A stretch of DNA of 49,008 nucleotides from assembly GCA_028875125.1 (NCBI GenBank), contig JAPPGC010000040.1, forward strand, positions 1 to 49,008. Reading direction: 5' to 3'. Under the pieces are notes generated by a model. That model worked only from the letters and a program-made list of their open reading frames with translations, did not search any database and was not told where the DNA came from. This stretch comes from Bacteroidota bacterium (lineage in GTDB: Bacteria > Bacteroidota > Rhodothermia > Rhodothermales > Bin80). The position numbers were made by a program, and so were the translations under genes. Below, piece after piece: positions 1-49,008 of the stretch; the stretch's first letter is position 1; every line of letters starts with the position of its first letter.

Positions 1-110
1 ACGCATGCTAATGTAGCTCAACCAGCCGGGATAGTCCTACTATAAGATCTATTTGTACCATGGGGATAAAGTGTGGTGGAACCAATAGGAAACAGCCAAT
101 CTCTCTTCAA

Positions 111-665
111 TCAAGGTAGATCAACTTCCGGCAGCCAGTTCAGGCCATGGTCGCCAAGAACTTTGAACTGAATATAGCTACCAGTTGCCACGATCACTTC
201 TATCCGGATATCTTGATATGTGATGATTGTGGGTCCTTCATCTTCAAGGGGATATTCCAAGTCAAGGTAAAAAGCGGGTTGAGCAATTGCTCGGTTGTTA
301 ACTCCAGAATACTCTCGATACGCAACCTTGATATTTGATCCCGATTTGCCGGTATATGTAAGCGTTCCAATGAAGTTAAATGTTTTGGTTATACTGGGTG
401 TCTCGTAAACCGGAGCAAAGATACACCCACAAGTAGTGTGAATGTCGAATGTCTCGATTACGTTGGATGCGTGTTGCAGATACCGGTGTACCCCAGATGT
501 TTGATGAGTTTTTTCGACAACTAACATTTCGCTGCCAACACGGGCGATGAGGGGTTGGTCAAACTCGTAATTTGTCTCAACAAGAATTTGACTTGGGGAA
601 CAGGACGCCAATACACTGGAAGTAATGATAATTGCAATGAGTGCGGTTTTAGTGTTATTGATCAT
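111..665 (-). CDS. Putative lipoprotein of unknown function
   Basis: The 184-residue product begins with a short basic start, a hydrophobic stretch (about residues 8-19) and a lipobox ending in Leu-Ala-Ser-Cys, so Cys22 is the likely lipidated residue and the mature protein should be membrane anchored. The rest is soluble and looks beta-rich, with a Cys-Gly-Cys motif (in TTCGCIF) about halfway along. I recognise no family. It stands alone: nothing on the same strand is close upstream, and decayed transposase sequence lies beyond its 5' side. The lipoprotein call is well supported; function is unknown. Confidence 0.6.
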   Translation of the reverse strand: MINNTKTALIAIIITSSVLASCSPSQILVETNYEFDQPLIARVGSEMLVVEKTHQTSGVHRYLQHASNVIETFDIHTTCGCIFAPVYETPSITKTFNFIGTLTYTGKSGSNIKVAYREYSGVNNRAIAQPAFYLDLEYPLEDEGPTIITYQDIRIEVIVATGSYIQFKVLGDHGLNWLPEVDLP

Positions 666-979
666 GGTCGTTCATGTGAATGTAGAGTTATCTACGTGAG
701 TTTCTCATCCTTTAATAAACCAAACAAATAATGGGCCAAACAAAGGTCGTCATCGCTTTGGCTCAGTGATCTATAGGCCATTAACGTCATTGCCCAATGT
801 TCAAATACGCTGACTCAATCGGCCACGCGGCCTGAATTAACCCAGAAATTTTTCCCCAAGCTCAATTTGGTATACAGATCCCCATTTTTATGTCGCACTG
901 CGACGCGTGAGAGTAACATTCACCCAGGTATAATCAAAAGACCAGGTGCTATTTGCCTCTTCGCAGCACTCGTTCATTA
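666..979. other. Non-coding stretch upstream of the lipoprotein gene
   Basis: AT-rich sequence between the start of the minus-strand lipoprotein gene and the decayed IS110-type transposase on the plus strand. It must hold the lipoprotein promoter, but I cannot pick out a convincing site. No ORF here looks like a protein. Confidence 0.4.
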
Positions 980-1453
980 GATCTACATTGTCATGTACAA
1001 CACTCTTTTTCTGGGGCTGGATACCCGTAGTGCAGCCGTGTTCAGGCAGCAGTAGATCGGGTTCGGGTCTTGCGGTCTCTACCGAGGCATTTCAAGCTTC
1101 GGAGTTTGTGCTGAGTGCTCATGAGGTCAGTCCACCTAGGAAACACAAGTACGTAGCCTTGGAGGAGTCTTCTCTCTTGGGTTGGATTGCCAAGGTTCTA
1201 CACCCGTATGTAACCGAGGTGATCGTGCGTTATCCTTTAAACAATTAAAGGATCGGTCGTGGTGGTTACAAATGTAGCCTTACCGGTGTCATCGAGCTAT
1301 TTCACTTACCTCGGTTGGATGAATCGAAGTCTGTCTACTATGCAGATGAAGGCCATCAGGCAGATTTCAAGATTGCAGTCCAGCAGTATTTATGCGTTCG
1401 GAACGATTATGCCAGATATGATAGAGTGGGCAGGTTTCAAAGCCGGGCCTAAT
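980..1453 (+). pseudogene. Decayed IS110-type transposase, N-terminal half
   Basis: Three frames together read like the N-terminal DEDD domain of an IS110-family transposase. From about 980 one frame gives DLHCHVQHS. A second frame gives LGLDTRSAAVFRQQ. A third gives VALEE...LLGWIAKVLHPYVTEVIV, which resembles the family's pattern of a conserved Glu followed by a PYV-(V/I)-V core. From about 1265 another frame gives a continuous stretch including DESKSVYYADEGHQADFKIA and then VQQYL. Stops and frame changes separate the pieces, so no functional transposase can be made. The C-terminal catalytic Ser domain is not visible. Family assignment is from remembered motifs. Confidence 0.6.
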
Positions 1454-1686
1454 TCCACCTTGCGTTTAGCAAGACGCGGAAAAGAAAGCCGGTTTTGTCT
1501 CTCCTTATCTCTGTTGCGATAGAGCGTTCAACAGGTGAGCGCGGGTTTTCGAGTGACTCAAGGACGAGTTGGCGGACGGAACATACGTTTCCGTGGGCTC
1601 ACGAAATTGCCCTTTAATCTGATATACGGGGTCTTGCGCTCACCTTTGGTCTACGGATACGTATACAGCTCTGAGTCCGGCTCCCT

Positions 1687-1878
1687 TCCAATGCCAGAGC
1701 AGAACGAATCAATGGCAATATCCAAGAAGTCAAGACCGTTAGAAGGGGGTACAGAAAATTCGAAAACGTCCGAGGTGCGATCCTATTTTTCCATGGCGGA
1801 CTAGACCTCATATCCATCAATATTCGCGGTAGAACCAGTCGCATGAATTATTGGAACAATCTTACAACTAACTGTTAG
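1687..1878 (+). pseudogene. ISL3-type transposase C-terminal remnant
   Basis: The frame from 1687 to the TAG at 1876-1878 encodes SNARAERINGNIQEVKTV, then RRGYRKFENVRGAILFFHGG and LDL. This resembles the end of ISL3-family DDE transposases, where a conserved Asn/Glu-rich helix (AExxNxxIQ) is followed by an RGYRxFxNFR motif and a hydrophobic end. Nothing resembling the upstream catalytic domain can be read in frame; stops interrupt it before 1687. It lies directly after the IS110-type fragment, as if two elements decayed at one site. Its stop is only 4 bases before the next gene's ATG. Confidence 0.5.
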
Positions 1879-1882
1879 CTAC

Positions 1883-3259
1883 ATGATCCCCAATAATATG
1901 GTGAAGACTATTCTCATGTGGCCACGATTCATTCTTGCGCCATATTTCCGACTTTCGCTCTTCATTCCTCTGGCCATTGGACATGTTGCTGCTACGGCTA
2001 TCCACGCCCAAGAGATTGTCGAGGTCTCAGGTCAAGATCGATACATTGATCCCGACTTTGAAGAGGTATACCGTCTCGGAGCCCTAGAGGGCGATTCCTG
2101 GGAAATGTTCAGCATGGTGCAGAAAGTCGGCTTTGACGAGCAGGGCAACCTCTATGTGTTCGACGATGCAGGAAGTCGCTTGTCTCCAGACCTACGCATT
2201 CTAGTATTCGATGCTTCTGGAGCATTCGTCCACGAGTTTGGCACCAGGGGCGAGGGACCGGGCGAATTCATGAAGCCCAACGGGTACGCAGTTGCCCGCG
2301 ACGGCACCACGATAGTGCGGGACGGCGGTCGTTTTGTTTACCATCTCTTCGACGCATCGGGACGATTTAAGCGGATGGTCAGAAACAGGACCGGAACAAT
2401 AGAGAGCGGCGGAGGCGGAGATGCCGTGACGATTGAGGCTACGGCGGTGATGCCCATCGTGGCAGATCCCCGTGGAGAGGCCGTCTTTACTATAACGGGC
2501 GAAGCTACCATTAACATTCAGGGCAGCAATGGGACTCCGGCCAACCTCCGAACGATCGATCGGCATGCTCTTGCTGGCAATCAAGCACAGATCGAAACCG
2601 TGGCGGAAACTTGGCGACCACCGCGCGCCAATGAGTCCGAAAATGAGCAGGATATCGTAAGTTTTAGCAAGCCCAGTATATTTGAACCACGTCTCCTGTA
2701 CGATCTGCTACCGGACGGGCAGATCGTGTACTCCGATTCTTCGGCATACGCGTTGAGTATCGCGTCGGCGGAACAGGGCGACATATTGAGAACCATCACA
2801 CGTCCGTTTCGTCCCAAGCTCGTTACTCCGCGTATCGAAAAGGAGTATACGAGGCGAAAAGAAGCACGAGACGCGAAGGGTAAAAAGCGGACTCGCAGCG
2901 GGCTTCGAACCTCGCTCTCGGTTCGGGGCAAGGGTGTGGGTCAGAATCCAGCACTAGTGGAGGCGATGCTCGGAATGGAGGAAGACGATAAAACCTTCTA
3001 CAACGAAATTCCCGTAGTTGAACGATTGCAGACCACCTGGGAGGGGAGGATCTGGGTACAGCGCAGGGCTGAAGAGTTTTTTGAGGATGGTCCCATGGAC
3101 GTGTTGGCCGCTGACGGCGAATATGTCGGAACGTATCGCGCTGGCGCGACTGCGTTGCCGGATGCATTTGGTCCCAATGGTCTGACAGCCTTCATTGAGT
3201 ATGGCGATCGTGACGTGGCCAGGATCGTGGTTCGAAGGCTGCCGGAAGCTGTGCGCTGA
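1883..3259 (+). CDS. Exported 6-bladed beta-propeller protein
   Basis: A 458-residue protein with a long N-terminal region, a hydrophobic segment at about residues 20-40 and a likely signal peptidase site near Ala-Ile-His-Ala-Gln (residues 39-43). The mature part has NHL/6-bladed propeller repeats: VGFDEQGNLYVFDD, then ILVFDASGAFVHEFG leading into the turn GEGPGEF (123-129). This turn also occurs in three other proteins in the window. A basic, Lys/Arg-rich insertion lies near 315-345. Such propellers are usually periplasmic or surface binding proteins; no ligand can be read. Downstream Mets at 6 and 12 are possible alternative starts. It immediately follows a decayed transposase end. Confidence 0.7.
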   Translation: MIPNNMVKTILMWPRFILAPYFRLSLFIPLAIGHVAATAIHAQEIVEVSGQDRYIDPDFEEVYRLGALEGDSWEMFSMVQKVGFDEQGNLYVFDDAGSRLSPDLRILVFDASGAFVHEFGTRGEGPGEFMKPNGYAVARDGTTIVRDGGRFVYHLFDASGRFKRMVRNRTGTIESGGGGDAVTIEATAVMPIVADPRGEAVFTITGEATINIQGSNGTPANLRTIDRHALAGNQAQIETVAETWRPPRANESENEQDIVSFSKPSIFEPRLLYDLLPDGQIVYSDSSAYALSIASAEQGDILRTITRPFRPKLVTPRIEKEYTRRKEARDAKGKKRTRSGLRTSLSVRGKGVGQNPALVEAMLGMEEDDKTFYNEIPVVERLQTTWEGRIWVQRRAEEFFEDGPMDVLAADGEYVGTYRAGATALPDAFGPNGLTAFIEYGDRDVARIVVRRLPEAVR

Positions 3260-4049
3260 AAGAAGTCTGCAGTGAGGATCCTCACCTTTAACATTTTGAG
3301 GAGTTGACAAGGGTCAGTAAAACCTAAACCTCCCGGAGGGGGTGGGCCTCAATCGACGATTCATCCGTGAATTGTCCTGTAGGCTCGAAGTATCGGCATC
3401 CAGAAATCGTGTTTCGTCGTAGAGTAACACCCTACAACCATCGCTTTACGATTCTTAGGATATTGGGATAATTGTCGTGTCCTGCGTCCACTGCGGCGGA
3501 CATTGGTTGATTCTCCTTCCAACGTCAACTTAGTCACTGGCCAGTAAATCGCTTGGGCCTCGGATAAAGAGTCCAAGTTGACACGCTGCGGGGAGCTATT
3601 GCCGTATTGGGAGCTCCTACACTCGTACTTGTTTTCTCTCCTGGATGCCCATATTGGATTGAAAACCCAGGCCATTACCAGAGGATAATAGTTGCCAATA
3701 TGCGTGTGGGTTGTGATGTTGTTACGAATATACTTCAATCAGTTAACACCCCGATCGCATAATCCCAAATCCGGAAGTCTCAGCTTTTTCGATCAAAGCA
3801 AGTTCGGCACAATCAAAAAATTGGAAGTTCTTTGTCAGTCGAAAAAACACAAGTATTTGATCCGATGTAAACCATTGCCAATGTGGTTTCTGCCAGTACC
3901 GTATACCTCGGAATGCACTCCAAACTGCTTGCACGATCCTGCCAATCCACAGTAACGGTCAGTACGTACACAACCCTATCAGTCCAAACACACGCAGAGC
4001 GTGAATTTGAGTGCACAAACGCCCGCTTATAGAGATTAGGATTTATTTG
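3260..4049. other. 790-bp gap with no convincing gene
   Basis: Between the propeller gene on + and the next propeller gene on -, whose stop codons face each other. Several open frames of 60-125 codons occur on both strands, but none has recognisable motifs, plausible composition or a clear ribosome site, and they overlap one another. A weak inverted repeat (CCTCA ... TGAGG) lies near 3279-3300, just after the upstream stop codon, without a T tract. The sequence may be decayed coding DNA. Confidence 0.4.
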
Positions 4050-5219
4050 TCACGGAATCACCTCCTCGTAGATTAACACTTGCGGGAAAGGCGTTTCTGT
4101 CCTCAAAACAATCTTGTCGCCTGATATAGCCACGATTCCAGGAATGCTTCCAAGGTAGGTTTCCGTCCCCAAATGAGGATTAAGGCGATATGCATGATAC
4201 TTTTCCGGCGGAAAATCTCCATGCATGGAAGTAGTATCTACTACCGTAATGTGACTCACAATGAAGGCTCCATCATCATCTGTAAATAAATTAGAAAACC
4301 AGCTCTCTCCTTTTTTCGGAGGACTATATGATAACGATGGGCGACCGTCTTCAGTCAGCCGCTGCGTGACTTCTGCGGGCACAAAATTTTGCAATTTGTA
4401 CCGTTCCAGCAAATCTCCATTTCCTGTACATACATTTACTACTGGCACATTCTGCCGTATCCATGCAACCGTGTCATGTGTGTCGCTGCATGCCAGGAGA
4501 CCACGCCGTGATAATGATGCTGCGACCCACGGGTCAGGGTCCACGTACTTGTCCCCAAATGCTGTTATAAAACGCCCGGCTAAGTCATATTTGTGAATCA
4601 CCCCATCTTTTTCTGGACTATATCCGAGCACATATATGTGCCCATTCATGGCACAACCATCTACACTGTATACGTCATCATGCTGAATAAATGAATGCCC
4701 AAAGACATACTCCAATGAGTCCAATCTTCGATATATTATGACCCTTTCTTCGCGCCCAATGATCACGGCAAGACTGTCAGATTCAAGCAAATCAATGGAC
4801 TTGGGATCCCCGAACTCCCCTGGTCCATTTCCCGCCCTTCCAAAAGAACCAATGTAATCTCCTTCCGTACTGTAGATACGTACTACGGTGTATTCTCCGT
4901 CCAATATGAACACATTCTGATTGGCATCCACGGAAACCGACCGGACACTTCCCAGCATGGCATGTTGAGGACCTTCGGCCACGCCAACTCGCGAACTGGG
5001 CTGTCTTGACGACCAGTAAGATATATCGAAATATGCCGAATCGGACTTTCCCGTTACGAGGACAGTGGCATCGGGAATATTTTGGGGAGTTGGATGAAGA
5101 ACGGCTACATTTGAGTCAGGAAGCCTTCGGACCACAGTTGCTATCAGAACGATAACTATGAAAATGAAGAGCGCCCCCAAGAGAACATAAAACGAACGTT
5201 TCAAAAAGCTGCTTTGCAT
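4050..5219 (-). CDS. Membrane-anchored 6-bladed beta-propeller protein
   Basis: 389 residues. A basic start (Lys7, Arg8) is followed by one strongly hydrophobic helix at about 10-30 and then Arg-Arg, which looks like an uncleaved signal anchor or a signal peptide. The extracytoplasmic part is a propeller with repeats such as VSVDANQNVFILD and VRIYSTEGDYIGSFG, and the family turn GNGPGEF at 130-136. Two cysteines in the central blades (VDGCAMNG, LLACSDTH) might pair. It is the same protein class as the genes at 1883, 5792 and 14940 but is clearly diverged from each. A small membrane ORF lies 50 bases upstream on the same strand. Confidence 0.7.
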   Translation of the reverse strand: MQSSFLKRSFYVLLGALFIFIVIVLIATVVRRLPDSNVAVLHPTPQNIPDATVLVTGKSDSAYFDISYWSSRQPSSRVGVAEGPQHAMLGSVRSVSVDANQNVFILDGEYTVVRIYSTEGDYIGSFGRAGNGPGEFGDPKSIDLLESDSLAVIIGREERVIIYRRLDSLEYVFGHSFIQHDDVYSVDGCAMNGHIYVLGYSPEKDGVIHKYDLAGRFITAFGDKYVDPDPWVAASLSRRGLLACSDTHDTVAWIRQNVPVVNVCTGNGDLLERYKLQNFVPAEVTQRLTEDGRPSLSYSPPKKGESWFSNLFTDDDGAFIVSHITVVDTTSMHGDFPPEKYHAYRLNPHLGTETYLGSIPGIVAISGDKIVLRTETPFPQVLIYEEVIP

Positions 5220-5269
5220 CGGCGGTACTTGGTAAGGAAAATTATAAACCGCATCTCAATCTGCATCGT

Positions 5270-5401
5270 TCAGGCCACGGAAGCACTACCTACTAAACTT
5301 TCGACTATCGCTGCAATAATAAGTGCTGACAGAATCCCGATCGACACATTGTACTTCGTGTTCCGTGCATCAAATCGTTGATACCAGTTTCGATACGACA
5401 T
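5270..5401 (-). CDS. Possible 43-residue single-helix membrane protein
   Basis: A short reading frame beginning MSYRNWYQRFDARNTKYNVS and ending with the hydrophobic stretch IGILSALIIAAIVESLVG. It has a basic, aromatic N-terminus and one predicted transmembrane helix. It sits 50 bases upstream of the propeller gene on the same strand, so the two could be co-transcribed. The frame is open for about 27 codons before the ATG without another ATG, so an alternative start or a truncated longer gene is possible. I recognise no family. The support is composition and position only. Confidence 0.3.
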   Translation of the reverse strand: MSYRNWYQRFDARNTKYNVSIGILSALIIAAIVESLVGSASVA

Positions 5402-5791
5402 TTTCTGGCGAATTGTTTGCCAGTCTATAATGATTTCAATTAGCTGATTTTCCTGGCAAGCCCAACAGATTGCGCCATAAACGTTTGCTTGGTACCCGGA
5501 CTACCATTCGGTCATGCCGATCAGGTCCGGGTTCCCCCTTCGCGATCAGGTAGAGTAAGACCAATCTACGGGCATTTATGGAATTGGAACGCTCCTCCAA
5601 TGAAAAATGATACGCCCACTGAATCCGCATATCATGAGGTTTCTCTAAAGCACCATCCTCATTTTGGTAAACTCTTTGAGCGGGTGAGACATATCTTGAA
5701 GCTTCTGAGGAACATGAGATATGTGTGGATAGTGTGATTGTCACATAATTGCCTATGATGGAAGCGTTTTCTAACTAATCTGGAAGCTTCA
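5402..5791. other. Gap between divergent propeller genes, no clear gene
   Basis: Between the minus-strand membrane ORF and the + strand propeller gene. Overlapping open frames of 80-100 codons on both strands lack recognisable motifs. The 3' end (about 5720-5791) must contain the promoter of the 5792 gene, but I see no site I would defend. Confidence 0.35.
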
Positions 5792-6898
5792 ATGAAGAGC
5801 CTTAACCTGATACTTGTGGGATGCCTGTTCGCTGTTACTTCCCAGAGTATCACAGGAATACAACCTCGCGGTGATCACGCAGCCGAGATTGAACTTCGCC
5901 AGCTATTTGCCATCGGTGGCGACGCCGGGACGGATGGAGTCTTCTTCGGAAACATCGGCAGCCTGGTAACCATCGACGATGCAGGTCGTATTTTCGTAGG
6001 CGAAAAGCAGAGCCCGAAGATATACGCGTTCACCGATGAAGGTGATCTGATCAGCGAAATCGGCCAGGAAGGTGAAGCTCCAGGTGAATTCAAGTCGCTT
6101 CAAGCCATACACACGGGCCCAGGCGATACGTTGTACACGTTCGATTCTCTCCTGAGAAGAATATCGGCGTTTGCACCTGGCTCACTTGAGCTGGCCCACG
6201 CATTCACGGTTTCCAACGACTCAGTGGGCAACTATCCTTCTGGCTTCTTCGGAGCAAACGATAGCGGTTTTCTGGTAGTGTTTGAAGAATCTTCACAGGG
6301 AACGGATTCGGTACGATCGGTTCACGCCAAAATTGTAGACTGGGAAGGAGACGTTATCCAAAACCCATCAGTGCGTTTACCTGCGATAGAGTGGATAACC
6401 TTGAAAGGTCCAATCAGGGAAATGGGTACGCATATGCCTTTTGGTCGTTATCCGATTTTCCGCTTGGGTCCCGCAGAGCAAATCTACGCTGGCTCAACTG
6501 GCACAATAGACATAGCCATTATGACAGCAAACGGGATGTCGCGTGGGCAAATTACGCATCCGTATAGAGGCGCACCCGTGACCAGTAGAGATATTGAAGA
6601 GTACGTGAAGAACTATTGGGGCGATTTGCCAAACCAAATCCGAAGGGCCATGCGATACGAGAGCAGGCCTGCGTATTCTACGTTTCAAGTAGATGAAGAA
6701 GGGCGAACTTGGGTTCGGCTAACATCCGCGGACGAGGAAGCTGAAACTTCACGTTGGCTGGTCTTGGATGCTGAAAGCCGGGTGGTTGGGGAGTTGACCC
6801 TCCCTTCCTCCATAATCATTGAGGCTGTTACGTCGGAACGAGCGTACGCTACAATGGACAACTTCAGTGTAGTTGTCTACCAGATTGACGAAACTTAA
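5792..6898 (+). CDS. Exported 6-bladed beta-propeller protein
   Basis: 368 residues with a short signal sequence (hydrophobic residues 5-15). An LVGC sequence at 8-11 could be a lipobox, though the hydrophobic core before it would be unusually short. The propeller blades follow the pattern LVTIDDAGRIFVGE then IYAFTDEGDLISEIG, and the shared turn here is GEAPGEF (94-100). The spacing of signal, first blade and turn matches the other propellers in the window. It probably acts in the periplasm or on the cell surface. It could be transcribed with the downstream DciA-like gene, but a 229-base gap separates them. Confidence 0.7.
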   Translation: MKSLNLILVGCLFAVTSQSITGIQPRGDHAAEIELRQLFAIGGDAGTDGVFFGNIGSLVTIDDAGRIFVGEKQSPKIYAFTDEGDLISEIGQEGEAPGEFKSLQAIHTGPGDTLYTFDSLLRRISAFAPGSLELAHAFTVSNDSVGNYPSGFFGANDSGFLVVFEESSQGTDSVRSVHAKIVDWEGDVIQNPSVRLPAIEWITLKGPIREMGTHMPFGRYPIFRLGPAEQIYAGSTGTIDIAIMTANGMSRGQITHPYRGAPVTSRDIEEYVKNYWGDLPNQIRRAMRYESRPAYSTFQVDEEGRTWVRLTSADEEAETSRWLVLDAESRVVGELTLPSSIIIEAVTSERAYATMDNFSVVVYQIDET

Positions 6899-7127
6899 TT
6901 GAAAACTTGGGGGATTATGTGCTTACTGTTCTCCCTCACTCACAGTGATTTACGCTGCCGGAGCTTCCGTCTTAATCGTGAACCGACTCATAAATGTAGG
7001 TACCCTCCAATATTTCCAGTTAGGATATGGGTCATATCCTCATCTTTCCGCGAATTATTGCGAGGCGAGTTTTCCCCTAAATTTGAGCCTGGTTGGGTGA
7101 GTAAATTGACCTGGACACACCACGTAT

Positions 7128-7427
7128 ATGAATTCGCAAGGAAAAGGCACGCCGCATGTCCTCGGTGATCTAATGGATACTGCCATTGACGACCTCGGCG
7201 TAAGAGCCGGAGTAGATCAGTCAAGGGCAATTGAAGCCTGGCATGATATTGCAGGTCCAATTATCGCGAGAGTCACCGAACGAGTCTGGGTGCGCCGCGG
7301 CAAAATGTTTGTGGAGTTAAACTCCGGAACTTGGCGTCAGGAACTGCACATGCATCGCATCCAGTGGCGAAATCGCCTGAACGAAAAACTTGGCAAGCGT
7401 ATCATTAATGAGATCGTTTTTCGATAG
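7128..7427 (+). CDS. DUF721 / DciA-like protein
   Basis: A 99-residue protein of the DUF721 family, which includes DciA, the loader of the replicative helicase in many bacteria lacking DnaC. Visible features are the family pattern of an N-terminal helix, then AWHDIAGPIIARVTERVWVR, then a beta strand giving KMFVELNSGTWRQEL and a C-terminal basic helix (HRIQWRNRLNEKLGKRII). The length suits the short Bacteroidota-type members. It is the first gene of a + strand run into the peptidase, bactofilin and ATP synthase genes, with 56 bases to the next gene. The family call is firm; a helicase-loading role is by analogy. Confidence 0.75.
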   Translation: MNSQGKGTPHVLGDLMDTAIDDLGVRAGVDQSRAIEAWHDIAGPIIARVTERVWVRRGKMFVELNSGTWRQELHMHRIQWRNRLNEKLGKRIINEIVFR

Positions 7428-7483
7428 TTGCCCCAAATCTCTCAGACAATTGATTAATCTGTGAGTCAAGGCCTTAAGCAGAA

Positions 7484-8410
7484 ATGATATCTGTGTGGCG
7501 TAAACTTGTAAACTTCTGGATCGAGGTCTTCTGGCGGTCCGACCGGGGGCGACGCGTTATGGTCTGGAGGGGTGTTCAGGATGGGGATCAGGACGAACTA
7601 TATAGCGAGTTTTTTCCTGGGCGGATAGGTGCGCGAACAGCCTTTTTTGTCACACTCGGGATATACACCATCCTCATTTGCGGTGCCACGGGCCTCACGC
7701 TTTATCATGGGTTGATCCCCGGCCTGGATATTCGCGAACTCCGGCAAAATACGATGTTGTTCTCCTCGCGCCTCGATGCACTGGAGGATTCGATAGACTC
7801 ACAGACCCAGTATATAGCCAACATTCGGCGTTTGATGACTGGGGATTTGGATCCCTCACACACGGGTATCTTATCGGACACAACCGCCTCCATTGAGCCG
7901 ACCGCACCAATTCCGACGGCTCTATCGGTTCAGCAGGAGGACGACGAACCGCCTGCTCTTCCGCTCCTTCGCTTTTCAATTGATGAGTCCCCCGCATCCA
8001 TGTCCTCACCGGCTCCAATCAACTACCTGGCAAGTCTTGCTTTGCCAGCGTTACCACCGGTACAAGGCTTGATCACGCGTGGATTCGACGCTCAGCAAGA
8101 GCATTATGCAATTGATATCGCAGTCACTGAAGGCACAGTGGTTCACTGCATCGGTGACGGATATGTTGTCTTCGCAGATTGGACTTACGAAGGAGGACAT
8201 ACCATAGTCGTTCAGCATGCCGATGGATATGTTTCAGTCTATAAGCACAACCAGCGCTTGCTGAAACGAGTAGGTGACCGGGTTGGCGTCCGTGAGAGTA
8301 TTGCGGTCAGTGGAGATTCCGGTGAGTATACATCAGGACCACATCTCCATTTTGAGTTGTGGAACAATGGCTTAGCACAGGATCCAATCCCCTACCTGCT
8401 CGGATACTGA
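7484..8410 (+). CDS. M23-family (LytM) metallopeptidase, membrane anchored
   Basis: 308 residues: a cytoplasmic N-terminus with many basic residues, one transmembrane helix (about 50-72), a coiled-coil-prone linker (RELRQNTMLFSSRLDALEDS), a Pro/Ala-rich spacer and a C-terminal LytM domain. The catalytic signature is complete: His and Asp in EHYAIDIAV (about 206-211) and HLHFE near the end (about 286-290), so zinc binding and peptidoglycan endopeptidase activity are expected. In related genomes such an M23 gene is found beside bactofilin, whose polymers position cell-wall hydrolases; the bactofilin gene follows here after 48 bases. Confidence 0.85.
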   Translation: MISVWRKLVNFWIEVFWRSDRGRRVMVWRGVQDGDQDELYSEFFPGRIGARTAFFVTLGIYTILICGATGLTLYHGLIPGLDIRELRQNTMLFSSRLDALEDSIDSQTQYIANIRRLMTGDLDPSHTGILSDTTASIEPTAPIPTALSVQQEDDEPPALPLLRFSIDESPASMSSPAPINYLASLALPALPPVQGLITRGFDAQQEHYAIDIAVTEGTVVHCIGDGYVVFADWTYEGGHTIVVQHADGYVSVYKHNQRLLKRVGDRVGVRESIAVSGDSGEYTSGPHLHFELWNNGLAQDPIPYLLGY

Positions 8411-8458
8411 AACTTGAATACCTTTGTTCTTGTAACATAAACCCTGATCTAACCTTAC

Positions 8459-8938
8459 ATGACTCCCATGGCGAAAAAAAATCAGCAAGCAGCCCTTGTT
8501 CGCAACTCAAAGGACGCACCAGGTGCTGCCAACTTGAATATCATCGCGGATGGATCAGTTATTGAGGGCACATTCAGCACCAGTTCTGACACCCGGCTAG
8601 GAGGCAGAATTGAGGGAGATATCAGGGTTGACGGTCTTCTGCTCATCACCGAATCAGGCGTAGTCACGGGATCCGTAAGGGCTGACAATGCTAATATAGC
8701 AGGCACGGTAAATGGAGAGATTAGTGTTGTTAAGAAGGCGCTGCTGACCAGCTCAGCCAACATTCAAGGACACATATACACAGATCGTTTGGTTATTGAA
8801 GAAGGAGCCACCTTCAATGGCGAATGTCAGATGGGACACAAGGGCAAGCCCGCCCTGTCAGACTTCTCACAAACCCCCATCACAGACAGTGAGCGCGTGG
8901 AAATCAGCAATGAGCGACTGGCAGAACAGCATTCGTGA
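8459..8938 (+). CDS. Bactofilin, polymer-forming cytoskeletal protein
   Basis: 159 residues with the bactofilin (DUF583) beta-helix: repeats of Gly-spaced strands such as GRIEGDIRVDGLLLITESGV then VTGSVRADNANIAGTVNGEI, flanked by disordered N- and C-termini. Bactofilins form nucleotide-free filaments at the membrane and organise wall-modifying enzymes; the M23 peptidase gene just upstream is a likely partner. A second ATG three codons in (MAKKNQQ) could be the real start and fits the typical basic N-terminus better. The 3' end overlaps the start of the next gene by 29 bases. Confidence 0.88.
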   Translation: MTPMAKKNQQAALVRNSKDAPGAANLNIIADGSVIEGTFSTSSDTRLGGRIEGDIRVDGLLLITESGVVTGSVRADNANIAGTVNGEISVVKKALLTSSANIQGHIYTDRLVIEEGATFNGECQMGHKGKPALSDFSQTPITDSERVEISNERLAEQHS

Positions 8939-9134
8939 GGCTTCCCCCTATCTGAGCCTCGGTGCACAGGTAGCAATGACCATGGTTGCGTTTGTGGTCG
9001 GTGGATATTTTCTGGACCGGTTCCTGGGAACGATGCCGTGGTTCATTCTGGCAGGCGCCATTCTCGGAATGGTTTGTATTTTCGTGCGCCTGATTCACAT
9101 CGCGAACAACAGTGGGGAAGTCAACAAACAGTAG
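8910..9134 (+). CDS. AtpZ/AtpI-type ATP synthase accessory protein
   Basis: 74 residues with two transmembrane helices, the second ending in FVRLIHIANN. The helical hairpin with GGYFLDRFLGTMPWFILAGA matches the AtpZ (F0F1-ATPase gene 1) family, which sits before atpB in many bacteria and is linked to rotor-ring assembly or Mg2+/Ca2+ transport. I chose the ATG at 8910 (MSDWQNSIREAS) because everything upstream in that frame overlaps bactofilin and has no family resemblance. The 29-base overlap with bactofilin suggests translational coupling. Confidence 0.75.
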   Translation: MSDWQNSIREASPYLSLGAQVAMTMVAFVVGGYFLDRFLGTMPWFILAGAILGMVCIFVRLIHIANNSGEVNKQ

Positions 9135-9214
9135 CCATGCGGGTTTACCGGCCTTGCATGCGCCATTGCTCTCATTCGAGACCCATTTCGTAAATTCGTA
9201 GTTAAAGCGTCGCC

Positions 9215-9508
9215 ATGGAAGAGAGTGTGTTGTGGAGTGCTGTAGTGGGTGTGCTTCTGGGGTTGTGTTACATAGTAACTAGTGTATTTGTGGTTTTGCT
9301 CGCACAGCAATCATCGCGGTTTGTGCCAATAGTGTTGGGTGGCATGGTGCTGCGCATGTTTGGGTTTTTGGTAGCCTTGGTCATAATTATTCAGTTTCCC
9401 ATTTTTCCTTTTCAGATCGCACTTTTGGCCCTTACGGCGGCTTTTTTGATCGTGGTCCTGATCGGGTTATTTGCTGAACTCACATGGGTCATTCGCCGAA
9501 AAGTTTGA
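9215..9508 (+). CDS. Small membrane protein of the ATP synthase locus (AtpI-like)
   Basis: 97 residues, almost entirely hydrophobic, with about four transmembrane helices and a short basic end (VIRRKV). It sits between the AtpZ gene and atpB, where AtpI-type proteins are usually encoded, and its stop overlaps the atpB start (TGATG at 9506-9510). Sequence conservation in this family is low, so position and topology carry the call. The likely role is assembly or stabilisation of the c-ring. Confidence 0.6.
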   Translation: MEESVLWSAVVGVLLGLCYIVTSVFVVLLAQQSSRFVPIVLGGMVLRMFGFLVALVIIIQFPIFPFQIALLALTAAFLIVVLIGLFAELTWVIRRKV

Positions 9509-10608
9509 TGCAGTCAGCACGCCGTCTGCTTTGCTTATGGTGCATGCTGGGGTTTTTGGCCCCGACGACTGTCATGGCCGCCGATGACGACGAGTTTGAT
9601 GCGGTGCATCACACTGCTGACGGATATTATCTGGATTTCTCACCCATCGGCAAAATTGAGTTACCCCGGATTTTTATTATCCGCAGCGAGGTTACCGGAT
9701 ATAGTCTACGCACCTACTGGACAACCAGGAGCGCCCTTCGATCTGGCGAGATGCATGCCTCCCTTCACAGCGAAGAGGTTGAAGAAGACACACACGTAGA
9801 AGCGGAGCAGGATACCGAAGCATTGATTGCAAGCGGCGACCATCTAGGTGCAACGTTGGTACCGAACGATGGAGAAGTTGTGCTGGATTTATCCATGACG
9901 CGACATCTGATGTTTGCATTACTTGCGTCGGGTATTTTGCTGACGATCTTTCTTCAGCTGGCAGAAAAGTATAAGCGCGGAATCGGGCGAACGAGCGCTC
10001 CCCAGGGACTCTTTCAAAACCTGTTTGAAACGCTGGTCATTTTCGTGCGTGACGATATCGCGATTCCAAATTTAGGCCGGGATAAGTACCAGCGTTACCT
10101 ACCGTACCTGTTGACGGCGTTCTTCTTCATTTTAACCTGCAATCTCCTGGGGCTAGTGCCATATGGGGCAACCGCCACCTCCAATCTGAACATTACCGCG
10201 GTATTGGCAGCCTTTACATTCGTACTGACGCAAGTGAATGGATCAAGAGATCACTGGCGGCATGTCTTTTGGCCTCCGGGAATGCCTGTTCTTGTAAAAT
10301 TTCTATTGATCCCGACTGAAATCATGGGGCTTTTCATCAAACCGATTGCCCTTGCGATTCGGCTCTTCGCCAACTTAACTGCAGGGCATCTGGTGATACT
10401 GAGCCTCATTGGTATGATCTTTACTTTCACACAGCTCTTTGGTGAAGCGGTAGGCTACGGCGTGGTGCCGATCAGCTTAGGCTTTACTTTATTCGTGATG
10501 TGCCTGGAAATTCTCATTGCATTTATCCAGGCTTACATCTTCACTATCCTGTCCGCACTGTTCATTGGAATGGCTATTGCCGACCATTCGCACAGTGAGG
10601 CGCATTAA
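9508..10608 (+). CDS. atpB: ATP synthase F0 subunit a
   Basis: 366 residues from the ATG overlapping the previous stop. A start at 9484 would add eight residues that do not improve the signal peptide. The N-terminus is a signal sequence (LLCLWCMLGFLAPTTVMA) followed by a long acidic extracytoplasmic segment before the first core helix, an extension often seen in Bacteroidota-type subunit a. The essential arginine of the proton path is in LAIRLFANLTAGHL at about residue 285. The TSNLNIT and GLFIKPIALAIRLF motifs are typical. It forms the stator half-channels against the c-ring. Confidence 0.93.
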   Translation: MQSARRLLCLWCMLGFLAPTTVMAADDDEFDAVHHTADGYYLDFSPIGKIELPRIFIIRSEVTGYSLRTYWTTRSALRSGEMHASLHSEEVEEDTHVEAEQDTEALIASGDHLGATLVPNDGEVVLDLSMTRHLMFALLASGILLTIFLQLAEKYKRGIGRTSAPQGLFQNLFETLVIFVRDDIAIPNLGRDKYQRYLPYLLTAFFFILTCNLLGLVPYGATATSNLNITAVLAAFTFVLTQVNGSRDHWRHVFWPPGMPVLVKFLLIPTEIMGLFIKPIALAIRLFANLTAGHLVILSLIGMIFTFTQLFGEAVGYGVVPISLGFTLFVMCLEILIAFIQAYIFTILSALFIGMAIADHSHSEAH

Positions 10609-10616
10609 GCATATAA

Positions 10617-10862
<246 letters not shown>

Positions 10863-10871
10863 GCGCCAAGG

Positions 10872-11402
10872 ATGTTACTTGCCGCAGACTTACTGAGTGC
10901 CAATGTCGGGCTGATCGTCTGGTGGGGATTGGTGTTTCTGGCTTTACTACTGTTGCTTCGGCGGTATGCCTGGGGACCGATCACTTCCGCCCTGACAGAG
11001 CGGGAAGAGACTATCGCGAGTTCACTCAATCGGGCTGAAGCGGCTCTGGAAGAAAGCAAGCGACTGCAGGGGAGCAACGCTCAGGCTCGTCGAGAGAATG
11101 AGCTGCAGGCGCAACGACTGCTTCGAGAGGCGAGGGAAGAAGCACAGCAATTGCGGGAACGCGAAGTACTGCGTACTCGCGAAGAAATCAGTGCTCTCCG
11201 AAATCAGGCTCAGGAGGACATTGCACGGGACAAAGAAAAAGCCCTGCAGGCCCTGCGCAGTGAAGTGGCAGACCTGGCTATCCTCGCAGCGGAGAAAGTT
11301 CTGCAGGAGAATCTGGACGGTTCGCGTCAGCGTGTGCTAGTGGATCGATTCATAGACGACCTGTCTGCCCAGAAGCACAACCAGTTTCCCTACCAGGCAT
11401 GA
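10872..11402 (+). CDS. atpF: ATP synthase F0 subunit b
   Basis: 176 residues: one N-terminal membrane helix (LIVWWGLVFLALLLLL) followed by a long, highly charged helix rich in Glu, Arg, Gln and Ala that forms the peripheral stalk coiled coil. Length and composition are normal for the family. The stop overlaps the atpH start by four bases (ATGA), indicating coupled translation. It ties F1 to the membrane sector through the delta subunit. Confidence 0.93.
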   Translation: MLLAADLLSANVGLIVWWGLVFLALLLLLRRYAWGPITSALTEREETIASSLNRAEAALEESKRLQGSNAQARRENELQAQRLLREAREEAQQLREREVLRTREEISALRNQAQEDIARDKEKALQALRSEVADLAILAAEKVLQENLDGSRQRVLVDRFIDDLSAQKHNQFPYQA

Positions 11403-11932
11403 TTTCTTCAGTGGTTGCGCAACGTTATGCGCAGGCGCTATACGACGAAGCGGAAGGGATGCCCGCGGTCGCAGTTGATGTGAGGCTGTTGAGCGACACG
11501 CTTGACGGCTCTGCCGAGTTGGATCAATGCCTGAAAAGCCCCGTCGTTCCAAGGCGCAAAAAATCTGCTGTACTACAAGGTCTGTTTGCTGGACGGATGC
11601 AGGCATTGACCTTGCGCTTTCTGCTCATGCTGGTTGAGCGTGGCAGAGAATCGTTGCTTCCTACGATTGCTTCCAGATTTCTGGCGTTAGCGGACAAGGC
11701 TCAGGGGGCCATAGAAGTGCGTGTCCGTGCACATTCAGCGTTATCCGAACGTGAACAGGAACGCCTGCGTGGTGTGCTGGGGGAGAGGCTGAACAAAACC
11801 GTCCGACTCGATGTGGTTGCAGATCCTGCACTGATGGGAGGAATCGTTCTCGAAATTGGCGATACGGTATATGATGGCAGCGTTCGTCACCAGCTTTCAC
11901 TCCTCCGAAGCCGTCTGCACGCACAGTCCTAA
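11399..11932 (+). CDS. atpH: ATP synthase F1 subunit delta
   Basis: 177 residues. The N-terminal six-helix domain starts [15 protein letters not shown], the family's typical opening, and the C-terminal part has the signature [20 protein letters not shown] followed by a short helix. It links the peripheral stalk to the top of the alpha/beta ring. The start overlaps atpF, and atpA follows after 20 bases. Confidence 0.93.
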
Positions 11933-11952
11933 ATATTATTGATGATTACGAA

Positions 11953-13548
11953 ATGACAACGGCTATACGACCGGATGAAGTCACAACCCTTCTCAGACAA
12001 GAACTGGGTGGCTTTGAGTCCGCAACAGATATGTACGAAGTGGGAACTGTTCTCCAGGTGGGGGATGGTATTGCCCGGCTCTACGGCTTGTCACAGGTGC
12101 AGGCAGGTGAACTCATTGTATTCCCTGAACGCGATGTTACCGGGATGGTCTTGAACCTGGAAGAGGACAATGTAGGTGTCGTCCTTTTCGGAGAAGTTCA
12201 GGAAGTCAAAGAAGGGGATCGTGCGCGACGTACACGCCGCATTGCTTCCATTCAGGTGACGGAAAGCATGTTGGGTCGCGTGATTGATCCACTTGGGAGA
12301 GCAATTGATGGCAAAGGTGCACTCACGGGGGAGACCTGTGAGATGCCTCTCGAGCGCAAAGCACCAAGTGTCATTTATCGCCAACCGGTATCCGAACCAT
12401 TGGTGACCGGGATCAAGGCCATTGACTCCATGATCCCTATCGGCCGCGGCCAGCGTGAGCTTGTGATTGGTGACCGCCAGACCGGTAAGACCGCTGTGCT
12501 GATTGACACAATCATCAGCCAGCGCTCAACACATGAGACCGATACTCCCGTCTACTGCATCTACGTGGCTATCGGGCAAAAGGCCTCCACGGTCGCACAG
12601 GTGGCTCGTGCACTGGAAGACAACGGTGCAATGGACTACACGGTGATTGTGAATGCGCCGGCATCCGTTGCTGCGCCGCTCCAGTTTATTGCCCCTTTTG
12701 CTGGCGCCTGTATAGGTGAGTATTTCCGGGATACCGGCAGACACGCCCTGGTCATTTACGACGATCTGTCCAAACAGGCCGTGGCCTATCGGCAGGTTTC
12801 GCTTCTGCTCCGCCGTCCACCCGGGCGAGAGGCCTATCCAGGAGATGTATTCTATCTGCACAGCCGCTTACTGGAGCGTGCAGCCAAGATCACTGCGAGC
12901 GAAGAGATCGCTGCCCAGATGAACGACCTGCCCGATTCCTTGAAAGGTCGTATCAAGGGGGGAGGATCACTCACGGCGCTTCCAGTCATTGAGACCCAGG
13001 CCGGTGCAGTGGATGCTTACATCCCGACGAACGTGATTTCGATTACTGACGGACAGATATATCTGGAACCGGATCTGTTCAATGCGGGTGTGCGCCCGGC
13101 CATCAACGTAGGTATTTCAGTCAGTCGTGTAGGGGGAAATGCACAGATCAAGGCCATGAAGTCGGCTGCGGGGATGTTGCGTTTGGACCTTGCCCAGTAC
13201 CGCGAACTCGAGGCATTCTCCAAGTTCGGTTCAGATCTGGATCCTGCTACGCAGCGACAGTTGAGGCGCGGTGAACGGCTCGTTGAATTGCTCAAGCAAG
13301 GCCAGTTTGCGCCGGTTCCCGTCCAAGAGCAGATAGCCGTCATTTTTATCGGCAGTGAAGGTCTCCTGGATGCAGTAGCTGTATCGGACATTCCCAGTTT
13401 CGAGCAGGAGCTGCTCGAAAATCTTCGTGTTCGTGTACCTGAAGCATTAGCCAGTATAATAGAGACTGGTAAACTGTCGGACGAAACGAAGGACGCTCTT
13501 CGTGAGGAGGCCAAGCGACTCGTTGACCTTTACGTTAACCAGGCCTGA
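11953..13548 (+). CDS. atpA: ATP synthase F1 subunit alpha
   Basis: 531 residues, somewhat longer than the usual 500-513. The P-loop GDRQTGKT lies at about 173-180, and the arginine finger is Arg392 in [11 protein letters not shown]. The N-terminal beta-barrel contains [14 protein letters not shown], and the C-terminus ends in a helical bundle. Alpha binds nucleotide non-catalytically and completes the catalytic site on beta. The gene overlaps atpG by one base (TGATG). The catalytic beta subunit is not encoded in this window. Confidence 0.96.
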
Positions 13549-14474
13549 TGGCGACCCTGCGTGACATACGTACGCGTATTGGGTCTGTCCAGAATACGCA
13601 GCAAGTTACCCGTGCCATGAAAATGGTGGCGGCGGCGAAGCTGCGTCGGGCTCAGGAGAATATTTTCAAAACGCGTCCCTATGCCTACAAGATTGGCGAG
13701 ATCATTGAGCATTTGAAACGCCAGGGGGCCGTGGACGCTCACCCCTTACTGCGGGAACGAAGGGAGGTCAATGCTGCGCTCATTGTCGTCGTCTCCGGGG
13801 ACCGTGGGCTGGCCGGTGCCTTTAACAGTAATGCGATCAAGACCGCCGAGGCCTTGATAGCCTCCGAGTATTCAGAACTCCATTCGAATGGCACACTGCA
13901 CATAGTTGGCGTGGGTCGTAAGGGGGCCGAGTACTTTACCAAGCGCAACTACAATGTGGTTGCTGATCTTAGCGGTGTATTCAGGGAGTTGAACTACGAA
14001 ACAGCTCAAAGTGTCGGCGCCCTCGCCAGAGAGGGATTCATGGAGGGCCGATGGGATGAAGTTAAGCTTGTTTACAATGAGTTCAAGAACACGATCGCCC
14101 AAAACCGAATTGTTGAGCCCCTGATTCCCATTCCCCCGGAGCGTTTTCAGACACCGGTGATGCAGCAGGAGGATATCGCCACGCCGGAGATTAAGGAGCG
14201 TTACCGGGCCGATTACCTGTTTGAGCTGGATTCGGCGCGGATTCTAGACACACTGGTTCCACGATTCGTGAATTTCACAATCTGGCGTGCATTGCTGGAA
14301 TCCTGTGCGGCCGAACATGGGGCACGCATGGTTGCGATGGATAACGCCACATCCAATGCGACGGAACTCCTACGCGCATTGCGCCTCCAGTACAACCGTG
14401 CACGTCAGAGTGCCATTACTACGGAAATCCTCGAGATCATTAGCGGTGCTAACGCGTTAGAGGAGGCCACATAA
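13548..14474 (+). CDS. atpG: ATP synthase F1 subunit gamma
   Basis: 308 residues. The N-terminal helix RDIRTRIGSVQNTQQVTRAM followed by KMVAAAKLRRAQ and the C-terminal helix (MDNATSNATELLRALRLQYN, then RARQSAITTEI) are the two halves of the central rotor coiled coil. The middle domain contains GDRGLAGAFNSN. It is the last ATP synthase gene here; atpD and atpC do not follow, and two serine tRNA genes come next. In Bacteroidota relatives atpDC commonly lie at a separate place. Confidence 0.95.
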   Translation: MATLRDIRTRIGSVQNTQQVTRAMKMVAAAKLRRAQENIFKTRPYAYKIGEIIEHLKRQGAVDAHPLLRERREVNAALIVVVSGDRGLAGAFNSNAIKTAEALIASEYSELHSNGTLHIVGVGRKGAEYFTKRNYNVVADLSGVFRELNYETAQSVGALAREGFMEGRWDEVKLVYNEFKNTIAQNRIVEPLIPIPPERFQTPVMQQEDIATPEIKERYRADYLFELDSARILDTLVPRFVNFTIWRALLESCAAEHGARMVAMDNATSNATELLRALRLQYNRARQSAITTEILEIISGANALEEAT

Positions 14475-14518
14475 TTTCCGTGGCACGCGTAACATACGTG
14501 GCTTGAATACGATCCTTG

Positions 14519-14606
14519 GGAGAGGTGGCCGAGTGGCTGAAGGCGCTCCCCTGCTAAGGGAGTATGGGTTAACAGCTCATCGTGGGTTCGAATCCCACCC
14601 TCTCCG
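14519..14606 (+). tRNA. tRNA-Ser (GCU)
   Basis: 88-nt tRNA with acceptor stem GGAGAGG / CCTCTCC, discriminator G, anticodon stem CTCCC/GGGAG around loop CTGCTAA (anticodon GCT) and T arm GTGGG-TTCGAAT-CCCAC. The long variable arm is the class II form expected of serine tRNA. CCA is not encoded. It reads AGC/AGU codons. Confidence 0.96.
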
Positions 14607-14656
14607 CTCTTGGTCGAACGATCGTTCGGCTTTCACGATGGCGTACATGGAATCCC

Positions 14657-14741
14657 GGAGGGGTGGCAGAGTGGTCGAATGCACTGGTCTTGAAAACCAG
14701 CGTACCGCAGGGTACCGGGGGTTCGAATCCCTCCCCCTCCG
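14657..14741 (+). tRNA. tRNA-Ser (UGA)
   Basis: 85-nt class II tRNA with acceptor stem GGAGGGG / CCCCTCC, discriminator G, anticodon stem CTGGT/ACCAG around loop CTTGAAA (anticodon TGA), and a long variable arm (CGTACCGCAGGGTACCG). CCA is not encoded. It lies 50 bases after the first serine tRNA and probably shares its transcript. Confidence 0.96.
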
Positions 14742-14850
14742 CATTGTCAGCTTATAGACTGAGCTAGCTCCGCAGACCTGTCCGGGCTCAGAGCGCTGCG
14801 CATGTAGATGCGTCCAGGTATCCTTGAAGAGTGTCCAACCGGGAAAGGAC

Positions 14851-14879
14851 CTACCCGACAGGAATGGGCAACCGGGTAG
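14851..14879 (+). repeat. Inverted repeat upstream of the propeller lipoprotein gene
   Basis: CTACCCG (14851-14857) and CGGGTAG (14873-14879) form a perfect 7-bp stem with a 15-base loop, 60 bases before the ATG at 14940. It is followed by AATTATTTG rather than a clean T tract, so it is a poor intrinsic terminator. It could end the tRNA transcript weakly or act in the 5' leader of the next gene. Confidence 0.35.
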
Positions 14880-14939
14880 AATTATTTGCGTACACTCGGG
14901 CGGGGACCCACTGAATGAGTCCCTTTACATGCAGTTGCC

Positions 14940-16031
14940 ATGCCACTATATCAAGCAGTGAGACTTTGGGGTATAGCCGTAGCCTTCACTACTGCAGCAG
15001 CGTGCTCTTCGCAATTGCCTGGCGAGACAAACCTTGCGGTGCGGTTCACTGCAGACACACTCGCTGCTATTCAGCTCCAAGGCCAGGCAATTGAAACAGG
15101 CGACTCACTTGGCATGCCCTATGCCTTGATCGTTGGCCAGAATTACGTGTTGGTCGCCGATGTAATGGGAGAACCGATACTAAACATTTTCGACAGGCAG
15201 CACGGTAGATGGGTGGCGTCCGGAGGCAAGTTTGGAGAGGGGCCGCGTGAATTCGGTGGATTAAGAGATATTATTCGTATCCCCGGTCGTGACGCCGTCT
15301 GGGTTTTCGATTTCGCAGGCCGATCGATCCAATTCGTAGACATGGACTCACTTGTCCTTAACCGGTCCCTGTCTGACAGGCGCTTGCTGTTAGATGGAGG
15401 TCCCGGTGACCCGTATAGCCCTGTATGGACCGCCGACAGCACGATTGTATCATCCGGTACGTATGGCTCCAACCACTTTGCGGTCTTTGCGGCCGATGGC
15501 TCTTTCCTGAATACTGCGGGTCCCGCTCCACCGGGAGACGAGGAAATTTCGCCCCTGATTCGTCGCCAGGTCTATAGCTCTGTGCTCCGGGCAAGTCCGA
15601 ACGGCAAAAAGATTGCGGCTGCTTACGACAGATCGGACAGACTGGAAATCTATGAAGGAACAGCATTGCGGCACGTCGTCCGGGGACCTGATTTTTTTGA
15701 ACCGGCTTTTACGGTTCAGGTAAGTGCCAACGGCAATCTCCGGCCCGATTATTCCGAGGATGAATACCGGTATGGATATGAAGATATAACAGTGACAGAT
15801 CGCCTGATTTTCGCCCTTTATTCCGGCAAGACCTTGACAGAGTCTCCCACAGGCGAGGATAACGGAAGCTACATCATAGTCTTTACGTGGGTCGGACAGC
15901 CAATTTTGGTCCTCCAAGTCGGAAACGGGCCGCAACGCATCGCCGTTTCTGAAGATGGTCGGGACCTGTATGTGGCATATTGGCTGCCGACTCCATTGAT
16001 CAAACGGTACAGCATGCCTGATCTGATGTAG
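14940..16031 (+). CDS. Beta-propeller lipoprotein (TolB-like / BF3884-type)
   Basis: 363 residues. A signal peptide with lipobox Thr-Ala-Ala-Ala-Cys (Cys22) marks a lipoprotein. The mature protein is a 6-bladed propeller: VADVMGEPILNIFDRQHGRW, then the turn GEGPREF (99-105), followed by blades such as VWVFDFAGRSIQFVD. It resembles the TolB-like propeller lipoproteins common in Bacteroidota. Unlike the other three propellers here it lacks the second Gly of the GPGEF turn. Function is unknown; surface or periplasmic ligand binding is likely. It lies between the tRNA pair and a decayed gene on the other strand. Confidence 0.72.
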   Translation: MPLYQAVRLWGIAVAFTTAAACSSQLPGETNLAVRFTADTLAAIQLQGQAIETGDSLGMPYALIVGQNYVLVADVMGEPILNIFDRQHGRWVASGGKFGEGPREFGGLRDIIRIPGRDAVWVFDFAGRSIQFVDMDSLVLNRSLSDRRLLLDGGPGDPYSPVWTADSTIVSSGTYGSNHFAVFAADGSFLNTAGPAPPGDEEISPLIRRQVYSSVLRASPNGKKIAAAYDRSDRLEIYEGTALRHVVRGPDFFEPAFTVQVSANGNLRPDYSEDEYRYGYEDITVTDRLIFALYSGKTLTESPTGEDNGSYIIVFTWVGQPILVLQVGNGPQRIAVSEDGRDLYVAYWLPTPLIKRYSMPDLM

Positions 16032-16051
16032 AATCTGTCTACCGCATAGAA

Positions 16052-16456
16052 TCACACACTCCCGCTTGGTGTCCTCCGCAGGGAGACGTCAATCCAATCC
16101 CAGAGCTGCCTTTCAAGCCGATCATTTAGTCTTCCCGTACCATAGTGACGAGATCCGACAAAAGTCGAGTGAGACCTTTTCGATCCCGACATCACTGGCA
16201 TCCTTTTCCAATGAGGCCCGCAGGACGAAGAATGCCGGGATCGGGCCCACGGCGAGAGGTGCAGCGAAGTTTCTCTTGCACCAGTGCTTAGGCTGCAATT
16301 CGTATGCCCTGTACTCCCAATTCCGGCCCACCGCACACTGGTTAAACAGTATCATCTTTGAAGCTTTCTGATCTCGAAACGCCCTTCCCGCCACGATATC
16401 AAGACCATCGTCCTTTAACTGTTCTATCGCCTCTCGGTCTCTGATGTCTTCCCCCT
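16052..16456 (-). pseudogene. Frameshifted 3' remnant of a larger gene
   Basis: On the minus strand one frame reads EDIRDREAIEQLKDDGLDIV, then AGRAFRDQKASKMILFNQCA and a region through DVGIEKVSLDFCRISSLWYG. It then hits a stop, while the next frame continues the same style of sequence as RLNDRLERQLWDWIDV. The whole resembles the C-terminal part of proteins with a pattern of DIVAxRPFxD, FGQCAxGxNW and a Cys-Arg-Ile near the end, some of which I remember from restriction-like or defence loci; I am not certain of the family. A TAG in frame just upstream and the frameshift show it is not functional. Confidence 0.5.
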
Positions 16457-16648
16457 ACAACCCGGGTGGCGCCAGAAAAAAGGGTTATCTTCGGCCATGG
16501 AGGCCTTTGCGAGTTGCAAGTTATATCTTCAGATGAGACAGAAGGTCGCTACAGCATCGCGGCAATGCCGAATTGGTTGTCGCATCGACACTTCGAGCTC
16601 TCAAACAATTCCCCTATCAAATGACAAGGTGTACAAACTTCTCCCATC

Positions 16649-18046
16649 ATGGCACACCTGTTTGTTGGTATTGATCTCGGAACGTCAGGTGTACGAACAC
16701 TGGTTGTTGACGAAATCGGACAAATCCATGCACAAGCAAGTTACCCGGTTCAGGGAGACCGACGTAATGGACTGCACCGACAAAACCCAGAAGAGTGGTG
16801 GCAGGCGGTCTGCAGCACGGTCAGCGCCTGTATATCGCAGCTAAAGCGGTGCGGTGCTTCAACAAGTCAGCTTCGCGGGGTATCAATAGACGGAACCTCT
16901 GGTACCGTAGTGCCTACCGATCGTGGTGGACAGTGCACAGGGCCTGCCATCATGTACGATGACACCTCTGGGCGAGAGTTTTTGACCGAGCTTTCAAGAA
17001 TACACTCCACGGCAGTATTGTCGCTGTCTGCCCTAGGCACTGCTTACTGCTTAAAGAATGATAGCTCTCAGCCCGTGTCGTCGCAGTTGCTGCCCCAAGC
17101 CACCTGGCTCTGCAGACAACTGGTTGGCAGTGTAGTGCCTACCGATTACAGCAATGCACTTAAATTTGGTTACGATCTGGAAAAAAGCCAATACTATACA
17201 TGGATAAAGCCAGCGATACGTGAACAGTTACCGGCCGTCGTTGAGCCCGGTAGTATTCTGGGGGAATTATGCAGAAAAGCCAGCGAACAAACACAATTAC
17301 CCGTGGGGTTACCCCTTGTGGCGGGGGTAACGGACGGAGTTGCCAGTTGTATTGCCTCAGGTCTGTATCGATCCGGCGATTACAGTACTTCACTCGGGTC
17401 AACCCTGGTTTTTAAGTCCTTATCTGAACGTAGCTCATCACACCCTCTTTTGTACTCCCATAAGCTGCCTGGTGGTTACTGGCTGCCAGGTGCAGCAAGC
17501 AACACAGGGGCTTCGTGGATCAAGATGTGGTTTCCTGACGCAGATCCTCCACGAATGGATGCCGAGGCACTTCGGTATCTCCCATCCAAGGATACAGTGT
17601 ATCCGCTCACACTCGAGGGCGAACGATTCCCGTTCGCAAACAGCAGTGCACGTGCGATTCTTCCTTCCGGTCTGAACAATGCACGCAAGTTCGCTGCATG
17701 CCTCCAGGGAACGGCATGCCTGGAACGTATGGCATACACACTGCTTGACAACGCGTTGGATGTGCCTCCAGGTCAGGGAGAGGTATTCAGCACAGGCGGT
17801 GGCAGTTACAGTGACATATGGATGCAATTGCGTGCGGATCTCTGTCAGCGGGTCTACCATCGCCCCGCCTGCACGGAAGCGGCGTTCGGTGCAGCAATCC
17901 TGGCTGCTGCCGCTACTCGCCATTCAATGCTGCCAGAAGCGATTCAACAGATGACCCATCAAAGCAAGACTTTTAGACCGCGTCGCGAACTGGAGGAGGC
18001 CTACACAGACTTTGTCCAGAGCGTTCAACCGTTTCTGAGCCCCTAG
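16649..18046 (+). CDS. FGGY-family carbohydrate kinase, pentulose kinase-like
   Basis: 465 residues with the ASKHA fold. The N-terminal phosphate loop is GIDLGTSGVRTLVVD (8-22), a second loop is GVSIDGTSGTVVP, and the C-terminal adenosine motif is STGGGSYSDIWMQLRADLCQ. Features such as NALKFGYDLEKSQYYTW and GVTDGVASCIASG resemble the short cyanobacterial/plant group of D-ribulose-type kinases more than classic xylulokinase (about 500 residues), so the sugar is uncertain. It phosphorylates a ketopentose or similar sugar in the cytoplasm. Its stop shares the CTAG at 18043-18046 with the convergent aminotransferase. Confidence 0.72.
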   Translation: MAHLFVGIDLGTSGVRTLVVDEIGQIHAQASYPVQGDRRNGLHRQNPEEWWQAVCSTVSACISQLKRCGASTSQLRGVSIDGTSGTVVPTDRGGQCTGPAIMYDDTSGREFLTELSRIHSTAVLSLSALGTAYCLKNDSSQPVSSQLLPQATWLCRQLVGSVVPTDYSNALKFGYDLEKSQYYTWIKPAIREQLPAVVEPGSILGELCRKASEQTQLPVGLPLVAGVTDGVASCIASGLYRSGDYSTSLGSTLVFKSLSERSSSHPLLYSHKLPGGYWLPGAASNTGASWIKMWFPDADPPRMDAEALRYLPSKDTVYPLTLEGERFPFANSSARAILPSGLNNARKFAACLQGTACLERMAYTLLDNALDVPPGQGEVFSTGGGSYSDIWMQLRADLCQRVYHRPACTEAAFGAAILAAAATRHSMLPEAIQQMTHQSKTFRPRRELEEAYTDFVQSVQPFLSP

Positions 18047-19233
18047 GCATCCATTGCCTGAACCACGTCAAGCACCTCAGTGATGGTTTCCAGCGCATCG
18101 TCCAGGGTGTCTTCGGGAATATTTAGCGGAGGAGCGATCCGGATAACCGTTCCCGAATGAAGCGTCCAGCCCAGGAGAACCCTTCGCTGCAGGCATTGCT
18201 CCACGGCCTGCTTCGCAACCCGAGTGTTCATCAAATCCATACCAAGCATTGCCCCTCTGCCGCGCAATTCAGTAATGAGTGCATGCCTAAGCTTTGTGCG
18301 CACACGCTCCTCAATCCATAGTGCGCGCTCAATCAGTTCTTCATCCTGCAGAACCTGCAGGGTCGCGCTGGCGGCCGCACATGAAACCGGATGGCCACCA
18401 AATGTTGTCACGTGACTAAGTGGAGGGTCACGCCGCAGCGACTGCATCACTTCTGTACCGGCTACAAAAGCCCCCAGCGGCATTCCGCCTCCCATAGCTT
18501 TGGCTAAGGTCAGGATATCCGGTACAATACCTTCATGCTCAAATGCGAATAGGCGCCCCGTTCGACCAAAGCCGGTCTGGATCTCATCCAGCACCATTAA
18601 TGCCCCCACGGCCGTACATCTCGCACGCAAAGCTCTGAACCAGCCGTGTGGCGGTAGACGCATTCCTCCCTCACCCTGGATCGGCTCAGCAATCACACAG
18701 GCAACCGTGTCATCTATGTGGTTTAAAGCTTCAAAGTCACCAAAAGGCAGAAACTTCACGCCAGGTAACAGAGGACGAAATGGATCTTGATAAACATGCC
18801 TGCCCGTAACGCTCAGAGATCCATGCGTATCGCCATGGAAAGATTGTTCAAAAGCTACCATCCGGCTCCGTCCGGTGTATTTCTTGGCCAGTTTGAGTGC
18901 ACCCTCGTTGGCCTCTGTACCTGACATTGTGAAGTACACAGAATCAAGCGAACTTGGCAGAACACTTGCCAACTGTTTAGCCAACCGCACCTGAGGAGCT
19001 TGGATGAACTCACCGTACACCATCACATGAAGATGCCGATCCAATTGATCACGAATTGCACGCAATACGCTCGGATGCCGATGTCCCAGCGACGAGACTG
19101 CAATCCCGCTGATAAAGTCAATCAGTTTGCGTCCATCGGTCAACACGAGAAATGGCCCCTCAGCCCGCTCTATTTCCAAACCAAGAGGGTGGTCGCTGGT
19201 CCAGGCAAGGTGTCGGACAAAATCTGCATTCAT
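18043..19233 (-). CDS. Class III PLP aminotransferase (acetylornithine/GABA-type)
   Basis: 396 residues with all class III marks: FTMSGTEANEGALKLAKKYT, the cofactor-binding Asp216 in VLDEIQTGFGRTG, and the Schiff-base Lys245 in LTLAKAMGGGMPLGAF. The length matches acetylornithine, GABA or related omega-aminotransferases. Substrate cannot be fixed from motifs. It could supply glutamate-linked steps in arginine or polyamine metabolism, but no arg genes adjoin it. It is divergent from the SDR gene with 78 bases between the starts. Confidence 0.8.
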   Translation of the reverse strand: MNADFVRHLAWTSDHPLGLEIERAEGPFLVLTDGRKLIDFISGIAVSSLGHRHPSVLRAIRDQLDRHLHVMVYGEFIQAPQVRLAKQLASVLPSSLDSVYFTMSGTEANEGALKLAKKYTGRSRMVAFEQSFHGDTHGSLSVTGRHVYQDPFRPLLPGVKFLPFGDFEALNHIDDTVACVIAEPIQGEGGMRLPPHGWFRALRARCTAVGALMVLDEIQTGFGRTGRLFAFEHEGIVPDILTLAKAMGGGMPLGAFVAGTEVMQSLRRDPPLSHVTTFGGHPVSCAAASATLQVLQDEELIERALWIEERVRTKLRHALITELRGRGAMLGMDLMNTRVAKQAVEQCLQRRVLLGWTLHSGTVIRIAPPLNIPEDTLDDALETITEVLDVVQAMDA

Positions 19234-19311
19234 TGTTCAATCTCCAATCCAATCAGGCGAACAGGTATATACACATCGGGTTCAACTTCTCCCGAACAAT
19301 AAGCACAACTC

Positions 19312-20019
19312 ATGGATCTTAGCGGGAAAATAGCGGTCGTAACTGGGGCGAGCAGTGGCCTTGGAAGCGAGTTTGCCCGACATTTGGTGCGGCGTGGAAG
19401 CACGGTCTATGGACTCGCACGAAGAGTAGACCGTTTGAAGTTGCTCGAGTCTCAATTGGGAACGAAATTCAAGCCGGTCGAATGTGATGTGACCGATGAA
19501 TCGGCAGTAGAATTGGCTTTTTCGGGCTTGAACCGTATTGATATCCTTATCAATAATGCCGGTCTGGGTCGTTTTTCCGCAATTGATGCCCAGACCAAAG
19601 AAGATTGGGACGCGCAAATTGACACGAACCTGACAGGCGTCTATCTTTGTACGCGTGTGGTGGTGCCGCGCATGAAAGCGCAGAATGAGCAAACCGGATT
19701 CGGTGGACATATCGTTAATATTGCCTCCGTTGCAGGTTTGGTTGGCAATGCAAATCTAAGTGCTTACAATGCTACAAAATTTGGTTTGCGTGGATTTAGC
19801 GATGCAACGATGAAAGAATTGCGCGGCCATGGTATCAAGGTAAGCTGTGTCTGCCCCGGCAGTGTCGCGACCGAATTTGGCCGCGTTGCGGGTTCCTCGG
19901 GTGCTCCGAACCCTATGCAGCCGGAAGATATTGCAGCGACAGTCATCCATATATTAGAGTCATCGGACAATTATTTGATTTCTGAAGTGGTAATGCGACC
20001 GCTTCGACCAAGAGGGTAA
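19312..20019 (+). CDS. Short-chain dehydrogenase/reductase (SDR)
   Basis: 235 residues, a classical SDR. The nucleotide-binding motif is TGASSGLG (11-18), the stabilising NNAG is at 81-84, and the catalytic Ser139, Tyr152 and Lys156 are in IASVAGLVGNANLSAYNATK. An Arg-Arg pair at 37-38 after beta-2 hints at NADP(H) preference. The substrate is unknown. The TRAP binding-protein gene starts 2 bases after its stop, so the pair is likely one operon and the SDR may act on the imported compound. Confidence 0.85.
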   Translation: MDLSGKIAVVTGASSGLGSEFARHLVRRGSTVYGLARRVDRLKLLESQLGTKFKPVECDVTDESAVELAFSGLNRIDILINNAGLGRFSAIDAQTKEDWDAQIDTNLTGVYLCTRVVVPRMKAQNEQTGFGGHIVNIASVAGLVGNANLSAYNATKFGLRGFSDATMKELRGHGIKVSCVCPGSVATEFGRVAGSSGAPNPMQPEDIAATVIHILESSDNYLISEVVMRPLRPRG

Positions 20020-20021
20020 CC

Positions 20022-21137
20022 ATGGAACGAAGAAAATTCATCCGATCAGCGGCACTAGGTTCAGCAGCCGGTGCTGTTCTTACCGGTTGCGGCTCCCAGA
20101 GCGGTGATGCCCCGGCCGTTCAAACCGACACTCCAATGCTGCGATGGCGTCTTGCATCCAGTTTCGCCCGCTCTCTAGATACCATCTATAGGGCAGCGGA
20201 GGTAATGAGCGAGCGTGTCAGTCAATTGACCAATGGACGGTTCACCATCCGTGTTTATCCGGCCGGTGAGATGGTTCCTGCATTTGAGGTACTTGAGTCA
20301 GTCCAGAAAGGCACGGTGCAAATGGGGCACTCGGCGGGTTACTACTACATAGGAAAAAATCTAGCCTTCGTTTTTGAAACCACGGTTCCCTTTGGCCTCA
20401 ATGCTCGGCAATTTAACAGTTGGGTTTATGAAGGGGGTGGACTGGAAATCCTGCGGGAATTATTTGCAGATTATGGTGTGCTCAACTATCCCGGCGGCAA
20501 TACTGGCGCGCAGATGGGTGGATGGTTCAACCGGGAAATCAACAGCCTGCTGGATCTGCGCGGGCTTTCAATGCGCATTCCTGGATTAGGCGGACGGGTT
20601 ATGGATCGTCTGGGGGTAACCGTCCAGCAGATTCCGGGCGGAGAAATTTATCCTGCACTTGAGCGTGGAGCAATAGATGCTGCCGAATGGGTAGGTCCCT
20701 ATGACGATGAAAAACTGGGCTTCAATCAGGTCGCAAACTACTACTACTACCCAGGCTGGTGGGAACCAGGAGCCAATCTCTCCTTTTTTGTAAATCAACA
20801 GGCCATGCAGGAACTTCCGTCGTCGTATCAGGCTGCATTGGAAGTCGCCATGGCAGAAGCCAACCAGTATATGCTTGCAAAGTATGACGCCTTGAACCCG
20901 CCTGCCTTTCAACGAATTCTTGAGTCCAATATTGAACTACGTGCGTTTCCGAAGGATGTGATGGATGCGGCATACTCCGCTTCCGAAGAACTCCTGCAGG
21001 AGGGGCGTACGGATCCTGGCTTTGCTCAAGTGCATGATTCCTTTCTCGCATGGCGCCGGGACTCTGATGACTGGATTCACACAGCAGAATACGCCCTGTT
21101 TTCTTACATGCACGAACGCAGGCAAGGGGGCGCCTAA
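20022..21137 (+). CDS. TRAP transporter substrate-binding protein (DctP family, TakP-like)
   Basis: 371 residues. The N-terminus has both a twin-arginine motif (RRKFIR, 3-8) and a lipobox (LTGC, Cys23), so it is probably exported folded by Tat and lipidated. The body matches the DctP7/TakP group: RVYPAGEMVPAFEVLESVQK, then GAIDAAEWVGPYDDEKLGF and ANYYYYPGWWEPG. In that group the Glu-Trp of AEWVGP contacts a metal ion and the ligand is an alpha-keto acid or similar carboxylate. The cognate permease genes lie on the opposite strand and converge on it, which is unusual for TRAP loci. Confidence 0.88.
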   Translation: MERRKFIRSAALGSAAGAVLTGCGSQSGDAPAVQTDTPMLRWRLASSFARSLDTIYRAAEVMSERVSQLTNGRFTIRVYPAGEMVPAFEVLESVQKGTVQMGHSAGYYYIGKNLAFVFETTVPFGLNARQFNSWVYEGGGLEILRELFADYGVLNYPGGNTGAQMGGWFNREINSLLDLRGLSMRIPGLGGRVMDRLGVTVQQIPGGEIYPALERGAIDAAEWVGPYDDEKLGFNQVANYYYYPGWWEPGANLSFFVNQQAMQELPSSYQAALEVAMAEANQYMLAKYDALNPPAFQRILESNIELRAFPKDVMDAAYSASEELLQEGRTDPGFAQVHDSFLAWRRDSDDWIHTAEYALFSYMHERRQGGA

Positions 21138-21152
21138 GGCACTCAGAGTGCC
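21138..21152. repeat. Perfect inverted repeat between convergent TRAP genes
   Basis: GGCACTC-A-GAGTGCC is a perfect 7-bp inverted repeat around one base, placed exactly where the two stop codons face each other. As RNA it could fold as a 5-bp stem with a 5-base loop on either strand. No T tract follows, so a terminator role is doubtful. The minus-strand stop codon of dctM lies inside it. Confidence 0.4.
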
Positions 21153-22492
21153 CAAAGAACTAGGTCAGGGAAAAAGATCAGTAGGATCAAACCTATGACC
21201 TGAATTCCTATGAACGGGATGACTCCTCGATAGATTGAGGCTGTCTGCATGCTCGGGGGAGCTACACCTCTCAGATAGAATAAAGCAAATCCGAACGGAG
21301 GCGTCAGGAATGATGTCTGCAGGTTCATCCCCACCATTACCCCGAACCAGATCAGGGCGATGCTAGCGGGTACGCCTAGCATCGGACTCAGAAGCTCGGC
21401 AGCGGGTGCAACCATCAGGGGGATAATGATAAAGGCAATTTCAAAGAAATCAATAAAGAACCCGAGGATAAATATCGCGAGGTTGGCGACAATCAGGAAT
21501 CCAATTACGCCTCCGGGAATATTGATGAGAAGATCCTCAATCCAGATTCCACCATCCAGTCCCCGAAATACAAGCGCGAACGCGGTGGAAGCAATGAGTA
21601 ACATCATCACCATTGCAGTCAGTTTCACAGTCTCTTCCACTGTTCCCCGTAGTGCTTTCTTGTCCAGCCGGCCATTCAAAGCTGCCAGACCAATGGCACC
21701 AACCGCTCCCAGAGCTCCTGATTCGGTAGGTGTGGCAATGCCGGCAAAAATGCTGCCGAGCACTACGAAAATGAGCAACAGTGGTGGGAGCATTACCAAG
21801 AAAACCTTGCGCAGCAGCCCCTCTCGCTCCGCGTTTCTCACCTCAGGGGGTAGCGCTGGCGCAGCGGATGGCTTGAGAACGGCAACCCCTGTGGCATACA
21901 ACCCGTAGAGTAACGCGAGCAAAACCCCCGGGACCAGTGCGCCGATAAACAAATCGCCGACAGATACGCCTAATTGATCAGCCAGTACCACAAGTACTAC
22001 ACTGGGAGGAATGATCTGTCCCAGTGTTCCAGTTGCTGTGATCACGCCTGCGGAGAGTTCCTTCGAGTAGTTGTTATTGAGCATGATTGGCAATGAAATC
22101 ATTCCCATTGCCACTACACTTGCTCCTACAATACCTGTTGCCGCTGCCAGAAGCACCCCTACGAGGATGACTGCGATTGCCAACCCCCCGCGTACTGGAC
22201 CAAAAAGCAGGCCAGTCGTATGCAGCAGGTCCCTTGCGAGATTGCTCTTTTCGAGCATGGTCCCCATGAAGATGAAAAAGGGGACTGCCAAGAGCGTGTA
22301 ATTTGACATTATGCCGAACAGGCGATCCGGCAAGGCCAGCATTAGATGCCAGTCGAAGTAACCCGTGCTAATACCAATCACAGCAAAAATAAGCGAAGCA
22401 CCTCCAAGCGAAAAGGCTACGGGATACCCCGAAAAGATCAGAAGTAAGGCTACCGCAAACATGAGCGGTGCCAGCCACTCAAGTCCGGGCAT
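21143..22492 (-). CDS. dctM: TRAP transporter large permease (DctM family)
   Basis: 449 residues, very hydrophobic, with about 11-13 transmembrane helices. It contains the family motifs FIFMGTMLEKS, GATGIVGASVVAMG-like turns, GTLGQIIPPSVVLVVLADQL and GIATPTESGALGAVGA. It moves the bound carboxylate across the inner membrane with Na+. The first 14 bases overlap the end of dctQ, so translation is coupled. It faces the TRAP binding-protein gene tail to tail with 5 bases between the stop codons. Confidence 0.92.
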   Translation of the reverse strand: MPGLEWLAPLMFAVALLLIFSGYPVAFSLGGASLIFAVIGISTGYFDWHLMLALPDRLFGIMSNYTLLAVPFFIFMGTMLEKSNLARDLLHTTGLLFGPVRGGLAIAVILVGVLLAAATGIVGASVVAMGMISLPIMLNNNYSKELSAGVITATGTLGQIIPPSVVLVVLADQLGVSVGDLFIGALVPGVLLALLYGLYATGVAVLKPSAAPALPPEVRNAEREGLLRKVFLVMLPPLLLIFVVLGSIFAGIATPTESGALGAVGAIGLAALNGRLDKKALRGTVEETVKLTAMVMMLLIASTAFALVFRGLDGGIWIEDLLINIPGGVIGFLIVANLAIFILGFFIDFFEIAFIIIPLMVAPAAELLSPMLGVPASIALIWFGVMVGMNLQTSFLTPPFGFALFYLRGVAPPSMQTASIYRGVIPFIGIQVIGLILLIFFPDLVLWAL

Positions 22493-23102
22493 GTCTGTTC
22501 AAGCGTTGAGTTTTTGCGAGATCAATGATCGTTATGGCTTCGCGAGCTGCGGAGGCCAATCCCTGCATCATCAACAGTATAAATGCCAGTGGCACAACAG
22601 TTAGAAGGGGATACCGTGGTAAACCTCCCGGATCCGGCGATCCCTCCAATCGGACCCATGAATCCACGACCGACGGCCAGGAAGTTGAAATCATGAGTAG
22701 GCAAAATGGTATGAGAAAGACTACCGTACCCGCTATGTTTACCCAAGCCTTAGCGGTCGGAGAAATACGATCATAGAAAATATCAACCCTTACATGTGCC
22801 CCGGTTTTGAGTGCGTAAGCTGCTCCCAGCAAGAAAACCATACTAAATAGATACCACTGAAGCTCAATGAAGGTATTGGAACTTGCCTGTCTTGCCACTT
22901 CACCGACCCAATGCAGAACTGTCTGAAACGTGCCCGCACTCTCAGGATCAAGATGTGCCCAGCCTGACAGTGAGCGCATGATCGCATTGTATGCACCTGC
23001 TATCACCATGAGCAGGGTACAGTACCAGGTCAGTTTTCCAAAGAAATCTGTGACCCGGTCAGTGCGGCTAGCGAACGTTGTAAGAAATCCCTCTGTGCTC
23101 AT
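22479..23102 (-). CDS. dctQ: TRAP transporter small permease (DctQ family)
   Basis: 207 residues with four transmembrane helices. The middle contains the DctQ pattern ELQWYLFSMVFLLGAAYALK then GAHVRVDIFYDRISPTAKAW. It pairs with DctM in the membrane. The length is above the usual 160-180 because of an extra loop before the second helix and a longer periplasmic loop before the last. It overlaps the dctM start and is the first gene of its transcript. Confidence 0.88.
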   Translation of the reverse strand: MSTEGFLTTFASRTDRVTDFFGKLTWYCTLLMVIAGAYNAIMRSLSGWAHLDPESAGTFQTVLHWVGEVARQASSNTFIELQWYLFSMVFLLGAAYALKTGAHVRVDIFYDRISPTAKAWVNIAGTVVFLIPFCLLMISTSWPSVVDSWVRLEGSPDPGGLPRYPLLTVVPLAFILLMMQGLASAAREAITIIDLAKTQRLNRHART

Positions 23103-23586
23103 GTTTGGACCCTACAGATCATTGGCCTTCAGGTTCTGCAACAATCTTCCATGCTCGTGTGCATGCCTCCACCTAATTCCGAAAGAGTCGGTCAAATTCT
23201 GGTTATGACTAAGTATACAGATTCATGAGTTTTTACGAAGACTGTTGCATTGCATTTTGTCACAAACCCGGTGGACTCAAAAAAACTCCACTACATGAGT
23301 TGTCCAAGCAATTCCGGTTCAACAAGGGACCTCGCGTCAACAGGTTTCCTGTGCTCCTATTCCGGCCTTTGTATGATCATAATTCGGGATGCATCGGTAT
23401 TCCCAAACTATCAGAAGATCAATACCCATCGTGCAGGGTCTACCGAGGTTTTCATGCTGAGAGGGCCCGTTTCCATTTTCCAAAATATCCTGAGGGGCGC
23501 TCGCGGATTCGAGTGTTTGAATGCTTCCGGGATCAGTGGGTCAGGAGACGTATCCTGTGCGGTGCACTCTGAGTAGGGACGAAGTC
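23103..23586. other. 484-bp gap with no convincing gene
   Basis: Between dctQ and the SulP gene, both on the minus strand. Two overlapping + frames of about 110 codons are present, but their composition is Cys/His-rich and unlike real proteins, and nothing is recognisable. The dctQ promoter should lie in the first 100 bases. Confidence 0.4.
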
Positions 23587-25815
23587 CTAACTGCTTTGAT
23601 CACTGTTGTTAGAGTTTGACTCAGAAGTATCTGAGGTGGTAGTTGTATGGACCTCAAAATGCCCGGCGAGTAAGTATCGGTAGAGCTTGAGTGTAAGTTC
23701 CTTTTTGTTCTTTTCCAGCCAGTTTTGGGCATCTGGTGTCATCACCATCGTACGGCATGCCGTATCCGCGACTATTGAGGCGGGTTGTTTTTCTAGGGCG
23801 ACAGTAGGTCGGATTGCGGTTTCAGGGCTGAACTGGTGAAGGCGTTTGCCGGAACTGTCATAGGCAGATACCCGGCCGGAAATCAGCAGTTGCAGTTCAT
23901 CCCCATCGGGCAGAGAATCGCCGGCAGCGAACTCCCGTGGCGTCAGCCATTCATGAAGCTGTTCCATCAGAGCCTCAAAGTGAATCTGTCTTTCCAGGTA
24001 GCTTTCGAGGTTGTCCGCAGCATCTTCCAGCAGGATGGTGCGCCGCCCTTGTACAGACGCTGCTTTTCTATTCCACGCCATTAGGATTATGTCTTCGCAA
24101 CGTTCAAGGGCAGAATTTTCATTTGCCTCAAATATCAGTTCTGAAAATGTGGATGCAACAAGGGTGCGCTCCAAAGCTGAGCGAAGTTGTTCGGATACTC
24201 CACTCAGGATGAATTGGACATCGTTCTTGGTTGCTGTTCGCAGGAACCGGGATAACTCGTTGAGCGCAGAGAAATCCAGACCGGAGACGGCGGAGAAATT
24301 CAGCACGAGACAGAGGGGCTGGGGGCGTTCCTTTAAAGCCTCTTTGAGTTGGCTCATCAGTGTGCCGATGCTACCGAAGAATATATAACCACGTAGCCGA
24401 CAAACTTTCACACGCCCGCCTTCCTGAAGTAGAATCGTACGCTCTGGGACAGTACGGGCCTTGTTGCTGTGGCGTTCATGAGCCGTAAACTGGGATTCGA
24501 TCGGATCCACACGACTGAGGCGCACGACGAAAAATACGAGCATAATGAGCATACCGGCGGCTACGCCCTCAATCAAACCGACAAGGATGATGGTGAGAAA
24601 GATTGCAAGGATGACTCCAAATTCGATCAATGGGAGGCGTTTATAATTTTGTATGAGTCCGTGATCCAGAAGGCCCCATCCGGCAAAAATCAAAATCCCG
24701 CCAATTAGTGCTGTCGGTACGATCTCCAGAAGTTTGTCTCCGAAAATCAGGACCGTACCCATCACAATAGATGCGATCACACCGTTCAATCGGGTTCCGG
24801 CTCGGAGAAGCTTACTGCGCAGTGAGCCAGATATGATGATTGCCGCAACTGTTCCCCCGCCGAATCCTGCAAATATGCTGGCATAGCCCGTGGATTTGAA
24901 TTCCTTGTTCCAGTCCATCTCCTGATTGACTGCGAGCTCAAGCCCCGCGATATTCAAGATGATACTGATAAACGCGATCAAGGTAAGTGCGAGGAGGTTG
25001 GGAGTCTGAGCGAAGATGGCGGCCCATTCCACACGTACGATATCGGCCGGAAGAATCGAAGGCCACAGTTGACCGTCCGCTGTACTGGTGAGCAAAAGGT
25101 CAACCGCTCTCGCTTCGCCGCCGGTAATGCCAAGAGTACCTAGGACAATATGGTATGCACCGACTAAAATTGCGGTGCTCACGGGTAAAATCAAGGCATG
25201 ACCCCATCGCGTAATTGCGTAGTAAAGCAGAATCCCATAAATCACTCCCGGAAGTAAAATCCAGAATTTGGGAGAATCAAGATTTATGGCATTTACCCAC
25301 CACTGGTCCTGTACTCCCATTAGGGATAGTCCTGCCAGGCAGACAGCTCCTCCGATACCAGACAGGAATCCCGCAGCGACAGGATATGGAATAAAGCGCA
25401 TCAGCCTCGCCAAACGAAAATGCCCGATCATGAGACAGCAAAGCCCTGTGAAAACTGCGCCAATGATAAGTGCACTGGCTGCAGTGACGAACAGTGCCTC
25501 CTCACTTGCTTCAATTGAAGACACGATTGTGGCCATGATTACTATCAGCGCCGGAGACAAACCGCCAATCGTGCCCCGATAGCTGCTCGTCAACGCCATG
25601 ACCAAGCAAGCGGCAAAATTCCCAAATAGAATCAGCCCAATGCCCTGGGAAGAGTAGGCTTCTAAAGCACCATAGAAAATGAGGCTCCCAAAAGCCAGCT
25701 GTGCAACGACTAATCCCAAGCCGGAGGTCATTCCGGCCGAAAGGGCAGGAATTATCTTCGATGAGAAGAGATCTCTACGAAGCTCAGAAGCAAGTTCCTG
25801 GAAAGCAGCAATCAC
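23587..25815 (-). CDS. SulP-family anion transporter with STAS and cNMP-binding-like domains
   Basis: 742 residues in three parts. Residues 1 to about 440 are a SulP membrane domain with motifs such as GGLSPALIVIMATIV and RFIPYPVAAGFLSGIGG. A STAS domain follows (about 470-590) with the loop VLNFSAVSGLDFSALNEL. The tail (about 620-720) reads like a cyclic-nucleotide-binding fold (FAAGDSLPDGDELQLLISG, then RVSAYDSSGKRLHQFSP), but the Arg-containing phosphate cassette is replaced by QPASIVADTACRT, so cNMP binding is unlikely. SulP proteins carry sulfate, bicarbonate or dicarboxylates. A Ser/Thr/Asn-rich tail ends the protein. The transported anion cannot be read. Confidence 0.83.
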   Translation of the reverse strand: MIAAFQELASELRRDLFSSKIIPALSAGMTSGLGLVVAQLAFGSLIFYGALEAYSSQGIGLILFGNFAACLVMALTSSYRGTIGGLSPALIVIMATIVSSIEASEEALFVTAASALIIGAVFTGLCCLMIGHFRLARLMRFIPYPVAAGFLSGIGGAVCLAGLSLMGVQDQWWVNAINLDSPKFWILLPGVIYGILLYYAITRWGHALILPVSTAILVGAYHIVLGTLGITGGEARAVDLLLTSTADGQLWPSILPADIVRVEWAAIFAQTPNLLALTLIAFISIILNIAGLELAVNQEMDWNKEFKSTGYASIFAGFGGGTVAAIIISGSLRSKLLRAGTRLNGVIASIVMGTVLIFGDKLLEIVPTALIGGILIFAGWGLLDHGLIQNYKRLPLIEFGVILAIFLTIILVGLIEGVAAGMLIMLVFFVVRLSRVDPIESQFTAHERHSNKARTVPERTILLQEGGRVKVCRLRGYIFFGSIGTLMSQLKEALKERPQPLCLVLNFSAVSGLDFSALNELSRFLRTATKNDVQFILSGVSEQLRSALERTLVASTFSELIFEANENSALERCEDIILMAWNRKAASVQGRRTILLEDAADNLESYLERQIHFEALMEQLHEWLTPREFAAGDSLPDGDELQLLISGRVSAYDSSGKRLHQFSPETAIRPTVALEKQPASIVADTACRTMVMTPDAQNWLEKNKKELTLKLYRYLLAGHFEVHTTTTSDTSESNSNNSDQSS

Positions 25816-26435
25816 TTGGTCACCATAGAATCAAGAGCGTGGATAGCCCAATCTAGGAAATGGGGATCATATCCGCGGACAATTGGTGCATGTCTTGTCG
25901 GCGGGCGGAAGTAATTTGCATTCAATGAGGCCATGTGCTGCATGGATCATTGGTTGACAAGGAGACTGGCAGCCAGTCGAACAGTCAACCTCCGGCTACA
26001 GATAATACAATTGTTTCCATCATGCGTCCAGAGATGATTATAGCAAAGTTCAAGGAGAACGATCCGGTTCTATTGCTCACATACCGGTATTCTCTAGTGC
26101 TGACCCAATTGCTCGGTAACGCAAGGTTGAAGTATTGGTTGACATCGGTCACTTCTCGTGTTCTCCGCTCACAGACTGCATGCAGGATTGATACATGTTT
26201 GGATCCGATTCTGTGATTTGGAATACAGAAACGACCAGAAACTACAGACTCAAGAACAGAAAGAAATATATGAACCCCAAATCTCAAGGGAGGAGATTAG
26301 GGTCGGATTGCGTCAGCTGTTGTCAATACGAAGGTTTTTAAGAAAGATCACCGACCAATCCCTTGTGTACGCGGTGGTATATTCAGGGACATTCTGGTTC
26401 ACTGGAGAAGCGAATAATTTGCTGGTTTCATTAAA
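25816..26435. other. 620-bp gap with no convincing gene
   Basis: Between the divergent SulP and sulfatase genes. One open frame on each strand spans about 90-100 codons (25985-26287 minus, 26158-26439 plus), without motifs or clear ribosome sites. Possible decayed DNA. Promoters for both flanking genes should be here, but I see none I would defend. Confidence 0.35.
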
Positions 26436-26503
26436 ATGAAAAATTATCTACCGTTTTACTGTTACTCGTTACTGCCTGCACGACTGAGCCTCCACCCAAT
26501 ATC

Positions 26504-27739
26504 GTGCTAATCATGGCAGATGATATGGGTTACGAGACGTTGGGGGTTAACGGCGGTTTGAGCTACGAAACGCCACATTTGGATTCACTCGCCCAACACG
26601 GCATGCGTTTCACCCAAGCTTTCTCGTCGCCCTTGTGCACCCCTACCAGGGTTCAACTGATGTCCGGCAAGTACAACTTCCGCAACTATATTGGATTTGG
26701 TTTGCTCGATCCGGCTGAGCGGACGTTTGCGCACTTATTGCACGATGTCGGTTACACAACAGGGATTGCGGGCAAGTGGCAGCTGTATGGTGATGCGCGG
26801 CAGCGGGGGCTGGCCGGACGCGGCGGCTCAACACCGGAGGAAGCGGGCTTTGAAGAGTTTGCACTTTGGCAGTACGTGGAGCGTGGCAGTCGTTACAAAT
26901 CACCCACAGTACACTACTCTGGACAGGCGCCTGAAGTATTTCCTGGCGCTTATGGACCGGATCTGTATACGGACTACATTGCGGACTTTTTTGAGCGACA
27001 CCAGAACGAACAGTTCTTCTTGTATTTCCCAATGGCCTTACCGCATGATCCGTTTTTGCCACCGCCGAACCATCCCGATTTTGATAGCCTTGATGTCCCC
27101 GGGGCGCGCAGCAATTCTGCATATTTTGGTTCCATGGTAAATTATGTGGACAAACTCGTTGGTCGCATAACGGGCAAACTGCACGAGCTTGGGCTTGACC
27201 GTCGGACATTGGTGCTGTTTACGACGGACAATGGAACACATCGGAGTGTGACCTCGCAGCACGATTCAGGTCTAATTCGGGGCAGAAAAGCCTTTCCTGT
27301 AGCAGCCGGAACTCATGTGCCGTTAATCGCATATTGGCCCGGTACCATTGAACCGGGTGCAATCAATGATGCCCTGGTGGACTTTACAGATTTTCTACCG
27401 ACCATGTTAGAAGTGGCGGGCAGTACTGTTCCAGATGATTTCACCGCAGATGGACTGAGTTTTTATGGTCAACTGATCGGACAGGCCGATACCACACGCG
27501 AGTGGATATACTGTCATTATGATCCACGATGGGGCCGATTTTCGCCTGCGCGATGGGCTCAGGACCGCACTTGGAAACTGTACGGAGACGGCAGGTTCGT
27601 CAACTGGTCCGAGGATCCCCACGAATTACAGGCCGTGGAGGATACCACATTGGATGAACATGCGCGCGCAGCGAAAAGCAAGCTACAGGGTGTACTGAAC
27701 CGAATGCCGCCATTGCCACCGATTGTATCGGAAGATTAA
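26504..27739 (+). CDS. Cys-type sulfatase, leader out of frame
   Basis: 411 residues from a GTG. The sulfatase core is intact: metal-binding MADDMGYE near the start, the CxPxR formylglycine site at Cys45 (PLCTPTR), GIAGKWQLYG, the second metal site TTDNGTH and a partial C-terminal subdomain. Cys45 would need an FGE-type maturase. Immediately upstream the same frame encodes a lipoprotein-like leader ending TVLLLLVTAC-TTEPPPNIV with no start codon. The ATG at 26436 would supply it if the A tract at 26439-26443 had six A residues. So the gene is either a recent pseudogene, a slippery-site gene or a sequencing error. At about 435 residues the full protein would be short but normal. Confidence 0.78.
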   Translation: MLIMADDMGYETLGVNGGLSYETPHLDSLAQHGMRFTQAFSSPLCTPTRVQLMSGKYNFRNYIGFGLLDPAERTFAHLLHDVGYTTGIAGKWQLYGDARQRGLAGRGGSTPEEAGFEEFALWQYVERGSRYKSPTVHYSGQAPEVFPGAYGPDLYTDYIADFFERHQNEQFFLYFPMALPHDPFLPPPNHPDFDSLDVPGARSNSAYFGSMVNYVDKLVGRITGKLHELGLDRRTLVLFTTDNGTHRSVTSQHDSGLIRGRKAFPVAAGTHVPLIAYWPGTIEPGAINDALVDFTDFLPTMLEVAGSTVPDDFTADGLSFYGQLIGQADTTREWIYCHYDPRWGRFSPARWAQDRTWKLYGDGRFVNWSEDPHELQAVEDTTLDEHARAAKSKLQGVLNRMPPLPPIVSED

Positions 27740-28249
27740 TTTGGGGCGTAAAGAACAGGACTGACCGGATTAAGTGATACTGAAACCACATCCATAGAGA
27801 ATGTTGTTCTCGGTGGAGTAGACCTTCGGTGGTGAGTTGAGTCTTGCAGCGTACCTTTATTGCAAAAGAGTGGAAACCCGACGATCGGAGTGACCTGCTC
27901 GGACTTCGCGGGTATCGTTCTGAAGATCACCGAAGGGTTAATGAATCTTCCAAAGCCCATGATTCATTCGACATCAGGCTGACCATTGACTTATGGCCCT
28001 CAAGTGAGCGGGTTCGATTCGCTGATCCAGTAAACAGGGCGCATGCCGTCCTTGGGTAGAACCGTATTTCGTAGTTCGTGATCTGCAATTGCGAAGAGTT
28101 GCACAGTTCGGGCCGGCTAACGTTAAATACATCTGGAAAGCAGCGGCAAAAACATGTTGAGGCATACCATTGATGATATTGCCCGCTGCGGATACTAAAT
28201 CAACTGCATTGATCAGGTGTGTCGCATTCACTAAACCGGGCGAACGATT
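27740..28249. other. 510-bp gap with no convincing gene
   Basis: Between the sulfatase and the lysine/aspartate fusion gene. Short frames on both strands have no recognisable content. The promoter of the fusion gene should be in the last 150 bases. Confidence 0.4.
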
Positions 28250-30811
28250 ATGGATCCCTGGGTAGTACTAAAATTTGGAGGAACCAGTGTCTCTACACGA
28301 GAATGCTGGGACACCATCTCGGGTATCATCCACACACGCAGAGCAGGTAACGAACGCGTATGTCTGGTGTGCTCGGCGGTCTCTGGAATATCCCGAGCCC
28401 TTGAAGAGCTCATCGAGGCGGCATTGCAGGGCCAACACGAAAGAGCCCTGAAAGATATTCGTGATCGGCATTGCGCACTTGCCGAAGAACTCGGGGTTGA
28501 TGGCAGGGAACTGTTGAATGAGTTTTTCCGAGAGCTCGAACGTCTCGCGTACGGCATCTCACTGACTCGTGATGTCGGACCGGCGTTGCACGCTCGGATC
28601 CTGGCCACAGGTGAACTCATGTGCACAACGCTCGGAGCGGCATTCCTCAAGGATAAGGGGATTCAGGCGGACTGGGTAGATGCACGCAAGGTTCTCAAGT
28701 CGGAAACCTTTGCAAGTATTCTGCCGCACGAAGAGTTTCTATCCGCACAATGTGACTACACACCCGATCCTGAACTTCAACAGATTGATGCGAATGTTTT
28801 CATAACGCAAGGTTTTATTGCCAGTGACGCTCGTGGCAGAACGGTGCTGCTGGGCTGGGGTGGTTCCGATACTTCGGCGTCCTATCTTGCCGGCAAACTT
28901 GATGCCGTGCGTTTGGAAATCTGGACCGATGTGCCTGGAATGTTTACCGCTGACCCGAGTCATGTGCCCGGTGCGCGACTACTCAAGCAACTTGAGTACG
29001 ACGAGGCTCAGGAGTTGGCTAGCTCTGGTGCCGAAGTGCTTCATCCACGCTGTATTGACCCGTTGCGTGCACAGAAAATCCCTCTCCATGTTCGCTCGAC
29101 AGCCGACCCTGATCTTGAAGGAACTGTGATTGGTTCAGGTGTCGAGAGTTACGGTGCGCAAGTGAAAGTAATTGCTGCGCGCACAGACCTGACGCTGATT
29201 GCCGTTGAAACACCGCGTATGTGGCATTCTGTAGGGTTTCTGGCAAAGGTATGCAGCGCATTTGAACGGCAGAGCCTTTCCATAGGGATGGTAGCCACTT
29301 CAGAAACCAATGTTACGATTTCGATTGATCCGGTATATGGATTACCGCTTGAAGAATCTACCATTGATGCCCTTCTTGACAACCTGAACACCTTTTGCCG
29401 GGCAAAACGAATCAGCGGATGCGCTGCAGTTAGTCTGGTGGGGCGAAACATCCGGAGCGTATTGCATGAACTTGGGCCGGCGCTTGAGGTCCTGGACGAA
29501 CAAAAACTGTACTTGGTAACGCAGGCTGCCAGCGATCTGAATTTTACTTTTGTGGTAGCTGATGCACATGCTCAGCGTCTGACGAACAAGTTGCACAGTC
29601 AGATTTTTGGCCAGATTGGGCCGGATCATCTATTTGGTTCCACGTATCGCGAATTGTTTGAAACTCCAGATGCTGCCATAGCTACGCCCTGGTGGAAAAC
29701 CCTGCGCACGCAATTGCTCGAAGTGGCATCTACATCCGTGCCGTGCTACGCTTATAATCTGGACAACCTGCACGACACTATAACCCGTATACAGGCACTT
29801 AAGGGCGCTGACCGCGGCTTCTATGCGATGAAAGCCTGCTGGAATCCGCAGGTGCTGCAGGCTATATCTGAGCGCGGGATCGGCTTTGAGTGTGTGTCTC
29901 CCGGTGAGCTTCATTATGTTCGTAAGCTGTTTCCAGACATTGCCCCCGACCGCATTCTGTTCACGCCCAACTTTGTGGCAAAAGAAGAATTTGTATTGGG
30001 TTACGAACTTGCAGGCCATGTGACAGTGGGCAACATACGGGCCTTGGAGCTTTGGCCCGATGTCTTTGCACACCGTGCGGTCACGTTGCGCATTGATCCT
30101 GGGTACGGCCGTGGTCATCATCGGCATGTACGCACCGCTGGATTCACCTCGAAATTTGGGATCGCACCGGACGATCTACCGGATGTTCGGCGGATCACAG
30201 AAGCACACAACATGCAGGTTGTAGGTTTGCACGCACATATCGGTAGCGGCATCCTGACACCGGACACGTGGAGCACCACCGCGTACGCACTGGCTTCGTA
30301 TACAGAGGCATTTCCTGAAGTTACCTACTTGAATGTGGGTGGGGGCCTCGGCGTGCCCGAAAAGCCGGGTGCCACACCTTTGGATCTTACCGCCTTGGAG
30401 GAAAGTCTGCTACGATTTCGGGAAACCTATCCTCAATTTGAACTCTGGATTGAACCAGGCAGGTACCTCGTTGCAGAAACCGGGGTGCTCCTGACGCGCG
30501 TCACACAGGTCAAACGAAAAGGTCCTGCATGGTATGTAGGCGTGAATACGGGTATGAATTCGCTGATCAGACCCGCACTTTACGGGTCCTACCATCGGAT
30601 AGTTAACTTGACGAGGCTTGACGCGCCCCCAACCATCACAGCTGATATTGTTGGCCCCATATGCGAGACCGGCGATATAATCGGACGCTCCCGCAGGCTC
30701 CCGGAAACCGTCGAGGGAGATGTTCTGCTCATTGCTATGGCAGGGGCTTACGGCCGAGTGATGTCCTCCAGCTATAATATGCGCGAGCCCGCGAAAGAGG
30801 TGATTCTCTAG
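28250..30811 (+). CDS. lysAC: Bifunctional aspartate kinase / diaminopimelate decarboxylase
   Basis: 853 residues joining the first and last enzymes of lysine synthesis. The N-terminal aspartokinase starts VVLKFGGTSVSTRECWDTIS, includes VTQGFIASD-like and GWGGSDTSASYLAGKL motifs, and ends with two ACT-type regulatory repeats (about 300-460). The C-terminal part is a PLP decarboxylase of fold type III: the Schiff-base Lys in FYAMKACWNPQVL (about 527), HIGSGI, NVGGGLGVPEKPG (about 697), EPGRYLVAETG and ICETGDIIG carrying the active-site Cys. Both catalytic halves look intact. The fusion is known in a few lineages such as Xanthomonadales. Its stop shares a CTAG with the convergent channel gene. 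Confidence 0.93.
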   Translation: MDPWVVLKFGGTSVSTRECWDTISGIIHTRRAGNERVCLVCSAVSGISRALEELIEAALQGQHERALKDIRDRHCALAEELGVDGRELLNEFFRELERLAYGISLTRDVGPALHARILATGELMCTTLGAAFLKDKGIQADWVDARKVLKSETFASILPHEEFLSAQCDYTPDPELQQIDANVFITQGFIASDARGRTVLLGWGGSDTSASYLAGKLDAVRLEIWTDVPGMFTADPSHVPGARLLKQLEYDEAQELASSGAEVLHPRCIDPLRAQKIPLHVRSTADPDLEGTVIGSGVESYGAQVKVIAARTDLTLIAVETPRMWHSVGFLAKVCSAFERQSLSIGMVATSETNVTISIDPVYGLPLEESTIDALLDNLNTFCRAKRISGCAAVSLVGRNIRSVLHELGPALEVLDEQKLYLVTQAASDLNFTFVVADAHAQRLTNKLHSQIFGQIGPDHLFGSTYRELFETPDAAIATPWWKTLRTQLLEVASTSVPCYAYNLDNLHDTITRIQALKGADRGFYAMKACWNPQVLQAISERGIGFECVSPGELHYVRKLFPDIAPDRILFTPNFVAKEEFVLGYELAGHVTVGNIRALELWPDVFAHRAVTLRIDPGYGRGHHRHVRTAGFTSKFGIAPDDLPDVRRITEAHNMQVVGLHAHIGSGILTPDTWSTTAYALASYTEAFPEVTYLNVGGGLGVPEKPGATPLDLTALEESLLRFRETYPQFELWIEPGRYLVAETGVLLTRVTQVKRKGPAWYVGVNTGMNSLIRPALYGSYHRIVNLTRLDAPPTITADIVGPICETGDIIGRSRRLPETVEGDVLLIAMAGAYGRVMSSSYNMREPAKEVIL

Positions 30812-31632
30812 TGCTGGTGGAATTCGTGCCCGCAATACTTGCAAAAAGCTGCACCTTTTTCCACCTTTGTTTCCGTGCAGCGCACGCACGGTGGCGTTCG
30901 CTTGATATGTCGACCAGCCATGCTGATCGACATGACGATGATCGCATAACCTATTATCATCACCAAAGCTGCGAAAAACTTTCCCAGATCCGTTTGCGGG
31001 GAGATATCCCCGTATCCTACAGTCGTTAGGGTAACTACTGCCCAATACATACTTAGAGGAATACTGGTAAAACCATTTTCTGGACCCTCAATCAAATAAA
31101 GCACGGCGCCAATGGTTGTTACCAGGAGTGCCAGTGCAAGCACAAACACCCAAATCCGTCTCCAGCTCTCCTGGAGCAGAAAAAGCAAATGGACTCCGGC
31201 CCTGCTGTACTGAACCAGTTTCAGAACACGAAAGACGCGCATTAAGCGCAATACTCTGATTACGATTAACGCTTGTGCGCCGGGTAGAAGAACACTTAAA
31301 TAAGTCGGGATCACCGCGATTAAATCAACTACACCGAAAAAGCTGCGGGCATATTTTCCGGGATCCTTGGAGCTGTATATTCGAAGCACATACTCCACCG
31401 TGAAGATTACCGTGACTATCCATTCGAGACCTATCAGCAAATCCTGGTAGCGATACCGCACCGTATCAATGCTTTCGAGCATGACAGCTATTACGCTTAT
31501 CACAATGAGTACAAAAAGAACGATGTTGCTCCGTCTCCCCAGTGGAGTGCGATCCTCAAACAGAATTTCGTGAAGAAACTCACGACGAGAACTCCTTGTG
31601 GATTGCTTTACCTTATTCTCCTGTTCTTCCAC
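30808..31632 (-). CDS. Voltage-gated-type potassium channel with C-terminal zinc ribbon
   Basis: 274 residues with six transmembrane helices. The S4-like helix carries regularly spaced arginines (IRVLRLMRVFRVLKLVQYSR, about 125-144). The selectivity filter is TVGYGD at 204-209, so the pore should pass K+. After S6 the short cytoplasmic tail forms a zinc ribbon with Cys249, Cys252, Cys264 and Cys267 (CVRC ... CKYCGHEF). This tail is not part of the basic channel and might sense redox or metal, or mediate assembly. Its first 20 bases overlap the NUDIX gene end, so the two are coupled. It ends convergently with lysAC. Confidence 0.85.
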   Translation of the reverse strand: MEEQENKVKQSTRSSRREFLHEILFEDRTPLGRRSNIVLFVLIVISVIAVMLESIDTVRYRYQDLLIGLEWIVTVIFTVEYVLRIYSSKDPGKYARSFFGVVDLIAVIPTYLSVLLPGAQALIVIRVLRLMRVFRVLKLVQYSRAGVHLLFLLQESWRRIWVFVLALALLVTTIGAVLYLIEGPENGFTSIPLSMYWAVVTLTTVGYGDISPQTDLGKFFAALVMIIGYAIIVMSISMAGRHIKRTPPCVRCTETKVEKGAAFCKYCGHEFHQH

Positions 31633-32176
31633 TTTTCAAGTATAGCTCGTAGTGATAAAGTGCGGCGATGATGATGCCATGTCGAAGTATTCCGGCAGTG
31701 ATAAGCTTTGGCACCTCACGCATATTTACCAGATTAATGATAATATCTTCACCCGGATCCAGCTCTTGTTCACCTGTCGGAGTGGCATCTCTGGCCAGAA
31801 AAAAATGACATCGATTTGTCGTGATCGCGGGATTGGGAGCCATTGAGCCTATTGGATTAAGCGTGTTTGACACGTAACCTGTTTCTTCCTGAAGTTCACG
31901 TCTTGCAGCTTCCCGGGGCAACTCGCCCGGACCAACGATACCCCCTGGCAACTCCAGTTCAACGGCCCCCGTGCCCGGCCGCCATTGTTTGATGCAAATC
32001 AACTCACCGCTGGTAGTTACAGGGACAACTGTAACCCAGTCAGGGGTGTCCAACACAAAAAACCTGTGCGTGCGCCCGGTTCGAGGTGACACGCAGTCAT
32101 CCTGGCGCACCTTGAAAACCTTGAAATCGCCAAGGTATTTCTGGGCGGTGCATTTCCATGATTGATCCATTGGCAT
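31613..32176 (-). CDS. NUDIX hydrolase, ADP-ribose pyrophosphatase-like
   Basis: 187 residues with a complete Nudix box at 79-101: Gly79, Glu85, Arg93-Glu94, Glu97-Glu98 and Gly100 in the order GX5EX7REUXEEXGU. The region before it (CIKQWRPGTGAVELELPGGI) is typical of ADP-sugar pyrophosphatases that cleave ADP-ribose or similar. Met3 is an alternative start. The downstream channel gene overlaps it by 20 bases, so the two are probably one operon; the biological link is not obvious. Confidence 0.85.
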   Translation of the reverse strand: MPMDQSWKCTAQKYLGDFKVFKVRQDDCVSPRTGRTHRFFVLDTPDWVTVVPVTTSGELICIKQWRPGTGAVELELPGGIVGPGELPREAARRELQEETGYVSNTLNPIGSMAPNPAITTNRCHFFLARDATPTGEQELDPGEDIIINLVNMREVPKLITAGILRHGIIIAALYHYELYLKSGRTGE

Positions 32177-32829
32177 TCCCGTTCGGCTTCGAAAAAGCCC
32201 TAGTCACGATCAGTTTTGCCACAATATCTAGCAGGCTTGCTATTGTACTGCGGTTTCATTGTGACAAAATGCGGGCATGTTTCGGTCAATCGTTGTGCCC
32301 AGTCTTCTTCGGTTGCCATACCCCCAGACTCTGTTGATGATTAACTCAATAGTCGACCTTGAACTCCATACTTAATAAGTCATTGTGATTTTTTCCAAGC
32401 CTGCGTAAATGTAGTGCGTTCTATCGTGATTAACTACTGTCTCGTGCATTGAATTCAGATTCTTTTTCGCCCGATATATGGTCCGCACCTTTTACACGAT
32501 ACATTGTTCTGCATTTCGTTCAACAATCACATAGACCATAAATGTTACAACCGATTCCCGGATGCTCTCTGCAAATATATCTAGAACAGCGGGAAATATC
32601 TTTGAACTTTCCGGTCTGGATGTCTTGTTCATATTGGACCTTGGGTGGTTTGAGTTTTTCCTGCACGATTTGTGACGATCAGTGATATACGGGCCAAACT
32701 CATTTTGGGGGGCTATGTCCGATTTTTTTCCACCAAGGGGGGGCTCTAAAAAGAGCGGCGAATCACCAAGGTACATTGATGACAGCAGCCGCACATACGA
32801 GTTTCAAAGATTTCGTGTCGCATATACTA
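32177..32829. other. 650-bp gap with no convincing gene
   Basis: AT-rich sequence upstream of the NUDIX gene. A minus frame of 100 codons (32492-32794) has no recognisable features. A small hairpin GCTCT-AAAA-AGAGC lies at about 32744-32757 without a T tract; it might follow the zinc-ribbon gene's transcript. Confidence 0.4.
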
Positions 32830-32997
32830 TCAAAAAATCAATTTTATGACTTCATACAGAGGCCAGGCAAGAAGAATTGCCATGACCCAAGCCATGAGCG
32901 TGCGGCTGCCGCTTTGCCGTGGGAATTCATAGCCGCAATAGGGACATTCCACCAATTTACGGGCCACCTCAATGGCACACGACGGACACTCTTCCAT
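32830..32997 (-). CDS. 55-residue zinc-ribbon membrane microprotein
   Basis: The frame starts MEECPSCAIEVARKLVECPY, continues CGYEFPRQSGSRT and ends in a hydrophobic helix (LMAWVMAILLAWPLYEVIKL). Cys4, Cys7, Cys18 and Cys21 make a CPxC-X10-CxYCG zinc ribbon, and residues about 34-50 a single transmembrane helix. The ribbon's second half, CPYCGYEF, closely resembles CKYCGHEF at the end of the K+ channel 1.2 kb away. The composition is that of a real protein, and the antisense open frame is much less plausible. It is divergent from the GNAT gene, 27 bases between starts. Function is unknown. Confidence 0.68.
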   Translation of the reverse strand: MEECPSCAIEVARKLVECPYCGYEFPRQSGSRTLMAWVMAILLAWPLYEVIKLIF

Positions 32998-33024
32998 CAA
33001 AAATCAATTTAATGAGTTGAACGT

Positions 33025-33705
33025 GTGTGTGAACGCATCATAAATCAATTGCGTTCACATGGAACACATACATGTTTTAAGCTTAGACGGCCGACTAATG
33101 ATTCGGCTATATCAGTGATCACCAATCTCCCCATAGAACTTCCCGTTGTAGATGATTCGGCGTCTGTCGAAATTTACATTGCTACGCCCGAACATTTTCG
33201 GTTTGCCCACGAGATATGCCTTCTGATAAAAGAGGCTGCGGCGCAGCGCGGTACCGGTATAGCTAGGCGGGCCCCGAAATATATTCGGGAAAAAATGGCA
33301 GAAGGCAAGGCAGTGATTGCTCTTGGGGAAAACGAGGTGGCCGGTTTTTGCTACATTGAAACTTGGGACCACGGCAAATATGCGGTCAACTCAGGCCTGA
33401 TCGTGTCCCCAAAGTTCCGTAAAAAAGGACTTGCCCGTCGAATCAAACGTAAAGCCTTCGAACTTTCGAGGACGCTTTATCCCGAAGCCAAGTTGTTTGG
33501 CATCACGACTAGTCTTGCTGTCATGAAGATCAACTCGGATTTAGGGTATGAGCCGGTGACATTCAGCGAACTCACCAGTGATGATGAGTTCTGGCGGGGC
33601 TGCCAAAGCTGTCCTAATTACGACGTCCTTGAGCGCATGAAGCGCAAAATGTGCCTCTGCACCAGTATGCTTTTCGACCCGAACAAAGGTCCCTCCCAGA
33701 AATAG
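33025..33705 (+). CDS. GNAT-family N-acetyltransferase, Bacteroidota type
   Basis: Up to 226 residues. The GNAT core has AVIALGENEVAGFCYIETW, the acetyl-CoA loop VSPKFRKKGLARRIKRKA (R/Q-x-x-G-x-A form), and a conserved end with GCQSCPNYDVLERMKRKMCL and CTSMLFDP. I recall this type beside argininosuccinate synthase in many Bacteroidota, where an acetylglutamate-type role has been suggested; here no arg gene is adjacent. The first 45 or so residues are not family-like and the real start may be nearer the segment VEIYIATPEHFRFAHE. priA starts 7 bases after its stop. Confidence 0.75.
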   Translation: MCERIINQLRSHGTHTCFKLRRPTNDSAISVITNLPIELPVVDDSASVEIYIATPEHFRFAHEICLLIKEAAAQRGTGIARRAPKYIREKMAEGKAVIALGENEVAGFCYIETWDHGKYAVNSGLIVSPKFRKKGLARRIKRKAFELSRTLYPEAKLFGITTSLAVMKINSDLGYEPVTFSELTSDDEFWRGCQSCPNYDVLERMKRKMCLCTSMLFDPNKGPSQK

Positions 33706-33712
33706 CGCACCA

Positions 33713-36181
33713 ATGTTGCGCACGGTTCGTGTTGCCCTACCAATTCCCGTTGTTAAGGAGTATACCTACGAACTACCGGGGGCTCTTGAAGCATCAGTAG
33801 GCATAGGCTCCCTGGTGTTGGTTCCGGTGCGCGCCCGCGTTTATACGGCAATCGTGACTGAACTGGATGCGCAAGTCCGTCCGGAAGTAAACCTCAGAAG
33901 GGTAAGGGCGGTCGTCAGTGACGAACCCGTCGTAAACGCTGAATTGCTTGAGCTTACGCGATGGATAGCCCGTTACTATTTGTGTGCTTGGGGAGAAGCT
34001 CTCCAGGCAGCGCTTCCAGCGGGCATGCAGACGAAGGAAAAAGTGGTCTTATATCTGGACTCCGAGTCGCCTGCGGCCTGGGAGAACATTTCTCCCCGCC
34101 TGTATGCTTATATGGCAAAACATCTCAAGGCAACCCCCTCCCGACTCAAACGGGCCGGCCTACGTATCTCCGACGAGGAGTTTACAAAAGCTGAAAAACA
34201 GGGAGCTCTACAGCGCAAGGTTGAACTTGAGGGTCCCAAAGTGCGAGCAAAGATGGACAGATTCATATCGCTTGCCCCTGCATTCAGGACGGTCACTGCA
34301 CTGCGCGACCTGCTTCCCCAGCTTCACGGTACGAAGCAGAAAGCCGTAATTCAGGAATTGATTCGCAGTGTGGAATCCGGGGATGTAGAACCATTATTGG
34401 CCGATGTACGCCAAAACTGTGGTGCCGGTCTCCAGACCGTCAAAACAATTGAACAGCGGGGAATAATTTCGATTGTTGAAAAGAGGGATTTCAGGGTCCC
34501 GGAATGGATGCGGCCGGCGGACATCTCAGCGAGTAAAGCACCAGCATTTCATAAATCACAGGCCAAGGCCGTAGAGGTGCTGCACGAAGCTATTGAGACG
34601 CAGGAGTATCGCACATATGTTCTGCACGGTGTAACAGGGAGTGGAAAGACTGAAGTGTATCTGGCGGCACTCGAAAAAACGTTCGCCCTTAAGCAGACTG
34701 CTATCGTTCTTGTGCCCGAAATCGCACTCACTCCACAAACCGTGCAACGCTTCCGTAGTCGCTTTGGAGATACTGTTGCGGTCTTGCATTCCCGTATGGC
34801 TCAGGGTGAACGATACGATGTCTGGGAGCAGATCCGTGCTGATCGCTACCGTGTCGTGATCGGTCCCCGGTCCGCGATACTGGCGCCGATACAGAACCTC
34901 GGCCTGATCATCGTAGATGAAGAACACGATGGATCCTACAAACAAATGGATCCTGCTCCGCGATACCATGCCCGAGATGTTGCAGTTGTGCGTGCAAGAA
35001 TGCGTCAGGCTGTCTGTATACTTGGCTCTGCAACCCCCTCTCTGGAAAGCCTGGCCAATGTAGGGCAGGGCAAGTACACACTTCTGACTATGCCGGATCG
35101 CGTACCTACCCAAGGGCGCTCCGCAGCAGCTCTTCCGAGTATTAAGATAATTGACCTCTGTGAGGAGCGTGATAAAAACAATCTCCATGGAGCTTTATCG
35201 ACGCCCCTCATCCAGGCTATTGGATCTCGTCTGGAGCGCAAAGAGCAGGTAATTTTATTACAAAATCGTCGTGGGTTCGCACCAATTTTCGAGTGTCAGA
35301 ACTGTGGATTTGTGCCTCAATGCATAGCCTGCAGTGTATCTATGACCTACCATCAGGTAAAGCAGCAATTGAAATGTCACTACTGTGGATTCGTACGCAA
35401 TCCACCGGTCAGTTGCCCCAATTGCGGTGCATCAGCCTTTGCTCCACTGGGCAGCGGTACACAGCGTGTTTTCCAGGATCTCAGCGAACTTTTCAGGGGT
35501 GCCCGGATCCTGCGTATGGATCGTGACAGTACACAGACCAAAAATGCCCATCACGAAATTCTGAACGCTTTTGCGGATTACCAGGCAGACATCCTTATTG
35601 GTACCCAAATGGTTGCCAAGGGCTTGGACTTTGGTCGCGTAACGCTGGTTGGTGTGATCAACTGTGATGTCGGGCTTCGCCTTCCAGATTTTCGCAGCGA
35701 GGAGCGTACATTTCAATTGCTGATGCAAGTTGCTGGAAGAGCAGGGAGAGCTGACTTACCCGGAGCGGTTCTGTTACAAACGCGGCGTCCGAAACATCCA
35801 GTTTTCTCGTCCCTGAAGAAACACGACTTTGATGGCTATGCCCAACAGTTAATGAAGGAACGAGAGGCACTTGGGTATCCACCGTTTGGACGCATCATGG
35901 GCGTCCAAGTACGAGGTGCGCCAAAGCGGAGGGTTGAACGCCTGGCGGAAAAATGGCGGGAATTACTCCTTGAGCAACTGCCTTCCACCGTATCAGTACT
36001 GGGGCCTGAGCAGCCGTATATTGAGCGCGTTGAACATCAGTATCGCTATTTTCTGATGATCAAGGCTCCCAAAACATACCGTAATCTACAAGAGGATGTG
36101 CGCATGGTGATTAAAATGGCGCCGTCGTCCATGCCCAACCTTCATGCGTCCATTAACGTTGATGCACTCGAGCAGGTTTGA
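33713..36181 (+). CDS. priA: Primosomal replication restart helicase PriA
   Basis: 822 residues, about the length of Bacteroidota PriA and longer than the 732 of E. coli. It has an N-terminal DNA-binding domain (VALPIPVVKEYTYELP), the Walker A GVTGSGKTEVYL (about 307-318), the Walker B DEEHD (about 401), and a zinc region with paired cysteines (CQNCGFVPQCIAC ... CHYCGF ... CPNCGA, about 528-570). Later helicase motifs include GTQMVAKGLDFGRVTLVGVI and QVAGRAGR. It reloads the replisome at stalled forks. It probably shares a transcript with the GNAT gene; the SRP RNA gene follows 42 bases later. Confidence 0.95.
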   Translation: MLRTVRVALPIPVVKEYTYELPGALEASVGIGSLVLVPVRARVYTAIVTELDAQVRPEVNLRRVRAVVSDEPVVNAELLELTRWIARYYLCAWGEALQAALPAGMQTKEKVVLYLDSESPAAWENISPRLYAYMAKHLKATPSRLKRAGLRISDEEFTKAEKQGALQRKVELEGPKVRAKMDRFISLAPAFRTVTALRDLLPQLHGTKQKAVIQELIRSVESGDVEPLLADVRQNCGAGLQTVKTIEQRGIISIVEKRDFRVPEWMRPADISASKAPAFHKSQAKAVEVLHEAIETQEYRTYVLHGVTGSGKTEVYLAALEKTFALKQTAIVLVPEIALTPQTVQRFRSRFGDTVAVLHSRMAQGERYDVWEQIRADRYRVVIGPRSAILAPIQNLGLIIVDEEHDGSYKQMDPAPRYHARDVAVVRARMRQAVCILGSATPSLESLANVGQGKYTLLTMPDRVPTQGRSAAALPSIKIIDLCEERDKNNLHGALSTPLIQAIGSRLERKEQVILLQNRRGFAPIFECQNCGFVPQCIACSVSMTYHQVKQQLKCHYCGFVRNPPVSCPNCGASAFAPLGSGTQRVFQDLSELFRGARILRMDRDSTQTKNAHHEILNAFADYQADILIGTQMVAKGLDFGRVTLVGVINCDVGLRLPDFRSEERTFQLLMQVAGRAGRADLPGAVLLQTRRPKHPVFSSLKKHDFDGYAQQLMKEREALGYPPFGRIMGVQVRGAPKRRVERLAEKWRELLLEQLPSTVSVLGPEQPYIERVEHQYRYFLMIKAPKTYRNLQEDVRMVIKMAPSSMPNLHASINVDALEQV

Positions 36182-36223
36182 TTTTGCAGGAACCGTCATA
36201 GGTATGGATGGTAAACCGGCCCG

Positions 36224-36324
36224 AAGGGTGAGTCCCGCACGGTCAGCTCCCTCTGAACCCCGTCAGGGCCGGAAGGCAGCAGCGGTAAGAGGTCGAAGCG
36301 ACGCGATGCGGGTAGCTTACCCTT
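36224..36324 (+). ncRNA. ffs: Signal recognition particle RNA, small (4.5S) type
   Basis: The universally conserved apical domain is present as GTCAGGGCCGGAAGGCAGCA (36262-36281) followed by GCGGTAAG. The ends pair: AAGGGTGAG at 36224 with CTTACCCTT ending at 36324, and inner stems such as GTCCCGCA with TGCGGG. About 101 nt, the short form without an Alu domain. The RNA binds Ffh and targets membrane proteins co-translationally. yajC, another export gene, follows at once. Confidence 0.93.
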
Positions 36325-36331
36325 CTTTTTT
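36314..36331 (+). terminator. T tract ending the SRP RNA
   Basis: The closing helix of the SRP RNA (pairing with AAGGGTGAG far upstream) is followed by TTCTTTTTT, giving a Rho-independent style end in which the RNA's own terminal stem serves as the terminator hairpin. Readthrough into yajC remains possible. Confidence 0.5.
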
Positions 36332-36348
36332 ATAACTCCTTGATTCCA

Positions 36349-36666
36349 ATGTTATTCATGTACTGGCCAATCGCAGTCATCCTCCAAGAGTCATCAAGCT
36401 CTTCTCCGTTTGGAGGCTTGGGGATGTTTCTGCCGCTTATCCTCATCTTCCTCGTCTTCTACCTCTTCATCATCAGGCCCCAGCAGAAGCGGGAGAAGAA
36501 ACGCAAGGCGATGATTGAAGCTGTAAAAAGAGGAGACAAAGTTGTAACCGCTGGTGGAATCCACGCTAAGGTTCACCAAGTAGACGAAAGCAGCGTATTG
36601 TTGGACGTGGATGGGGGTGTCAAGCTTCGTGTCGAAAAGAATTCCCTTGCCTCGGTAAAAACCTGA
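36349..36666 (+). CDS. yajC: Preprotein translocase accessory subunit YajC
   Basis: 105 residues from the ATG at 36349; a TTG at 36340 and an ATG at 36358 are alternatives. One transmembrane helix (FLPLILIFLVFYLFI) is followed at once by IRPQQKREKKRKAM, the family's signature, and a small beta domain with GDKVVTAGGIHAKV and VLLDVDGGVKLRVEKNS. YajC binds SecDF next to SecYEG. The ribBA gene starts 10 bases after its stop. Confidence 0.9.
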   Translation: MLFMYWPIAVILQESSSSSPFGGLGMFLPLILIFLVFYLFIIRPQQKREKKRKAMIEAVKRGDKVVTAGGIHAKVHQVDESSVLLDVDGGVKLRVEKNSLASVKT

Positions 36667-36676
36667 GCGATTCCTG

Positions 36677-37930
36677 ATGGGGTCTCAGGGTACAAGTGCC
36701 TTCGACTCGATTGAGTCTGCTATTGCGGATATACGCGCTGGCCGCTTAGTGATCGTGATTGATGACGAAGATCGCGAAAATGAAGGAGATTTTGTAGGTG
36801 CTGCTGCCACCGTTACCCCTGAGCTCGTGAATTTCATGGCAAAGGAGGGGCGTGGACTTATCTGCACCCCCATGGATCCGGAGCGTGCGTCCGAGCTTGA
36901 TCTCGGGTTAATGGTGGAAGAAAACACCAGCCTCTACAGTACCCCCTTCACTGTGTCGGTGGACTATTCTCACGGAACATCCACGGGCATTAGCGCAGCT
37001 GATCGGGCAGCGACGATTCGGGCACTTGCGGACCCCAAGTCAACGGCGGCAGATTTTGCGCGGCCGGGACATGTCTTTCCATTAATAGCCCGCAACGGTG
37101 GCGTTCTGCGTAGAACGGGGCATACTGAAGCAACAGTTGATCTTGTGCGGCTCGCTGGTATGCCGCCCGTGGGAGTACTTGTTGAAATTATGAACTCGGA
37201 CGGCACGATGGCGCGGACGCCCGAGTTGTTGAGCATAGCCGATGAGCACAGCATGCGAATCGTGACCGTCAGTGATCTGGTGGCCTTCCGCATGGCAAGA
37301 CGTTCCCTGATTCGTCGTGCAGCCTCTGTTAGACTTCCGACGCGGTATGGCACTTTTAACTTGATAGCTTTCGAGGATACATCAAACGGTGACATCCACC
37401 TAGCTCTTCTGATGGGCTCATGGACGGAAGATGAAGCTGTTTTGACTCGAGTGCACTCACAGTGTGTAACCGGTGATCTGTTCGGATCTATTCGGTGCGA
37501 TTGTGGGGATCAATTGGATACTGCAATACGAATCGTTGCGGCCGAGGGTAAAGGTGTAGTACTTTATATGAAGCAGGAAGGACGCGGAATCGGTCTCTTG
37601 AATAAACTGCTCGCTTACGAATTGCAGGATCAGCAGGGGCTGGATACAGTTGAGGCCAATAAGGCGCTGGGTTTTGACATGGATCACCGGGATTACGGCA
37701 TCGGTTGCCAGATTCTCCGCGATCTGGGCATACGCAAGTTGAAGCTAATGACCAACAATCCAACCAAGCGGGTGGGATTGGACGGATACGGTCTGGAAAT
37801 TGCTGACTGTGTGCCGATCGAAATTCCTGCCAACGAGGAAAATGCGAATTACCTGCGCACAAAACGTGACCGAATGGGACATGTTTTACCCAACCTGTCC
37901 CAGTCTGAAAAATCGCAGCGCAAACTCTAG
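36677..37930 (+). CDS. ribBA: Bifunctional DHBP synthase / GTP cyclohydrolase II
   Basis: 417 residues. The RibB half (1 to about 210) has the acidic loop DDEDRENEGDF (29-39), STGISAADRA, and HTEATVDLVRLAG. The RibA half contains the zinc site VHSQCVTGDLFGSIRCDCG (about 258-276), KQEGRGIGLLNK with the catalytic Arg, and LMTNNPTKRVGLDGYGLE. It makes the two precursors of riboflavin, DHBP from ribulose-5-phosphate and the pyrimidine from GTP. No FMN riboswitch is visible; the gene sits close behind yajC. Confidence 0.95.
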   Translation: MGSQGTSAFDSIESAIADIRAGRLVIVIDDEDRENEGDFVGAAATVTPELVNFMAKEGRGLICTPMDPERASELDLGLMVEENTSLYSTPFTVSVDYSHGTSTGISAADRAATIRALADPKSTAADFARPGHVFPLIARNGGVLRRTGHTEATVDLVRLAGMPPVGVLVEIMNSDGTMARTPELLSIADEHSMRIVTVSDLVAFRMARRSLIRRAASVRLPTRYGTFNLIAFEDTSNGDIHLALLMGSWTEDEAVLTRVHSQCVTGDLFGSIRCDCGDQLDTAIRIVAAEGKGVVLYMKQEGRGIGLLNKLLAYELQDQQGLDTVEANKALGFDMDHRDYGIGCQILRDLGIRKLKLMTNNPTKRVGLDGYGLEIADCVPIEIPANEENANYLRTKRDRMGHVLPNLSQSEKSQRKL

Positions 37931-38217
37931 CCTCATTGATCTGACGGGTTGTCCAACCGAACCTGTGATCGGGGATCCAAGCGGTTATTGGTAGACGACT
38001 TCATCAGAGAGGGGACGGATAAGTATATTTGGAGAATATTTGGGCTGGCAGATTATTCGGTTTGCAAACATGGCCCCGATCACATACTTATATGTCAGGG
38101 AATCTTCCAGAGTCAGTGTTGAGCCGATTATGTGTTGAAAAGCCAGCTATTGCAGTCTCCAAGTTTGTCGTTCATTTTGTTTTAGCGTAGATTCTCTGTC
38201 TCATATTCCCAATCCAC

Positions 38218-40053
38218 ATGCTAGCATATCGCATACCATTACTCGTTCTGTGCTGTATTATCGCTGTACCTGTTCAGGCACAGCGCACGGCCAAACCTGT
38301 TTTACATGGCCGCCACTGGGTGGCCATTACTGGAAAGCCCCTAGGAGCTACTGCTGGGGCTATGATGTTCGCGAGAGGAGGTAATGCCGTTGATGCGGCT
38401 TGTGCTATGCTGGGCGCAACGAGCACAATGTGGGATGTGCTGAGTTGGGGTGGAGAGACCCAGGCGCTTATATATGATCCCAATCAGAAAAAGGTGCTCG
38501 GCATAAATGCCTTGGGAGTAGCACCAACGGGTGGCACAACCGAGTTCTTTAAGGATCAGGAGCTTAATTATCCTCCAGAATATGGCCCGCTGGCAGCGGT
38601 CACGCCTGGTACACCCGGCGGACTAATGGTTATGCTCGCCGAGTACGGGACCTTGAGCCTGAAGGACGTCCTTGAACCTAGTATTCAGATGGCTGAGGGA
38701 TACCCGATTGAACGGTCAGCTGCACGTTCAATTGAAAGCCATGCCGAACGCATTGCTGAATGGCCCTATTCTGAATCGGTTTTTTTGCCGAACAGGGAGG
38801 ATGAGAATAGGGCACCAAGAGAAGGACAGATATTTGTCCAATCCGATCTGGCCGAAACGCTGCGAAAGCTTGTTCAAGCAGAATCCACTGCGCTTGAAGC
38901 AGGAAAGTCACGAAAGGAAGCGATATATGCTGCCTATGATCGTTTCTACAGGGGCGATATCGCCGAAGAGCTTGTACGCGGAACGCAGGAACAGGGTGGG
39001 TTGATCACAATGGAAGACCTGGATCGCTGGCAGGTTTACATTGAAGAGCCGGTTGTGACAGATTATAAAGGAATCCAGGTCTACAAGCTCACTTCCTGGG
39101 TACAGGGACCGGTCATGCTTCAGGCACTCAACATGCTCGAAAACGTGGATCTGCAAGGAATGGGCTACAACAGTACCCGATACATTCATCTTTTGTATCA
39201 GGTCATGAACATGGTATTTGCCGATCGGGATTTCTATTACGGCGATCCCTATTTCCCTCCTGCTGAACCAATGGAGGGTCTGTTGTCTAAGGACTATGCT
39301 AAGGCGCGTCTGGAAACAATCAACTGGGAAGCGAACGATCCCAAGGCTAAACCCGGGGATCCATATCCATTTCAAGGTGAAGAGAACCCCTATCTGCACT
39401 ATCTGGAAGAATGGTCGGCAGATACAGAGGATGGATATGGCAGTAATGTTTCTTATGAGTCAGACTTCTATGCCGGAACAACTTCCATTCAGGCTGCGGA
39501 TGCAGAAGGCTGGGTGGTGTCCATCACGCCGAGCGGTGGCTGGATCCCTGCAGTTATCGCAGGCGAATCGGGAATTGGTCTGAGTCAGCGCATGCAAAGC
39601 TTTGTGTTGGATCCTGCGGAAAATCCATACAACCTGCCTGAGCCGGGCAAGCGCCCGCGCGCGACGCTCACGCCGGGAATGGCACTGAAAGATGGACTCC
39701 CCTATCTCTCGTTTGCGGTACAGGGCGGGGACAGCCAAGACCAGAATCTACTCCAGTTTTTCCTGAATATTGTTGAGTTCGATATGAATGTCCAGGAAGC
39801 TGTGGAAGCCGCCAACATTAACAGCTTCCAGATGCGGGGATCCTTTGGTGAACACGAGATTCGTTCAGGACGTCTTCTGCTGCATAACGGAGTACCTGAC
39901 TGGGTGCGCCGGGAGCTTCGCGACATGAACTATGCATTAACCTTTAGCTCGCGCACCAGTGGGCCTATCACCGCTATTGAGTTCGACCGCAAGCACGGCA
40001 CGATGTGGGGTGGCGCAAGCGATCATGGCGATGATTATGGCATCGCCTGGTAA
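38218..40053 (+). CDS. Gamma-glutamyltransferase family protein, exported
   Basis: 611 residues with a signal peptide (LVLCCIIAVPVQAQ). The Ntn-hydrolase precursor shows GKPLGATAGAMMFARGGNAV then DAACAMLGATST, matching the start of the GGT large subunit. The autocleavage site is before Thr421 in YAGTTSIQAADAEGWVVSIT, which would start the small subunit. Later motifs SGIGLSQRMQSF and RPRATLTPGMALKDG are family-like, though the usual Gly-Gly oxyanion stretch reads VQGGDSQDQNL. Secreted members of this branch may be glutathione hydrolases or acylases; the exact substrate is open. It stands alone as a transcription unit. Confidence 0.85.
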   Translation: MLAYRIPLLVLCCIIAVPVQAQRTAKPVLHGRHWVAITGKPLGATAGAMMFARGGNAVDAACAMLGATSTMWDVLSWGGETQALIYDPNQKKVLGINALGVAPTGGTTEFFKDQELNYPPEYGPLAAVTPGTPGGLMVMLAEYGTLSLKDVLEPSIQMAEGYPIERSAARSIESHAERIAEWPYSESVFLPNREDENRAPREGQIFVQSDLAETLRKLVQAESTALEAGKSRKEAIYAAYDRFYRGDIAEELVRGTQEQGGLITMEDLDRWQVYIEEPVVTDYKGIQVYKLTSWVQGPVMLQALNMLENVDLQGMGYNSTRYIHLLYQVMNMVFADRDFYYGDPYFPPAEPMEGLLSKDYAKARLETINWEANDPKAKPGDPYPFQGEENPYLHYLEEWSADTEDGYGSNVSYESDFYAGTTSIQAADAEGWVVSITPSGGWIPAVIAGESGIGLSQRMQSFVLDPAENPYNLPEPGKRPRATLTPGMALKDGLPYLSFAVQGGDSQDQNLLQFFLNIVEFDMNVQEAVEAANINSFQMRGSFGEHEIRSGRLLLHNGVPDWVRRELRDMNYALTFSSRTSGPITAIEFDRKHGTMWGGASDHGDDYGIAW

Positions 40054-40580
40054 GGGGAGTCATAAGACTCGCGCGCTGTAAGAAATGTGCAGTGGACGGT
40101 AAATTTTGTTAGTCGATAATCCTCCGTGGTACCCGTAGTTTTGTAGATGCGGGGTGTGATTTCCACTGTCGGTACATCTCGAAAGATGGATTAGGCTTTT
40201 TGAAATGACGCCGTTGCTCCAAGGCATCACGCCCTCCGCTCATATGTACAAGCAAAGCTGGTCTGTCTCTTGCTCTTGAACAACTGATGAACTGCACGCG
40301 CAAGCCGTGCCCTTCCAATTAGATGTCCGTGTTCCTGCTGCCGTGTGCCTCACGGAAATGCCGCGGAATAAGTATTACAATGGGGCGCCGACTCTAGCGA
40401 GCTGCCTCGGGTCCTTTAAGCTTTGACGCAGCACTGCTTCGCTAACCAATCGGGCAGTCCTCTAAGAGTGCGCAGCCAAGTGCCTGAACTAGGGTTCCTC
40501 TATGGAATGCCCGTTTCCCATCCTTGCTCGCTTGGATTCTTTGTGTTCTCACCCAGATGTGAGCGGCCTTGACGACACAC
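40054..40580. other. 527-bp gap with no convincing gene
   Basis: Between the GGT gene and the convergent cupin gene. GAGTC-ATAA-GACTC (40057-40070) is a 5-bp hairpin directly after the GGT stop but lacks a T tract. No open frame here is plausible. Confidence 0.4.
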
Positions 40581-40988
40581 TCATGTAATGGGGTCTTTAA
40601 TCGTTGCATCCGGCAGGTTCCTCAGCACAGACTCCTCTCCCCCCGGAACGTAGACGACAATCAGTTTGAGCACAGAGGTTCCCGTGTTCTCGGTTCCATG
40701 ATAAATGCCGCGCGGAACAAAGATGCAAGTACCCGGGGCGATTTTAATCGGTTTTCTATCATCCAGCATTTGCGTCGCCTCCCCCTCCACTACATAAATG
40801 ATCTCGTCAGCATTGGGGTGATTGTGGCGCTCATGGCCAGTGCCCGGTTGGACTTCAACAGACGCGAATGTCAATGCATTCGCGCCTGAGGTCTTAGGCT
40901 CGCTAAGCAAACAAATGTCTCCCCATGGATAGGTCAGGGTCTGGACGCTTTCAGGTTGGGTTACAGTGCACTTGCCGATTTTTTCCAT
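40581..40988 (-). CDS. Single-domain cupin protein
   Basis: 135 residues forming one cupin barrel. Motif 1 is HERHNHPNADEIIYVVEGE, giving the HxH and Glu ligands, and motif 2 is PRGIYHGTENTG, with the last His ligand, so a metal site should form. The sequence between reads as normal cupin strands. Substrate unknown. The start overlaps the end of the Tm-1-like gene by 28 bases, so the two proteins are translated together and probably work on related compounds. Confidence 0.8.
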   Translation of the reverse strand: MEKIGKCTVTQPESVQTLTYPWGDICLLSEPKTSGANALTFASVEVQPGTGHERHNHPNADEIIYVVEGEATQMLDDRKPIKIAPGTCIFVPRGIYHGTENTGTSVLKLIVVYVPGGEESVLRNLPDATIKDPIT

Positions 40989-42199
40989 TGCAGGTTGTGG
41001 ATTAGTTCATCCGAGATTGCATCCGCAAACTCGGGGTCGTTGATATGTAGATCATATTCCTTGACAGTCACAGAGGAAGTACAGTTTGCATGAAGTGATG
41101 CAAAAAGCGCTCTATTAGATTCGGGTGCGAAGAAAATCTCTCCTGGTGCGTCCAGCATACTGATCCCCGTGAGCGGTATCATCAATGTTACCGGAGCCCG
41201 TGCACGGCTGAGTCTGGTTCCTATTTCCTTTCCAATCCTTGCACATTCATCCGGGCTGGTCCGCATCAGAGTGACATTGGCATTGTGGGGATGCAGTGTT
41301 CGCTCCCTGAATGCTTCAGGGACAGTTTCAAGTGCCCAATAATTAACCATATCCAGTGCTCCGCAGGAAACTACTTGGGGTATGCCGGCGGCAATGGCAG
41401 CTTCCAGTCGCTGGGGGCCGGCACTCAACACACCTCCTACTACCTCATCGCACCATTCAGTGGTAGTAACATCTGCAATGCCCTCAAAAAAACCATCTGC
41501 AACAAGTTTTTCCATTGCCCGACCGCCACTACCCGTCGCATGAAAAACCACTACCTCAAACCCTGACCTCTCCAGACGCTCACGCAATCGTGTGACACAT
41601 GGTGTGGTCACGCCAAACATGGTCGCCGCAATCAAGGGCCGCTCATCACCATGCTCTGGCAATTTATGTGCGGCCATACCACAAACTGCATCAGCGGCAT
41701 TCTTGATGATCACTCTGCTTATCCGATTCAATCCTGCTATGTCTGCGACGGAGTACATCATAGCGATATCACTCTCGCCGATATAGGGAGCTACATCACC
41801 GGAAGCGAGAGTGGAGACCATCACTTTTGGAAGTCCCACTGGGAGTGCCCGCATGACGGCCGTCCCCACCGCGGTCCCGCCAGAACCACCGAGCGCCAAA
41901 ACACCTGCTAATTGAGGGGACATATTTCGCGCCAGAGTCACAGCACCGCGCGTCAACAATTCCAAGGCATAGCTGCGACTACCCCTTTCTCTTAGCGCTA
42001 AAATATCTTCTCCACCAGCCTTGGCGACCTCGCCAGCTGAAATATCTGGCTCGCATTGCGGGTGACCCATTACTCCAGCGTCCATTAAGATGGGGTTCAG
42101 ACCCCTCGACCGAATAATATCCCGTGCGTAAGCATACTCCGCCCCCTTAGTGTCCAAGGTGCCGACGAGCAGGATATTTACAGGCTTGGAATTTGTCAT
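40961..42199 (-). CDS. Tm-1-like ATP-binding domain protein (UPF0261)
   Basis: 412 residues from the ATG at 42199 (MTNSKPVNILLVGTLDTKGA); a start 27 bases upstream adds nine residues with no similarity. Family marks are VGTLDTKGAEYAYARDIIRS, GGEDILALRERGSRSYALEL, LALGGSGGTAVGTAVMRALP, FHATGSGGRAMEKLV and PLTGISMLDAPG. The Tm-1 domain in tomato binds ATP and viral replicase, but bacterial members appear to be metabolic and usually pair with a TIM-barrel PEP hydrolase-like protein. Here the pairing is with a cupin instead. Confidence 0.85.
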   Translation of the reverse strand: MTNSKPVNILLVGTLDTKGAEYAYARDIIRSRGLNPILMDAGVMGHPQCEPDISAGEVAKAGGEDILALRERGSRSYALELLTRGAVTLARNMSPQLAGVLALGGSGGTAVGTAVMRALPVGLPKVMVSTLASGDVAPYIGESDIAMMYSVADIAGLNRISRVIIKNAADAVCGMAAHKLPEHGDERPLIAATMFGVTTPCVTRLRERLERSGFEVVVFHATGSGGRAMEKLVADGFFEGIADVTTTEWCDEVVGGVLSAGPQRLEAAIAAGIPQVVSCGALDMVNYWALETVPEAFRERTLHPHNANVTLMRTSPDECARIGKEIGTRLSRARAPVTLMIPLTGISMLDAPGEIFFAPESNRALFASLHANCTSSVTVKEYDLHINDPEFADAISDELIHNLQWKKSASAL

Positions 42200-42310
42200 G
42201 TTCAGCCAATACTTATCAAGCTGCAAACAGGATAACGATGATTGTATCTGGGGGTGTCACCAAGTGAATGCAGTGATATTTCCTCACGATTGTCCTTATG
42301 GTCCGGCGGT

Positions 42311-42571
42311 CTAGAACATTTCAAGCCTGATCTGTAGCTTTTCCGTGTCCAATTCTATAGCCCGATGATCATCAGTCAAGCGGAAATCTGTGATACTATT
42401 CGGTAAAAGCTCTTTGGGTGTGTTCATCTGGAAAAGCGTGTCAGCTACCACATACCAATCTTCTCTGGTCAAATGTACCACCGCCTCGTTGCCGTTGGCA
42501 ACCATCGGGGCATATTGTAAAACTTTCTCCAGATGTATAATGCCTTGCTTCTGGTGCAGATTGGGATCCAT
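42311..42571 (-). CDS. Small hypothetical protein
   Basis: 86 residues with no signal or membrane segment. It reads as two helices then strands (VVHLTREDWYVVADTLFQM, ITDFRLTDDHRAIELDTEKL). Composition is that of a real soluble protein. I recognise no family. It lies 112 bases upstream of the Tm-1-like gene on the same strand and may be its operon partner, though the gap is large. Confidence 0.45.
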   Translation of the reverse strand: MDPNLHQKQGIIHLEKVLQYAPMVANGNEAVVHLTREDWYVVADTLFQMNTPKELLPNSITDFRLTDDHRAIELDTEKLQIRLEMF

Positions 42572-43053
42572 ACTTCAGACAATTAAAATGCCGGAATAAG
42601 ATTGAGATTTCTCACTCAGACCAGTGATACGCAGTAAAACGGTTTATTGCCTTCCAACCTTCTGAACTCCGAACTTACTTATTCATAAATCGCAACTTTG
42701 GGGTTCGGTCTACATTCGTGGCAAACCAGCAGGTGTTATACTTGATCAGGGTTTGTTAATCCTCTTGCCTCACAAACCTGCTTGGAGTAGTTTAAATGCA
42801 GAATGGAAACTCCTTTTAATACGGCCGTCAACGTGGGACATCAGTGTGAGGCTTACGACGTTAGTTGTTGACCAGTATAATTTGGGACAGTTGTTAGCTG
42901 GATACATCACGGTATAGTTTTATTTGAACCTCATTATTGATATTTCCGGTTGTAAATTGGTCGCAATCATTGTGAGCGACATTTAGAATTCGCGGTTACA
43001 AGAGCGATCATAATTGATCAATGCAAGTTGATTATTCCTATTAGTTCCGGCGG
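42572..43053. other. AT-rich gap upstream of thyA
   Basis: 482 bases with no open frame worth calling. The thyA promoter must lie here. GTTGACCAGTATAATTTGGG at about 42867-42886 has sigma-70-like pieces, but its -35 and -10 halves are too close to be convincing. Confidence 0.35.
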
Positions 43054-43947
43054 ATGCATCTCTACTTGGACTTGTTGCGGCATGTAATAACGAACGGACG
43101 TGAGCGCAGTGATCGCACAGGAACGGGGACGGTCAGTGTTTTTGGATATCAGATGCGATTTCCTCTGAAGGAGGGATTTCCAATTTGTACAACTAAACGT
43201 GTTTGGTTTCGGGGGTTGGCGTGCGAACTGCTCTGGTTCTTGTCTGGTTCTACGAATATCAAGCCGCTGGTCGATCAGGGAATCTCAATCTGGACTGCAT
43301 GGCCACTGAAGCATTATCTCGAGCATCATCAGCTCCCGGTACCACCGTCGGACTCTGAGGAATGGTCAGCGCGCCTTAAAGAGTTTGAAGAATGCATCCG
43401 CAACGAAGAAGGTTTTGCCGAAAAATGGGGGGATTTGGGTCCTGTGTATGGCAAGCAGTGGCGGTCATTTTCCGGTGTAGACCAGATTGCATCGGTCATG
43501 AACTCCCTGCAACGAAGCCCTTGGAGTCGACGTCATATTGTGAACGCATGGAATGCAGGAGAAATAGATCGAATGGCACTTCCTCCCTGTCATATGTTCT
43601 TCCAGCTTTCTGTTGTCGATAACCGATTGTCCTGCCAGCTTTACATCAGATCGAACGATCTTTTTCTGGGTGCTCCCTTCAATATTGCTCAGTACGCGCT
43701 CTTAACCCACCTTATTGCAGAGCAGGCAGGCCTTGAACCAGGGGATTTGGTCTACACTATCGGAGATGCACATATTTACCTGAATCATCTTGATCAGGTA
43801 AGGCAGCAACTGACGCGGACGCCTTATCCACTGCCAACTTTGCATATCTTAGGGAAGCCGGCAACATTGTTTGATTATGAGTACGCTGACTTTGTGCTCA
43901 GGGACTATAAGTATCATCCGGCCATCAAAGCCCCTGTGGCTGTATAA
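43054..43947 (+). CDS. thyA: Thymidylate synthase
   Basis: 297 residues. Catalytic Cys179 is in [10 protein letters not shown], and the folate/dUMP pocket is [21 protein letters not shown]-terminal [20 protein letters not shown] and the C-terminal IKAPVAV match the family. It is longer than the 264 residues of E. coli because of an insertion around 85-120, as in lactobacillal enzymes. It methylates dUMP, producing dihydrofolate that the DHFR encoded 2 kb downstream recycles. It heads a tight + strand run. Confidence 0.95.
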
Positions 43948-43974
43948 TTTTGTAATAGCGAAAAATTGACCACG

Positions 43975-44973
43975 ATGAGTACGCCGAATCCTGAGAGTCA
44001 GCGGCATGCGTTACTTCGAGGTGTTTTTGAGGATAATCAAAAACTTGTTGGGCATACTGTCTCAAAACAGAGGAGGACAACAGTATGGTGGTCTATGGGT
44101 ATCTCACTCCTGGTCATTGTGATTGCCTTGATGGTCGGTAGTGTAGAAGAAGGTGGTAAGGCTGAACCGGTAAGCTCAGTTGAAATACTTACATCTCCTG
44201 ACCAACGCATACTTGCATCCCAGGATGAAATGGTTGCGTCCGAAAGCACAACAGACCTACCCTTATCCCATGTTTATGGTCTTGACGTGAGAACGATCGT
44301 ACTTGATCCGGGGCATGGAGGTCATGATCCCGGTGCTTCTGGACCGGTTGGCCTGAGCGAAAAAACCGTTACACTTGATGTTGCTTTGCGTCTCGAAAGG
44401 CGACTGAAGTCTCGAGGCTATAATGTGGTTCTCACACGACGAGAAGATGTTAGCGTTAGTCTGCGCCAACGGGTCGAGGATGCACGGGTTAATGAGGCAG
44501 ACCTGTTTGTGTCCATTCATGTTAATTCGATCCCAGTCGATTCACTGGCTTTTATTGAGACCTACTATTTCAGCCCGCGCGGAGATGCTCGCGCGGAGGA
44601 ATTGGCTTTTAGGGAGAATTTCAATGCTGGCTACAGTGTTGCCCAGTGGCAAAACAGTCTTGAGGAATTAGGGCAAACCGTACGAGATGAAGACAGTCGC
44701 CGATTGGCCACGCACATTCAGAATGCGATGATGTCAAATATGCGCAAAATTAATCCCGGCATTCATGATTGGGGGACGAGATCTGGGCCTTTTACGGTGC
44801 TCCTCAACGCGAAAGTGCCTGCTGTACTTGCTGAAATAACCGCGATTTCCATGCCGGAAGAAGAACAAAACCTGCTGGAAGATGCATACCGCGAGCAGTT
44901 GGCTATCGGTCTTGAATCCGGGATTATCTCGTATCTTTCCGCAATGGATAGTTCTGTAACAACGGCTGATTAG
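43975..44973 (+). CDS. N-acetylmuramoyl-L-alanine amidase (Amidase_3 / AmiC type)
   Basis: 332 residues from the ATG at 43975; a TTG at 43966 is the alternative. One membrane helix (WWSMGISLLVIVIALMVG) is followed by a linker and the zinc amidase. The zinc ligands are in DPGHGGHDPGASG, LSEKTVTLDVAL and FVSIHVNSIP, and the catalytic Glu in AVLAEITAISMP near the C-terminus. It cleaves the septal or lateral peptidoglycan stem. The actin-like gene begins five bases after its stop, suggesting the hydrolase and the filament protein are made together. Confidence 0.9.
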   Translation: MSTPNPESQRHALLRGVFEDNQKLVGHTVSKQRRTTVWWSMGISLLVIVIALMVGSVEEGGKAEPVSSVEILTSPDQRILASQDEMVASESTTDLPLSHVYGLDVRTIVLDPGHGGHDPGASGPVGLSEKTVTLDVALRLERRLKSRGYNVVLTRREDVSVSLRQRVEDARVNEADLFVSIHVNSIPVDSLAFIETYYFSPRGDARAEELAFRENFNAGYSVAQWQNSLEELGQTVRDEDSRRLATHIQNAMMSNMRKINPGIHDWGTRSGPFTVLLNAKVPAVLAEITAISMPEEEQNLLEDAYREQLAIGLESGIISYLSAMDSSVTTAD

Positions 44974-44978
44974 TTTTT

Positions 44979-46004
44979 ATGTCAAATCAATCTGAAACAT
45001 CAAATAATATTCTGCGCGTAGGTATTGATCTCGGAACTTCGCGAAGCGCCATTGCTGCGGATAATGGCAAGCGCAAGTGGATTCACAGTTATGTCGGCTG
45101 GCCCCGTGATTTTATCGCACGCAAGTTACTCAAGCGTGATGTGCTCGTTGGAACGGATGCCATTGAAAATCGGAATTCAGTCAACCTGGTTCGTCCTTTG
45201 GAGCACGGTGTAATCAGGGACGGAACGACTAGAGATGAAAAGGCTGTTCGTGAACTGATTCGGCATTTGATATCTCTGGCAGAACCAGAGGATGGACAGA
45301 AAATTTATGCTGCCGTTGGCGTGCCTGCAGAGGCCCTGCGGGTCAATAAGCTTGCAATACGCAATGCTGTAGGTGAATGGACAGACACCCTGATGCTGGT
45401 ATCGGAACCGTTCGCGGTGGCATATAGACTCGGTGCTCTCAATAACGCTTGTATAGTTGACATTGGCGCAGGTACAATTGATTTCTGCGTCATGCATGGT
45501 ACGATGCCGAGTGATGAGGATCAGCGCTCAGTGCGCACCGCCGGGGATCATGTAGATCAGCAGCTTTACGAGCTACTGTCAGAACGCTTCGTCAACACGC
45601 CCATAAGTGAGACCATGGTGCGTGAATTGAAGGAGAAGCACGCGTGTGTTTCCAGTGCGAGTGAACCCATTAAGGTCAAGTTGCCGATCGCGGGTAAATT
45701 TCAGTCGCAGGACATCACCCAGGAGGTTTGCCGGGCCTGTGATTCTTTGATACCAAGCATAGCAGAGACAATTATTGATCTACTGAGTACGTACGAACCG
45801 ATTCTTCAGGAGCGGATCCGTAACAGTATTTATTTAGCAGGTGGCGGAAGCCAAATTCGTGGCTTAGCAGAAGCCCTCTCTGCTGCTCTGGAGGAGTATG
45901 GGCATTTCACGATCACACCCATTGAAGATCCGCTGTTCAGTGGTGCCGAAGGGGCCCTGAGTCTGGCGGAAGACATGCCAGAGGAATATTGGGAAAACAT
46001 GTAA
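44979..46004 (+). CDS. MamK-like bacterial actin
   Basis: 341 residues with the actin/Hsp70 ATPase fold. Phosphate 1 is GIDLGTSRSAIA (15-26), phosphate 2 VDIGAGTIDFCVM (160-172), and the adenosine motif YLAGGGSQIRGLAEAL (285-300). The whole protein follows MamK of magnetotactic bacteria closely as I remember it: YVGWPRDFIARKLLKRDVLV, VSEPFAVAYRLGALNNACIV, and the ending LAEDMPEEYWENM. Glu143 and Asp161 fall where residues needed for MamK ATPase activity lie. It is shorter than DnaK and lacks a substrate domain; it is more like MamK than MreB. No magnetosome gene is nearby. A filament role with the neighbouring cell-wall amidase is an inference. Confidence 0.8.
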   Translation: MSNQSETSNNILRVGIDLGTSRSAIAADNGKRKWIHSYVGWPRDFIARKLLKRDVLVGTDAIENRNSVNLVRPLEHGVIRDGTTRDEKAVRELIRHLISLAEPEDGQKIYAAVGVPAEALRVNKLAIRNAVGEWTDTLMLVSEPFAVAYRLGALNNACIVDIGAGTIDFCVMHGTMPSDEDQRSVRTAGDHVDQQLYELLSERFVNTPISETMVRELKEKHACVSSASEPIKVKLPIAGKFQSQDITQEVCRACDSLIPSIAETIIDLLSTYEPILQERIRNSIYLAGGGSQIRGLAEALSAALEEYGHFTITPIEDPLFSGAEGALSLAEDMPEEYWENM

Positions 46005-46519
46005 CACGTCCCCTTGTGATCGTCATTGCCGCACTGGCACGCGAGAATCGCTGTATCGGTCGTAATCTGCGCCTCCCTTGGCATATCGCCGAAGATATGC
46101 GGCGTTTTAAGCGACTGACGAGTGGTTTCCCGATGATCATGGGACGCCTGACCTGTGAGGGGCTCGTGCGTGACTTTGGTGGGCCGCTGCCGAACAGGCG
46201 CATGCTTGTACTGACAAGCAACCCCAACGCAAAGATCCATCCATCCATTGAACCATTTGCTTCATTGCAAGCTGCGCTGGAGCATGTAGAATTTGCAGAT
46301 CAGGTATTTATTGCCGGTGGCGCCAGGGTTTATGAAGAGGGGATTCCAATAGCAGACCGGCTCGAGCTAACGCTCATTGATCGCTCCTATGAGGGAGACG
46401 CTTTCTTTCCGCCGTACGAGCACCTCATCGGGACCGAGTTTGCACTCGTAAAAGAACGTCCACATGAAGGATTCACCTTCGCCACATACGATAGGATCCG
46501 CCCCTCAAAGGTTCATTAA
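45989..46519 (+). CDS. folA: Dihydrofolate reductase
   Basis: About 176 residues. Motifs are VIAALARENRCIGRNLRLPW, the proton-donating Asp in HIAEDMRRFKRLTSG, IMGRLTCEG, and the NADPH loop FIAGGARVYEEG. No ATG is near the 5' end. A TTG at 45989 has GAGG just before it and overlaps the actin-like gene by 16 bases; a GTG at 46016 would begin the protein at VIVIAALA, the usual DHFR opening. It reduces the dihydrofolate made by ThyA. The coupling to the actin-like gene places it in the thyA run. Confidence 0.88.
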   Translation: MGKHVTRPLVIVIAALARENRCIGRNLRLPWHIAEDMRRFKRLTSGFPMIMGRLTCEGLVRDFGGPLPNRRMLVLTSNPNAKIHPSIEPFASLQAALEHVEFADQVFIAGGARVYEEGIPIADRLELTLIDRSYEGDAFFPPYEHLIGTEFALVKERPHEGFTFATYDRIRPSKVH

Positions 46520-46586
46520 GATTGGGCCTGTTTTGTCGGGAATCAAGTATTTCCGATGAGTGCGGTAGTGCATGATCCAGTCGTAC

Positions 46587-47744
46587 TTATTCAGGCAGTG
46601 AAAAACTCCTGACTTTACGCTGAACAATTTCTTCGTAATAGGCTTCGTACTGAGAAACGATTGCAGAGGTATTGTAGTGGCGGACAGCGTGTTCTCTGGC
46701 CCGTTTAGCCATTTGTGCGTGCAGTTCATCGTTCACAAGCACCTTGATGCAAGCCTGGGAGAAGGCCTCTATATCACCCACCGGACATAAATAGCCCGCT
46801 TCACTGCCTTTGATCAGCTCTGGTAAACCACCAATATCACTGCAGACGACGGGGACACCACAGGCCATAGCTTCGAGTGGAGCAAGTCCAAACGATTCAG
46901 ATCCACTGGTAAGTAAAAACAGATCGGCAATGGACAGAATCTCTGCAACCGGATCCTGTTTTCCGAGAAACCGCACAGCATCCTGGATTCCCAATTCACG
47001 TGCGCGCAATTCCGCATTGGATCGATCCGGGCCATCCCCAACCAAAAGAAGCCTGACTGCCAATCCTTCCTGAAGAATCCGCTTGAACACCTCTATGACG
47101 TGAGGGACATTCTTTACGCGCCGGAAATTCGAAACATGCACCACGACTTTTTGATCAGCCGGACAGATCGCTTTCTTAAAATGCTTTTTGTCCTGTCGGC
47201 TGAAGCGTTCTGTATCAATGAAGTTCGGGATCACCTTAATGGGAGCTTCCACACCGAAGGCATCATAAGTCTCCTGTCGTAGGAAATCAGACACAGCCGT
47301 CACACCGTCCGACGCGTTGATAGAATAAGTTACCACGGGCGCATAGGATGCATCCTGCCCGACAATCGTGATATCGGTGCCGTGCAGGGTCGTGACGACA
47401 GGCAGGGAGATTGACTGCTTTTCAAGTATGTCTCGTGCGAGAACAGCGCTGGTTGCATGTGGTATCGCATAGTGTACATGAAGCAAATCCAGTGCCTCGT
47501 ACTTAGCAACATCTACCATCTTGCTTGTCAGAGACAATGCGTACGGTGGAAAATCAAAAAGCGGATAGCGAGTGACACTCACCTCATGGAAATAGATGTT
47601 TTCCGTGATTTCGTTCAGACGAAAGGGTAGGGAGTAGGCAATAAAGTGTATTTCGTGACCTCTAGCGGCCAATGCTCGGCCCAATTCGGTGGCTACAACC
47701 CCACTTCCACCATAAACAGGGTAACAAGTGATTCCAATGCGCAT
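46587..47744 (-). CDS. bshA: N-acetylglucosaminyl L-malate synthase BshA
   Basis: 385 residues from the ATG at 47744 (MRIGITCYPVYGGSGVVATE); an upstream in-frame ATG would add 25 residues that do not fit. A GT4 glycosyltransferase of two Rossmann halves, with TTLHGTDITIVG and the C-terminal EXE-type motif SESFGLAPLEAMACGVPVV. Those match BshA of Bacillus and Bacteroidota closely. BshA joins GlcNAc from UDP-GlcNAc to L-malate in the first step of bacillithiol synthesis. bshB and bshC are not in the window. It diverges from the barrel gene with 79 bases between. Confidence 0.88.
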   Translation of the reverse strand: MRIGITCYPVYGGSGVVATELGRALAARGHEIHFIAYSLPFRLNEITENIYFHEVSVTRYPLFDFPPYALSLTSKMVDVAKYEALDLLHVHYAIPHATSAVLARDILEKQSISLPVVTTLHGTDITIVGQDASYAPVVTYSINASDGVTAVSDFLRQETYDAFGVEAPIKVIPNFIDTERFSRQDKKHFKKAICPADQKVVVHVSNFRRVKNVPHVIEVFKRILQEGLAVRLLLVGDGPDRSNAELRARELGIQDAVRFLGKQDPVAEILSIADLFLLTSGSESFGLAPLEAMACGVPVVCSDIGGLPELIKGSEAGYLCPVGDIEAFSQACIKVLVNDELHAQMAKRAREHAVRHYNTSAIVSQYEAYYEEIVQRKVRSFSLPE

Positions 47745-47823
47745 GATGTAGTTTGTATCGTAAGAAACGGAAACCAGTACAGTGAGCACAAGGTTGCACT
47801 GTCCGTCATATAAGATCAAAAAA

Positions 47824-48441
47824 ATGCGCCAATTTGTGGTTGTTTTTTTCTTAGGTGTGCTTGTCGCTCCTACCGCGATTTCCCAGACCTTTGGTGTTAG
47901 TGCCGGAGCTAATTTTCAGCGATTGAGTGAAATCAGACTCAATGAGCTGGAAACAAAATTTTCAAGCCAAAACGGCTGGCATGTAGGATTGTGGGGTGAA
48001 GTCCCGCTTGGCCCGGCGGCAGCACTGCGCGGTGGCGGCCGGTATATGGCAGCTGGGCAGCTATTTGATGGTTTGGAGGCAAATTTCCCATCGATCCAGG
48101 AAAAATTTGAGGTTTCGCTGGTCGAGCTCTACCTGCTGCTGCGAATAGGCTTTCCCTCGCAGGTAGTGAGTCCATATGTCTTTGCAGGTCCAGTATTCAG
48201 GATCCCAGTCAACACTGACCAACAACTCGCCAATGATCTATCAGCTCTTTCTTATGCGGGAGAGATCGGAGGTGGACTTGTTATCAACCTGGGGCCGATA
48301 AGCTTGTATCCTGAAGTTGCTTACGTCTTCGGATTGACTCGTTTCATTGAAGACGAATTGGTACTTGAGTTTATCTCCCTAACTGTCGGTGACACGCAAA
48401 GGCTAAATACGGCAATGTTACGTCTGTCTATTGGATTTTAG
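47824..48441 (+). CDS. Outer-membrane beta-barrel protein
   Basis: 205 residues from the ATG at 47824 (MRQFVVVFFLGVLVAPTAIS); a GTG at 47782 would add 14 residues ahead of the signal peptide. The signal peptide ends near ISQTFG. The mature part alternates hydrophobic and polar residues as in small barrels (VSAGANFQRL, GLWGEVPLGPAAALRGGGRY, VSLVELYLLLRIGF, PYVFAGPVFRIP) and ends in a terminal aromatic, LSIGF, the usual OMP insertion signal. It resembles the PorT/OmpW-like barrels common in Bacteroidota. No specific role can be read. Confidence 0.7.
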   Translation: MRQFVVVFFLGVLVAPTAISQTFGVSAGANFQRLSEIRLNELETKFSSQNGWHVGLWGEVPLGPAAALRGGGRYMAAGQLFDGLEANFPSIQEKFEVSLVELYLLLRIGFPSQVVSPYVFAGPVFRIPVNTDQQLANDLSALSYAGEIGGGLVINLGPISLYPEVAYVFGLTRFIEDELVLEFISLTVGDTQRLNTAMLRLSIGF

Positions 48442-49008
48442 TCGGATTATTGTCCTCCTGTCTATATAATTGCCATTCCGAGCAGGTTATCAACGTCACG
48501 CGAGACTGGGACGGGTTTGTAGATTGGTTGGCCCAATTGTAGATCAAACCCTCGTTGAGTGAGGCGGATGTATGAGGACATTTGATGAGTCGAGTTCTCA
48601 CTGATATCCTGGAATTCAGCACAGGAGGGAATAATGCATGAGAACCCTGGGGTCTTCAGCCGGACTTACGTACGACAGACAAGGGATATTGTTGGGGATT
48701 ATCCCCAAATCATCATCGAATCCCCAGATGCAACCGAATACTTGCCAGAACGAGCCCTGACAAGATTAAGAAGGCTACAAGGCGTCAAATTCAGGCCGTG
48801 GACCGGTGAAGTGGGGTTACAATGACCCTTGTGAACTCATGAAGCTGCACCAGATATTCCAATGCAGAACAGCCAACACGGTGTTCAATTGCGCTCGTGG
48901 TCGGCACCGCGCATGTAAAAGATCTTCGGCGAGTAACTGGAAGGGGACATATTCCTCGTCGCGACTTCGACATTTCCCTTCCGTCGTGTCTGACTTTTTG
49001 ACCTGATC
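48442..49008. other. End of window with no convincing gene
   Basis: Short frames, including one of 63 codons on + at 48634-48825, lack recognisable features. No gene clearly runs off the window's right edge. Confidence 0.4.

Follow-up and report, generated by a model that had tools for sequence, protein, structure and literature searches.

Organization of the amidase-actin locus

The window, by which we mean the whole stretch of 49,008 nucleotides analyzed here, comes from a 3.3-Mb Rhodothermales-like Bacteroidota MAG and carries a gene for a MamK-type actin directly downstream of one for a membrane-anchored amidase (Table 1). The two are separated by five bases, as in the original prediction, with the amidase stop codon at 44971-44973 and the actin ATG following. 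A TTG at 43966 is also open as an amidase start, and close relatives begin at the ATG listed. The pair lies between genes for thymidylate synthase (43054-43947) and dihydrofolate reductase (DHFR; 45989-46519), and this four-gene order is kept in nearly all of the genus genomes examined. The proposed overlap of the actin and DHFR genes is uncertain because it depends on a TTG start at 45989, which gives an overlap of 16 bases; a later DHFR start removes it. Two tandem tRNA-Ser genes, with anticodons GCT and TGA, are located elsewhere in the window (14519-14742).

Table 1. Features of the amidase and actin genes in the window
Feature	Coordinates	Strand	Basis or detail
Single-pass membrane N-acetylmuramoyl-L-alanine amidase, partner gene	43975..44973	+	ATG start at 43975
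Amidase cytoplasmic tail motif QRHALLRGVFEDNQKLVG, predicted actin-docking helix	43999..44052	+	
Invariant Asn codon of the amidase tail	44035-44037	+	
Single transmembrane helix of the amidase, WSMGISLLVIVIALMVGSV	44089..44145	+	Hydropathy
Amidase_3 catalytic domain, predicted periplasmic	44296..44928	+	Pfam
MamK-type actin, 341 aa	44979..46004	+	ORF, NCBIfam/PDB matches, alignment, tree
Actin E143 codon	45405-45407	+	
Actin D161 codon	45459-45461	+	
Actin YW end	45987-45992	+	

The amidase is the sole Amidase_3 protein of the window genome (Pfam, 1.8e-44) and has the makings of an active member of that family, with residues H122, E136, H189, and E294 (L078 numbering), which we take to be the Zn ligands and the catalytic Glu, present in the window protein and invariant in all 43 aligned amidases. 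The Amidase_3 fold and catalytic residues are shared with AmiA/B/C, which are activated by EnvC/NlpD; the latter are secreted and often contain an AMIN domain, whereas the actin-paired amidases are anchored by a transmembrane helix and have a conserved cytoplasmic tail.

A MamK-type actin apart from the magnetosomal clades

The actin matches MamK along its full length, scoring 396.3 bits with the NCBIfam MamK model (NF040964), just below the cut-off of 400; three other members of its clade that were tested score 377 to 411 bits, and the magnetosomal members tested score 469 to 528. The nearest solved structure is MamK of AMB-1 (5ljw; E 8.5e-75, spanning residues 7 to 340), followed by BeeR (1.9e-44) and then MreB (6.9e-13), and about 10 residues precede the fold. 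Pfam reports MreB_Mbl (4e-23), and the NCBIfam models for BeeR (NF053558; 200.5 bits, cut-off 530), MreB (83.5 bits, cut-off 293), and DnaK (15 bits, cut-off 822.55) score far lower than their thresholds. The claims of a full-length likeness to MamK and of only remote similarity to MreB and DnaK are thus borne out, and the search for a better match to a chaperone-type ASKHA protein gave only the 15 bits to DnaK; these scores place the protein outside the MreB and DnaK/HSP70-type ASKHA families, with the tree agreeing for MreB. The gene occurs throughout the genus (all 10 genomes) and across many families of the order, and 20 relatives with 60 to 96% identity have no internal stops. The predicted ATPase residues E143 and D161 are present and invariant in a 21-row alignment, making ATP-dependent polymerization likely, and the protein ends in EEYWENM, containing the predicted YW and an invariant W338.

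A tree of 101 sequences, with SH-aLRT supports from a quick search, separates the MamK superfamily from the MreB outgroup (support 100) and delineates clades within the superfamily without fixing their order. The window protein is within the superfamily, grouping with MamK and BeeR against MreB in agreement with its nearest structures, and is a member of an amidase-linked clade (SH-aLRT 98) that includes sequences from Bacteroidota, Nitrospirota, Desulfobacterota, Acidobacteriota, and others; L100, a contig-edge sequence titled Planctomycetota or 'bacterium,' also falls inside it. The other clades are those of Planctomycetota (95), the Nitrospirota magnetosomal proteins (100), and an alphaproteobacterial type that includes AMB-1 (98), with BeeR forming a long separate branch; the data neither demonstrate nor reject a common origin of all magnetosomal MamKs (AU p 0.41). 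Because the tree sets the amidase-linked clade apart from both magnetosomal clades, the window protein is a MamK-type actin but not a magnetosomal MamK, and it belongs to a clade of its own rather than being the stray MamK that the original prediction implied. No magnetosome genes were found around it, the neighbors being thymidylate synthase, the amidase, DHFR, and a glycosyltransferase; absence from the window genome as a whole was tested weakly, with one query and no positive control. A true MreB is encoded elsewhere in the same genome (425.9 bits), and replacement of MreB by this actin is therefore rejected.

MamK-like actins outside magnetosomes are already known in BeeR (PMC11929497) and Bbp (PMC10580974), both without known function. 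BeeR of Verrucomicrobiota (8r2n) is likewise a MamK-related actin of nonmagnetotactic bacteria, but the window protein is not a BeeR, as it lacks the N-terminal extension of 30 to 50 aa, scores far below the BeeR cut-off, and is off the long BeeR branch. Bbp, the 'big bacteria protein' of "Ca. Electrothrix gigas" and others, is a MamK-like actin additional to MreB and without magnetosomes, a likeness drawn from its published description rather than its sequence; its operon contains a second gene of unknown function, and no amidase is mentioned (PMC10580974). Relative to MamK of AMB-1 (5ljv/5ljw), the window actin has the same fold, catalytic residues, C-terminal YW, and an adaptor gene next door, but its partner is a membrane amidase and not MamJ.

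Amidase pairing and the cytoplasmic tail

The amidase-actin pair recurs across phyla. A scan of genome contigs recovered more than 430 relatives of the actin, and the best 80 are (by submitters' names) from Bacteroidota, Nitrospirota, Desulfobacterota, Acidobacteriota, Gammaproteobacteria, Gemmatimonadota, Planctomycetota, and several candidate groups. Adjacency was scored in 101 loci, which include a few genomes taken twice as well as related genomes, and in 93 of these a same-strand amidase homologous to that in the window is directly upstream of the actin gene. The eight others comprise five Planctomycetota loci in which another gene is upstream, two loci cut off at contig edges, and an archaeal MAG; in the amidase-linked clade, every locus with enough upstream DNA has a single-pass membrane Amidase_3 gene in this position. 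The arrangement is thus a widespread gene pair of several phyla and not, as had been implied, peculiar to one lineage.

Co-occurrence is strict in Nitrospirota, where 24 of 295 genomes code for a first-tier actin (50 to 55% identity) and exactly the same 24 code for a tailed amidase, the two being adjacent and on one strand in every case. These 24 amidases are full-length profile matches (384 to 433 bits, from model position 1 to 11), and none of the other Nitrospirota amidase matches listed starts before profile position 36 or scores more than 305.5 bits. These counts include related genomes, and relatedness lowers the effective number of Nitrospirota events, yet the pattern recurs across phyla; chance adjacency is rejected by the 93 of 101 loci and the 24 Nitrospirota pairs.

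Each paired amidase consists of a short tail at the N terminus, a single transmembrane helix, and the Amidase_3 domain. The tail contains a motif, [ILM]-L-[RK]-x-[VA]-[YFV]-x-[ED]-N-[LV] (also written [IL]-L-x-x-V-[YFV]-x-[ED]-N-[LV]), about 20 to 30 residues before the membrane, and is likely to be oriented toward the inside of the cell because of its positively charged flank and the periplasmic location of the substrate. The motif Asn is present in all 43 aligned amidases and is one of 31 invariant columns, the Zn ligands and the catalytic Glu being among the others. No such tail was found on unlinked Amidase_3 proteins, whether in 12 genomes representing other groups or in the window genome's own relatives, nor on the single transmembrane-anchored Amidase_3 of G012, a genome of the same family without the actin; the tail is therefore not a generic Amidase_3 feature.

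Structure prediction is consistent with contact between the tail and the actin. In one amidase-actin pair (L078), the two genes share a reading frame and are separated by just one TGA, so that a tethered chain could be modeled with this TGA read as Gly, a purely artificial device. In AlphaFold2 models built with the same amidase rows, the pLDDT of the tail (by 10-residue block) rises from 83/79/56 for the amidase alone to 91/93/71 when tethered, with the tail helix spanning residues 2 to 20, and there is no rise in the transmembrane segment or linker. As judged by pLDDT alone, in a tethered model with a pTM of 0.65, this suggests that the tail contacts actin, and part of the rise could come from context alone. 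The actin half superimposes on the MamK filament structure 5ljv with a TM-score of 0.96.

A probable role in wall cleavage and wider occurrence of the motif

The pair quite probably constitutes a two-gene wall-remodeling module. The MamK-type actin would polymerize in the cytoplasm and its filament would bind the helical tail at the N terminus of the partner amidase, with the periplasmic amidase domain being clustered, positioned, or activated as a result; stem peptides would then be cut from peptidoglycan at places or times set from inside the cell, the most likely occasion being septum splitting and daughter separation. Positioning of wall hydrolysis, one of two roles originally proposed for the filament, is now the favored one because the conserved cytoplasmic tail tracks the actin, and actins of this kind probably steer the site of wall cutting, since the short inner tail of the amidase looks made for gripping a filament. 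The scheme works like the MreB-RodZ/MreC elongasome, in which an actin filament is coupled via membrane proteins to periplasmic wall enzymes, but MreB belongs to a different clade and is separately present here.

In model bacteria, the main role of Amidase_3 enzymes is in daughter cell separation, and SPOR domains bind septal glycan denuded by amidases. A response-regulator receiver-TM-SPOR protein is encoded by the third gene, after amidase and actin, at ten Nitrospirota loci (L040, L041, L042, L043, L048, L051, L059, L061, L064, and L065), a neighbor limited to that phylum; this gene and the sole Amidase_3 of the window genome make division the likelier setting. An alternative is that the same physical coupling serves side-wall elongation or control of cell shape, because the window genome also has MreB, with which this actin could share the lateral wall. 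The association of Bbp actins with large cells (PMC10580974) is in keeping with this, and most of the case for division comes from the biology of amidases and from the SPOR gene of Nitrospirota, but with those points and the lone Amidase_3 against it we consider elongation unlikely.

The motif is also present on other proteins adjoining MamK-superfamily genes. Upstream of the Planctomycetota actins is a coiled-coil protein with the amidase-tail motif at its C terminus (e.g., AKHEMLKNIFEANLALRA), and no Amidase_3 was found in the genomes tested, two of Planctomycetota and one archaeal. Second-tier Nitrospirota MamK matches (40 to 46% identity) are mostly in magnetosome clusters, called by eye from neighboring MamA-, MamB/M-, MamE-, and MamQ-like genes. 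Here mamK is immediately preceded by a gene (L149 to L158, L161, and L162) for a protein of about 170 aa, with no convincing Pfam family, that also has the motif at its C terminus (e.g., SKKSFLKSIVMENVELRS), making it a candidate MamK adaptor. With a position matrix trained on the amidase tails alone and a background of 609 neighbor genes, 19 of 30 Planctomycetota partners surpass the 1% level of the background, and among the 12 Nitrospirota magnetosome loci that have the mamK-upstream gene, it scores best of its locus in 11. Another MamK-like actin gene has upstream of it one for a CheW-domain protein (L160:6161-6877) that ends in the motif (RKKAILSELIKDNLLIKRSRKKR) and scores 25.6, above all background, which hints that a MamK-type filament may be connected with chemotaxis.

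Since the motif-bearing proteins of Planctomycetota and of the Nitrospirota magnetosome clusters have no recognized enzyme domain, the motif appears to work independently of amidase activity, and the amidase could serve chiefly to nucleate, or to anchor at the membrane, an actin whose task is to position something other than the amidase, with the amidase catalytic domain as a sensor or passenger. We regard this as improbable, because the 43 of 43 invariance of the Zn ligands and catalytic Glu indicates selection on the amidase as an enzyme, and it is the only Amidase_3 in the window genome; nothing was found to support the positioning of another organelle, the second role originally proposed. 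Least probable is that the genes are simply coregulated in an operon and that the tail aids membrane insertion without direct contact with actin, for although the complex is inferred and short positively charged N-terminal tails are normal in single-pass proteins, an invariant Asn is unnecessary for insertion, the Asn motif is absent from the anchored amidase of the actin-less G012, and the motif both co-occurs with actin in all 24 Nitrospirota cases and recurs on other neighbors of MamK-superfamily genes.

Beyond filament-guided wall cleavage, we give an even chance to a broader proposition: that the motif serves generally as a short docking element for filaments of the MamK superfamily, on membrane amidases in most phyla, on the Planctomycetota coiled-coil proteins, on the Nitrospirota mamK-adjacent protein of magnetosome clusters, and on the CheW-like protein. 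In that case, the filament of magnetosomes would represent a single branch of a more ancient actin-adaptor system, with cell wall cleavage as its commonest client, and the mamK-upstream protein would be the MamJ equivalent of deep-branching magnetotactic bacteria. N29, R72, P236, and D332 separate the motif-bearing clades from MamJ-type MamK, and are too few to place a docking site. Adaptors of MamK outside magnetospirilla have been suggested to exist but to have been overlooked (PMC10653835), and the proposed system, if true, provides concrete candidates in Nitrospirota magnetotactic bacteria, places magnetosomal MamK within a larger family, and offers in a defined short motif a testable route from a cytoplasmic filament to control of an amidase. 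Bacterial actins with known clients are few, and the list would grow by a widespread actin with direct coupling to a wall hydrolase; a search of openly accessible journal papers found none joining MamK-type actins to an amidase.

Strong matches to MamK-like actins are present in 31 of 194 genomes of the archaeal phylum Thermoplasmatota, most with two copies (L254 to L272), for which no clear motif-bearing partner was found. About 40 of 398 Pseudomonadota genomes code for one to four MamK-like proteins, typically with a MamJ-like gene upstream and a MamF-like gene downstream (L195 to L223). MamJ is unsupported as a bearer of the motif, these alphaproteobacterial-type MamJ-like genes scoring at background with the exception of L211; L223 has the sole high matrix score among MamJ-like genes but is without the Asn. 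At L211, the MamJ-like gene is replaced by one for a 112-aa protein that ends in the amidase-tail motif.
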